Of a stretch of 46,077 nt of DNA, positions 1 through 46,077 are shown in pieces. The position numbers and the translations under genes are program-made. The stretch spans positions 1 through 46,077 of the forward strand of contig NZ_JACIGI010000028.1 in the NCBI RefSeq assembly GCF_014197795.1, given 5' to 3'. This stretch comes from Roseospira goensis (GTDB lineage: Bacteria; Pseudomonadota; Alphaproteobacteria; Rhodospirillales; Rhodospirillaceae). Numbering within the stretch: position 1 is the first letter of the stretch; every line of letters starts with the position of its first letter. The notes below the pieces were generated by a model. The model saw only the letters and a program-made list of their open reading frames with translations, was not told where the DNA came from and searched no databases.

Positions 1-112
1 CCTGGCGCATGATGGTGTTGGTCACCGGATGCACCCGGATCTGGGCGCTGTCCGGCACCTGCTTGATGCACACGACCATGCGCGGACCGGGGGGGTGCGG
101 ACCGGTGCTCAT
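1..112 (-). CDS. fixA: Electron transfer flavoprotein beta subunit FixA, 5' end only
   Basis: Only the first 37 codons lie in the window; the gene runs off the left edge on the minus strand. The translation contains [17 protein letters not shown] followed by VTNTIMRQ, the near-invariant N-terminus of FixA, the beta subunit of the FixABCX flavoprotein complex. That complex bifurcates electrons from NADH to quinone and to ferredoxin or flavodoxin for nitrogenase. The start chosen (ATG at 112) has a GAGGAG Shine-Dalgarno 8 bp upstream. It adds about 11 residues before the internal Met (79) that most homologues appear to use, so the exact start is uncertain. The gene diverges from fixX, and a sigma-54-like promoter lies about 190 bp upstream of this start. 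Identity is secure from the motif; fixB and fixC would be expected beyond the edge. Confidence 0.9.
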
Positions 113-506
113 GCCATCGTCTCCTCATGACGGTGATGGGGTCAGCCCCTGGCGACGGGACGGGCGCCCCGGGTCCGGGGTCACGCCGCAGCCGATCGGC
201 CCCGGGGCGGGCGGAAGCCGACGGATACACACATGCACTATGGGGATGCTCCAAGGCAAGCACCGAGTTGAAATTGGGGTTATAGCCGCTATGCGGGTGA
301 AAAATGCAATGTTCGACCCAAGGGCCGCGCGGTGGGTTCTGGACGGCACGGCGCGGGGTACGGTAGAGAGAGACAAGGGGGGGCGACCGTCCGCGGTGCG
401 TCCCCGATCCCGTGGCGGGTTTCGGGTCCGGTCTGCGGCCTGCGACGGCGATCCTGTGACGATGATCCTGCGACGCTCAGGCGACGCTCATGCAAGGAGA
501 GGCGCG
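113..506. other. Divergent fixA/fixX intergenic region
   Basis: This 394-bp gene-free stretch separates divergently read fixA and fixX. It contains the sigma-54-like element at 305-321 and a modestly A+T-richer patch around 278-312. I looked for a NifA upstream site (TGT-N10-ACA) and found none here. No convincing sigma-70 promoter is seen for fixX. Confidence 0.6.
305..321 (-). promoter_or_regulatory. Candidate sigma-54 (RpoN) -24/-12 promoter for fixA
   Basis: Read on the minus strand the element is TTGGGTC-GAACA-TTGCA. Against the RpoN consensus TGGCAC-N5-TTGCA it matches TGG, the last C of the -24 block and all of TTGCA, and keeps exactly 10 bp between the invariant GG and GC. It points at fixA, about 190 bp from the start codon. 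Sigma-54 plus NifA control of fixABCX is established in rhizobia and Azospirillum. No NifA site was found near it, so the activator is inferred. Confidence 0.6.
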
Positions 507-803
507 ATGCTGGACAGCATGTCCGTGAAGGTGGAGGACAAGCTCTACCAGAACCGCTACAAGGTGGACGAGGGGCGACCCCACGTGTGCATCGCACCCC
601 ATACCGTGCCGGAAGAGGTGCTTCTGACGCTGGTCAAGGTGTGTCCGGCCGGCTGTTACCAGCGGGCCGACGACGGCACCGTCGAGGTCATTCCCGACGG
701 CTGCATGGAGTGCGGCACCTGCCGCGTGCTGACCGAGGGGACCGGCCTGCTGGACTGGAACTATCCGCGCGGCGGCTACGGCATCCAGTTCAAGTTCGGC
801 TGA
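507..803 (+). CDS. fixX: Ferredoxin-like protein FixX
   Basis: This 98-residue protein matches FixX, the small iron-sulfur partner of the FixABC electron-bifurcating complex. The C-terminal half has the ferredoxin cysteine pattern GCMECGTC (Cys66, Cys69, Cys72) with a further CPAGC (Cys46, Cys50), enough for one [4Fe-4S] cluster. The family ending YGIQFKFG is present. The start at 507 is chosen because AAGGAGAGG lies immediately upstream and the family N-terminus ([15 protein letters not shown]) begins a few residues in; the open frame extends far upstream but that part is unlike any FixX. The gene is read away from fixA instead of following fixC, so it needs its own promoter. It would act on the cytoplasmic face of the membrane with FixABC. 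Confidence 0.93.
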
Positions 804-807
804 TCCG

Positions 808-831
808 CGCCGGCGCTGCGCGGCGCCGGCG
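808..831. terminator. GC-rich hairpin between convergent fixX and the DsrE-like gene
   Basis: CGCCGGCGC (808-816) and GCGCCGGCG (823-831) form a perfect 9-bp stem with a 6-nt loop just after the fixX stop. There is no T-tract, so it is not a canonical intrinsic terminator; it may block 3' decay or assist termination for the two convergent genes. Confidence 0.35.
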
Positions 832-867
832 GGCACGGTCGCCTCTCGCCTCGGAGACTCCGGCGCG

Positions 868-1356
868 TCAGGGGGCGACCGTGATCCAGCCGCGCAGGTC
901 GCGTTCGACGATCTCGGCGATCCCGGCCTGGACCCAGTCCACGCCGGCGACGAGGTCGTCCGGGCTGTGGCCCGTGGTCTCCATGGTGTTGCCACAGGCC
1001 ACGTACTCGATGCCGTACTTCAACTGACTGGCGATGCGCGCGGCGATCGGGCTGTCGCGATAGAGCATGTCCATGCCCTGGCCGTAGGCGATGACGGCGA
1101 TCTCCACGTTGTCCATGCCGTAGAACTTCTGCAGGTTGATGGCGTTCCACAGGATGCTGTTGGCCTCGCCTGCGTCTGCGGTGGTGAGCTGGAGGATGAT
1201 CTGGCGCGGCGTGTCGAAGCCGGGCTGCGGGTCCGACAGGGTGGTCGTCGTCTCGCCGGCGCGGGCGGGGAGGGCGGCCGCGGCCGCGCCAAGGATCAGG
1301 GCGGCCGCCAGGGTCAGGAGGCGGCGCAACCGCCGGGCAGGGAAGGGGACCGTCAT
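868..1356 (-). CDS. Secreted DsrE-family (sulfur-relay-like) protein
   Basis: This 162-residue protein has an N-terminal Arg-rich stretch and a hydrophobic segment ending in ALPARAG (about residues 10-33), a good Sec signal peptide, so the product is probably periplasmic. The mature part resembles the DsrE/DsrF fold: beta-strand IILQLTTAD, an INLQKFYG helix region, VEIAVIAYGQGM, and a single conserved cysteine in YVACGNTM (Cys121), the position that carries sulfur in DsrE-type proteins. Family members with a signal peptide are common beside sulfur-oxidation genes, and here soxCD is 1.5 kb away. A role in handling sulfane sulfur is therefore plausible but inferred. ATG 1356 is preceded by AAAGGA. 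Tandem 14-bp repeats lie 57 bp upstream. Confidence 0.75.
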   Translation of the reverse strand: MTVPFPARRLRRLLTLAAALILGAAAAALPARAGETTTTLSDPQPGFDTPRQIILQLTTADAGEANSILWNAINLQKFYGMDNVEIAVIAYGQGMDMLYRDSPIAARIASQLKYGIEYVACGNTMETTGHSPDDLVAGVDWVQAGIAEIVERDLRGWITVAP

Positions 1357-1412
1357 CGGGGCGTCGTCCTTTTCCGCTCGTTCGTTGCGGGGGTGTCGTC
1401 AGCGGGGCGTGT

Positions 1413-1468
1413 CTTGAGGGACCGCTCTTGAGGGACCGCTCTTGGGGGGCCGCTCTTGGGAGGAACGC
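1413..1468. repeat. Four tandem 14-bp repeats upstream of the DsrE-like gene
   Basis: Four contiguous 14-bp units occur: CTTGAGGGACCGCT twice exactly (1413-1426, 1427-1440), then CTTGGGGGGCCGCT and a decayed CTTGGGAGGAACGC. They lie between the DsrE-like gene and the hydrolase gene, 57 bp upstream of the DsrE-like start. Confidence 0.85.
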
Positions 1469-1557
1469 CGGGGCCGGCGGCCGGTCGGCGCGCGGTTTTG
1501 CGCGCGACCGCGCCCCGGCACGCGCGCGGCGTGTCGGGGCTGGCCACCGATGCGCGC

Positions 1558-2502
1558 CTACCGCCCCATGGCGATCTCGACCGCGTCGGCGATGTCTTCG
1601 GTGTACAGGTCGCGGAAGTAGTGCGTGGCGCCCTGCACGACCTTGATCATCACGTTCTCGCCCTCGACCCCGTCGAGGTTGGCCAGCAGCCCGGGCACGA
1701 CGTCGTCCGCGGTCCCGACCACGACCACGGTCGGCACCGCGATGTCCGACAGCAGGGTGGGCGTGTTGCGGCGGGCGTCGTCCGCGTAATAGTCCAGTAC
1801 CGTTCCGGCCGCCACCTGGGCGTCATCGCAGTACAGGAAGCGGTCCAGGGACAGGAGGGCGTCCGGCTCCAGGGCGCGCGCCTCCGCCAAGACGTCCGCC
1901 AGCGGGGTGCCGGTGACCGCCTCGTACTGCGCCGCGAAAGCGTCGGCGTCCCACAGCGCGGGCGCCACCAGCACCACGCCGCGGACGGCGCGGTCGTCGC
2001 TCTCGGCCGCGTACCAGGCGGTCTGGTTGCCGCCGCGCGAATGGCCCAGCAGGGTGATGGCGTTGACCCCCTCTCCCTTGAGCCAGTCCACCCAGGCGCC
2101 GATCTCGGCCATGGCGTCGGTGTGCCTGTGGCGATGCGGCTGCGTGCAGTCGAAGCTGCCGTGGCGGTTGTCGACCCCCAGGCTGAGGGTGATGGCCAGC
2201 GAGTTGATGTTGCGCTCGGCCAGGACGCTCTGGATGGCCTGGATGGTCTCCATCTTGTTGTGCGCCAGGGTGCCGTGGGTGATGAGCACGGTCGGCCCGA
2301 TCGGGTCGCTCTCGGGCGGCACCACGTGCTCGGCCACCAGGGTCAGGCCGTCGTGGGTGAGGGTCACCTCCTCGGCCAGGGCCGGCGGGGCGATGAGGGC
2401 GGCTGCGGCGATCCCCGCCGCCAGGGTTGCCGCGAGGCCCGTGCGGGCGGGGCGGGGCGGGGCGGAGGCGCGCGTCGGGGCGCGCCGTCGCAGGATGGTC
2501 AT
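1558..2502 (-). CDS. Secreted alpha/beta hydrolase
   Basis: This 314-residue protein has a basic N-terminus and a signal segment ending APPALA (about residue 43). The body is an alpha/beta hydrolase: the oxyanion strand VLITHGTL, a nucleophile elbow GHSRGG with Ser155, an acid in GTADDVVP (Asp266 or Asp267) and a C-terminal GATHYF histidine (His294). It is a serine hydrolase probably acting in the periplasm; the substrate is not evident. The start is supported by GGGAGGAG just upstream. It is read in the same direction as the DsrE-like gene, with about 200 bp between them, and divergently from soxC. Similar hydrolases occur near sulfur-oxidation genes, but I do not know a defined role there. 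Confidence 0.85.
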   Translation of the reverse strand: MTILRRRAPTRASAPPRPARTGLAATLAAGIAAAALIAPPALAEEVTLTHDGLTLVAEHVVPPESDPIGPTVLITHGTLAHNKMETIQAIQSVLAERNINSLAITLSLGVDNRHGSFDCTQPHRHRHTDAMAEIGAWVDWLKGEGVNAITLLGHSRGGNQTAWYAAESDDRAVRGVVLVAPALWDADAFAAQYEAVTGTPLADVLAEARALEPDALLSLDRFLYCDDAQVAAGTVLDYYADDARRNTPTLLSDIAVPTVVVVGTADDVVPGLLANLDGVEGENVMIKVVQGATHYFRDLYTEDIADAVEIAMGR

Positions 2503-2521
2503 GACGGATCTCCTCCCTGTG

Positions 2522-2563
2522 GTTTGGTTGCCGGTGGTTGGTTGCCGGTGGTTGGTTGATTAA
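2522..2563. repeat. Three tandem 14-bp repeats upstream of the hydrolase gene
   Basis: Units GTTTGGTTGCCGGT, GGTTGGTTGCCGGT and the partly matching GGTTGGTTGATTAA follow each other without gaps. The period equals that of the unrelated repeat at 1413-1468, also just upstream of a gene start. Confidence 0.8.
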
Positions 2564-2764
2564 GGCGCATCGGTGGCGCGGCGCCCGCGCCGGCCGACAC
2601 CGAGCCGGGTCCTCGCGGCGAGCGCGTGACCGGTGCGTGCTTTAGGGTTTTATCATATCCGATCCGGGTCATGATGCCACAGACGATCGTCCCACCGATC
2701 CCTGGACGCGGCCGGTGGTGAGGACGGCCGGCCGCATTATGGCTTGCACCCCCCGGGCACTTTG

Positions 2765-2778
2765 TTAGAGTTATCTAA
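2765..2778. promoter_or_regulatory. Candidate operator: TTAGA-GTTA-TCTAA dyad upstream of soxC
   Basis: A perfect 5-bp inverted repeat with a 4-bp centre lies in the only A+T-rich patch of the intergenic region, 84 bp upstream of the soxC start. Sulfur-oxidation operons are known to be repressed by ArsR-family regulators that bind A+T-rich palindromes. Assignment to such a regulator is inference. Confidence 0.4.
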
Positions 2779-2861
2779 TATTTCGCGTCCGGGCCGCCCG
2801 CGCGGCCGGACGTGGACCAGCAAAAAAAGAACTGCAATCAACGTGATACGGGGAGGACCGC

Positions 2862-4193
2862 ATGGACGGGACCAAGGGGGCGTCGGTCGACGACGCCCGC
2901 AACACCACGGGCGCGCGCCCGTCCTCACACGCAAGACGCCAGTTTCTCAGGACCGGGGCGGGTCTGGCCGGGGCAGCCGCGGCCGGCGCCGTGCTGGGAC
3001 GGTCGGGGCCGGCCGCGGCGGTCGAGGCGGATCCCGCCAATCTGCCGCCCAACGTGCCGTGGTGGAGCAAGTATCTGGGCGACGGTGTCGAGGCCGCGCC
3101 CTACGGCCTGCCGTCGGAGTACGAGTCCCATGTGGTGCGGCGCAACGTGCGTTGGCTGACCGCGACCACCGAATCGTCGGTCAACTTCACGCCGATCCAG
3201 GACCTGCACGGCTTCGTCACGCCGAACGGCTTGTGTTTCGAGCGCCACCACGCCGGGGTCGCCGAGGTCAACCCGGTGGACTTCCGCCTGATGATCAACG
3301 GCCTGGTTGATACGCCGATGGTCTTCAGCATGGAGGACATCCTGCGCTTCCCGGCGGTGAGCCGGTTCCACTTCCTGGAGTGCGCCGCCAACAGCGGCAT
3401 GGAGTGGCGCGGCGCCCAGCTCAACGGTGTGCAGTACACCCACGGGATGATCCATTGCGTGCAGTACACCGGCGTGCCGCTGCGCGTGATCCTGGACCAG
3501 GTGGGGGTGAAGCCGAACGGCACATGGCTGATGGCCGAGGGTGGCGACGCCTCCGGCATGAACCGCTCGATCCCGCTGGAGAAGGCGCTGGACGACGCCA
3601 TCCTGGCCTACGCCATGAACGGCGAGATGCTGCGCCCCGCCAACGGCTATCCGCTGCGCTTGGTGCTGCCCGGCTGGGAAGGCAACATGTGGGTCAAGTG
3701 GATCCGCCGCATCGAGGTCGGCGACCAGCCCTGGTTCGCGCGTGAGGAGACCTCGAAGTACACCGACCTGCTGGCCAACGGCAAGGCGCGCTACTTCACC
3801 TGGGAGATGGACGCCAAGTCGGTCATCACCGGCCCCTGTCCGGAGAAGCCGGTGCTGCACAAGGGCATCAATCAGATCAAGGGCCTGGCCTGGTCCGGCC
3901 GCGGCACGGTGAAGGAGGTGCACGTCAGCACCGACGGCGGCCGCAACTGGATGCAGGCCCGGCTGCCCGACCCGGTGCTGCCCAAGTGCCTGACCTGCTT
4001 CAACGCCGAGTTCGAGTGGACCGGCGACGAGGTGCTGTTGCAGAGCCGGGTGGTGGACGATACCGGCTACGTGCAGCCCACCATGAATGCGTTGCAGCAG
4101 GTGCGCGGCGTTAACTCGATCTACCACAACAACGCCATCCAGACCTGGCTGGTGAACAAGACCGGGGAGGTGGAGAATGTCCGTCTTGGATAA
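2862..4193 (+). CDS. soxC: Sulfane/sulfite dehydrogenase SoxC (molybdoprotein subunit)
   Basis: This 443-residue protein starts with a twin-arginine signal ([14 protein letters not shown], residues 24-37), as expected for a cofactor-loaded periplasmic enzyme. The molybdopterin-binding domain of the sulfite oxidase family follows, with the Mo-ligating cysteine in [12 protein letters not shown] (Cys174), and then a C-terminal dimerisation domain from about residue 320. SoxC with SoxD forms the SoxCD complex, which removes six electrons from the sulfane sulfur bound to SoxYZ during thiosulfate oxidation. The start has GGGGAGG 5 bp upstream. The 3' end overlaps soxD by 17 bp, so the two are translationally coupled. 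No soxXYZAB genes are in the window. The name is safe because of the soxD partner; alone it could be mistaken for another sulfite oxidase homologue. Confidence 0.95.
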
Positions 4194-4932
4194 GTCCTGG
4201 GATAAGTCCTGGGATAAGTCCTGGGATAACTCCTGGGATCATCCCTGGGCTCGCACCGTCGCGCGCACCGTCGTGGCCGGCGCGCTGGCGCTGGCCGTCG
4301 CCGCCCCGGCCGCCGCGCCCGTCGCCGCCTTCGAGCTGGACCCCGGCAAGACCTATGATCTGGGCCGCCCGGCCACGCCCGAGGAGGTCGATGGCTGGGA
4401 CATCGACGTCCATCCGGACGGCGCCGGGGCCGTGCCGGGGCAGGGCACCGCCGCCGAGGGCGAGGCCCTGTTCATGACCCACTGCGCGTCGTGCCACGGC
4501 GAGTTCGGCGAGGGGGTCGACCGCTACCCCGTGCTGTTCGGGGGCGAGGGCACCCTGGACAGCCACGACCCGGTGAAGACCCCGGGCAGCTACTGGCCCT
4601 ACGCCTCGACGCTGTGGGACTACATCTACCGCGCCATGCCGTTCGGGCAGGCCCAGACGCTGACCGCCGATCAGGCCTACGCGCTGACCGCCTACCTGCT
4701 CTACATCAACTTCGTCATCGACGACGACGAGATGGTGCTGAGCCACGAGACCATCGGCGATATCGAGATGCCGAACCGTGACGGCTTCATCCCCGACGAC
4801 CGGCCGGACGCCCAGCCGGCGACGCTCTGCATGACCGACTGCGACGTGGCGACCAAGGTCGTCGGCCGGGCCCGGATCATCGACGTGACCCCGGACGATG
4901 ACAGCGACGCCCCGGGGATCAGCATCGACTAG
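4177..4932 (+). CDS. soxD: Cytochrome c subunit SoxD of sulfane dehydrogenase
   Basis: This 251-residue c-type cytochrome accepts electrons from the SoxC molybdenum centre. A signal segment (about residues 25-52, ending APVAAFE) is followed by one haem-attachment motif CASCH (Cys103, Cys106, His107) and a likely axial Met in YRAMPFGQ (Met154). Only one CxxCH is present, so this is the short single-haem form; the Paracoccus protein is longer and di-haem. The ATG at 4177 has GGGGAGG 6 bp upstream and lies inside the soxC end. The extreme N-terminus is unusual: five D-x-(S/P)-W tetrapeptides encoded by 12-bp tandem repeats precede the hydrophobic core of the signal peptide. The stop TAG is part of an inverted repeat shared with the convergent chrA stop. 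Confidence 0.93.
4189..4248 (+). repeat. Five 12-bp tandem repeats in the 5' end of soxD
   Basis: GATAAGTCCTGG is repeated three times exactly, followed by GATAACTCCTGG and GATCATCCCTGG. The period keeps frame and encodes [20 protein letters not shown] in the n-region of the signal peptide, so copy-number slippage would lengthen or shorten it by four residues without a frameshift. Confidence 0.95.
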
Positions 4933-4946
4933 GGGGGCCGGCGCCC

Positions 4947-4949
<3 letters not shown>
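4930..4949. terminator. Dyad spanning the convergent stops of soxD and chrA
   Basis: TAGGGG (4930-4935) and CCCCTA (4944-4949) are inverted copies around a GC-rich centre, and each contains the stop codon of one gene. Only 14 bp separate the two coding regions, so this may be the shared end signal. No T-tract is present. Confidence 0.3.
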
Positions 4950-7444
<2,495 letters not shown>

Positions 7445-7464
7445 GCGGCGCGGTCCCGGTCGTG

Positions 7465-7492
7465 GCCGGCGGGGCGCGGGTCCTCCGCCGGC
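7465..7492. other. Intercistronic hairpin between mdh and sucC
   Basis: GCCGGCGG (7465-7472) pairs with CCGCCGGC (7485-7492) over a 12-nt loop. No T-tract follows, so it is more likely an mRNA-stability or partial-termination element than a full terminator. Confidence 0.35.
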
Positions 7493-7537
7493 ACCGGGAG
7501 TCGGCACAAGACCCAGGCAGAACGGGGAATCCACCCA

Positions 7538-8737
7538 ATGAACATTCATGAGTATCAGGCCAAGCAGGTGCTGGCGAAGTACGGCGTGCCGGTGCTGAAG
7601 GGCGGCGTCGCCTACACGCCGGAGGAGGCCGAACAGGTCGCGCGCGGGCTCGACGGCCCGGTCTACGTCGTCAAGAGCCAGATCCACGCCGGCGGCCGCG
7701 GCAAGGGGCGCTTCAAGGAGTCCGAGGCGGGCGAGGCCGGCGGTGTGCGCGTGGTGAAGTCGGTCGACGCGGTGCGCGAGAACGCCTCCCAGATGCTCGG
7801 CAACACCCTGGTCACGCACCAGTCCGGTCCGGACGGCAAGCAGGTCAAGCGCGTCTACATCGAGTCCGGCTGCGACATCCGGCGCGAGCTGTACCTGTCC
7901 ATGCTGATCGACCGCGCCACCAGCCGGGTCACCATCATGGCCTCCACCGAGGGCGGCGTGGAGATCGAGACGGTGGCCGAGGAGACGCCGGATAAGATCA
8001 TCCTGCAGTCGATCGACCCGGCCACCGGCATCCAGGCGTTCCACTGCCGCAAGGTCGCCTTCGGCCTGGGGCTCACGGGCGGCCAGGTGAAGAGCGCCAC
8101 CCGGATGCTGATGGCCCTGTACAAGGCGTTCACCGACACCGACGCCTCCATGCTGGAGATCAACCCGCTGGTCGTCACCGGCGACGGCGAGGTGATCCCG
8201 CTGGACTGCAAGATGAATTTCGACTCCAACGCGCTCTATCGCCATCCGGAGATTTCGGAGCTGCGCGACGAGGACGAGGAGGATCCGGCCGAGCTGGAGG
8301 CGACCAAGCACGACCTCAACTACATCAAGCTCGACGGGTCCATCGGCTGCATGGTGAACGGGGCCGGCCTCGCCATGGCCACCATGGACATCATCAAGCT
8401 GTATGGCGCCGAGCCGGCCAACTTCCTGGACGTGGGCGGCGGCGCCACCAAGGAGCGGGTCACCACGGCCTTCAAGATCATCCTGTCCGACCCCAACGTC
8501 GAGGGCATCCTGATCAACATCTTCGGCGGCATCATGCGCTGCGACGTCATCGCCGAGGGCGTGATCGCCGCCGCCAAGGAGGTCAGCCTCAACGTGCCCC
8601 TGGTGGTGCGCCTGGAGGGCACCAACGTCGAGCTGGGCAAGAAGATCATGGCGGAGTCGGGGCTGCCGATCATCGCCGCCGACAACCTTGCCGACGCCGC
8701 CGAGAAGGTGGTCAAGGCCGTGAAGGAGGCGCAGTAA
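7538..8737 (+). CDS. sucC: Succinyl-CoA ligase (ADP-forming) beta subunit
   Basis: This 399-residue protein has the ATP-grasp N-terminal half ([12 protein letters not shown] start; [12 protein letters not shown] nucleotide-binding loop near residue 47) and the C-terminal CoA-ligase domain, with [13 protein letters not shown] and [16 protein letters not shown]. With SucD it interconverts succinyl-CoA and succinate with formation of ATP or GTP. The family N-terminus fits ATG 7538. Its TAA stop overlaps the sucD ATG by one base (TAATG), indicating translational coupling and 1:1 production of the heterotetramer. Confidence 0.98.
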
Positions 8738-9612
8738 TGGCGGTTCTCGTCGACAGCAACACCAAGGTCATCTGCCAGGGCTTCACCGGCAGCCAGGGCA
8801 CCTTCCATTCCGAACAGGCGGTGGCCTACGGCACCAAGATGGTCGGTGGCGTGACGCCGGGCAAGGGCGGCACCACCCACCTCGACCTGCCGGTGTTCGA
8901 CACCGTCGCCGAGGCCCGCGAGAAGACCGGCTGCAACGCCTCCGTGATCTACGTCCCGCCGCCGTTCGCCGCCGACGCCATCCTGGAGGCGGTCGACGCC
9001 GAGATCGAGCTGGTGGTCTGCATCACCGAGGGTATTCCGGTGATGGACATGGTGCGGGTCAAGCGCGCCCTGGGGCATTCGAAGACGCGCCTGATCGGTC
9101 CCAACTGCCCGGGCGTCATCACCCCCGACCAGTGCAAGATCGGCATCATGCCGGGCCACATCCACACCCCGGGCAAGATCGGTGTGGTCTCGCGCTCCGG
9201 CACCCTGACCTATGAGGCGGTGGCGCAGACCACGGCCGCGGGTCTGGGCCAGACCACCTGCATCGGCATCGGTGGCGACCCGGTCAACGGCACCAACTTC
9301 ATCGACTGCCTGGAGATGTTCCTGGCCGACGACGACACCCAGGGCATCGTCATGATCGGCGAGATCGGCGGCTCGGCCGAGGAAGAGGCGGCCGAGTTCC
9401 TGGCCAAGTCGAAGGTCAAGAAGCCGACCGTGGGCTTCATCGCCGGCCGCACCGCCCCGCCCGGCAAGCGCATGGGCCACGCCGGCGCCATCATCAGCGG
9501 CGGCAAGGGTACGGCCGACGCCAAGATCGAGGCCATGCGCGCCGCCGGCATCCACGTTGCCGACAGCCCGGCCGCGCTGGGCGACACCATGCTGACCGCC
9601 ATGAAGGGCTGA
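8737..9612 (+). CDS. sucD: Succinyl-CoA ligase alpha subunit
   Basis: This 291-residue protein carries the CoA-binding Rossmann region ([16 protein letters not shown], residues 13-28), [10 protein letters not shown], and the phosphohistidine loop KRMGHAGAI with His248, the residue phosphorylated during catalysis. [14 protein letters not shown] is the second family signature. It starts on the last base of the sucC stop codon. A hairpin (9618-9636) follows the stop, and then the palindromes in front of sucA. Confidence 0.98.
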
Positions 9613-9696
9613 CCCCCGGCGGCCGGGTCGGCCGCCGCCGCCTGTCATGGGTCGGAACGGTGACAAGGGGATGGCACGACTCGGCCCGGGTGCCTG

Positions 9697-9756
9697 CAGC
9701 CGATTGCGAGAAACCGGACTCGCGGCGCGATTTCGGTTTCTCGCGATAATCGGCTG
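9697..9756. repeat. Bulged inverted repeat upstream of sucA
   Basis: CAGCCGATT-GCGAGAAACCG (9697-9716) pairs with the reverse complement at 9734-9756, which has three extra bases in the middle. The 20-bp stem encloses a 17-nt spacer. No T-run follows on either strand. Confidence 0.8.
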
Positions 9757-9771
9757 TGATTCATATATTTT

Positions 9772-9831
9772 GCGCGGATTCACGCGATCACTCGGAACCA
9801 CGACGTGGTTCCGAGTGATCGCGAACCGCGC
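9772..9831. repeat. Long palindrome with 20-bp perfect arms upstream of sucA
   Basis: Arms at 9783-9802 and 9804-9823 are exact inverted copies of 20 bp around a single central base. An outer GCGCGG/CCGCGC pair (9772-9777, 9826-9831) extends the structure after a small internal loop. It is followed by CTAATG, not a T-tract, so it does not look like an intrinsic terminator. Confidence 0.92.
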
Positions 9832-10044
9832 TAATGTACATGGTCTGACCAGGATGACCCGGGCGGCGGCACGCCCGGGTCGTCGTCCAGCGGCGGTTCG
9901 GTTGCCGGGGGCTGGACCCCACACGCCGCCCCGGTTCGCCGGGACACCGTGATCCGGATCGTCGCGCCGCCGCTCCGCCAAGCCCGGGACGGAGCCCGAA
10001 CCAGGAGGAGACGCGGCAGCAAGGCCGCGTTCGACCGCGTCACG

Positions 10045-13017
10045 ATGGATACCGTACACGACCCCCGCTTCTCCGCCTCCTTCCTCACCGGCGCCAACGC
10101 CACCTACATCGCGGAACTGTACGAGCGTTACCTGGAGGCGCCCGAGCGCGTCGAGCCGGGCTGGCGCGCCTTCTTCGACGAGCTGCGCGACGGGGCCGAC
10201 GACATCCGCGCCGAGCTGCGCGGACCGTCCTGGAACCGCAACGGCCGCCACGTCATCGGCACACCCGACCCCGAGGCGGTCGCCCTCAAGGAAAAGGAGA
10301 AGGCCAAGGGCAAGGCCCGGGAGTCGGGCGCAGCCGCCGCCGCGGCCGGCTTGTCGGAAGAGGAGGCGCGCTCGCGGACCCTGGATTCCATCCGCGTCCT
10401 GATGATGATCCGCGCCTATCGCGTGCGCGGCCATCTGGAGGCCGATCTGGATCCGCTCGGTCTGACCGAGCCGGAGCCGCATCCGGAGCTGGATTACCAC
10501 TCCTACGGCTTCAGCGACGCCGACCTGGACCGCGAGATCTTCATCGACAACGTGCTGGGGCTGGAGTCGGCCACCCTGCGTAAGATCATCGAGGTGGTGC
10601 GCGAGACCTACTGCGGCCACATCGGTGTCGAGTTCATGCACATCCAGTACCCGGACCAGAAGGCGTGGATCCAGCGCCGGGTGGAGAGCGAACTCAACCG
10701 GACCGCGTTCACCGACATCGGCCGCAAGGCCATCATGCAGCGCATCATCGAGGCCGAGAGCTTCGAGCAGTTCCTGCACCGCAAGTATGTCGGCACCAAA
10801 CGGTTCGGCCTGGAAGGGGCCGAGAGCGTGATCCCGGCGATCGAGCAGATTCTGAAGCGCGGCAGTCAGCTCGGCCTGGAGCACGTGGTCGTCGGCATGG
10901 CCCATCGGGGCCGCCTGAACGTGCTGACCCACATCCTGCATAAGCCGCTGGAGGCCATCTTCAGCGAATTCGAGGGCAATCCCGCCAATCCGGAGGACGT
11001 GCAGGGCTCCGGCGACGTGAAGTACCACCTGGGCACGTCCGCCGACCGCCAGTTCGACGGCCGCACGGTCCACGTCTCGCTCAACGCCAACCCGTCGCAC
11101 CTGGAGGCCGTCGACCCGGTGGTGCTGGGCAAGGTGCGCGCCCGCCAGACCCAGAGCGGCGACATCAAGCGCGACCGTGTGCTGGGCCTGCTGCTCCACG
11201 GCGACGCCGCCATGGCCGCCCAGGGCGTGGTGGCGGAGTGCTTCGCGCTGGCGCACCTGAACGGCTATCGCACCGGCGGCACGATCCACATCGTCGTCAA
11301 CAACCAGATCGGCTTTACGACCAACCCGCAGTATGCCCGCTCGGGGCAGTACTGCACGGACATCGCCAAGATGATCCAGGCGCCGATTCTGCACGTCAAC
11401 GGCGACAACCCCGAGGCCGTCGTGCACGCCGCCCGGGTCGCCATCGAGTTCCGCCAGACGTTCAACACCGACGTCGTTCTGGACATCGTGTGCTATCGCC
11501 GCCACGGCCACAACGAGAGCGACGAACCGGCCTTCACCCAGCCGCGGATGTACAAGCGCATTGCCGAGCACGCCACCGTGCGCGAGGTCTATACCAAGCA
11601 CATCGTGGCCTCCGGCCTGCTGTCGCAGGAGGAGGTCGACGGCATGCACGCCCGCTACCTCGACCGTATGGAGACGGCCTTCCAGGGCGGCGACTCCTAT
11701 CGTCCGAACCGGGCCGACTGGCTGCTCGGCACCTGGGAGGGGCTGGAGGCCGCCTTCGGCGAGGAGGAGTACAAGCAGTACGCCACCGGGGCCAAGGACC
11801 ATGCGCTGCGCGAGGTCTTCCAGGCCATTTCGACCCCGCCCGACGGGTTCGACCTGAACTCCAAGATCGCCCGCCAGCTCAAGGCCAAGGCGAAGATGCT
11901 GGAGACCGGCCAGGGCATCGACTGGGCCACCGCCGAGGCGCTGGCCTTCGGCACCCTGCTGCTGGAGGGCCACCGTGTGCGCCTGTCCGGGCAGGACAGC
12001 GGGCGCGGCACCTTCTCGCACCGCCACGCCGTGCTGGTGGACCAGACCAACGAGAAGCGCTACCGCCCCCTCAACCACATCCGCCAGGGCCAGGCGTCGT
12101 TCGAGGTCGTCGACAGCCCGCTGTCGGAATACGCCGTGCTGGGCTTCGAGTACGGGTATTCGGCGCAGGACCCGATGGCCCTGGTGCTGTGGGAGGCGCA
12201 GTTCGGCGACTTCGCCAACGGCGCTCAGGTCATCTTCGACCAGTTCATCAGCGCCGCCGAGTACAAGTGGCTGCGCATGTCGGGGCTGGTGCTGCTGCTG
12301 CCGCACGGGTTCGAGGGGCAGGGGCCGGAGCACTCGTCGGCCCGCCTGGAGCGGTACTTGCAACTGTGCGCCGAGGACAACATGCAGGTCTGCAACATGA
12401 CCACCCCGGCGAACTACTTCCACGCCCTGCGGCGTCAGATCCGGCGCAACTTCCGCAAGCCGCTGGTCGTCATGTCGCCCAAATCACTGCTGCGCCACAA
12501 GCTGTGCGTCAGCCCGCTGGAGGCGTTCGGCGATCAGGGCCGCTTCTACCGCGTGATCCCGGAGACCGACGACCTGGTGCCGGATGCGCAGGTGCGCCGG
12601 GTCGTGCTGTGCTCGGGCAAGGTCTACTATGACCTGCTGCAGGCGCGCCGCGACCAGGAGATCGGCGACGTCGCCATCGTGCGCGTCGAGCAGCTCTATC
12701 CCTGGCCCAAGGACAGCGTGCAGAACCAGCTCAAGCGCTATCCCAACGCCGATGTGGTCTGGTGTCAGGAGGAGCCGGCCAACATGGGCGCCTGGACGTT
12801 CGTGGACCGGCGGCTGCAGTACGCCCTGGAGGAGTTGCACCACAAGGCGCACCGGGCGCACTATGCGGGGCGCAAGGCGGCGGCCTCGCCGGCCACCGGT
12901 GTGGCCCGGGTCCACCACCACGAGCAACAGACCCTGGTCGAGCAGGCGCTGACATGGCCGACCGATGCAATCCCGCAGCCCTTCCGCCGCGCCACCGGCC
13001 TGGCCTCCGTGACCTGA
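10045..13017 (+). CDS. sucA: 2-Oxoglutarate dehydrogenase E1 component
   Basis: This 990-residue thiamine-diphosphate enzyme decarboxylates 2-oxoglutarate and hands the succinyl group to SucB. The N-terminal E2-binding segment (SFLTGANATYIAELYERYLE) begins a few residues in. The ThDP/Mg region is seen as GDNPE (about residue 453) and YRRHGHNE (about 484-491). The C-terminal transketolase-like domain includes QGPEHSSARLERYLQ. The open frame extends upstream to GTG 9949, but that extension is Arg-rich and unlike the family, so ATG 10045 is preferred even though no good Shine-Dalgarno is close to it; the best one, AGGAGGAG, is 36 bp upstream. The gene is separated from sucB by a DUF533 gene. Confidence 0.95.
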   Translation: MDTVHDPRFSASFLTGANATYIAELYERYLEAPERVEPGWRAFFDELRDGADDIRAELRGPSWNRNGRHVIGTPDPEAVALKEKEKAKGKARESGAAAAAAGLSEEEARSRTLDSIRVLMMIRAYRVRGHLEADLDPLGLTEPEPHPELDYHSYGFSDADLDREIFIDNVLGLESATLRKIIEVVRETYCGHIGVEFMHIQYPDQKAWIQRRVESELNRTAFTDIGRKAIMQRIIEAESFEQFLHRKYVGTKRFGLEGAESVIPAIEQILKRGSQLGLEHVVVGMAHRGRLNVLTHILHKPLEAIFSEFEGNPANPEDVQGSGDVKYHLGTSADRQFDGRTVHVSLNANPSHLEAVDPVVLGKVRARQTQSGDIKRDRVLGLLLHGDAAMAAQGVVAECFALAHLNGYRTGGTIHIVVNNQIGFTTNPQYARSGQYCTDIAKMIQAPILHVNGDNPEAVVHAARVAIEFRQTFNTDVVLDIVCYRRHGHNESDEPAFTQPRMYKRIAEHATVREVYTKHIVASGLLSQEEVDGMHARYLDRMETAFQGGDSYRPNRADWLLGTWEGLEAAFGEEEYKQYATGAKDHALREVFQAISTPPDGFDLNSKIARQLKAKAKMLETGQGIDWATAEALAFGTLLLEGHRVRLSGQDSGRGTFSHRHAVLVDQTNEKRYRPLNHIRQGQASFEVVDSPLSEYAVLGFEYGYSAQDPMALVLWEAQFGDFANGAQVIFDQFISAAEYKWLRMSGLVLLLPHGFEGQGPEHSSARLERYLQLCAEDNMQVCNMTTPANYFHALRRQIRRNFRKPLVVMSPKSLLRHKLCVSPLEAFGDQGRFYRVIPETDDLVPDAQVRRVVLCSGKVYYDLLQARRDQEIGDVAIVRVEQLYPWPKDSVQNQLKRYPNADVVWCQEEPANMGAWTFVDRRLQYALEELHHKAHRAHYAGRKAAASPATGVARVHHHEQQTLVEQALTWPTDAIPQPFRRATGLASVT

Positions 13018-13108
13018 CGGCGCGTGGGGGCGGCGGCGCCGACCGCCACCCCCGCGCCCGCCTGTCCGCCCCGCCCGCTCCGGACCGGAGACCCCGCAGG
13101 ATCCCTCG

Positions 13109-13927
13109 ATGTTCGACGCGCAACGTCTGCTAGACCAGTTCCTGGGCACCGGCCGGGCCGGTGCTCCGTCCTCGCCCCCCGCCCCGCAGGCCGGCCATCC
13201 TCCCCCGGCCGCGCCGCCCCAGGCGGGCGCGCCGCCACCGGGCTCCGGCCTGCCGCCCTGGGCGGGGGTGGCCGGCGGCGCCCTGGCCGGCGGCCTCGCC
13301 GGGGTCCTGCTGGGCTCCAAGAAGGGGCGCAAGGTGGCCGGCAAGGTCGCCACCTACGGCGGCCTGGCGGCGATCGGCGGGCTGGCCTACAAGGCCTACC
13401 GCGACTGGCAGGCCAACCGCCCGCCCGACACGGGGGCTACCCCGACCCAGGCCCCGCATCCCCCTGGACCGTCGCAGGCCCCCGGACCGTCGCCCGATCC
13501 GGACGCCCCCGGCTGGACCCCGCCGCCCGCCGACAGCCCGTTTCTGCCAGCACCCGAGCGCGCCGACGCCGCCCAGGACCTGGGGCGGGTGCTGTTGCAG
13601 GCGATGATCATGGCGACCAAGGCCGACGGTCACATCGACGCGGACGAATACCGCCGCATCTTCGAACACCTGAACACCCTCGATCTGGAGCCGGACGCCA
13701 AGGCCTTCGTGATGGACGAGTTGAACCGGCCGATGGATGTGCGCGCCCTCACCGCCGCCGTGACCGGGCCGGAGGTGGCGGCCGAGATCTACGCCGCCTC
13801 GCTGCTCGCCATCGACCCGGACGGCCCTGCGGAACGCGGCTACCTGGCCATGCTGGCGGCCCAGTTGCGGCTGGATCCGGCCCTGGTCGAGCACCTGCAC
13901 GCCTCCGTGGCGGCCTCCACCGCCTGA
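13109..13927 (+). CDS. DUF533 (TerB-like) protein inside the suc operon
   Basis: This 272-residue protein has three parts: a Pro/Ala-rich N-terminus (residues 15-50), a glycine-rich hydrophobic stretch with [20 protein letters not shown] then [13 protein letters not shown] (about 55-95) that could insert into or lie on the membrane, and after a second Pro-rich linker a helical domain from about 150. The last contains [21 protein letters not shown] and matches DUF533, the YebE family related to TerB. Function is unknown. It lies between sucA and sucB in the same direction, with 91 bp before it and 95 bp after, so it is probably co-transcribed with the 2-oxoglutarate dehydrogenase genes. Nothing in the sequence links it to catalysis. 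Confidence 0.85.
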
Positions 13928-14022
13928 CCGCGGGGGGCCGCCCCACCCGAGACTGCCGCCGGGTTGCGGTGCGCCTGCTCCCGCCGCGCCGACCCGATCT
14001 GGAAAGGATGGAAGGAACACCG

Positions 14023-15330
<1,308 letters not shown>

Positions 15331-15344
15331 TCGGCTCCCGGCGC

Positions 15345-15376
15345 GGGGCGTCCCTTCGGTGGACGCCCCGTTTTCC
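15345..15376 (+). terminator. Intrinsic terminator after sucB
   Basis: GGGGCGTCC (15345-15353), a 7-nt CTTCGGT loop and GGACGCCCC (15361-15369) form a perfect 9-bp GC-rich stem followed by GTTTTCC. The T-run is short, so read-through into lpd is possible. Confidence 0.8.
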
Positions 15377-15504
15377 TGTCGGTCGGACCGGGAGGCCGGG
15401 ACCACACGCACGGACCGCGACGATGCTCGACGGGGACCGCGCGCCGATGGCGACGCCGGCCCTCGAGTCGCGGCAACAAGACCCCTAAGGGAAGGACCTG
15501 TCAG

Positions 15505-16917
<1,413 letters not shown>

Positions 16918-16934
16918 GCACGCGAACCCGCTCC

Positions 16935-17016
16935 CGGTCCCACGCGCGGGCGTGGGCGCAAGCAGAGAGTCCACAGGCGCCCACGCGGGAGCGTGGGCGC
17001 GAGGACAGACTCCAGA
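16935..17016. repeat. Two copies of a 41-bp palindromic repeat downstream of lpd
   Basis: Two head-to-tail units of exactly 41 bp (16935-16975, diverged; 16976-17016, close to the consensus). Each has a 10-bp inverted repeat, GCGCCCACGC and GCGTGGGCGC in the second copy, around a GGGA tetraloop, then a linker resembling GAGGAGAGAGTCC. The same unit recurs in the same orientation at 18244-18355. Because 41 is not a multiple of three and no frame is conserved, it is non-coding. Confidence 0.9.
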
Positions 17017-17064
17017 GGTGCTCACGTGGTGGGCGGCGGCCCGTGTTCGTGTCCCGTCGCGGGA

Positions 17065-17856
17065 CTACTTCAAGAAATACCCGTCGACGATGGCCTGGAT
17101 TTCACCGCTGGCCTTCATCTCCGTCAGGAGGGTGTCGACCTTGTCGGCGAAATCGTCCTTGAACGGGAAGGCGTCGGCGTCCGCAGCGTAGCCGATGTGG
17201 GCCGTGTTCTCGCTGACGGTCAACACTTCCACGATGCGGGCGCGCTCGTCGGCGGACGCCTCCATGGCGACCAGACCGGACTCGATGGACAGCGCGGCAT
17301 TCACATAGCAGTCGATGCGGCCGGCCAGCAGCTTGCGGAGGTTGGTGATCGCATCGGGAGCCTCGTCCAGGGTGATGTCACCGGCTTCGACGGCGGCGAA
17401 GAAGGCGTCGCCGGGGGTGCGGAACCCGCTGTTGTTGCCGATGCGGAAGCCGTGGAAGTCGTCCGGCCAGGCGGTCCGTCCGGCGGTATCCTGCGCACGG
17501 TCGCAGACGAGGACGACGCGTTCGACCCAGATCGGCTCGCTGTAGCGGTCGATGTACGGTCGATCGGCGCCCGAACTGGCATAAGGGGGGTAGACGCCCA
17601 GCGCCTCGCCGGTCTCCACGGTGCGCAGCGCCCGGCTCCAGGGCACGGCACGGGTCTTCACCGTATAGCCCTCCAGCCGGTCGAAGACGGCGGCGAGGAT
17701 CGCCGGATAGACACCCGCCAGGGTGCCGTCGGTGACATGGGAGAACGGCGGGTAGGCATCATCGGCCACCAGCGGCACGGTCTCCTGCGCCAGCGCGGGG
17801 CTGGCCAGGAACAGCGCCGCGGTCGTCGCGGTCCCGCATAAGACTCTGCCAAGCAT
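17065..17856 (-). CDS. Solitary periplasmic solute-binding protein, family 3
   Basis: This 263-residue protein has a signal peptide ending ASPALAQE (about residue 24) and a family 3 (amino-acid type) binding-protein body: VPLVADDAYPPFSH at the N-terminus, ALGVYPPYASS in the first lobe, GFRIGNNSGF in the hinge region, and VNAALSIESGLVAM near the end. No permease or ATPase gene is adjacent, so it may serve a remote transporter or a signalling protein; the ligand cannot be told. The start is set at the second Met of the open frame, behind AAGGAG, because the signal peptide begins there. The gene is bracketed by the 41-bp palindromic repeats and lies in a locally less GC-rich segment, which hints at transfer. 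Confidence 0.85.
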   Translation of the reverse strand: MLGRVLCGTATTAALFLASPALAQETVPLVADDAYPPFSHVTDGTLAGVYPAILAAVFDRLEGYTVKTRAVPWSRALRTVETGEALGVYPPYASSGADRPYIDRYSEPIWVERVVLVCDRAQDTAGRTAWPDDFHGFRIGNNSGFRTPGDAFFAAVEAGDITLDEAPDAITNLRKLLAGRIDCYVNAALSIESGLVAMEASADERARIVEVLTVSENTAHIGYAADADAFPFKDDFADKVDTLLTEMKASGEIQAIVDGYFLK

Positions 17857-18081
17857 GTTCGGACTCCTTCCGCGGTGGGATCGGGCATGACGCCTGCAAC
17901 ACACTCAAAGGCGGCAGCGGCGAGGTGTGTCCAGTCGCCAATCCCATGCATTTTAGTCCGCGAAAGGAATGGAATCCATAACAATGAAATGATTCTTGTG
18001 TCTGTCTTGGTTCATTTATTCTAGTTTGGCGCGTTTTTATTGAATGAGTATCCTCGCGCGGATCGCGATCAACGTATGATA

Positions 18082-18222
18082 CCGGCCGACGGAGGCACGG
18101 ACCTCTCCGTCGGTCGGCCGGCGCGACTCTGGCATCGCTCTGCGATGCCCGCTTGACCAGAGGAGGGGCCGGCGCGGCGATGCCGCGTCGGGCCTGGATC
18201 CTGACGAGTCAGGATCCAGGCC
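18082..18222. repeat. Cluster of three inverted repeats
   Basis: The cluster contains an inverted repeat at 18082-18121 (CCGGCCGACGGAG against a copy with 4 extra bases), a perfect GCATCGC/GCGATGC hairpin at 18132-18148 nested within a CTCTGG/CCAGAG pair, and a perfect 15-bp palindrome arm pair at 18191-18205 and 18208-18222 around a 2-nt centre. Confidence 0.85.
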
Positions 18223-18243
18223 GGCCAGTATACGGAATCCAGA

Positions 18244-18387
18244 GGCGCCCACGCGGGAGCGTGGGCGCGAGGAGAGAGTCCGCAGGCGCCCACGCGGGAG
18301 CGTGGGCGCGAGGAGAGAGTCCGCAGGCGCCCACGCGGCCGCGAGGAGTGGGTCCTTCTCCCTCGGTCCCACGCTCCCGCGTGGGAC
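18244..18387. repeat. Array of the 41-bp palindromic repeat
   Basis: Two near-identical 41-bp units (18244-18284, 18285-18325) and a truncated third (18326-18355) lie head to tail. The hairpin stem in each full unit is 10 bp with a GGGA loop. A separate inverted pair, TCCCACGC...GCGTGGGA (about 18367-18386), resembles the stem alone. The units match those after lpd. Confidence 0.92.
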
Positions 18388-18424
18388 CCCGCGTCGCACA
18401 GGGTCGCGCGAGGCGGACGGGCGC

Positions 18425-20035
18425 CTACCGCCGGGCGGCGTTGGCGCCCACCAGCCCGATGGCCTGGGCGTACAGGGCCGGATCCTGGATCAGCCGGCGC
18501 GCCACCACCTCATCGAGGCCGTGCGGCTCGTGGTGCTCGGCCGGGCACAGGGCGCGCAGCCGGCGCCGGCGTTCGGTATCCTCGAACGCCGTGTGGCGCC
18601 AGGATGACAGGCGTTGGGCGATCGGTGTCGCGTGGCTGCGCAGGTCCTGGAGCACCCCCTCCACCACGGCCGGCTCGGTGCGCGTCGCCCGGCCCGAGGT
18701 GCAGGCCACCGGCGGCACGCCGAGCCCATGCAGCACATAGCCCGACGGGCTGTGGAAGCGCGACCAGGTTAGGGTGATCTCGCCGCCGTTGGGGAGCTGG
18801 ACCACGGTCTGCACCGTGCCCTTGCCGTAGCTGGTGGTGCCGATCACCACCGCGCGGCCGCCGTCCTGGAGCGCGGCCGCGACGATCTCGGCGGCGGAGG
18901 CCGAGTCGCCGTCCATCAGCACCACGATGGGCAGGCCGTTGGCGATGTCACCGTCGGTGGCGCTGTAGAACTGGCGCGCCTCCGGGTGACGGCCACGGGT
19001 GGAGACGATGGTGCCCTGTTCGAGGAACAGGTCGGCCACCGTCACCGACTGGTCGAGCAGGCCGCCCGGGTTGCCGCGCATGTCGATGATGAGGCCGCGC
19101 GCGCCGTTGGCCCGGGCCTGGCGCACGACCCCGGCCACGGTGTCGGAGGTGGCCTGGTTGAAGCTGGTCAGGCGCAGGATGCCGATGCCGTCCTCCATGG
19201 ACAACGCAACGGTGGGCATCACGATCAGGCCCCGGGTCAGCGAGACGTCGACCCGTGATCCGCGCTGGACTGTCAACCGCACCGTCGAGCCGACTGGACC
19301 CCGCAGGCGTTCCCGCACGATGCGGGTGTTGGGCCGGGTGAACGGCTGGCCGTCGACCGCCAGGATGCGGTCGCCCGGGTGCAGGCCGGCCCGGTCGGCC
19401 GGTCCGCCGGCGACCACCTCGCGCACCATCACCGCGCCGGCGTCGTCGATTTCGAACAGGATCCCGATGCCGCCGAAGCCGTTGCGGCTGCCGCGGTTCA
19501 GGCGCGCCTCCTCGGCGCCGGCGTAGCGCGAGAACGGATCCAGGCTGGCCAGCGCGGCGTCGAAGACGGCGTCGTAGACCTCTTCCGAGTCGGCGTCGGC
19601 CAGCGGCGCGGAGACGGCCCGGGCGGCCTGAATGGCGCCCGTGCTGAGGTGGGCCCAGTCGCTGCCACGGTCGTCGGCCGGGCGCGGGAACACCGCGACG
19701 CGGCGGTCGCGGTGGCGCAGCTCGATCCCGCCGGCGACGGCGCGGGCGTCCAAAGCCGGGTCGATGCGCCCCAGCCCACGCAGACCCGCCACCACGAAGG
19801 TGGTCATGTCCACCGGTTCGATGTAGCGGCTGGAGACCGCGACGTAGCCATGGGTGAACATGCGGTGGGCGGCGTCGCGCGTGAACGGATCGGGGGTCGC
19901 GCTCACCGTCCCGGCGACGGGGCCGGCGGGTGGCGCGGCGGGCGGCGGCCCAGACGTCGGCGCACAGGCGACCACCAGCAGCCCGAGCAACCCGAAGAGC
20001 CAAGAGCGTGTGCGCAGAACGCGGATCATCGGCAT
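18425..20035 (-). CDS. Lipoprotein S41-family C-terminal processing protease
   Basis: This 536-residue protein begins with a lipoprotein signal (hydrophobic core LFGLLGLL and lipobox LVVAC, Cys24), so it is probably membrane-anchored facing the periplasm. A PDZ domain (about residues 188-275, GIGILFEIDDAG and GLHPGDRILAVDG) precedes the S41 peptidase core (about 285-445), with LIIDMRGNPGGLLD, the nucleophile in GDSASAAEI (Ser378) and the base in SYGKGTVQ (Lys405). Such Ser/Lys proteases trim C-termini of periplasmic proteins. The start is taken at the ATG 20035 just before the signal sequence; 20029 is an alternative. The gene follows rnr with 140 bp between them in the same direction. The specific substrate is unknown. 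Confidence 0.9.
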   Translation of the reverse strand: MPMIRVLRTRSWLFGLLGLLVVACAPTSGPPPAAPPAGPVAGTVSATPDPFTRDAAHRMFTHGYVAVSSRYIEPVDMTTFVVAGLRGLGRIDPALDARAVAGGIELRHRDRRVAVFPRPADDRGSDWAHLSTGAIQAARAVSAPLADADSEEVYDAVFDAALASLDPFSRYAGAEEARLNRGSRNGFGGIGILFEIDDAGAVMVREVVAGGPADRAGLHPGDRILAVDGQPFTRPNTRIVRERLRGPVGSTVRLTVQRGSRVDVSLTRGLIVMPTVALSMEDGIGILRLTSFNQATSDTVAGVVRQARANGARGLIIDMRGNPGGLLDQSVTVADLFLEQGTIVSTRGRHPEARQFYSATDGDIANGLPIVVLMDGDSASAAEIVAAALQDGGRAVVIGTTSYGKGTVQTVVQLPNGGEITLTWSRFHSPSGYVLHGLGVPPVACTSGRATRTEPAVVEGVLQDLRSHATPIAQRLSSWRHTAFEDTERRRRLRALCPAEHHEPHGLDEVVARRLIQDPALYAQAIGLVGANAARR

Positions 20036-20175
20036 GAAGACTTTTGCCCTACACGACCACGAAAGGCCCGACCTGTGGCGAAACGATGGCGTGTTGCGGC
20101 CCGCCCGCGCCATCGGGGTCCCGACGCAACTCTAGGCCAAACGCGGCCGAAACGCACGCCCCGTACCGGCCCCGT

Positions 20176-22461
20176 TCAGCGCCGGCGGGCGCCACTGCGC
20201 ACGCCGGGGCCGCGGTGGGCCTGCGGTCCCGATCGCGGGCCGGCCTTGCGGGGGCGGCCACGGGCACGGTGCGGCGATCGGCCCGTTTCGGCGTCGTCCG
20301 CGTCCTCCAGGACCTCGAACAGAAGGCCGCCGGCGATGGGATCGGCCTCGCGCAGACGCACGGTGATCGGCTGGCCGAGGCGGTAGACGCGGCCGTGTTC
20401 GCGTCCCTCCAGGCAGCGCGCCTCCTCGTTGTGCCAGTAGAAGTCGGCGGGCAGGGTGCTGATAGGGACCAGGCCGTCGGCGCCGGTCTCGTCCAGGGTG
20501 ACGAACAGGCCGGCGCGGGTGACCCCGTTGACCCGCCCGGCGAAGACGGCGCCGACCCGGCTGGCCAGGAACGACACCGTGAAGCGGTTGACGGCGTCGC
20601 GCTCGGCGGCGGCGGCGCGCCGCTCGGTGCTGGAGATGTGGCCGGCGATCTCGCTGAACTGCTCGGTCTGGTCGTCGGCGAGCGCGCCGTCGCCCAGGTG
20701 CAGACCACGGATCAGCGCCCGATGCACCATCAGGTCGGCATAGCGCCGGATGGGCGAGGTGAAATGGGCGTAGCGCCGCAGCCCGAGCCCGAAATGGCCG
20801 ATGTTCTCGGGGTTGTACTCGGCCTGGGCCTGGGCGCGCAGCACCACCTCGTTGACCAGATGTTCGTGCTCGGTGTCGCGGGCGCGCTCCAGCACCCGGT
20901 TGAACAGGTGCGGGGTCAGCACCTGACCGGCCGACAGCTTGATGCCCAGCGTGCCCAGGAAGTCGCGCAGGGCGGACAGCTTCTCCTGGGACGGCTCGTC
21001 GTGGATGCGGTACATGCAGGGCTGCGACAGGCGCTCCAGTTCCTCCGCCGCGCACACGTTGGCGGCCACCATCAGTTCCTCGATCAGGCGGTGGCTGTCG
21101 TAGCGGGGGCGTGGCTGGATGCCGGTCACGCTGCAGTCCGCCGCAACCATAACGCGCCGCTCGGGCAGGTCCAGGTCCAGGCTGCCGCGCGTGCGGCGGG
21201 CGTCGAACAGGGCGTGGAAGAGGCCGTACAGGGGCCGCAAGAGCGGCTCGACCAGCGGCCCGGTGGTGTCGTCGGGGCTGCCGTCCACGGCCATCTGCAC
21301 CTGGGTATAGGTCAGCCGCGCCGCCGAGCGCATCAGCCCGCGCAGGAAGCGATGGCGCGTCTTCCGGCCGGCGGCGTCGAACCACATTTCGACCGCCAGG
21401 CAGCCCCGGTCCTCGGCCGGCCGCAGCGAGCACCAGCCGTTGGACAGGGCCTCCGGCAGCATCGGCACCACCCGGTCGGGAAAGTAGACCGAGTTACCGC
21501 GCCGCAGGGCCTCGTCATCCAGGGCGTCACCGGGGCGGACGTACCAGGCCACATCGGCGATGGCGACCATGGCGTGCCAGCCGCCGGGGTTGGCGGGGTC
21601 GGGGTCCGGTTCGGCCCACACGGCGTCGTCGAAATCGCGGGCGTCCTCGCCGTCGATCGTGACGAGGGGCACCGCGCGGAGGTCCTCGCGGCCGGCGAGC
21701 GGGGCCGGACCGGCCGCCTTCGCTTGGTCCTCGGCTTCCGGCGGCCATTCGGTGGGGATGCCGTGGCTGTGGATGCAGATCAGGCTCACCGCGCGCGGGT
21801 TGGCGGTATCGCCCAGGCGGTCCAGGACCCTGGCCTGCTTGAGGCCGTAGGTGCGGCCGGGCACGATCTCGGCCTCGACCAGTTCGCCAGCCCCGGCGCC
21901 GCCCAGGTCGCCGGTGCGCACCACGTAGTCGTTGCGGTCGCGCTTGTTGGTCGGGCGCAGGCGCCAGCCCTCCGGCCCCTCGGCCAGCACGCCGAGCAGG
22001 CGGGTGGGCGCGGAGGCCAGGCGCTTGATCGGCTTGGCCGTGTAGGCGGCCTCGCCGTCGCGGGCGAGGCGCGCCAGGACGCGGTCGCCGACGCCGATGG
22101 CGGCGGCATGGCGGCCCTTCATGGGCAGCACCAGCACGCGTGGCGGCGGTCCCAGCTCCTCGGTGTCCCAGGCGTCCGGGCGGGCCAGCAACTCGCCGTC
22201 CGCGTCGGTGGCGTGCACCGTCAGCACGGTGACCTCGGGCAGCGTGCCCGGCGGCGCGAAGCGGCGTTTGCGGCCCCGCTGCACCAGCCCCTCGGCCTCC
22301 AGCTCCTTAAGCATCTGGCGCAACTGGGGGCGCTGCTCGGCGTCGAGCTGGAAGGCGCGCGCGATCTCCCGCTTGCCCACGTGGTCGGGGTTGTCGCGGA
22401 TGTAGTCCAGGATCTGGGCGCGCGTCGGGAACGGCGCCGGTTTGCGGGTCTTGGCGGTCAA
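20176..22461 (-). CDS. rnr: Ribonuclease R
   Basis: This 761-residue 3'-5' exoribonuclease of the RNB family degrades structured RNA. Domains in order are a winged-helix start (PTRAQILDYIRDNP), cold-shock-like domains, the RNB catalytic domain opening with TIDGEDARDFDDAV (Asp270, Asp273, Asp276, Asp278/279 as metal ligands) and containing HFTSPIRRYADLMVHR, an S1 domain (about 640-715) and a basic tail rich in Arg, Gly and Pro. The only in-frame start before the conserved N-terminus is TTG at 22461; an in-frame stop lies 16 codons further upstream. An ATG in another frame (22519) overlaps. Use of TTG may keep expression low. Confidence 0.93.
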   Translation of the reverse strand: MTAKTRKPAPFPTRAQILDYIRDNPDHVGKREIARAFQLDAEQRPQLRQMLKELEAEGLVQRGRKRRFAPPGTLPEVTVLTVHATDADGELLARPDAWDTEELGPPPRVLVLPMKGRHAAAIGVGDRVLARLARDGEAAYTAKPIKRLASAPTRLLGVLAEGPEGWRLRPTNKRDRNDYVVRTGDLGGAGAGELVEAEIVPGRTYGLKQARVLDRLGDTANPRAVSLICIHSHGIPTEWPPEAEDQAKAAGPAPLAGREDLRAVPLVTIDGEDARDFDDAVWAEPDPDPANPGGWHAMVAIADVAWYVRPGDALDDEALRRGNSVYFPDRVVPMLPEALSNGWCSLRPAEDRGCLAVEMWFDAAGRKTRHRFLRGLMRSAARLTYTQVQMAVDGSPDDTTGPLVEPLLRPLYGLFHALFDARRTRGSLDLDLPERRVMVAADCSVTGIQPRPRYDSHRLIEELMVAANVCAAEELERLSQPCMYRIHDEPSQEKLSALRDFLGTLGIKLSAGQVLTPHLFNRVLERARDTEHEHLVNEVVLRAQAQAEYNPENIGHFGLGLRRYAHFTSPIRRYADLMVHRALIRGLHLGDGALADDQTEQFSEIAGHISSTERRAAAAERDAVNRFTVSFLASRVGAVFAGRVNGVTRAGLFVTLDETGADGLVPISTLPADFYWHNEEARCLEGREHGRVYRLGQPITVRLREADPIAGGLLFEVLEDADDAETGRSPHRARGRPRKAGPRSGPQAHRGPGVRSGARRR

Positions 22462-22650
22462 AGGGGCTGTCGAGTCTCGTTGTGTGCGGGGTGGGGGCGG
22501 CCGGATCCATCAGCGTCAAGGCCGCATGGCGTTGGCAAGAGGATGGGCACCGCCCGGGCGGCGGTCAAGCGCGTGCGGGCGGACGGGTCGGGGCCGTGAG
22601 TCGACGTGCCTCGCGTGCCGGGATACCATCGCCTGAGGAACGAGGCGACC

Positions 22651-22980
22651 ATGGCACTGACCCGTGACCTCAAGGACATCCTTCGGGGGCGTGTTGAGCG
22701 CGACGAGGCCTTCCGGGCCGCCCTGTTCGAAGAGGCCCTGACGGCGCTCCTCGATGGGGATGTTGCCACCGGCAAGGTTCTTCTTCGCGACTACGTCGAC
22801 GCCACCGTCGGTGTCGATTGGCTTGCCGCATCGCTGCAGCATGATCGTGCAACTCTGATCCGGGCATTGAGCACGGAAAGCAATGCGCCGGCCGATGTCG
22901 TATTCGCCATCGTGGCCGCCCTGAAGGCGGAGGCCGGCGTCGATGTGACGATCGCACCCGCCCACCGCGAGGCCGGCTGA
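22651..22980 (+). CDS. Solitary HigA-like antitoxin-type DNA-binding protein
   Basis: This 109-residue protein matches small 'addiction module antidote' proteins: ALTRDLKDILRGRVERDEAFRAAL at the start, ALLDGDVATGKVLLRDYVDATVG in the middle, then an HTH-like segment (WLAASLQHDRATLIRALSTESNAPADVVFAIVAAL). Such proteins normally follow a RelE/HigB-type toxin gene, but the 189 bp upstream contain no toxin frame and the next gene is msrB. It may be an orphan antitoxin or a stand-alone regulator. ATG 22651 is preferred to an upstream in-frame ATG because GAGGAACGAGG precedes it and the family N-terminus starts there. Confidence 0.75.
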   Translation: MALTRDLKDILRGRVERDEAFRAALFEEALTALLDGDVATGKVLLRDYVDATVGVDWLAASLQHDRATLIRALSTESNAPADVVFAIVAALKAEAGVDVTIAPAHREAG

Positions 22981-23069
22981 CACATCACCTTGACCCGTCC
23001 CCGCCGCCGCCCAACATCGGGCATGCGGCGCGCCCGATGGCGCCGCGGATCCAGCAGGTGGAGGCGATC

Positions 23070-23513
23070 ATGGCCGGTGGCATTCTTTCGCGTGCCCTGG
23101 GCGGCGGCGCGGACAAGACCGACTACCCGGTGAAGAAGACCGACGCGGAGTGGAAGGCCGAACTCGCGCCCGAGCAATTCCGCGTGCTGCGCCAGCACGG
23201 CACCGAGCCGCCGTTTTCCCACCCGCTCAACGACGAAAAACGCACCGGGACCTTCCGATGCGCGGGCTGCGGCGCGCCGCTGTTCGACGCTGCCACCAAG
23301 TTCGACAGCGGCACCGGCTGGCCCAGCTTCTTCGCGCCGCTGGAGGGCGCGGTGGGCACCACCACGGACTACAAGCTGGTCTATCCCCGCACCGAGGTGC
23401 ACTGCGCCCAGTGTGGCGGCCATCTGGGCCACGTGTTCGACGACGGTCCGCAGCCAACCGGGCAGCGCTACTGCATGAACGGCGTGTCCCTGGCCTTCGC
23501 GCCGTCGGAGTAG
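23070..23513 (+). CDS. msrB: Peptide-methionine (R)-S-oxide reductase
   Basis: This 147-residue MsrB reduces the R isomer of methionine sulfoxide in oxidised proteins. Two zinc-binding CxxC pairs are present (CAGC, Cys64/Cys67; CAQC, Cys112/Cys115), with FDSGTGWPSFF and the catalytic cysteine in RYCMNGVSLAF (Cys135). The N-terminus has about 20 non-conserved residues and no clear export signal, so it is probably cytoplasmic. Start 23070 follows GGTGGAGG by 5 bp. It lies alone between the antitoxin-like gene and the SDR gene, all in the same direction. Confidence 0.96.
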   Translation: MAGGILSRALGGGADKTDYPVKKTDAEWKAELAPEQFRVLRQHGTEPPFSHPLNDEKRTGTFRCAGCGAPLFDAATKFDSGTGWPSFFAPLEGAVGTTTDYKLVYPRTEVHCAQCGGHLGHVFDDGPQPTGQRYCMNGVSLAFAPSE

Positions 23514-23609
23514 GAGGGGCCGGATCGGCCCTCTTCCGCCCAACGCCCGTTTCCGGTAGGGGATGCGCGCAACCGCGTATGTCAAACCGGAACAGGGACA
23601 GACCCCCCC

Positions 23610-24371
23610 ATGCAGATCAAAGGTCACGCCGCCGTCGTCACGGGCGGCGCCTCCGGGCTCGGTCAGGCCACGGCCCGCGTGCTCGCCGAGGCCGGCGCCG
23701 CCGTCACCGTCCTGGACGTCAATGCCGACGGGGCCCGCGCCACCGCCGCTGCGTTCGGCGGGCTCGGCCTGGGCTGCGACGTCACCAGCGCCGAGTCCGT
23801 GGCCGAGGCCCTGGCCCAGGCCACCGCGGCGCACGGTCCGGCGCGCATCTGCGTCAACTGCGCCGGCATCGTCGCCGGCGGCCGGGTGGTCGGCAAGGAG
23901 GGACCGCACGACCTGGCCACCTTCTCGCGCGTGATCGCCATCAACCTGATCGGCACCTTCAACGTCATGAGCCAGGCCGCCGCCGCCATGGTCGACCTGG
24001 AGCCGGAGGCCGAGCACGAACGCGGCGTGATCGTCAACACCGGCTCCATCGCCGCCACCGAGGGACAGGTGGGGCAGGCGGCCTATGCGGCGTCCAAGGG
24101 TGGCGTGGCGTCGCTGACGCTGCCGGCGGCGCGCGACCTCGCGCGATCCGGCGTGCGGGTGATGTGCATCGCGCCGGGGCTGTTTCAGACGCCCATGTTC
24201 GACACCCTGCCGCAGGACATCTACGACGCGCTCATCAAGAAGACCCTACATCCGCATCGCCTGGGACGGCCGGAGGAGTTCGGTCGCCTGGTGCGGGCGC
24301 TGGTCGAGAACCCGATGATGAACGGCAGCGTCGTGCGCCTGGACGGCGCCCTGCGCCTGGAGCCGAGGTAG
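23610..24371 (+). CDS. Short-chain dehydrogenase/reductase, 3-hydroxyacyl-CoA dehydrogenase type II-like
   Basis: This 253-residue classical SDR has the NAD(P)-binding TGGASGLG (residues 11-18), Asp36 in TVLDVNAD favouring NAD, NCAG (83-86), catalytic Ser146, Tyr159 and Lys163 in the YAASK motif, and the post-catalytic APGLFQTPM. The overall pattern, with a long loop at NTGSIAATEGQVGQ, resembles the HSD17B10-like group that oxidises (S)-3-hydroxyacyl-CoA. The exact substrate is inferred. It is 96 bp after msrB and converges on the LOG-family gene with a 16-bp gap. Confidence 0.87.
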   Translation: MQIKGHAAVVTGGASGLGQATARVLAEAGAAVTVLDVNADGARATAAAFGGLGLGCDVTSAESVAEALAQATAAHGPARICVNCAGIVAGGRVVGKEGPHDLATFSRVIAINLIGTFNVMSQAAAAMVDLEPEAEHERGVIVNTGSIAATEGQVGQAAYAASKGGVASLTLPAARDLARSGVRVMCIAPGLFQTPMFDTLPQDIYDALIKKTLHPHRLGRPEEFGRLVRALVENPMMNGSVVRLDGALRLEPR

Positions 24372-24387
24372 CCGGCCCGGCCCAGGG

Positions 24388-25011
24388 TCAGCCCAGCGCC
24401 CGGGCGTCGTGGCCCGGGGGCGGGGCGGCCTCCGGCGATTGCACCGCCAGTTCGGCCGCGAGGGTGGGGATCACGGCCTCCGGCGAGTCGATCACGGTGA
24501 ACAGGCGGCGGTTGTCGGCGTGGGCGAAGCCTTCGGCGATGATGCGCTCGACGAGCGACAGCAGCGGGTCCCAGTAGCCACCCACGTTGAGCAGCGCGAT
24601 CGGCTTGTCGTGGAGCCGGAGCTGGCGCCAGGTCAGGATCTCGAAGGTCTCGTCCAGGGTGCCGAGGCCGCCGGGCAGGACGCAGAAGGCGTCGGCGCGC
24701 TCGAACATGCCCAGCTTGCGGGTGTGCATGTCGGGCACGACGTGCAGCTCAGGCAGGGTCTCGTCGGCCACCTCGATGCGCTCCAGGTGCTCCGGGATGA
24801 AACCCGCGACATGGCCGCCGGCCGCCGCCGTGGCCCGCGCCAGTTCGCCCATCAGGCCGACACGGCCACCGCCGAACACCAGGGTCTTGCCGGCCTGACC
24901 GATCGCCGTCCCGAGGCGGCGGGCGGTGTCGACCATGTCGGGGTTGGCACCCGGACGGGCGCCGCAGAACACACAGAGGGATGTCAACTCGATCATGGGG
25001 ATGGGGTCCAT
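24388..25011 (-). CDS. LOG-family nucleoside 5'-monophosphate phosphoribohydrolase
   Basis: This 207-residue protein of the TIGR00730/LOG family has LCVFCGARPG at the N-terminus, VFGGGRVGLMG, the MHTRK motif (residues 95-99) and the PGGLGTLDE motif (113-121). Together these form the phosphoribohydrolase active site that releases the base from (iso)cytokinin or purine 5'-monophosphates. Bacterial members are often annotated as cytokinin-activating or as general AMP/CMP phosphoribohydrolases; which applies here is not visible. ATG 25011 is used; ATG 24996, five codons in, fits the family equally well and neither has a strong Shine-Dalgarno. The region upstream contains a CRP-like site at 25173-25188. 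Confidence 0.88.
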   Translation of the reverse strand: MDPIPMIELTSLCVFCGARPGANPDMVDTARRLGTAIGQAGKTLVFGGGRVGLMGELARATAAAGGHVAGFIPEHLERIEVADETLPELHVVPDMHTRKLGMFERADAFCVLPGGLGTLDETFEILTWRQLRLHDKPIALLNVGGYWDPLLSLVERIIAEGFAHADNRRLFTVIDSPEAVIPTLAAELAVQSPEAAPPPGHDARALG

Positions 25012-25172
25012 GCGATGGCAGGGGACGGAATACGGTCACGGGGACGCCGCGGCGCTCCCTCCCTGGCAGCCGCGACGGGCCGTTGTACTGCATGAGACGG
25101 CCCCGTGGGAAGCCGCGTGGCGGCCCCAGAGGCCCGGCGGTCGGTATGGGATTTGGATAAAATTCGACCCTT

Positions 25173-25188
25173 TGTGACTCGGATCACA
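25173..25188. promoter_or_regulatory. Perfect CRP-family binding site TGTGA-CTCGGA-TCACA
   Basis: Both half-sites match the CRP consensus TGTGA-N6-TCACA exactly. The centre (25180.5) is 41.5 bp upstream of position 25222, and TACTCT at 25210-25215 fits a -10 element for a start there, the geometry of a class II CRP promoter. It could instead act on the LOG gene on the other side. The regulator protein is not in the window. Confidence 0.7.
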
Positions 25189-25221
25189 CGTGGCCCGGGC
25201 GGGCCGTCGTACTCTGATGCG

Positions 25222-25349
25222 GCCGGGGGAAGCATGATCCCGTCCGGGTTCGCCTGACGAAGACGTGGTCAGGGTTCCGCCGGTAATTTGTATCCTCTTA
25301 CCCTCAAGACCAGACTGCGGCGGGGTGCGATCCTCGCCGCCCTTTTTTT
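25222..25349 (+). ncRNA. Candidate small non-coding RNA, about 128 nt
   Basis: The 5' end is predicted from the CRP site and -10-like box, and the 3' end from the terminator. The sequence folds into a central hairpin (CCGG 25244-25247 with 25280-25283 and CCTGAC 25253-25258 with GTCAGG 25268-25273, around a symmetrical internal loop). An apparently single-stranded stretch at 25284-25316 contains two pyrimidine runs, CCTCTT and ACCCTC, complementary to GAGG-type Shine-Dalgarno sequences. The terminator stem follows. No open frame of note is present. I do not recognise a named RNA family and cannot exclude a diverged 6S RNA or a leader. Confidence 0.5.
25317..25349 (+). terminator. Strong intrinsic terminator
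   Basis: GCGGCGGGG (25317-25325) pairs with CCTCGCCGC (25332-25340) through nine pairs including one G-U, with a 6-nt loop, followed by CC and seven T residues. It is the best intrinsic terminator in the window, yet no coding gene on the plus strand runs into it. Confidence 0.92.
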
Positions 25350-25475
25350 GCTGACGTCATGACGGGGTCGATCGGGCGCGGCGGGGCGACCCGGGCGATC
25401 CGGGATCAGACCAGGGCGGCGCGCCCCGCTGGTTGGGGGCGCACCGTCTCCATCGGCATCGGACAGGCCCGCGTG

Positions 25476-26012
25476 TCAGTCCTTGCCCGCCTCGGCCGCC
25501 GCGATGGCGGTGCGGATGACGTCGTAGGCTTCCTCCGGGTCGCCCCACCCGATGATCTTGGTCCACTTGCCCTCTTCGAGGTCCTTGTAGTGGGTGAAGA
25601 AGTGTTCGATCCGGTGCAGTTCGGTCGGGCGCACGTCCTTATAATGGTTCACATTGTCATGGTAGGGGTGAAGCTTGGTGTGCGGCACGCCCAGGATCTT
25701 CTCGTCCATGCCGGACTCGTCCTGCATCTTGAGCACGCCGATGGGCCGCACCCGCATCACGGCGCCAACGGCGATGGCCAGCCGCCCGATCACCATCACG
25801 TCGACTGGGTCGCCGTCATCCGACAGGGTGTGCGGAATGAAGCCGTAGTTGACCGGGTATTGCATCGCGGTGTGCAGGATCCGGTCCACATACATGGCGC
25901 CCGAATCCTTGTCGACCTCGTACTTGACCGGCTCGCCGCGCAGCGGAATCTCGATGATGACATTGACATCCTCGGGCGGGTTCTTGCCGATCGGAATCTT
26001 TTTCAGGTCCAT
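25476..26012 (-). CDS. ppa: Inorganic pyrophosphatase (family I)
   Basis: This 178-residue soluble pyrophosphatase hydrolyses PPi to drive biosynthesis. The family signature DDGDPVDVMV gives the metal-binding aspartates (about residues 65-70). Other conserved parts are EIPLRGEPVKYEVDK, YPVNYGFIPHT and the C-terminal EHFFTHYKDLEEGKW. The ATG at 26012 is preceded by a purine-rich GAGAGAGAC. It is a single-gene unit: the next upstream gene is the divergent sarcosine oxidase operon and the downstream side holds the candidate sRNA. Confidence 0.97.
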   Translation of the reverse strand: MDLKKIPIGKNPPEDVNVIIEIPLRGEPVKYEVDKDSGAMYVDRILHTAMQYPVNYGFIPHTLSDDGDPVDVMVIGRLAIAVGAVMRVRPIGVLKMQDESGMDEKILGVPHTKLHPYHDNVNHYKDVRPTELHRIEHFFTHYKDLEEGKWTKIIGWGDPEEAYDVIRTAIAAAEAGKD

Positions 26013-26536
26013 CGTCTCTCTCGCATCCTTGTCCTGGACTGGAGCGGCCCGCCCCGAGTCGGGACGCTGTGGTCAGCGCCCGCCGCGCGGTGTCACCGCT
26101 TTGCGTGTTTGTGATTGGGTCGGGTCTGCGTCCTCGTTCGAGACCCCAGGTCCACGCCGTTCCGGGGCGTGCCGGGACTCGGCGCTGATGGGGAGTCGCC
26201 CTGAGCAGGCAACGGGACGCGACCATAGCGGCTTTCGCGTTGCCGCAAAACCCTGGCGCGGGCCAACTTCCCGGCCCGCGCGGCGATCGCCGGGCCCGCC
26301 CTGTCACCAGGGCGATGGGGCCTGGAGCAGCGGCGGGAGAAGATTCGCCGCAAAGCCCTTGCCGCGTTGTCCCTAGTTCAATATTGTTCACTGACAGGAA
26401 ACACGCGGGGGTCACGCACCGGTCCGGATCTCCATAAGACCGTTGTGTGAAATCGACGTCTGGCGGCACACTGGCGCCCTCCTCGCCGGGCCACGACCCG
26501 CAGGCCGTCCCCGCCGACGCCCAACAGGATACACGC
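26013..26536. other. Divergent intergenic region between ppa and the sarcosine oxidase operon
   Basis: This 524-bp region has no supported gene. The one conspicuous A+T-rich patch (26374-26392) contains an 8-bp palindrome CAATATTG overlapping a direct repeat GTTCA-N5-GTTCA (26376-26380, 26386-26390), about 150 bp before soxB. It is a candidate operator or promoter for sarcosine genes. Confidence 0.5.
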
Positions 26537-27796
26537 ATGACCCGCTACTCCGCCCTGTCCCTGATCCGCCAAGGGTTCGCCGGTCACACCGGCTGGTCGC
26601 GGGCCTGGCGCGACGCCGCGCCCCAGGATCACTACGACGTCGTCATCGTCGGGGGCGGCGGGCACGGCTTGGCGACGGCCTACTACCTGGCCCGCAATCA
26701 TGGCCTGACCCGGGTGGCGGTGTTGGAGAAGGGGTGGCTCGGCGGCGGCAACGTGGGCCGGAATACCACCATCGTGCGCTCCAACTACCTGCTGGACGCC
26801 AACGCTGCCTTCTACGAACACGGCCTGAAGCTGTGGGAGGGGCTGTCGCGCGACCTGAACTTCAATGTGATGTTGAGCCCGCGCGGGGTCCTCAACCTGG
26901 CCCATACCGACGCCCAGATGGAGTCCTTCGCCCGGCGCGGCAACGCCATGCGGCTCAACGGGATCGACGCCGACCTGGTCGACCTGCCCTCGATCCGGCG
27001 GCTGGCGCCGCTGCTGGACACCTCCGCCGAAGCCCGGTTTCCGGTTGTCGGCGGTCTGATCCAGCGCCGCGCCGGCACCGCCCGCCACGATGCCGTCGCC
27101 TGGGGCTACGCTCGCGCCGCCGATGCGCTCGGCGTGGACCTGATCCAGGGTTGCGAGGTCACCGCCATCGAGCGCGACGGCACCGGCGCCGTAACCGGGG
27201 TCGAGACCACGCGCGGGCGCATCGGCTGCGAGAAGGTCGGGCTCTGCGTCGCCGGTCACACCACCCAGCTTGCCGACATGGTCGACCTGCGTCTGCCGAT
27301 CGAAAGCCACGTCCTGCAGGCCATGGTCACCGAACCGGTCAAGCCCTGCCTGGATACCGTGGTCACCTCGGGCGCGGCGCACTGCTACATCAGCCAGACC
27401 GACAAAGGCGAGCTGGTGTTCGGCGGCGACCTGGACGGCTACCCCAGCTACGCCCAGCGCGGCGAGACGGCGCTGATCGAGCACGTCTGCGCCGCCGCCG
27501 TGGCGCTGTTCCCGGCCTTCTCCCGGCTGCGACTGATGCGCACGTGGGGCGGTATCATGGACATGACCATGGACGGCAGCCCGATCATCGACAAGACGCC
27601 GGTCCCCGGCCTCTACCTGAACGGCGGTTGGTGCTACGGCGGGTTCAAGGCCACGCCGGCCTCCGGCTGGTGCTTCGCCCATACCATCGCCCACGACCAC
27701 CCGCATCCGCTGGTCGAACCGTTCGCGCTCGACCGCTTCGCGCGGGGCGCCACCCTGGACGAGAAGGGGGTGGGGCCGACGCCCGTCCTGCACTGA
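26537..27796 (+). CDS. soxB: Sarcosine oxidase beta subunit
   Basis: This 419-residue flavoprotein is the beta subunit of heterotetrameric sarcosine oxidase, which demethylates sarcosine to glycine with formation of methylene-tetrahydrofolate and peroxide. The FAD motif VVIVGGGGHGLATAYYLA (about residues 35-52) lies after an N-terminal RYSALSLIRQGF typical of the subunit. ARHDAVAWGYAR contains the histidine (His184) expected to bind FMN covalently. TWGGIMDMTMDGSPIID and NGGWCYGGFKATP are conserved C-terminal parts. ATG 26537 fits the family start, with a weak AGGA upstream. The related N-methylglutamate dehydrogenase has the same gene order, but its partner genes (gmaS, mgs) are absent here. 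This is unrelated to the sulfur-oxidation soxB. Confidence 0.93.
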   Translation: MTRYSALSLIRQGFAGHTGWSRAWRDAAPQDHYDVVIVGGGGHGLATAYYLARNHGLTRVAVLEKGWLGGGNVGRNTTIVRSNYLLDANAAFYEHGLKLWEGLSRDLNFNVMLSPRGVLNLAHTDAQMESFARRGNAMRLNGIDADLVDLPSIRRLAPLLDTSAEARFPVVGGLIQRRAGTARHDAVAWGYARAADALGVDLIQGCEVTAIERDGTGAVTGVETTRGRIGCEKVGLCVAGHTTQLADMVDLRLPIESHVLQAMVTEPVKPCLDTVVTSGAAHCYISQTDKGELVFGGDLDGYPSYAQRGETALIEHVCAAAVALFPAFSRLRLMRTWGGIMDMTMDGSPIIDKTPVPGLYLNGGWCYGGFKATPASGWCFAHTIAHDHPHPLVEPFALDRFARGATLDEKGVGPTPVLH

Positions 27797-27833
27797 TCCA
27801 CGCCGCTTTCCGCCTGCCGAGGACCCTGTCGCC

Positions 27834-28103
27834 ATGATGCTCATCCCCTGTCCCTGGTGCGGCCCCCGTCCGCGTGTGGAGTTCAGCTACGGTGGCCCGG
27901 CCGACCGCGCCCGACCGGCCGACGACGCCCCGCTGGAGGACTGGACCCGCTACGTCTATGAGCGCGACAACCCGAAGGGCGCGGCGCGGGAGCTGTGGCG
28001 CCATGGCGCGGGCTGCCGGCAATGGTTCGTGCTGGAGCGTGACACCGTCACGCACGCGGTGGCGGCAAGCCATCCGCTGCCGGGGGCGGAGGTGGCGCCA
28101 TGA
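27834..28103 (+). CDS. soxD: Sarcosine oxidase delta subunit
   Basis: This 89-residue subunit carries the structural zinc site: CPWCG (Cys6, Cys9), His57 in LWRHGAG and Cys61. It is the smallest subunit of the heterotetramer and bridges alpha and beta. It lies 37 bp after soxB and its TGA overlaps the alpha-subunit ATG by 3 bp (ATGA), so translation is coupled. The symbol duplicates that of the unrelated sulfur cytochrome at 4177-4932. Confidence 0.93.
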   Translation: MMLIPCPWCGPRPRVEFSYGGPADRARPADDAPLEDWTRYVYERDNPKGAARELWRHGAGCRQWFVLERDTVTHAVAASHPLPGAEVAP

Positions 28104-31100
28104 GCGCGACCGCGTCCCCCAAACCGGCCCGCCAGCCCGAACGCCTGGAGCATGGTGGCCTGATCGACCGCGGCCGGGCGCTGACCTTCCGGTTCGACGG
28201 CCGCGCCCTGACCGGGCACCCGGGCGACACGCTGGCGTCGGCGCTGTTGGCCAACGGGGTGCGGCTGGTCGCCCGCTCGTTCAAGTATCACAGGCCGCGC
28301 GGCATCGTCGGCGACGGGCCGGAGGAGCCGTCGGCGCTGGTGGCGGTGGGGGCGGGGGCGCGCCACGAGCCCAACACGCGGGCCACCGTGGTGGATCTGG
28401 TCGACGGCCTGGAGGCGCGCTCACAGAACCGCTGGCCGCTGCTGCGCTGGGACGCCGGCGCGCTGACCGGGCTCGTCGGCGCCTTCGCCCCGGTGGGGTT
28501 CTACTACAAGACCTTCATGACCCCGGCGCGGCTGTGGCCCCTGCAAGAGGCGGTGTTGCGCCGCCTGGCCGGCATGGGCAGCAGTCCGACCGCCGCGGAC
28601 CCGGATGCCTATGCGCACCGCGGCGCCCACTGTGATCTTCTGGTGGTGGGGGCCGGGCCGGCCGGCCTGATGGCGGCGTGGGCGGCGGCGCGGGCCGGCG
28701 CCCGGGTGATCCTGGCCGACGAACGCGCCGCCCTGGGCGGCTGTCTGCTGCGCGAGCGGGTCACGCTGGACGGGGCGCCCGGCCATGCCTGGGTCGCCGC
28801 CGTCCTGGACGCCCTGCGCGCCCTGGGGGACCGCGTCACCCTGCTGCCGCGCACCACGGTGACCGGGCAGCACGACCACGGCTTCTGGCAGGCGGTGGAG
28901 CGGGTCGCCGACCACGATCCCGCGCCCGCGCCGGATCGCGTGCGTCAGCGCCTGTGGCAGATCCGCGCCCGCCAGACCGTGCTGGCGACCGGGGCCATCG
29001 AGCGCCCGCTGGTGTTCGCCGGCAACGACCGTCCCGGCGTGATGCTGGCCAGCGCCGCGCGCGCCTACGTCAACCAGTATGCCGTCGCCCCCGGGCGCCG
29101 CGCGGTGCTGTTCGCCAGTCACGACGAGGGCTACCGCACCGCGCTCGACCTGCACGCCGCCGGGATTCAGGTGCCGGCGGTGGTCGATCCGCGCGCCGGG
29201 GTGCGCGGCCCGCTGCCGGACCGGGTGCGCGCCCTGGGCATTCCCGTCCGCGACGGCCATGTCATCGCCGACACCCAGGGTACCGCCCGGCGTGGCCTGA
29301 ACGGGGTGACGGTCAACCGGCTCGTGGACGGCGGCCCGGACATGGTGCCGGTGGGCGACTGGATCGACGCCGACCTGCTGGCGGTCGCCGGGGGCTGGAG
29401 CCCGACCCTGCACCTGCATGCCCAGGCCGGGGCGAAACCGGTGTGGGATGCGGAGCGGCTGGCCTTCCTGCCCGATCCCGAGCGCGGCAAGGAGTGGATG
29501 TGCGGCGGTTGCGCCGGGGTGCTGCGCCTTGATGACGCCCTTGCGGATGGTCTGGCGGCCGGGCAGGGGGCCGCCGAGGCCCTGGGCCTGCGGCCGGGCG
29601 CGGCGCCCCCGCTGCCCACGGTCGGCGCCGACGATCCCGCCATGGCCGGGTCGGGCCAGCCCCAGACGGCCCTGTGGGCGGTGCCCAAGCCGGCGGTCGC
29701 CAACGGCAAGCGGTTCGTCGACATCCAGGACGACGTGACCGTCGAGGACATCGCCCTGGCCCACCGCGAGGGCTATGCCAGCGTCGAGCACCTGAAGCGC
29801 TACACCACCCTTGGCATGGGCACCGATCAGGGCAAGACCAGCAACGTCGCCGGTCTCGCCCTGCTGGCGGAGGCGCGCGGCGAGCCCATCCCGGCGGTGG
29901 GCACCACCACCTTCCGCGCCCCCTACACCCCGGTGACGCTGGGCGCGTTGGCGGGACGTCACGTAGGGGCGCACATCGCGCCGGTGCGCCGCTCGCCGAT
30001 GCACGCGGCCCAGGCCGAGATGGGCGCGGTGTTCCAGCCCACCGGGCTGTGGCTGCGCCCGCGCCATTTCCCGCGCGACGGTGAGACCCTGGCCGAGGCG
30101 GTGCGCCGCGAGGTGATCGCGACCCGCTCCGGGGTCGGCCTGTGCGATGTGTCGTTCCTGGGCAAGATCGACGTCCAGGGGCCGGACGCGGCCGAATTTC
30201 TCAACCGCGTCTATATCAACGGCTGGAAGGGCCTGGCGGTCGGCAAGGCGCGCTATGGCCTGATGCTGCGTGAGGACGGCCTGGCGATGGACGACGGCAC
30301 CACCGCCCGCCTGGCCGACGACCACTTCGCCATGACCACCACCACGGCCAACGCAGTCGCGGTCATGACGCACCTGGAATACGGCCTCCAGGTGCTGTGG
30401 CCCGAGCTTGATGTGCGCGTGGTCTCGACCACCGATGAATGGGCCGCCGTCGCCCTGGCCGGACCGAAGAGCCGCCGGGTGCTGGAGGAGGCGACGGATC
30501 TGGACGTCTCCAACGACGCCCTGCCGTTCATGGGGGTGACCGAAGGCACGGTCTGCGGGCTGCCGGCGCGGCTGTTCCGCATCAGCTTCTCGGGCGAACT
30601 CGCCTACGAGATCAACGTCCCGGCCGGCTATGGCGACGCCCTGTGGCGCCGCCTGGTCATGGTGGGCAAGCCGTTCGGGCTCACCCCCTACGGCGCCGAG
30701 GCGCTGGGGGTGATGCGGATCGAGAAGGGCCACGTCGCCGGGCCGGAGCTGGACGGGCGCACCACGCCCCATGACCTGGGGCTGGGCCGCATGGTCTCCA
30801 CCAAGAAGAGCTTCATCGGCCGGCGGTTGCTGGAACGGGCCGCGCTGACGGACCCGGAGCGGCCGGCGCTGGTCGGGCTGGTGCCGGAGGACGGCGCGAC
30901 CGTCCTGGCCGGCGGCAGCCAGATCGTGGCGGTCGCGGACCGCGACACCCCGCCGCCGGTGCCGATGATCGGCCACGTCTCCTCCGGCTGTGCCGGGCCG
31001 GGGGTGGGCCATCCGGTGGCGCTCGGCTTCCTCAAGGGCGGCTTGGCGCGCTGGGAGGGCCAGACCGTGCTGGTCAGCCACCCGCTCAAGGGCACCGCGA

Positions 31101-31162
31101 CGCCGGCCCGGGTGGTGGCGCCCCATGTCTATGATCCGGAAGGGAGGCGCCAGCATGCCTGA
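28100..31162 (+). CDS. soxA: Sarcosine oxidase alpha subunit
   Basis: This 1020-residue subunit has three parts: an N-terminal ferredoxin-like domain without an iron-sulfur cluster (residues 20-105, RALTFRFDGRALTGHPGDTL), an FAD/NAD-binding domain with VVGAGPAGLMAAWAAA (about 182-197) and VLATGAIERPLVFAGNDRPG, and from about 620 a C-terminal GcvT-like tetrahydrofolate-binding domain (GEELxYEINVP-like sequence SGELAYEINVP; RIEKGHVAGPELDGRTTP). It passes the methyl-derived carbon from the imine product to tetrahydrofolate. Its length is typical. The start overlaps soxD and the end overlaps soxG by 8 bp. Confidence 0.95.
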   Translation: MSATASPKPARQPERLEHGGLIDRGRALTFRFDGRALTGHPGDTLASALLANGVRLVARSFKYHRPRGIVGDGPEEPSALVAVGAGARHEPNTRATVVDLVDGLEARSQNRWPLLRWDAGALTGLVGAFAPVGFYYKTFMTPARLWPLQEAVLRRLAGMGSSPTAADPDAYAHRGAHCDLLVVGAGPAGLMAAWAAARAGARVILADERAALGGCLLRERVTLDGAPGHAWVAAVLDALRALGDRVTLLPRTTVTGQHDHGFWQAVERVADHDPAPAPDRVRQRLWQIRARQTVLATGAIERPLVFAGNDRPGVMLASAARAYVNQYAVAPGRRAVLFASHDEGYRTALDLHAAGIQVPAVVDPRAGVRGPLPDRVRALGIPVRDGHVIADTQGTARRGLNGVTVNRLVDGGPDMVPVGDWIDADLLAVAGGWSPTLHLHAQAGAKPVWDAERLAFLPDPERGKEWMCGGCAGVLRLDDALADGLAAGQGAAEALGLRPGAAPPLPTVGADDPAMAGSGQPQTALWAVPKPAVANGKRFVDIQDDVTVEDIALAHREGYASVEHLKRYTTLGMGTDQGKTSNVAGLALLAEARGEPIPAVGTTTFRAPYTPVTLGALAGRHVGAHIAPVRRSPMHAAQAEMGAVFQPTGLWLRPRHFPRDGETLAEAVRREVIATRSGVGLCDVSFLGKIDVQGPDAAEFLNRVYINGWKGLAVGKARYGLMLREDGLAMDDGTTARLADDHFAMTTTTANAVAVMTHLEYGLQVLWPELDVRVVSTTDEWAAVALAGPKSRRVLEEATDLDVSNDALPFMGVTEGTVCGLPARLFRISFSGELAYEINVPAGYGDALWRRLVMVGKPFGLTPYGAEALGVMRIEKGHVAGPELDGRTTPHDLGLGRMVSTKKSFIGRRLLERAALTDPERPALVGLVPEDGATVLAGGSQIVAVADRDTPPPVPMIGHVSSGCAGPGVGHPVALGFLKGGLARWEGQTVLVSHPLKGTATPARVVAPHVYDPEGRRQHA

Positions 31163-31754
31163 GACCGCTGATCCCGCCGCCGTGTTCGACCGTCCGGCGC
31201 CGTGTTCGCCGCTGGCCGAGCATTGGGGTCCGGGGCGCCACGGCGCCAGCGACGGGCCGCCGGGTGTGACGGCGACCGAGCGCCGCGACCGTGCCCTGTG
31301 GCATGTCGACGCCGGCCGCGCCGCCGCGCCCGCCACCCTGGCCGGTCTGACCCTGCCGCGGATGCCGAACACCGGGACGGCGCCCGAGGGACCGGACGGG
31401 CCGGCCGCGCTGTGGCTGGGGCCCGGGCGGTGGCTGCTGGTGCTGCCGCCGCGCGCGCCGCGGCCCGCGGCCGCCGGCCTGAGCGTGGTGGACCTGTCGC
31501 ACGGCCGCTGCGTGCTGCGGCTGGTCGGGCCGGCGGTGCGGACCGTGCTGGCCGGCGGGTGTCTGCTCGACCTGTCGGTGGACGGGCTGCCGGCCGGGCG
31601 CTGCGCCCAGACCCTGCTGTTCGCCGTGCCGGTGCTGCTGCATGCGGGGACGGCGGAGACGGTCGATATCCATGTCCCGCGCAGCTATGCGGTCGCGCTG
31701 TGGGAGACCCTGTCCACCGAGGCCCTGGTCCATGGCCTGGAGGTCTGCCCGTGA
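31155..31754 (+). CDS. soxG: Sarcosine oxidase gamma subunit
   Basis: This 199-residue subunit resembles the gamma chain, which has a GcvT-like fold without a catalytic role. Recognisable parts are ALWLGPGRWLLVLP, VVDLSHGRCVLRLVGPAVRTVL, GLPAGRCAQTLLF and the C-terminal DIHVPRSYAVALWETL. The open frame extends upstream, but ATG 31155 is favoured by GGGAGG 8 bp before it and by the position after soxA. It ends in TGATG, sharing one base with the start of the GNAT gene. Confidence 0.9.
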   Translation: MPETADPAAVFDRPAPCSPLAEHWGPGRHGASDGPPGVTATERRDRALWHVDAGRAAAPATLAGLTLPRMPNTGTAPEGPDGPAALWLGPGRWLLVLPPRAPRPAAAGLSVVDLSHGRCVLRLVGPAVRTVLAGGCLLDLSVDGLPAGRCAQTLLFAVPVLLHAGTAETVDIHVPRSYAVALWETLSTEALVHGLEVCP

Positions 31755-32257
31755 TGAGCCAGCCCGGCGCCCAGGCCCTCACCGTGCGCTTCGCCCGCCC
31801 CGAGGACGAGGCCGGCTGGCGCCTTCTGTGGTCCGGCTACTGCAAGTTCTACTCGGTGGACATCCCGGAGGCGGTCACCGCCGAGACCTGGCGCCGCTGT
31901 TTGGACCCGAAGGTTCCGGCGCTGCGCTGCCTGGTGGCCGACAGCCAGGGCCCGGAAGGGTGGGGGCTGGTCGGCTTCGCGACCCTGCTGGAACACCTGG
32001 GCACCTGGTCGATCGAGCCGGTGGGCTATCTGGAAGACCTCTATGTCGCCGAGGCCCAGCGCAAACGCGGGGCCGGGACGGCGCTGATGAGCGCCTGTGC
32101 CGCCATTGGCCGCCAGGCCGGCTGGCGCAAGCTGTACTGGCGCACGCAGGCCGGCAATGTGACCGCGCGGGCGCTGTACGACCGTCTGGGAACGCGCACC
32201 GACTGGGTGGTCTACGACTGGCCGCTGGACCCGACAGGCGCGCCATCGCGTTCTTGA
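31754..32257 (+). CDS. GNAT-family N-acetyltransferase coupled to the sarcosine oxidase operon
   Basis: This 167-residue acetyltransferase has the GNAT core: VRFARPEDEAGWRLLWSGYCKFY at the N-terminus, YLEDLYVAEAQRKRGAGTALM (motif A, acetyl-CoA binding, with RKRGAG as the pyrophosphate loop, about residues 108-115) and ARALYDRLGTRTDWVVYDW (motif B). The start is the ATG that shares its A with the soxG stop. The substrate is unknown; amine-metabolism context suggests a small amine or amino acid. The promoter of rpmG overlaps its last codons. Confidence 0.87.
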   Translation: MSQPGAQALTVRFARPEDEAGWRLLWSGYCKFYSVDIPEAVTAETWRRCLDPKVPALRCLVADSQGPEGWGLVGFATLLEHLGTWSIEPVGYLEDLYVAEAQRKRGAGTALMSACAAIGRQAGWRKLYWRTQAGNVTARALYDRLGTRTDWVVYDWPLDPTGAPSRS

Positions 32258-32281
32258 CAGCGGCCGGCATCCGGGTATGGT
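32254..32281 (+). promoter_or_regulatory. Sigma-70-type promoter for rpmG
   Basis: TTGACA (32254-32259), a 16-bp spacer and TATGGT (32276-32281) give a good housekeeping promoter 40-45 bp upstream of the rpmG start. It overlaps the stop codon of the GNAT gene. Confidence 0.75.
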
Positions 32282-32323
32282 GCACGGCTCGATTTCACTC
32301 CTTTCTGCAACGGGATCCGCGCC

Positions 32324-32491
32324 ATGGCGAAGCCGGCAACCATCCAGGTCAAGCTCGAGAGCACGGCGGGCACGGGCTACTTCTACGTGGCCAAGAAGAA
32401 CCCGCGCAAGACGACCGAGAAGCTTGAGTTCCGCAAGTACGATCCGAAGGCGCGCAAGCACGTGGTCTTCAAGGAAACCAAGCTGCGCTGA
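32324..32491 (+). CDS. rpmG: 50S ribosomal protein L33
   Basis: This 55-residue basic protein begins [18 protein letters not shown] and continues with [20 protein letters not shown], the standard L33 pattern; it ends [10 protein letters not shown]. It has no cysteines, so it is the zinc-independent (C-minus) form. It has its own promoter and is followed by a palindrome and terminator, so it is a single-gene unit. Too short to stand out by length, but the match is unmistakable. Confidence 0.97.
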
Positions 32492-32492
32492 C

Positions 32493-32508
32493 GGGACCGA
32501 TCGGTCCC
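32493..32508. other. 16-bp perfect palindrome after rpmG
   Basis: GGGACC-GATC-GGTCCC lies directly after the rpmG stop. As RNA it makes a 6-bp stem with a 4-nt loop and no T-run; it may protect the 3' end. Confidence 0.6.
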
Positions 32509-32554
32509 CTCGGCCTTCCGACGGCGGTCGCCACGATCGGCGCCCGCGCCCCCG

Positions 32555-32586
32555 AAACCGCCGGCCCGCGCTGGCGGTTTTCGTTT
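32555..32586. terminator. Bidirectional terminator between rpmG and divK
   Basis: AAACCGCC (32555-32562) pairs with GGCGGTTT (32573-32580), extended by three inner pairs, then TCGTTT. The A-run before the stem gives a T-run on the other strand, so it can serve both convergent genes. Confidence 0.75.
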
Positions 32587-32629
32587 GGGTGCCCCGCGCC
32601 GGCCCGGTCGGGCCCGGCCCGGGTTCCGG

Positions 32630-32995
32630 TCAGTTCAGGAACTTGGAGACGGTCTGGAGGAAGTTGGCGACCGAGATCGGCTTGGCGATATAGCCCTCGC
32701 AGCCGCCTTCGCGGATCTTCTCCTCGTCGCCCTTCATGGCGAAGGCGGTGACGGCCACGACCGGAATGCCCTTCAGGTCGGCATCTTCCTTGAGCATCTT
32801 GGTGATCTCCAGGCCCGAGATCTCGGGCAACTGGATGTCCATCAGGATCAGGTCGGGTTTGTGATCACGCGCCATCCCGATGACCTCGCGCCCGTCGCTG
32901 GTCTGAACCGTCGTGTAGCCGTGCGCCTGTAGAAGGTCGTTGAACAGCTTCATGTTCAACTCGTTGTCTTCCACGATCAGGATGGTTTTCGACAT
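32630..32995 (-). CDS. divK: Single-domain response regulator DivK
   Basis: This 121-residue protein is a receiver domain only. Phospho-acceptor Asp53 is in [10 protein letters not shown], with Glu9/Asp10 in VEDNELN, Thr83 in [12 protein letters not shown] and Lys105 in AKPIS. The sequence [17 protein letters not shown] and the [20 protein letters not shown] region are close to DivK, which relays phosphate in the alphaproteobacterial cell-cycle pathway (DivJ/PleC to the DivL-CckA-CtrA branch). In Caulobacter divK is followed by pleD; here the downstream neighbour is convergent rpmG and no pleD is present. A direct repeat GATTCC-TTAA-GATTCC lies about 140 bp upstream. Confidence 0.88.
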
Positions 32996-33187
32996 GGCTT
33001 GCCTGCCTGGTTCTGGCTGGGCCCGGCCTGCTCCGGGAGAGGCGGCGAACGCCTGCGGGGTGGCCCGTTCTGTGCGGCGCCGCCGGAGTCCGGTGCGGAC
33101 TCTGGCACCTGTGTCCTCTCCCGCTTGTACTCGGGATTCCTTAAGATTCCAACAGGGCGCGTCCCGTTTCGGGGCGTGCCGGATCGG

Positions 33188-33586
33188 TCACGCCGGCCGC
33201 GATGCCCGCCAACCGGCCACGGCCAGCAGGCCCCACCCGACCATGAAGCTCGTGCCGCCGAGCGGGGCCACCATGCCCAACGGCCAGCCCAGGAGGGCGA
33301 TACCGTACAGGGCGCCGCAGAACAGCACGATGCCCAGGGTGAAGAACAGGCCGGCCCGGCCGGCCCAGCGCGCGGCCGGCGCGCCGGCACCGGCGATCAG
33401 CCCCAGAAGGCCGCACAGCACCAGCGCCAGCGCATGGGTGGCCTGGTAGCGGGCGGCCGTCTCCACCAGGTCCACCGCCCGCGCGGCACCGCGCGCCTCC
33501 AGGATGTGGGCCGCGAACGCCCCCAGGGCGACGGCCAGCAGGCCGAACAGGGCGCCAACAACGATCCACAGGGCGGGGCGGGACAC
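33188..33586 (-). CDS. DUF423 (YgdD-like) membrane protein
   Basis: This 132-residue protein has four predicted membrane helices and the DUF423 pattern: ALFGLLAVALGAFAAHIL, YQATHALALVLCGLL, GLFFTLGIVLFCGALYGIAL and PLGGTSFMVGWGLLAVAGW. Function is unknown; it is a common small inner-membrane protein. The start is GTG 33586, supported by AAGGAGA 8 bp upstream. It lies 34 bp after the OppC-type permease gene in the same direction, so it may sit at the end of that operon, although its unrelated character suggests chance adjacency. Confidence 0.88.
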   Translation of the reverse strand: MSRPALWIVVGALFGLLAVALGAFAAHILEARGAARAVDLVETAARYQATHALALVLCGLLGLIAGAGAPAARWAGRAGLFFTLGIVLFCGALYGIALLGWPLGMVAPLGGTSFMVGWGLLAVAGWRASRPA

Positions 33587-33620
33587 GGCGGGTCTCCTTC
33601 AGGGTAGGGGGGCGGGACGA

Positions 33621-34814
33621 TCAGTCGTAGGGGTCGGCGGCGTCGCGCAGGCCGTCGCCCAGGAAGTTGAACGCCAGCACGGCGATCATCACCGCCGCCA
33701 TCGGCGTCATCAGCCAGGGATACAGCACCACCGCCTCGATGTTCTGGGCCTCGGTCAGCATCACGCCCCAGCTCGTCACGGGTGGGCGCAGGCCCAGGCC
33801 CAGGAACGACAGCGCGGTCTCGCCCAGGATCATGCCCGGGATCGACAGGGTGACCGAGGCGATCAGGTGGCTGGCGAAGTTGGGCAGCAGGTGGCGCCCG
33901 ATCACCCGCGCCGGCCGGGCGCCCATCAGGGTGGCGGCGGTGACGTACTCCTCCTCGCGCAGCGCCAGCAGCTTGGAGCGCACCGCCCGCGCCAGCCCCG
34001 GCCAGTCGATCAGGCCGAGGATCAGCGTGATGCAGAAGAAGACGACGATCGGGCTCCAGGTCACCGGCACGGCTGCGGACAGCGCCATCCACAAGGGGAG
34101 TTCGGGCAGCGAGCGCAGGATCTCGATCATGCGCTGCACCACGGTGTCGACCCAGCCGCCGAAGTAGCCGGCCAGTCCGCCCAGCGTGATGCCGATCACG
34201 AAGCTGACCGCGATGCCCAGCAGGCCTACGGTCATGGAGATGCGGGTCCCGTAGAGCAGGCGCGAGAACATGTCCTGGCCCAGCCGGTCGGTGCCGAGCA
34301 GGAACAGGGTGCCCCCCTCCGGCGCGCACATCAGGCGGAAATCCCCGGGGATCAGGCCCCAGAAGCGGTAGTCGGAGCCCGCGCAGAAGAACCGGATGGG
34401 CTGCGGCCGCGTCGTGTCCGGCGTGTAGGTCCGCTGTAGCCGGGTCATGTCCAGTTCGTAGACCAGCGGGTAGACGAACGGCCCGACGAACCGGCCCTCG
34501 TGGAACAGGTGCACCGGCTGCGGCGGGGCGTAGATGTGATCGGTGTCGCGGTCGCCCAGGGCGTAGGGCGCCAGGATCTCGGCGAAGACGACGATCAGGT
34601 AGAGCGCGATCAGCACCAGGCCGCTGGCCACCGCCAGCCTGTGGCGACGCAGCTTCCACCACACCAGCCGCCAGTAGCCGGCCTCCAGCTCCTTGCGGCG
34701 GGCTTCGGGCATCACCTCGTCGGCCGTGGGGTCGAACGGTGCGTCGCTGACGAAATGCGCGTCCATGCGTTCGGGGTCGAGGCGGTCGGTCGCGGGGGGC
34801 GGTGTCCGGGTCAT
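33621..34814 (-). CDS. Dipeptide/oligopeptide-type ABC transporter permease (OppC-like)
   Basis: This 397-residue inner-membrane permease starts with a 60-residue cytoplasmic segment, then a first helix (VASGLVLIALYLIVVFAEIL), a roughly 110-residue periplasmic insert, and five further helices. The coupling motif ETALSFLGLGLRPPVTSWGVML and EEEYVTAATLMGARPARVI are the BPD_transp_1 signatures that contact the ATPase. The long insert occurs in a subgroup of OppC proteins, including the YejE-like microcin C type. ATG 34814 overlaps the stop of the preceding permease gene (ATGA). It pairs with the OppB-like protein to form the channel. Confidence 0.92.
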   Translation of the reverse strand: MTRTPPPATDRLDPERMDAHFVSDAPFDPTADEVMPEARRKELEAGYWRLVWWKLRRHRLAVASGLVLIALYLIVVFAEILAPYALGDRDTDHIYAPPQPVHLFHEGRFVGPFVYPLVYELDMTRLQRTYTPDTTRPQPIRFFCAGSDYRFWGLIPGDFRLMCAPEGGTLFLLGTDRLGQDMFSRLLYGTRISMTVGLLGIAVSFVIGITLGGLAGYFGGWVDTVVQRMIEILRSLPELPLWMALSAAVPVTWSPIVVFFCITLILGLIDWPGLARAVRSKLLALREEEYVTAATLMGARPARVIGRHLLPNFASHLIASVTLSIPGMILGETALSFLGLGLRPPVTSWGVMLTEAQNIEAVVLYPWLMTPMAAVMIAVLAFNFLGDGLRDAADPYD

Positions 34815-35809
34815 TTCGCCAGCCCCCCACCCAGTCGGATGCGCGGGTCGAGCACCGCCAAGAGAACGTCCGAGACGAACTGCCCCACGACCGTCAGGAG
34901 CGCCAGGAACATCAGCATGGCCCCCGCGACGTAGTAGTCCTGCGTTTCCAGCGACCGCAGCAGCAGCGGGCCGGTGGTCGGCAGGCTCATGATGGCGGAG
35001 ACGATCACGGAGCCCGAGACCAGTTGCGGCAGCAGGTTGCCGATGTCGGCGACGAACGGGTTCAACGCCATGCGCAGCGGATACTTGACCAGCAGCCGGG
35101 TGGGCGGCACCCCCTTGGCCCGCGCGGTGGTGACGTAGGGTCGGTTCAACTCGTCCAGCAGGTTGGCGCGCAGGCGCCGGATCATGGCGGCGGTTCCGGC
35201 GGTGCCGATCACCACCACCGGCACCCACAGGTGCTCCAGCACCGACAGCGCCTTGGCGACGCTCCACGGCGCCTCCAGGTACGCGGGGTCCATCAGGCCG
35301 CCGATCGAGGTGCCGAACCATCGGTTGGCGAGGTAGAGCAGGATCAGCGCCAGCAGGAAGTTGGGCGTCGCCAGGCCCAGGAAGCCGATGAAGGTCAGGC
35401 TGTAGTCGCCGACGGAATAGCGATGGGTGGCGGTGTACAGGCCGATGGGGAACGCCACCAGGTAGACGAACAGGACGGTGGCGAAATTGACCACCAGCGT
35501 CAGGATGAACACATCGCCGATCAGGGTCGAGACGGGCACGCTGTGCTCGAAGGAATACCCGAGATCCCCTTGCAGCAGGCCACCGACCCAGACCAGGTAC
35601 TGCTCGACCAGTGGCTTGTCCAGGCCGTATTCCTCGCGCATGTAGTCGATGCGCTCCTGCGGCACCATCTCGCCCTGAGCGCGCAGCTCCGCGATATAGG
35701 TCGTCAGGTAGTCGCCCGGCGGTAACTGGATGATGACGAACACCAGCACGCTGGTCACCGCCAGCGTCAGCAGCATCAGACCCAGGCGTCGGATCAGGTA
35801 GGGTCCCAC
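34811..35809 (-). CDS. Dipeptide/oligopeptide-type ABC transporter permease (OppB-like)
   Basis: This 332-residue permease has the OppB layout: YLIRRLGLMLLTLAVTSVLVFVI as the first helix, a periplasmic loop with RIDYMREEYGLDKPLVEQYLVWV and GDLGYSFEHSVPV, then the permease domain with LLDELNRPYVTTARAKGVPPTRLLVKYPLRMALNPF-type EAA motif. The start is GTG 35809 behind GGAGGA, 25 bp after the binding-protein gene. The 3' end overlaps the OppC gene by 4 bp. Substrate cannot be told from the permease. Confidence 0.93.
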   Translation of the reverse strand: MGPYLIRRLGLMLLTLAVTSVLVFVIIQLPPGDYLTTYIAELRAQGEMVPQERIDYMREEYGLDKPLVEQYLVWVGGLLQGDLGYSFEHSVPVSTLIGDVFILTLVVNFATVLFVYLVAFPIGLYTATHRYSVGDYSLTFIGFLGLATPNFLLALILLYLANRWFGTSIGGLMDPAYLEAPWSVAKALSVLEHLWVPVVVIGTAGTAAMIRRLRANLLDELNRPYVTTARAKGVPPTRLLVKYPLRMALNPFVADIGNLLPQLVSGSVIVSAIMSLPTTGPLLLRSLETQDYYVAGAMLMFLALLTVVGQFVSDVLLAVLDPRIRLGGGLAK

Positions 35810-35834
35810 GGTTGTCCTCCCCCCTACACCCCGG

Positions 35835-37844
35835 CTATCCCGCGCCGTCGGCCGGCGCGGCCGCCTCGTCCGAGACGGTCTCGGGCGCGGCCAGGAACAC
35901 CGTGTCCAGGCCGTGGATGCCGAACTGTGCCCCCGGGTCCCAGTTGTACAACGCCGTCTCCGGAAGATTGCGCAGCCGTGTCGCCCGCACCACGGGTTGC
36001 TTGCCGCCCGAGACCACGCCGATCGTGAACTGGTTCTCCACGTGCAACGTCAGGATCTCGGTCCAGATCTCCGCTTGTTCTGCGCGGCTGGTGGACCGCA
36101 TCCAGGCGCCGTACAGGTCCAGCAGGCGTTGCGCCGCCGCCATGTCGACGGGTGCGCCGGCCTCGCCCCGGGTCTCGTGGTACTGGCCCCACTTGGCCCA
36201 TTGCCACATGTCCTGGGCCACCGGCACCAGCTCGGTGGGCGGCATCTCCGGCGTGGCCAGGCCGTTGTTCAGGCCCGGCGCCGCCACCATGATGCTGGAG
36301 CCCGCATAGACCCGCCGCTTCAACACCTCGCGCGAGAATGACCGGATGTACATTCGGACTCCGATCGCCCTCCAGTAGTCCTGGATCAGGCGCAGGGTGT
36401 CCAGGCGTGGGCGGCTCTCACCGTCGTCCTCCACGATCAGTTCCATCGGCCGGCCGTCCGGCAGCAGGCGGGTGCCGCGGTGGTCGCGCGCGGTGTAGCC
36501 CAGGCCGTCCAGCAGGGCGTTGGCGCGGTCCGGATCGAAGGTGGCGTAGCGCGTGGTGAGATAGGGCGACGACAGCGGGCTCTCCGGCAGCATGGTGTTG
36601 TTGCTCTCGCGCCCGAGACCGAAGAACACCACCTGGTTGACCTCGTGTCGGTTGATCGCCAGCGACAGGGCGCGGCGGAAATCGGCCTGGCGCAGCACGC
36701 CGCGCCACGTTGGATCGCTGCATGTCAGGTTGGGGAACAGCGCCACGCTGGAGCCCTGGCCCTCGCGCCACAGGCTGACGTGGATCGGGGCGTGCCCCTC
36801 GGCGGACTTCAGGATGGTGTAGTTGTCGAAGCTGAGGTAGCGGGACTGAAGGTCGGTCTCGCCGGCGCTGGCCTTGGCGGGCACCAGCTTGCCGTCGGTG
36901 ATGTCGATGACGATGTCGTCGACATAGGGCAACTGCTGGCCCGTGGGGTCGACGCGGTGGAAATAGGGGTTGCGGCGGAACACATAGCGCTGCGCCGGCG
37001 GTTCGGTGGTGTTGACCCAGGGGTCGAGGCTCGGCCGTTCCGGGTTGGTGTTCCGGTACCAGCGGTCCTTGATGTAGTGCAGGGCGCGCCAGTCGCGGGC
37101 GTCGTTCTCCTGCACCCGCCGGTCCAGGGTCTCGGGGTCGGTGTAGCGGGCGTGGAACCGGCGCAGGTAGTGCGCCGGCCGGTACAGTTCCAGCGGCCGG
37201 GCCCCGGCCAGCGCCGGCAGCAGCAGCGGGTTGGGCTGGTCCCAGGTGTAGCGGATGGTCAGCGGGTCGATCACCTCGACGGTGGGCGGGGCGCCGTGCG
37301 GCATCAACTCCGGCGGCGGCCCGCTGGGGGAGATGACCGGGTCGTTGGCCATGTCCTCCCACCAGTACCGGAAGTCCTCGGTGGTGAAGGGGTGGCCGTC
37401 GGACCATCGGTGGCCGGGGCGCAGGTGCAGGGTGAAGATGCGGCCGTCCTCGACCGTGATGTCGCGCAGGATGTCGGGCCGCAGGGTGAAGTCCGGGGTG
37501 TAGCCGACGAGCCGCGCGTAGCCGTAGACGGTGATCAGGCGGATGTCCTTCTCGCGCCCCATCAGGGTGCGCAGGCGCCCGCCGGGCTGGCCCACCCGCT
37601 TGCCCTGGGCCGCCAGATCCACCACCCGCGGCGCCTCCGGCAGGCGCACGGCCATCGGGGGCAGGGTGCCGGCGGCGACCGCGTCGGCCAGCACCGGCGG
37701 CTCGACCGGCTGGGCGCGGGCGGTGGCTGGGGCCATCACCATCACCGCCAGCATCGTCGCCAGCATCGTCGCCAGAGCCAGAACCGCCACCAGGACACGG
37801 GCACGGACCGGAGCGCGATAGCCGGCGTCTGTCGAGTCCCTCAT
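35835..37844 (-). CDS. ABC transporter substrate-binding protein, family 5
   Basis: This 669-residue periplasmic binding protein has an N-terminal signal (VLVAVLALATMLATMLAVMV, cut near ATARAQ at residue 45). The SBP_bac_5 body shows GGRLRTLMGREKDIR, LRPGHRWSDGHPFTTEDFRYWWEDM, PYVDDIVIDI and ADFRRALSLAINRHEVNQVVFFG. At about 625 mature residues it is larger than typical DppA/OppA (about 500-540) and closer to the YejA-like group that accepts bulky peptides or conjugates. ATG 37844 overlaps the ATPase stop (ATGA). The operon position after glycosyltransferases makes a glycosylated or oligosaccharide ligand conceivable; this is inference. Confidence 0.92.
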   Translation of the reverse strand: MRDSTDAGYRAPVRARVLVAVLALATMLATMLAVMVMAPATARAQPVEPPVLADAVAAGTLPPMAVRLPEAPRVVDLAAQGKRVGQPGGRLRTLMGREKDIRLITVYGYARLVGYTPDFTLRPDILRDITVEDGRIFTLHLRPGHRWSDGHPFTTEDFRYWWEDMANDPVISPSGPPPELMPHGAPPTVEVIDPLTIRYTWDQPNPLLLPALAGARPLELYRPAHYLRRFHARYTDPETLDRRVQENDARDWRALHYIKDRWYRNTNPERPSLDPWVNTTEPPAQRYVFRRNPYFHRVDPTGQQLPYVDDIVIDITDGKLVPAKASAGETDLQSRYLSFDNYTILKSAEGHAPIHVSLWREGQGSSVALFPNLTCSDPTWRGVLRQADFRRALSLAINRHEVNQVVFFGLGRESNNTMLPESPLSSPYLTTRYATFDPDRANALLDGLGYTARDHRGTRLLPDGRPMELIVEDDGESRPRLDTLRLIQDYWRAIGVRMYIRSFSREVLKRRVYAGSSIMVAAPGLNNGLATPEMPPTELVPVAQDMWQWAKWGQYHETRGEAGAPVDMAAAQRLLDLYGAWMRSTSRAEQAEIWTEILTLHVENQFTIGVVSGGKQPVVRATRLRNLPETALYNWDPGAQFGIHGLDTVFLAAPETVSDEAAAPADGAG

Positions 37845-39787
37845 GCGCTGTCTCCCACCGCCACCAGATGGCCGCCGCCAAGGTCGTCCCAGCGGGTGGC
37901 GCCGTCCGGCCCCGGCCGGTAGGGCGCCGGCCAGGCGTCGGGGTCCGACGCCCGCGTCGCGCCCAGGTCCTCCGGCCGCACCCGCAGGTGGGGGTCCGGT
38001 TCCGGCACCGCGCTCAGCAACGCCTGCGTATAGGGATGGCGCGCCTCCGTCACGAGGCGCTCGGCCGGGGCTGCCTCCACCAGCCGGCCGGCACACATGA
38101 CGACGATGGTGTCGGCCACGTGCCGCACCACCGCGAGGTTGTGGGAGACGAACAGCATCGTAAGGCCGAGCGCGCCCCGCAGGTCGGCCAGCAGGTTCAG
38201 GATCTGGGCCTGCACCGAGACGTCGAGCGCCGAGACCGGTTCGTCGCACAGCAGCAGGCGCGGGTTGAGAGCGAGCGCGCGGGCGATGCACAGGCGCTGG
38301 CGCTGGCCGCCGGAGAAGCTGTGCGGGTAGCGGCCCATCATGCGCGCGTCCAGGCCCACCAGCCGCAGCAGCTCGGCGGCCATGTCGACGCGCTCGCGCG
38401 GCGCGCCGACGTCGTGGATGAGCAGCGGCTCGGTCAGGATCTCGCGCACCGTCATGCGCGGGTTCAGGCTGCTGAAGGGATCCTGGAAGATGTACTGGGC
38501 CTCGCGCCGATAGCGCGTCAGGCGGCGCCGGTCCATGGCGGTGACGTCGGCGGGGCCGTCCCCGGCGTCGAACAGCACCCGGCCGGCCGAGGGCCGCAGG
38601 ACCCCGGTCACGAGCCGCATCAGCGTCGTCTTGCCGCAGCCGCTTTCGCCGACCAGCCCGAGGCAGGTGCCGGCGCGGAGCTCCAGGTTGACTCCGCGCA
38701 CCGCGTGCACGTCGCCGCCCTGGCGCCGGAACAGGCCGCCGTGGCGCAGGGGATAGCGTTTCTCCACGTCCGCCAGGCGCAGCATGATGTGGTCGTCGGC
38801 CTGGGCCTCCGCCGGCGCGGTGCCGCGCCGGCGCTTGGCCGCGTACAGCCGCTCGGTGTTCACCACTATCTCGCGCAGGGGCGTCAGGCGGGTCCGCGTC
38901 TCGCCGCGCAGGCGCGGGACCGCGCCCATCAGTGCCTTGAGGTAGGGATGCCCGGGGGCCTGGAACAGCGGGTCCACCGGCCCCGCCTCCAGCACCCGGC
39001 CGCGGTGCAGCACCACCATGTGCTCGGCCATGTGCGCGACCACCCCCAGGTCGTGGGTGATGAGCAGCACCGACATGGACAGCTCCCGGCGCAGCGTGTC
39101 CAGCAGTGCCAGGATCTCGGCCTGCGTGGTGACGTCGAGCGCCGTGGTCGGCTCGTCGGCGATCAGCACGTCCGGCTCGCCGGCCAGGGCCATGGCGATC
39201 ATGGCCCGCTGTCGCAACCCGCCCGACAGCTCGAAGGGATACATCGTCACCGCCCGGCGCGGCTCCGGGAAGCGGGCCTGGGCCAGGATGTCCGCCACCG
39301 CGGCGTCGGCCTGGCGCCGGGACAGCCCCTTGTGCAGGCACAGCACCTCGCCCACCTGATCGCCGATGGTGTGCAGCGGCGACAGCGCGGTCATCGGCTC
39401 CTGAAAGATGGTCGCCACCCGGTCGCCGCGCAGGTCCAGCATGGCCTTGCCGTCGCGTTTCAGGGCGGTGATCTCGACCGGCGGTTCGCCGCGCCGGCCG
39501 GCGGCCAGTGTCACGGTGCCGCCGGCGACCGTGGCGGTGTGCGGCAGGATGCCCTGGATGCACTGGGCGATGGTGGACTTGCCGGAGCCCGATTCGCCCA
39601 CCAGCGCGAGGCAGCCGCCGCGCCGCAGGGTGAAGCCGACCCCGTCCACCGCCCGCAGGGAGCCGGTGGCCAGGCGAAAGTCGATGGTCAGGTCCCGCAC
39701 CCGCAGCAGGGCATCGTCCGGCGCGGCGCCCGGGCCGGCGGGGGGCGCTGGCGCCGGGCGGGGACGGGCGGTGTCGGCCGGGGTCAC
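37841..39787 (-). CDS. ABC transporter ATP-binding protein, fused OppD-OppF type
   Basis: This 648-residue protein holds two complete nucleotide-binding domains. The first has Walker A GESGSGKST (64-72), signature ELSGGLRQR (186-194), Walker B VLIADEPTTALD and the oligopeptide-transporter tail GHPYLKALMGAVP. The second has Walker A GESGCGKTT (380-388), SFSGGQRQRLC, LLCDEPVSALD and RHPYTQALLSAVPEP. Both sites look intact, so a single gene product can power the importer. The start is GTG 39787, overlapping the deacetylase stop (GTGA), and its stop overlaps the binding-protein start. This binds ABC genes and glycan genes into one coupled unit. Confidence 0.95.
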   Translation of the reverse strand: MTPADTARPRPAPAPPAGPGAAPDDALLRVRDLTIDFRLATGSLRAVDGVGFTLRRGGCLALVGESGSGKSTIAQCIQGILPHTATVAGGTVTLAAGRRGEPPVEITALKRDGKAMLDLRGDRVATIFQEPMTALSPLHTIGDQVGEVLCLHKGLSRRQADAAVADILAQARFPEPRRAVTMYPFELSGGLRQRAMIAMALAGEPDVLIADEPTTALDVTTQAEILALLDTLRRELSMSVLLITHDLGVVAHMAEHMVVLHRGRVLEAGPVDPLFQAPGHPYLKALMGAVPRLRGETRTRLTPLREIVVNTERLYAAKRRRGTAPAEAQADDHIMLRLADVEKRYPLRHGGLFRRQGGDVHAVRGVNLELRAGTCLGLVGESGCGKTTLMRLVTGVLRPSAGRVLFDAGDGPADVTAMDRRRLTRYRREAQYIFQDPFSSLNPRMTVREILTEPLLIHDVGAPRERVDMAAELLRLVGLDARMMGRYPHSFSGGQRQRLCIARALALNPRLLLCDEPVSALDVSVQAQILNLLADLRGALGLTMLFVSHNLAVVRHVADTIVVMCAGRLVEAAPAERLVTEARHPYTQALLSAVPEPDPHLRVRPEDLGATRASDPDAWPAPYRPGPDGATRWDDLGGGHLVAVGDSA

Positions 39788-40593
39788 GATGGCGTCCCCT
39801 CCGCGATCAGGTGGCGCGCCGCCGCCCAGCGCACGGCCGGCGGCTGCAGGTGCGCCAGGAGGTCGTCCAGGAAGCGCCAGAGGTCATCGCCGTGGACGCG
39901 GTGATGGGTCAGCAGGCCGACCGGTTCGTCCGGCTCCTGGGCCGTGCCGTCGTCGTCCCGGCCCAGGCGGCGCGCGCGCAGCGCCGCCACCAGCCGGCGC
40001 ACGGCCTTGTCGGCGCCGATGAACGCGGCCTCGGGCCGCCAGCGCAGCAGATCCACGTGGGTGTTGACCACCGCCACCGGCGGGTCGGCCGCCCCGTTGC
40101 GCCACGCCGCGCGCGGGCCGTGCACCGACAGCGCCGACAGCCCGGCGGCGGGCAGGGCGTCCGCCAGGTCCTGTCCCACCTTGTTGAAGGGCGCCACCAG
40201 CAGCGGCAGCGGCACCACGTCCCCGAACACGTCGGTCACCCGCTGCCAGCCCTCGGCGGCGTCCGCCACCCGCCGGTCGAGCGGGCGCGAGGCCGGAAAC
40301 TCGCTGGCGCCGCCGTCGTCCGGGCCGGCGTGGTTGGCGTGGGTCAGGCCGTGCGGCGCCACCGATAGGGTCGGCCGCGCCGCCACGTACGGGGCCAGCG
40401 CCGGCTCGACCTCGGCCGGGATCACCGCCAGCGTCACCGGGGCGCCATGGGCGACCGACAGGCCGGACAGGCGGTCCAGCGCGTCGGTCACCGTCACGGC
40501 GTCGTCGTCACGCCACCACAGGACCGGCCTGCGGCCGGCGTCCGTCCAGGCGGCCAGTTCATCGTCGAGCAAGGTCCAGGGCGGGGCGGTCAT
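39784..40593 (-). CDS. Polysaccharide deacetylase-like protein
   Basis: This 269-residue protein has the NodB-like metal-site pattern: a WWRDDDAV stretch (Asp29-Asp31) for the catalytic and metal aspartates and HGLTH (His81, His85) for the metal-binding HxxxH. LAVIPAEVEP and a C-terminal GLLTHHRVHGDDLWRFLDDL also fit the family. No signal peptide is visible, so it appears cytoplasmic, unusual for enzymes acting on surface polysaccharide and more like those acting on a nucleotide- or lipid-linked precursor. It lies between the fourth glycosyltransferase gene (36-bp gap) and the ATPase gene (4-bp overlap). Confidence 0.8.
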   Translation of the reverse strand: MTAPPWTLLDDELAAWTDAGRRPVLWWRDDDAVTVTDALDRLSGLSVAHGAPVTLAVIPAEVEPALAPYVAARPTLSVAPHGLTHANHAGPDDGGASEFPASRPLDRRVADAAEGWQRVTDVFGDVVPLPLLVAPFNKVGQDLADALPAAGLSALSVHGPRAAWRNGAADPPVAVVNTHVDLLRWRPEAAFIGADKAVRRLVAALRARRLGRDDDGTAQEPDEPVGLLTHHRVHGDDLWRFLDDLLAHLQPPAVRWAAARHLIAEGTPS

Positions 40594-40629
40594 GCGCGGG
40601 ATCCCGGGCGGTTGGAACGGCTCCAGGGT

Positions 40630-41814
40630 CTAGCCTAGCAGAGCTTCCCGTGTGCGGGCGATGCCGTCGAGAGCGATTCCCGTGACATCGGTGCGGCGCG
40701 GCAGTGTCGCCAGGGCGTCGTCGACGGCGCCCGCCAGCCGGGCGGGCGACAGGTCCGCCGGGTCCAGGGCGCGGGCCAGCCCCAGGCGGTCCAGGACGGC
40801 GGCGCGGTCGCGCTGCTCGGATTCGTCGCCGTCGCCCCACGGCACCAGCACCGCCGGGCAGCGCGCGGCCAGGGTCTCGACCACGGTGTTGTAACCGGCC
40901 TGGGACACCGACAGGCGCGCCCGCGCGAGCAGGGCGCGGAAATCGGGCCGCACCCAGTCCACCGTCACCCCCGGGGCGGCCACGGCCCGCACCGCGTCGA
41001 CGGCGCCGGCGCCCAGATTGCGGCCCACCAGCACGCGCCACGGTGGGGCCGCGCCGATGCGGCACAGCGGGCGGGCCTGGGCCGCGGCGTCCATCAGCGC
41101 TCGGCCCATGGCGCCGCCGCCGGCGGAGACCAGCACCTCGTCCAGGCCGGCGTCATCCGGCGGGGGGGCGGTGCCGGTGCGGTCCTCGACCACGAACCCG
41201 GTGTGGACGACGGGCGGCCGCAACGCATCGGCCAGGGGAAAGGTGGCGGAGAACGGCAACACGCGCGGGTCGCCGTGCACCAGGATCAGGTCGAACAGGC
41301 GGTTGGCGGCCTCCAGCATGCGCCGGGCCTTGGACGGGTCGCGCTTGCGCACCAGGATGTCGCGCACCGAGCAGGCCACCCGCGCCTCCGGCCGCCGCGC
41401 GCGGACCTGCCCGATCAGGGCGTCGATTTCGGGACCGAAGGGACGGCGCCCGAAGGGGTACATCTCCACCACCAGCACGGCCGGGCGGAGATCCTCCACC
41501 AGCGCCCGCAGGCGGTCGCGCCGGGCCCGCCACAGCGCGTCGGTGACGGGCGCGCCGGTCTCGTCCACCAGGCCCGAGAACGCCAGATCCGCTGCGGCCA
41601 GCGGGGGGAGTTGCGCCACCCGCACCGGCCGCTCGGGATCGGGGGCCAGCAGGTGTGGGGCCGGGCGCCCGCCGGTCACCAGCACCACCGGCCGGCCCGA
41701 CTCGGCCAGCCCGCGCGCCAGGGCGGCGGCGCGGTTCAGGTGACCGACCCCCAGGACATGCTGGACGTAGACCAGGATCGGGCCGTCCGGGGGCGGGGGC
41801 AGGGGGGCGCTCAT
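40630..41814 (-). CDS. MurG-like GT-B glycosyltransferase (second of two paralogues)
   Basis: This 394-residue protein has a GT-B fold like MurG/GT28. The N-terminal acceptor domain opens with ILVYVQHVLGVGHLNRAAALA (glycine-rich loop and GHLNR). The C-terminal donor-binding domain contains LVSAGGGAMGRALM and SQAGYNTVVETLAARCPAVLVPWG followed by ESEQRDRA. The same two signatures occur in the gene at 44210-45466, so the two are distant paralogues, flanking the GT4 genes. No signal or membrane helix is seen. The donor sugar is unknown. ATG 41814 overlaps the stop of the upstream GT4 gene (ATGA). Confidence 0.85.
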   Translation of the reverse strand: MSAPLPPPPDGPILVYVQHVLGVGHLNRAAALARGLAESGRPVVLVTGGRPAPHLLAPDPERPVRVAQLPPLAAADLAFSGLVDETGAPVTDALWRARRDRLRALVEDLRPAVLVVEMYPFGRRPFGPEIDALIGQVRARRPEARVACSVRDILVRKRDPSKARRMLEAANRLFDLILVHGDPRVLPFSATFPLADALRPPVVHTGFVVEDRTGTAPPPDDAGLDEVLVSAGGGAMGRALMDAAAQARPLCRIGAAPPWRVLVGRNLGAGAVDAVRAVAAPGVTVDWVRPDFRALLARARLSVSQAGYNTVVETLAARCPAVLVPWGDGDESEQRDRAAVLDRLGLARALDPADLSPARLAGAVDDALATLPRRTDVTGIALDGIARTREALLG

Positions 41815-42965
41815 GGCAACAGCGGCTCCAAGGTGGCGCGCAGGGTCGCGGCGGCGCGGTCCAGGCCGTGCTCGGCGCGGGCCTTGCGGCGGGCGCGGGC
41901 GCCCTGGTCGGCGCGTGCGGCGTCGTCGCCGAGCAGCGCGGCGGCCGCCGCCGCCAGCGCCGCGGGGTCGTGCGGCGGGACCAGCCGGCCGCCGTCGCCG
42001 TCGCGCACCACGTCCGCGACGCCGCCGCTGTCGCAGGCCACCACCGGCAGGCCGTGGGCCTGGGCCTCGATATAGGCCATCCCGTAGCCCTCGCGCAGGC
42101 CGGGCCAGACGAACAGGTCGCCGGCGCCGTACAGGGTCCGCAGCGCCTCGGGGTCCAGCGCCCCCAGCCACGTTACGGGCAGGCCGGCGAAGGCGGCCGC
42201 GACGTCGGCCCGCGCGGGACCGTCGCCGGCCACCAGCAGCGACCAGGCGGGCGCCCCGTCCAGCCGCCGCACGGCGTCGGCCAGCAGGCGATAGGAGGCC
42301 AGCTTGTCGCCCGGGCGCATCATGGCGACGGTCACCAGCCAGCGCCGCGCCGGGTCGAGCCCGTGGGCGGCCGCCAGGGCCGCGCGGGCGGCGGCGCGGT
42401 CGACCGGTGCCGGGTCGGTCAGGGCCGGGTCGGCCAGGAACGGTGCCAGCCGCACCAGCCGGTCACCGACCACCGGCGCCAGCCCGTGCGCCCCCCGGGC
42501 GGTCATGGCGACCACCGCCGCCGCCTGCGCCAGCGCCGCCTCCGCCGCCGCGAATCCGCGCGCCCAGGGGCCGTGCTGCTGCTTGAGGGCGCGGCTGGCC
42601 TCGGCCACGACGTAGGGGATCCCCAGCCGCGCACTGACCGCCGGCCCGAGCCAATCCGGCGCCTTGTGGTACAGGTGATAGGTGAACCACAGGCGCGGCC
42701 GCTCCTCCGAGGGGCGGACCGCCCAGTGCCGCGCCAGCCGGTCCGCCAGCCACAGGCCGGCGCGCGCCAGCCGCGCCTGTCGCCCGGCATCGCCGCGCCC
42801 CTCCCAGGCCCGGAAGCGGCATGCCAAGGCCGGCGCGAACCCGGCGCGGTCCAGCGCCGCGACGAACCCGCGCGCGATCTGGCGGTCCCCCGACGGCACC
42901 GGATGATCGGGCGCCTTCATGGGCGCATAGACCGCGATGCGGGGACGACGATCGGAGGCCGTCAC
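41811..42965 (-). CDS. GT4-family glycosyltransferase
   Basis: This 384-residue GT-B enzyme has the donor-binding domain of family 4: LVTVAMMRPGDKLASYRLL, LVAGDGPARADV, and the retaining-enzyme EX7E motif in REGYGMAYIEAQAHGLPVV. The N-terminal half contains GDRQIARGFVAALDRAGF and FTYHLYHKAPDWLGP. The start is GTG 42965, which overlaps the stop of the preceding GT4 gene (GTGA); no in-frame ATG suits the family. It is cytoplasmic or peripheral to the membrane. Donor and acceptor cannot be predicted. Confidence 0.88.
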   Translation of the reverse strand: MTASDRRPRIAVYAPMKAPDHPVPSGDRQIARGFVAALDRAGFAPALACRFRAWEGRGDAGRQARLARAGLWLADRLARHWAVRPSEERPRLWFTYHLYHKAPDWLGPAVSARLGIPYVVAEASRALKQQHGPWARGFAAAEAALAQAAAVVAMTARGAHGLAPVVGDRLVRLAPFLADPALTDPAPVDRAAARAALAAAHGLDPARRWLVTVAMMRPGDKLASYRLLADAVRRLDGAPAWSLLVAGDGPARADVAAAFAGLPVTWLGALDPEALRTLYGAGDLFVWPGLREGYGMAYIEAQAHGLPVVACDSGGVADVVRDGDGGRLVPPHDPAALAAAAAALLGDDAARADQGARARRKARAEHGLDRAAATLRATLEPLLP

Positions 42966-44203
42966 GCCGCCGGCTCCCGGAACAGCGCCGCCAGCCGGTC
43001 CAGCCCGGTGCGGTGGTCGAACGCGGCCCGCACCCGATCGTGTCCGGCCGCGCCCAGGCGGGCGCGCGCGGTCGGGTCGGCGATCAGGCGGGCCAGGGCG
43101 GCGGTCAGCGCGGGCACATCCGCCGGCTCCACCAGCACGCCGGTCTCGCCGTCCACGATCAACTCGGGGATGCCCGACAGCCGGGTGGACAGGCAGGCCA
43201 GACCCTGACTCTGCGCCTCCATCAGCACATTGGGCAGGCCGTCGCGGTCGCCGTCGGCGTCGATGCGACAGGGCAGCACGAACAGGTCGGCCATGCGGTA
43301 GGCCGCCAGAACCTCGCCCTGGTCGCGGGCGCCGCGCCAGTCCACGCGGTCGGCCAGGCCCAGGTCGGCGGCCAGGGCTTTCAGCGTCCGGGTCTCCTTG
43401 CCGCCGCCGATATGGGTGAGGTGCCAGTGCACCCCGCCCGGCAGGGCCGCCAGCGCCCGCAGCAGCAGGTCGAAGCCCTTCTTGGGCACCGCCCGCCCGA
43501 CCGCCAGCAGCCGGACCGGCGCGGATGGGTCGGTGCCGTCGCGGTCGCTCGTGGGCAACGGAGCGGGTGAGGGGAACCGGTCGAGGTCGAGGCCGTGGTA
43601 CAGCAGCGTGACCTTGCCCGGCGCCAGGCCGTCCAGGTGGGCGGCGCCGCTGGCGGTGCAGGTCGCGACCCAGCGGGCGTCGGCCAGTTTCTCTGCCTTC
43701 TCCCAGTCGGGGATGGTCCAGATGTCGCGGGCGTGGGCGGAGATCGACAGCGGCAACCGCAGCAGCCGGGCCGCGTACCGCCCGACCGACCCGGGGGTGT
43801 GCAGGAAGTGGACATAGACCCAGTCCACGTCCGGAGCCATCTCCGCCGCCAGAACCAGGGCCTGACCCCAGCGGCGCACGCGGTTGCGGGTCGGATCGCG
43901 GCGCAGGTCGCGCAGCCATGTCCGCCACACCGCACCATACCCGGGCCGACGCCGCACCCGCCACCAGGCGCGCAGCACCCGCCCCGGCTCCTGGTGCAGG
44001 TACTCCGGCAGATAGGTCACCGGCGCGGCGATTTCCTGGTGCACGGGATGCGTGGTCGGATCATAGGGCCGACGCAGGGAATAGAGGCGCAGGGTCAGGC
44101 CGCGCCGCTCCAGGCCCAGGAACTCCTGGGCGACGAAGGTTTCGGACAGGCGGGGATAGCCCTTCAGGACCACCGCCAGGGTGCGCGTCAGGGGAGTCGC
44201 CAC
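42962..44203 (-). CDS. GT4-family glycosyltransferase (colanic-acid WcaL-like)
   Basis: This 413-residue enzyme begins VVLKGYPRLSETFVAQEFLGLERRG, the pattern of WcaL/AmsK-like transferases involved in exopolysaccharide assembly. The C-terminal domain has LLAVGRAVPKKGFDLLLRAL, HIGGGKETRTLKALAADLGL and the EX7E-like stretch DGLPNVLMEAQSQGLACLST, then GIPELIVDGETGVLV. The start is GTG 44203, 6 bp after the stop of the upstream MurG-like gene. Its end overlaps the next GT4 gene by 4 bp. A role in building a surface glycan or glycolipid is likely; the sugar is not known. Confidence 0.9.
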   Translation of the reverse strand: MATPLTRTLAVVLKGYPRLSETFVAQEFLGLERRGLTLRLYSLRRPYDPTTHPVHQEIAAPVTYLPEYLHQEPGRVLRAWWRVRRRPGYGAVWRTWLRDLRRDPTRNRVRRWGQALVLAAEMAPDVDWVYVHFLHTPGSVGRYAARLLRLPLSISAHARDIWTIPDWEKAEKLADARWVATCTASGAAHLDGLAPGKVTLLYHGLDLDRFPSPAPLPTSDRDGTDPSAPVRLLAVGRAVPKKGFDLLLRALAALPGGVHWHLTHIGGGKETRTLKALAADLGLADRVDWRGARDQGEVLAAYRMADLFVLPCRIDADGDRDGLPNVLMEAQSQGLACLSTRLSGIPELIVDGETGVLVEPADVPALTAALARLIADPTARARLGAAGHDRVRAAFDHRTGLDRLAALFREPAA

Positions 44204-44209
44204 GGGACT

Positions 44210-45466
44210 CTACGGGCCTCCCCGTCCCACCACGGCCGGGCTCGCCGCCAGCGCTTCCGAAACCGGCTGATCCGCGACCGGGGTCGTCAGGTCGGCGGCG
44301 GCCATGTCGCCGTCCGGCTCGCCGGCGACCCGGCGACACAGGATGTCCAGGCCATCCAGCCAGCCGTCGGGCAGCACGGCCGACGGCGGGCGCCGCCAGG
44401 CCAGGCCGCGCAGCGCGCGCGCCATGGTCTCCGGGCCGCGGTCGTCCTCCGGGACCCGCAGATCGGCCAGACCCAGGGCGGCGGCGCGTTCGGCGCGCAC
44501 GCGCTGCTCCTCGCGCGGTTCGGTGCGCGGGACCATCAGCGCCGGCTTGTCGAACGACAGCACCTCGCAGAAGGTGTTGTAGCCGCCCATGCAGACCACG
44601 GCGCGGGCGCCGGCAATCAGGTATTCGGGCGCGGCCTCAAACTCCAGCGTGACACCGCGTCCGAGGGCCTGCACGCGGGCGCCGAAGCCCTCGCGGTCCT
44701 CGGCGGCCATGAAGGGGCCAAGCAGGAACACCGGCGCCAACGGGATGGCGGGATCGGCCTCGTAGGCGGACAGCACCCAGTCGATCAGGTCGGCGCCGTC
44801 GCCGCCGCCGCCCGGCGTGATGAGCACATAGGGCTCGGCGGTCGGCGGCTCGCTCGGCCCCACCCGCTCGGACGGCGCATGGGTGCGCTGGAAGCCCGTG
44901 AACACAAGCTTCTCCCGCACCGCGGCCGGTACGTCCAGGCCCTCCAGCGGGTCGTGGAAACCGTCCGGTCCGTAGATCCAGATCTCGTCGTACAGGCTCT
45001 CCAGCGCCGGCATCACCCGCTTGCGTGCCCATTCGGCGCGCAGCCGCTCCGGACTGTCCATGACCTCGCGCAGGCCCAGGATCAGGCGGGTGCCGCGCCG
45101 TTTGAGCCGGCGCAGGGCGCGCTCGACCTCGCCGCCCAGGCCCAGCGGCTCCTTGTCGACGATGAACACGTCCGGGGCGAAGGCCATGGCGGTGTGCTGG
45201 ATGATGGAGGCCCGCAGCTCCAGCGTCTGTTCGATGTCGATCAGCAGGTTGAGGGGGGTGTAGTTGCCGTTGCGCAGCTTGACCACCCCGGGCACGCGCA
45301 CGAAATCGACGCGGGCCCGGAAGTCGAAGCTGCCGATGATCGGCGAGCCGGAGATGATGAGCGCGGTCAGGTCCTTGCGGGCGCCGACCAGGGCATGGGC
45401 GATGCGGCGGCAGCGCCGCAGGTGCCCCAGGCCGAAACTGTCGTGGCTGTAGATCAGGACCCGCAT
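44210..45466 (-). CDS. MurG-like GT-B glycosyltransferase (first gene of the glycan/ABC run)
   Basis: This 418-residue protein begins MRVLIYSHDSFGLGHLRRCRR, a well-conserved start of a MurG/GT28-like family found in alphaproteobacteria. The C-terminal half has LITPGGGGDGADLIDWVL and CMGGYNTFCEVLSFDKPALMVPR with an EEQRVRAERA sequence, the probable nucleotide-sugar site. The open frame extends upstream, but ATG 45466 is chosen because GAAGAGG lies just before it and conservation begins there. It is the first gene of the nine-gene run, and an ISAs1-type element begins about 117 bp upstream of it. It is presumably cytoplasmic; acceptor unknown. Confidence 0.87.
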   Translation of the reverse strand: MRVLIYSHDSFGLGHLRRCRRIAHALVGARKDLTALIISGSPIIGSFDFRARVDFVRVPGVVKLRNGNYTPLNLLIDIEQTLELRASIIQHTAMAFAPDVFIVDKEPLGLGGEVERALRRLKRRGTRLILGLREVMDSPERLRAEWARKRVMPALESLYDEIWIYGPDGFHDPLEGLDVPAAVREKLVFTGFQRTHAPSERVGPSEPPTAEPYVLITPGGGGDGADLIDWVLSAYEADPAIPLAPVFLLGPFMAAEDREGFGARVQALGRGVTLEFEAAPEYLIAGARAVVCMGGYNTFCEVLSFDKPALMVPRTEPREEQRVRAERAAALGLADLRVPEDDRGPETMARALRGLAWRRPPSAVLPDGWLDGLDILCRRVAGEPDGDMAAADLTTPVADQPVSEALAASPAVVGRGGP

Positions 45467-45642
45467 GGGCACCTCTTCGCGCGCCCGCTTCCCCCTCCCA
45501 CGCCGCGCGGCGCGCCGCAGGCCCAGGCACGGCACACCGTAGGCGAAAGCCGCCGGCCCATCAACCGCGGTGGGCCTCGCCGTCAGGGCAATCGGGTAAA
45601 CGTGGGGGGTGACAGCGCGGCGAAAGTCTGAATCTATCCGTG

Positions 45643-45659
45643 TCCACCTACTTGGTGGA
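45643..45659 (+). promoter_or_regulatory. Hairpin masking the transposase ribosome-binding site
   Basis: TCCACC (45643-45648) and GGTGGA (45654-45659) pair around a 5-nt loop, and the second arm is the Shine-Dalgarno GGTGGAGG of the transposase. A transcript entering from outside would fold and hide the site, a known way for insertion sequences to limit transposase made by read-through. Confidence 0.55.
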
Positions 45660-45666
45660 GGGTCCG

Positions 45667-46077
45667 ATGACGGACGTGGATGGAGCGATCACGGAGAGCG
45701 TTGTTTTTCTTGAGCATTTCCGGGATCTGCCGGATCCTCGGCAGGCGGGGAAGGTGACCTACCCGCTGAACGAAGTGCTGCTTCTGAGCCTTATGGCGGT
45801 TTTGGCTGGGGCGGAAGGGTTCACGGATATCGCTCGCTTCGGCAAAAAGAAGCTGGATTTCCTGCGGAGGTTTCTCCCGTTTCGGGACGGAACACCATCG
45901 CATGACCACCTTGGCGACATCTTCGCCACCCTCGACACTGACCGCTTCCAGCGGTGCTTTGTGGATTGGGTTGCGGCTTTGGCGGACGCGCCACCTGAGG
46001 TAATCGCCATCGACGGCAAGACCGGGCGGCGCAGCCACGCCCGGTCCAAGGGCAAGGCGGCGGTCCATATGGTCTCC
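45667..46077 (+). CDS. ISAs1-family transposase, N-terminal part, truncated by the window edge
   Basis: An open frame of 137 codons without a stop runs off the right edge. The translation has the DDE_Tnp_1-associated N-terminal domain (FLEHFRDLPDPRQAGKVTYP, LMAVLAGAEGFTDIARFGKKK, LRRFLPFRDGTPSHDHLGDIF) and then the first catalytic aspartate in VIAIDGKTGRRS (Asp116). These are hallmarks of ISAs1/H-repeat transposases. ATG 45667 follows GGTGGAGG by a few bases. Whether the gene is intact beyond the edge is unknown. Confidence 0.92.
   Translation, partial: MTDVDGAITESVVFLEHFRDLPDPRQAGKVTYPLNEVLLLSLMAVLAGAEGFTDIARFGKKKLDFLRRFLPFRDGTPSHDHLGDIFATLDTDRFQRCFVDWVAALADAPPEVIAIDGKTGRRSHARSKGKAAVHMVS

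Follow-up and report, generated by a model that had tools for sequence, protein, structure and literature searches.

The locus and its features

The window, by which we mean the whole stretch of 46,077 nucleotides analysed here, is contig C28 of the Roseospira goensis genome (G000). Between two minus-strand genes, its plus strand carries an ordered series of elements that we read as a gene for a small RNA (sRNA), preceded by a site for the cyclic-nucleotide receptor protein CRP (Table 1).

Table 1. Features of the predicted sRNA locus and its neighbours in the window.
Feature	Position	Strand	Evidence or remark
CRP site TGTGACTCGGATCACA, palindrome, centre at -41.5	25173..25188	+	equivalent site in 64 distinct promoters
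-10 hexamer TACTCT, 21 nt past the site	25210..25215	+	spacing as in relatives
Predicted sRNA, 128 nt	25222..25349	+	start predicted from spacing; matches to models R1 and R2
5' stem-loop domain	25222..25284	+	fold; SL1 covariation in nine short-form relatives
Conserved core GTATCCTCTTACCCTCAAGA: hairpin UCUU/AAGA with candidate anti-Shine-Dalgarno loop ACCCUC (25300-25305)	25290..25309	+	
Intrinsic terminator, 9 pairs + T7	25317..25349	+	terminator scan
LOG-type protein (TIGR00730 family), neighbour outside the unit	24388..25011	-	
Inorganic pyrophosphatase (ppa), neighbour outside the unit	25476..26012	-	

The CRP site agrees with TGTGA-N6-TCACA at 10/10 letters and is the sole exact match in the window, where 0.02 would be expected and where 2 of 100 shuffled sequences contain one. 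The spacing of TACTCT gives a predicted transcription start that puts the site centre at -41.5, so that both a 16-bp TGTGA-N6-TCACA site and the central position of a class II CRP promoter are found here, the latter on a predicted start. The hexamer itself agrees with TATAAT at 3/6 letters. A general sigma-70 scan of the locus returned no promoter and no -35 match, the latter as would be expected of an activator-dependent promoter. Downstream, the terminator stem (25317-25340) has nine pairs, eight of them G-C, and is followed by CC and seven T residues; the scan found one terminator at the locus against 0.2 expected in shuffles. No plus-strand open reading frame of at least 60 amino acids overlaps 25178-25358. 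In all of this the initial annotation read the DNA accurately: the perfect site, the class II spacing of TACTCT (correct to the base), the absence of a gene on that strand and the nine-pair terminator with seven T residues ending at 25349 were each recovered.

The same annotation had described some 128 nt of structured, non-coding sequence with exposed pyrimidine runs. The length, the non-coding character and the exposure hold, the loop ACCCTC being unpaired in the minimum free energy fold with unpaired probabilities of 0.82 to 1.00, but the overall folding energy is unremarkable (z -1.59, with 15 of 200 shuffles folding equally well). An RNA at this locus is thus not evident from folding energy alone, and the real support for it is comparative. 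In the window the ACCCUC loop closes on a four-pair hairpin, the fifth pair of the family stem being replaced by a C-C mismatch. As a free-standing gene with its own (predicted) promoter and terminator, the unit has the layout of a trans-acting anti-Shine-Dalgarno sRNA. Two other roles were considered and set aside. A leader of a downstream gene was rejected because the RNA stops at its terminator and the plus strand beyond is antisense to ppa. A seven-codon reading at 25234-25257 on the plus strand lies inside the predicted RNA, with a purine-rich stretch before its ATG; a coding RNA was discarded, nothing equivalent to this reading having been seen on looking through short-form transcripts (L007, for example) by eye.

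A family of similar units across the order

Searching 41 genomes at the DNA level recovered the 3' half of the unit from two other genera of the same family. The pattern GTATCCTCTTNCCCTCAA, with one mismatch allowed, matched 17 of 74 same-family genomes at a single place each, except for G013, which has two copies in tandem; the match in G010, with neither site nor terminator, was dismissed as chance. Seventeen aligned copies follow a common plan of CRP-like palindrome, stem of variable sequence, core CUCUU-UCCCUC-AAGAG and terminator (the 21-nt spacing was imposed on this alignment, and the hexamer is poor in L014 and in both L019 copies). Behind the same kind of CRP site, relatives share the core UUCCCUCAAGAG and then a terminator, and the conserved pyrimidine segment reads UUUCCCUC in most copies and UUACCCUC in the window. 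The sequence of the window's 5' domain is not conserved, and relatives bear other stems there. In G013, a further unit (L003, approximately 1222-1370, contig C77) lies upstream of the two tandem copies. It combines a CRP-like site and -10-like box with a terminator, lacks the UCCCUC core, and may be a sibling that has degenerated or diverged. The stretches L207 and L222 (G235 and G238) likewise each have core and terminator twice in tandem.

Two search models were built, R1 and R2, both of which exclude the promoter and both of which had the window copy in their training alignments; in its own genome that copy scores E 2.8e-9 with R1 and 3.8e-11 with R2. At E <= 0.01, R1 found matches in 45 of 318 genomes searched in the order, and members in families f4, f14 and f22 retain UUUCCCUCAAGAG together with a perfect or near-perfect site. 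With R2, 145 of 316 genomes gave a match at E <= 0.05; they come from 75 of the 115 genera, but the weak end of this range includes partial matches, and the 145 are not all members. Five weak R1 matches (L127, L128, L129, L130 and L133) were rejected as non-members, having no site of at least 8/10 upstream except for one of 9/10 in L130; by eye, L130 (G017) resembles suhB. Of 386 genomes sampled evenly across the class, 42 matched at E <= 0.05; the best match outside the order reached 23.2 bits on part of the model, and, judged as a list by score, no copy outside it was convincing. From these matches, the sRNA family looks specific to the order.

The promoter can serve as an independent witness where the search did not contain it. 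A scan of named genomes used the core only, without promoter or terminator, and 26 of its 46 matches are preceded by a GTGA-N6-TCAC site (score 8 to 10 of 10). All but one of these 26 also have a detected terminator, the exception (L082) being cut by the end of the stored DNA, and, going by record titles, all are either alphaproteobacterial or in metagenome-assembled genomes (MAGs) of unresolved Proteobacteria. The remaining 20 have neither such a site nor a terminator (two reach 8/10 without the GTGA-TCAC arms); 19 lie outside the alphaproteobacteria and one in a Rhodobiaceae MAG. Among 40 further stretches, which we chose ourselves from model hits, 33 have a site of at least 9/10 within 230 nt upstream, 26 of them perfect, when the chance rate of such a site is about 0.6% by arithmetic on equal base frequencies; five of the 40 had been seen already, four of these in the R2 alignment, and for new places the count is 29 of 35. 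The seven without such a site include one cut by a contig end and one in G048. Core, terminator and site were found together in 17 families of one order by the labels used, family f25 being counted only through copies with the site less than 50 nt from the core. Cultured genera with the predicted sRNA include Caenispirillum, Novispirillum, Insolitispirillum, Pararhodospirillum and Telmatospirillum.

Promoter geometry and RNA structure

Our table of copies has 80 rows, with some loci entered twice and at least three non-members (L102, which passed a looser terminator test, L133 and L137). For the promoter analysis 11 of these rows were dropped (score below 8, distance below 45 nt, or no upstream DNA) and identical 60-nt stretches were merged, leaving 64 distinct promoters. 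In 58 of the 64 a -10 element stands 20-21 nt after the site: A2 and T6 of the hexamer co-occur at a distance of 21 nt in 46 promoters and of 20 nt in 12, and over 500 letter shuffles no spacing rose above 16%. Six promoters break the rule. Four of the 64 have the site less than 60 nt from the core, where almost no 5' domain would remain, and without these 55 of 60 fit the spacing. GTGA and TCAC are invariant in all 64, in part by selection, since copies were admitted at 8/10 or better; the -10 element is independent of that. The site is preceded, at a distance of 11-14 nt, by an A-rich tract, as would be expected of an upstream contact of RNA polymerase.

The half-site of the redox regulator FNR, TTGAT, has T at position 2. 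At that position of TGTGA, all 64 promoters have G (again partly by admission at 8/10 or better), and control by FNR was rejected; the initial annotation had offered a cAMP or a redox regulator, and the redox half of that reading is not favoured.

Averaged over the RNAs of 63 members, the predicted probability of being unpaired is 0.85 for the pyrimidine core and 0.35 for other five-letter windows ahead of the terminator; the core is the more unpaired of the two in 58 of the RNAs. The family therefore has the conserved and accessible pyrimidine segment looked for in a trans-acting anti-Shine-Dalgarno sRNA. RNAalifold found 5 and 0 pairs in the mixed alignments A1 and A3, because terminators of unequal length misalign; SL1 was therefore counted, on a structure that we named ourselves, in nine related short-form members. 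Every counted cell is paired there, and three pairs have changed on both sides. The covariation score is 0.481; shuffles give 0.240, with none of 500 reaching the observed value, and sliding the structure yields 0 to 0.18. Covariation of SL1 and joint conservation of site and core across the order at class II spacing both favour the regulated sRNA first proposed for this locus.

Patchiness in the genus and the neighbourhood of crp

Close relatives give a less uniform picture. Searched with R1 up to E 2, one of six same-genus genomes (G001) has a copy, L126, in which an ACCCUCAACAG core and a terminator follow a perfect site; R2 gives weak partial matches in G003 and G006. The location is not shared: within 700 nt past ppa, none of the six genomes has a site of at least 8/10. 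Conservation of site and stems in close relatives, on which the initial annotation had staked its reading, is thus poor within the genus (1/6 by R1) but clear within the order. In the same family, L212 (G048) has a good core and terminator, and its best upstream CRP site is only 7/10, so control may have changed there. By the 1/6 genus copies, the unshared location and the 7/10 site in G048, this sRNA family therefore moves, diverges and is lost within genera.

For 31 of 75 collected copies (the 80 rows minus repeats, with the three or more non-members still included), the same strand carries a crp ortholog upstream; several loci are too short upstream to tell, and two of the 31, L196 and L229, lack a good site. 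From the end of the CRP protein match to the core, the distance is 103 to 681 nt in the 31 copies. In L196 and L229 (G255 and G034), core and terminator lie some 320-335 nt downstream of crp, with no good CRP site close upstream. The neighbouring protein has cNMP-binding and Crp helix-turn-helix domains, and the PDB entries that match it best are Vfr and E. coli CRP, 7pza being among the matches listed as well.

The window RNA does not adjoin crp. The ortholog in its genome, with RETVAR in its sequence, lies on a different contig (C6:68589-69260), and two cyclase domains are encoded a few kilobases away on the same strand; their placement within 8 kb (C6:61924-69260) suggests a cyclic-nucleotide signalling cluster. 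The genome has seven cyclase-family matches in all and encodes Hfq. CRP-like readings that are more distant, and that have a single in-frame TGA apiece, occur at G000:C16:23909-24607 and G005:C136:25744-26466. The window copy may be less constrained than copies beside crp.

Known RNA families and candidate targets

The initial annotation had considered that the RNA might be 6S or another known sRNA. With Rfam 15, neither the window nor any of 10 relatives had a family, 6S included, at its gathering score. Up to E 5, the best match in the window region had 15.5 bits, and the only families matched were L20_leader and COG2827, both far below threshold; CyaR was absent. The suhB/mmgR family (RF00519) was rejected as an identity: up to E 5 nothing in the window region matches it, and in the relative L053 it scores 16.2 bits against a threshold of 41. 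A true suhB/mmgR is present elsewhere in the window genome (L131, 1493-1566 on the minus strand, G000:C41; 49.8 bits). We found no earlier description of the family in the titles and abstract openings of open-licence literature among the matches listed; one elsewhere is possible, and the family is apparently undescribed so far.

A search of 16 genomes for the complement of the core, with at most one mismatch, gave 110 matches, 17 of which are the RNA genes themselves. The other 93 compare with 14 for the reversed pattern and lie mostly in coding-like frames, an excess confounded by purine-rich codons. We read 74 of the 93; a few stand at a plausible ribosome-binding site, among them one orthologous pair from a single genus (L259 and L306). 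No target shared between genera was found in these 74 matches from 16 genomes, by a scan that assumes long, near-perfect pairing, so that a short seed would not show.

Interpretation

We think it likely that 25222-25349 encodes a CRP-activated, trans-acting sRNA that masks Shine-Dalgarno sequences, and that it is one copy of an order-wide family. The gene, its promoter geometry, core and terminator, the accessibility of the core and the range across the order are supported by the comparison of genomes. That the RNA is transcribed, that CRP activates rather than represses it, and that Hfq, pairing and targets enter into its working is what we infer. A CRP dimer loaded with cAMP or cGMP would bind the site at -41.5 and activate the class II promoter; the transcript would end at its own terminator; and the exposed pyrimidine segment would pair, probably on Hfq, with GAGGG-type Shine-Dalgarno regions of target mRNAs, whose translation would be lowered while CRP is active. 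A UCCCUC-type segment masking Shine-Dalgarno sequences under CRP activation is the simplest reading.

This reading could be wrong about what the RNA does, or about the state of this one copy, and we consider each of the two unlikely to about the same degree. A real CRP-controlled RNA might bind a protein or act as a sponge for another RNA, with no masking of Shine-Dalgarno sequences, which would suit the lack of a conserved mRNA target and a conserved block that runs past the loop into AAGAGC-AAC, beyond the needs of a six-base seed; yet its most invariant letters form a single-stranded pyrimidine run, the usual make-up of an mRNA-pairing segment. The window copy, for its part, might be a decaying relic of a functional family, given its distance from crp (on another contig), a stem weakened by the C-C mismatch, and its unshared location and absence from most of the genus, but a relic would have to have kept its 10/10 site, its -10 at 21 nt and an intact terminator.

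Less probable still is that CRP represses the promoter or has no effect on it, the RNA being made when CRP is inactive. Activation here is indeed our own reading, and the window hexamer shares three of six letters with TATAAT; against this, -41.5 is where the site of an activator is classically centred, as established for E. coli class II promoters. The window also lacks a -35 match. In Sinorhizobium meliloti, most promoters activated by the CRP-like protein Clr are described as having the site at -42 to -76, and are likened to class I and II (PMC10127613). That the locus belongs to a known family (6S, suhB/mmgR or another in Rfam) or is a chance coincidence of motifs we regard as scarcely credible. 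The anti-Shine-Dalgarno pyrimidine runs and the GGGCCG terminator of many relatives do recall suhB, which the genome has elsewhere, but no Rfam family reached its gathering score in the window or the 10 relatives, suhB stops at 16.2 of 41 bits in L053, and chance is excluded by the core-only scan, the 40 further stretches and the spacing in 64 promoters.

If the RNA is indeed a CRP-activated, Shine-Dalgarno-masking sRNA, it would probably give the cAMP or cGMP signal sensed by CRP an arm that acts on messenger RNAs. It is a real possibility, to which we do not quite give even weight, that crp and the sRNA form a two-gene module of long standing in the order, in which CRP switches on the adjacent RNA and the RNA serves cyclic-nucleotide signalling as a general arm at the post-transcriptional level, masking many ribosome-binding sites, perhaps including crp's own; in the lineage of the window, the RNA would have left crp and kept its promoter. 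A family with a conserved class II CRP promoter and no Rfam entry, often beside crp, makes such an RNA arm of cAMP/cGMP signalling directly testable in the named cultured genera.

Comparison with known systems

Several described sRNAs resemble this one in part. suhB/mmgR is likewise alphaproteobacterial, with an exposed CCUCCC segment beside a GGGCC terminator; it differs in scoring below threshold in L053 and not matching the window, and in having its own true copy on C41. Spot 42 belongs to the CRP network, where it is repressed by CRP, not activated, and it has no Rfam match in the window.

Among alphaproteobacterial RNAs compared here by their descriptions, SMelC181 of S. meliloti is under a CRP-like protein, being described as directly induced by Clr with cAMP or cGMP, with its function unknown (PMC10127613). 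The Caulobacter sibling sRNAs SisA-D are reported to share a motif with an anti-Shine-Dalgarno signature, likely for pairing, and the term Crp is absent from the main text of that paper (PMC12559287). A Magnetospirillum transcriptome names one Rfam sRNA, BjrC80 (PMC9549626).

CyaR is an enterobacterial sRNA, activated by CRP, whose C/U-rich segment pairs with ribosome-binding regions, and a CRP-activated small RNA with a C/U-rich pairing segment is what we propose here. The window sRNA differs in having no Rfam match, in belonging to another order of bacteria and in being often encoded, in its relatives, beside crp. The best reading is of an sRNA that is CyaR-like in its working without being a CyaR.
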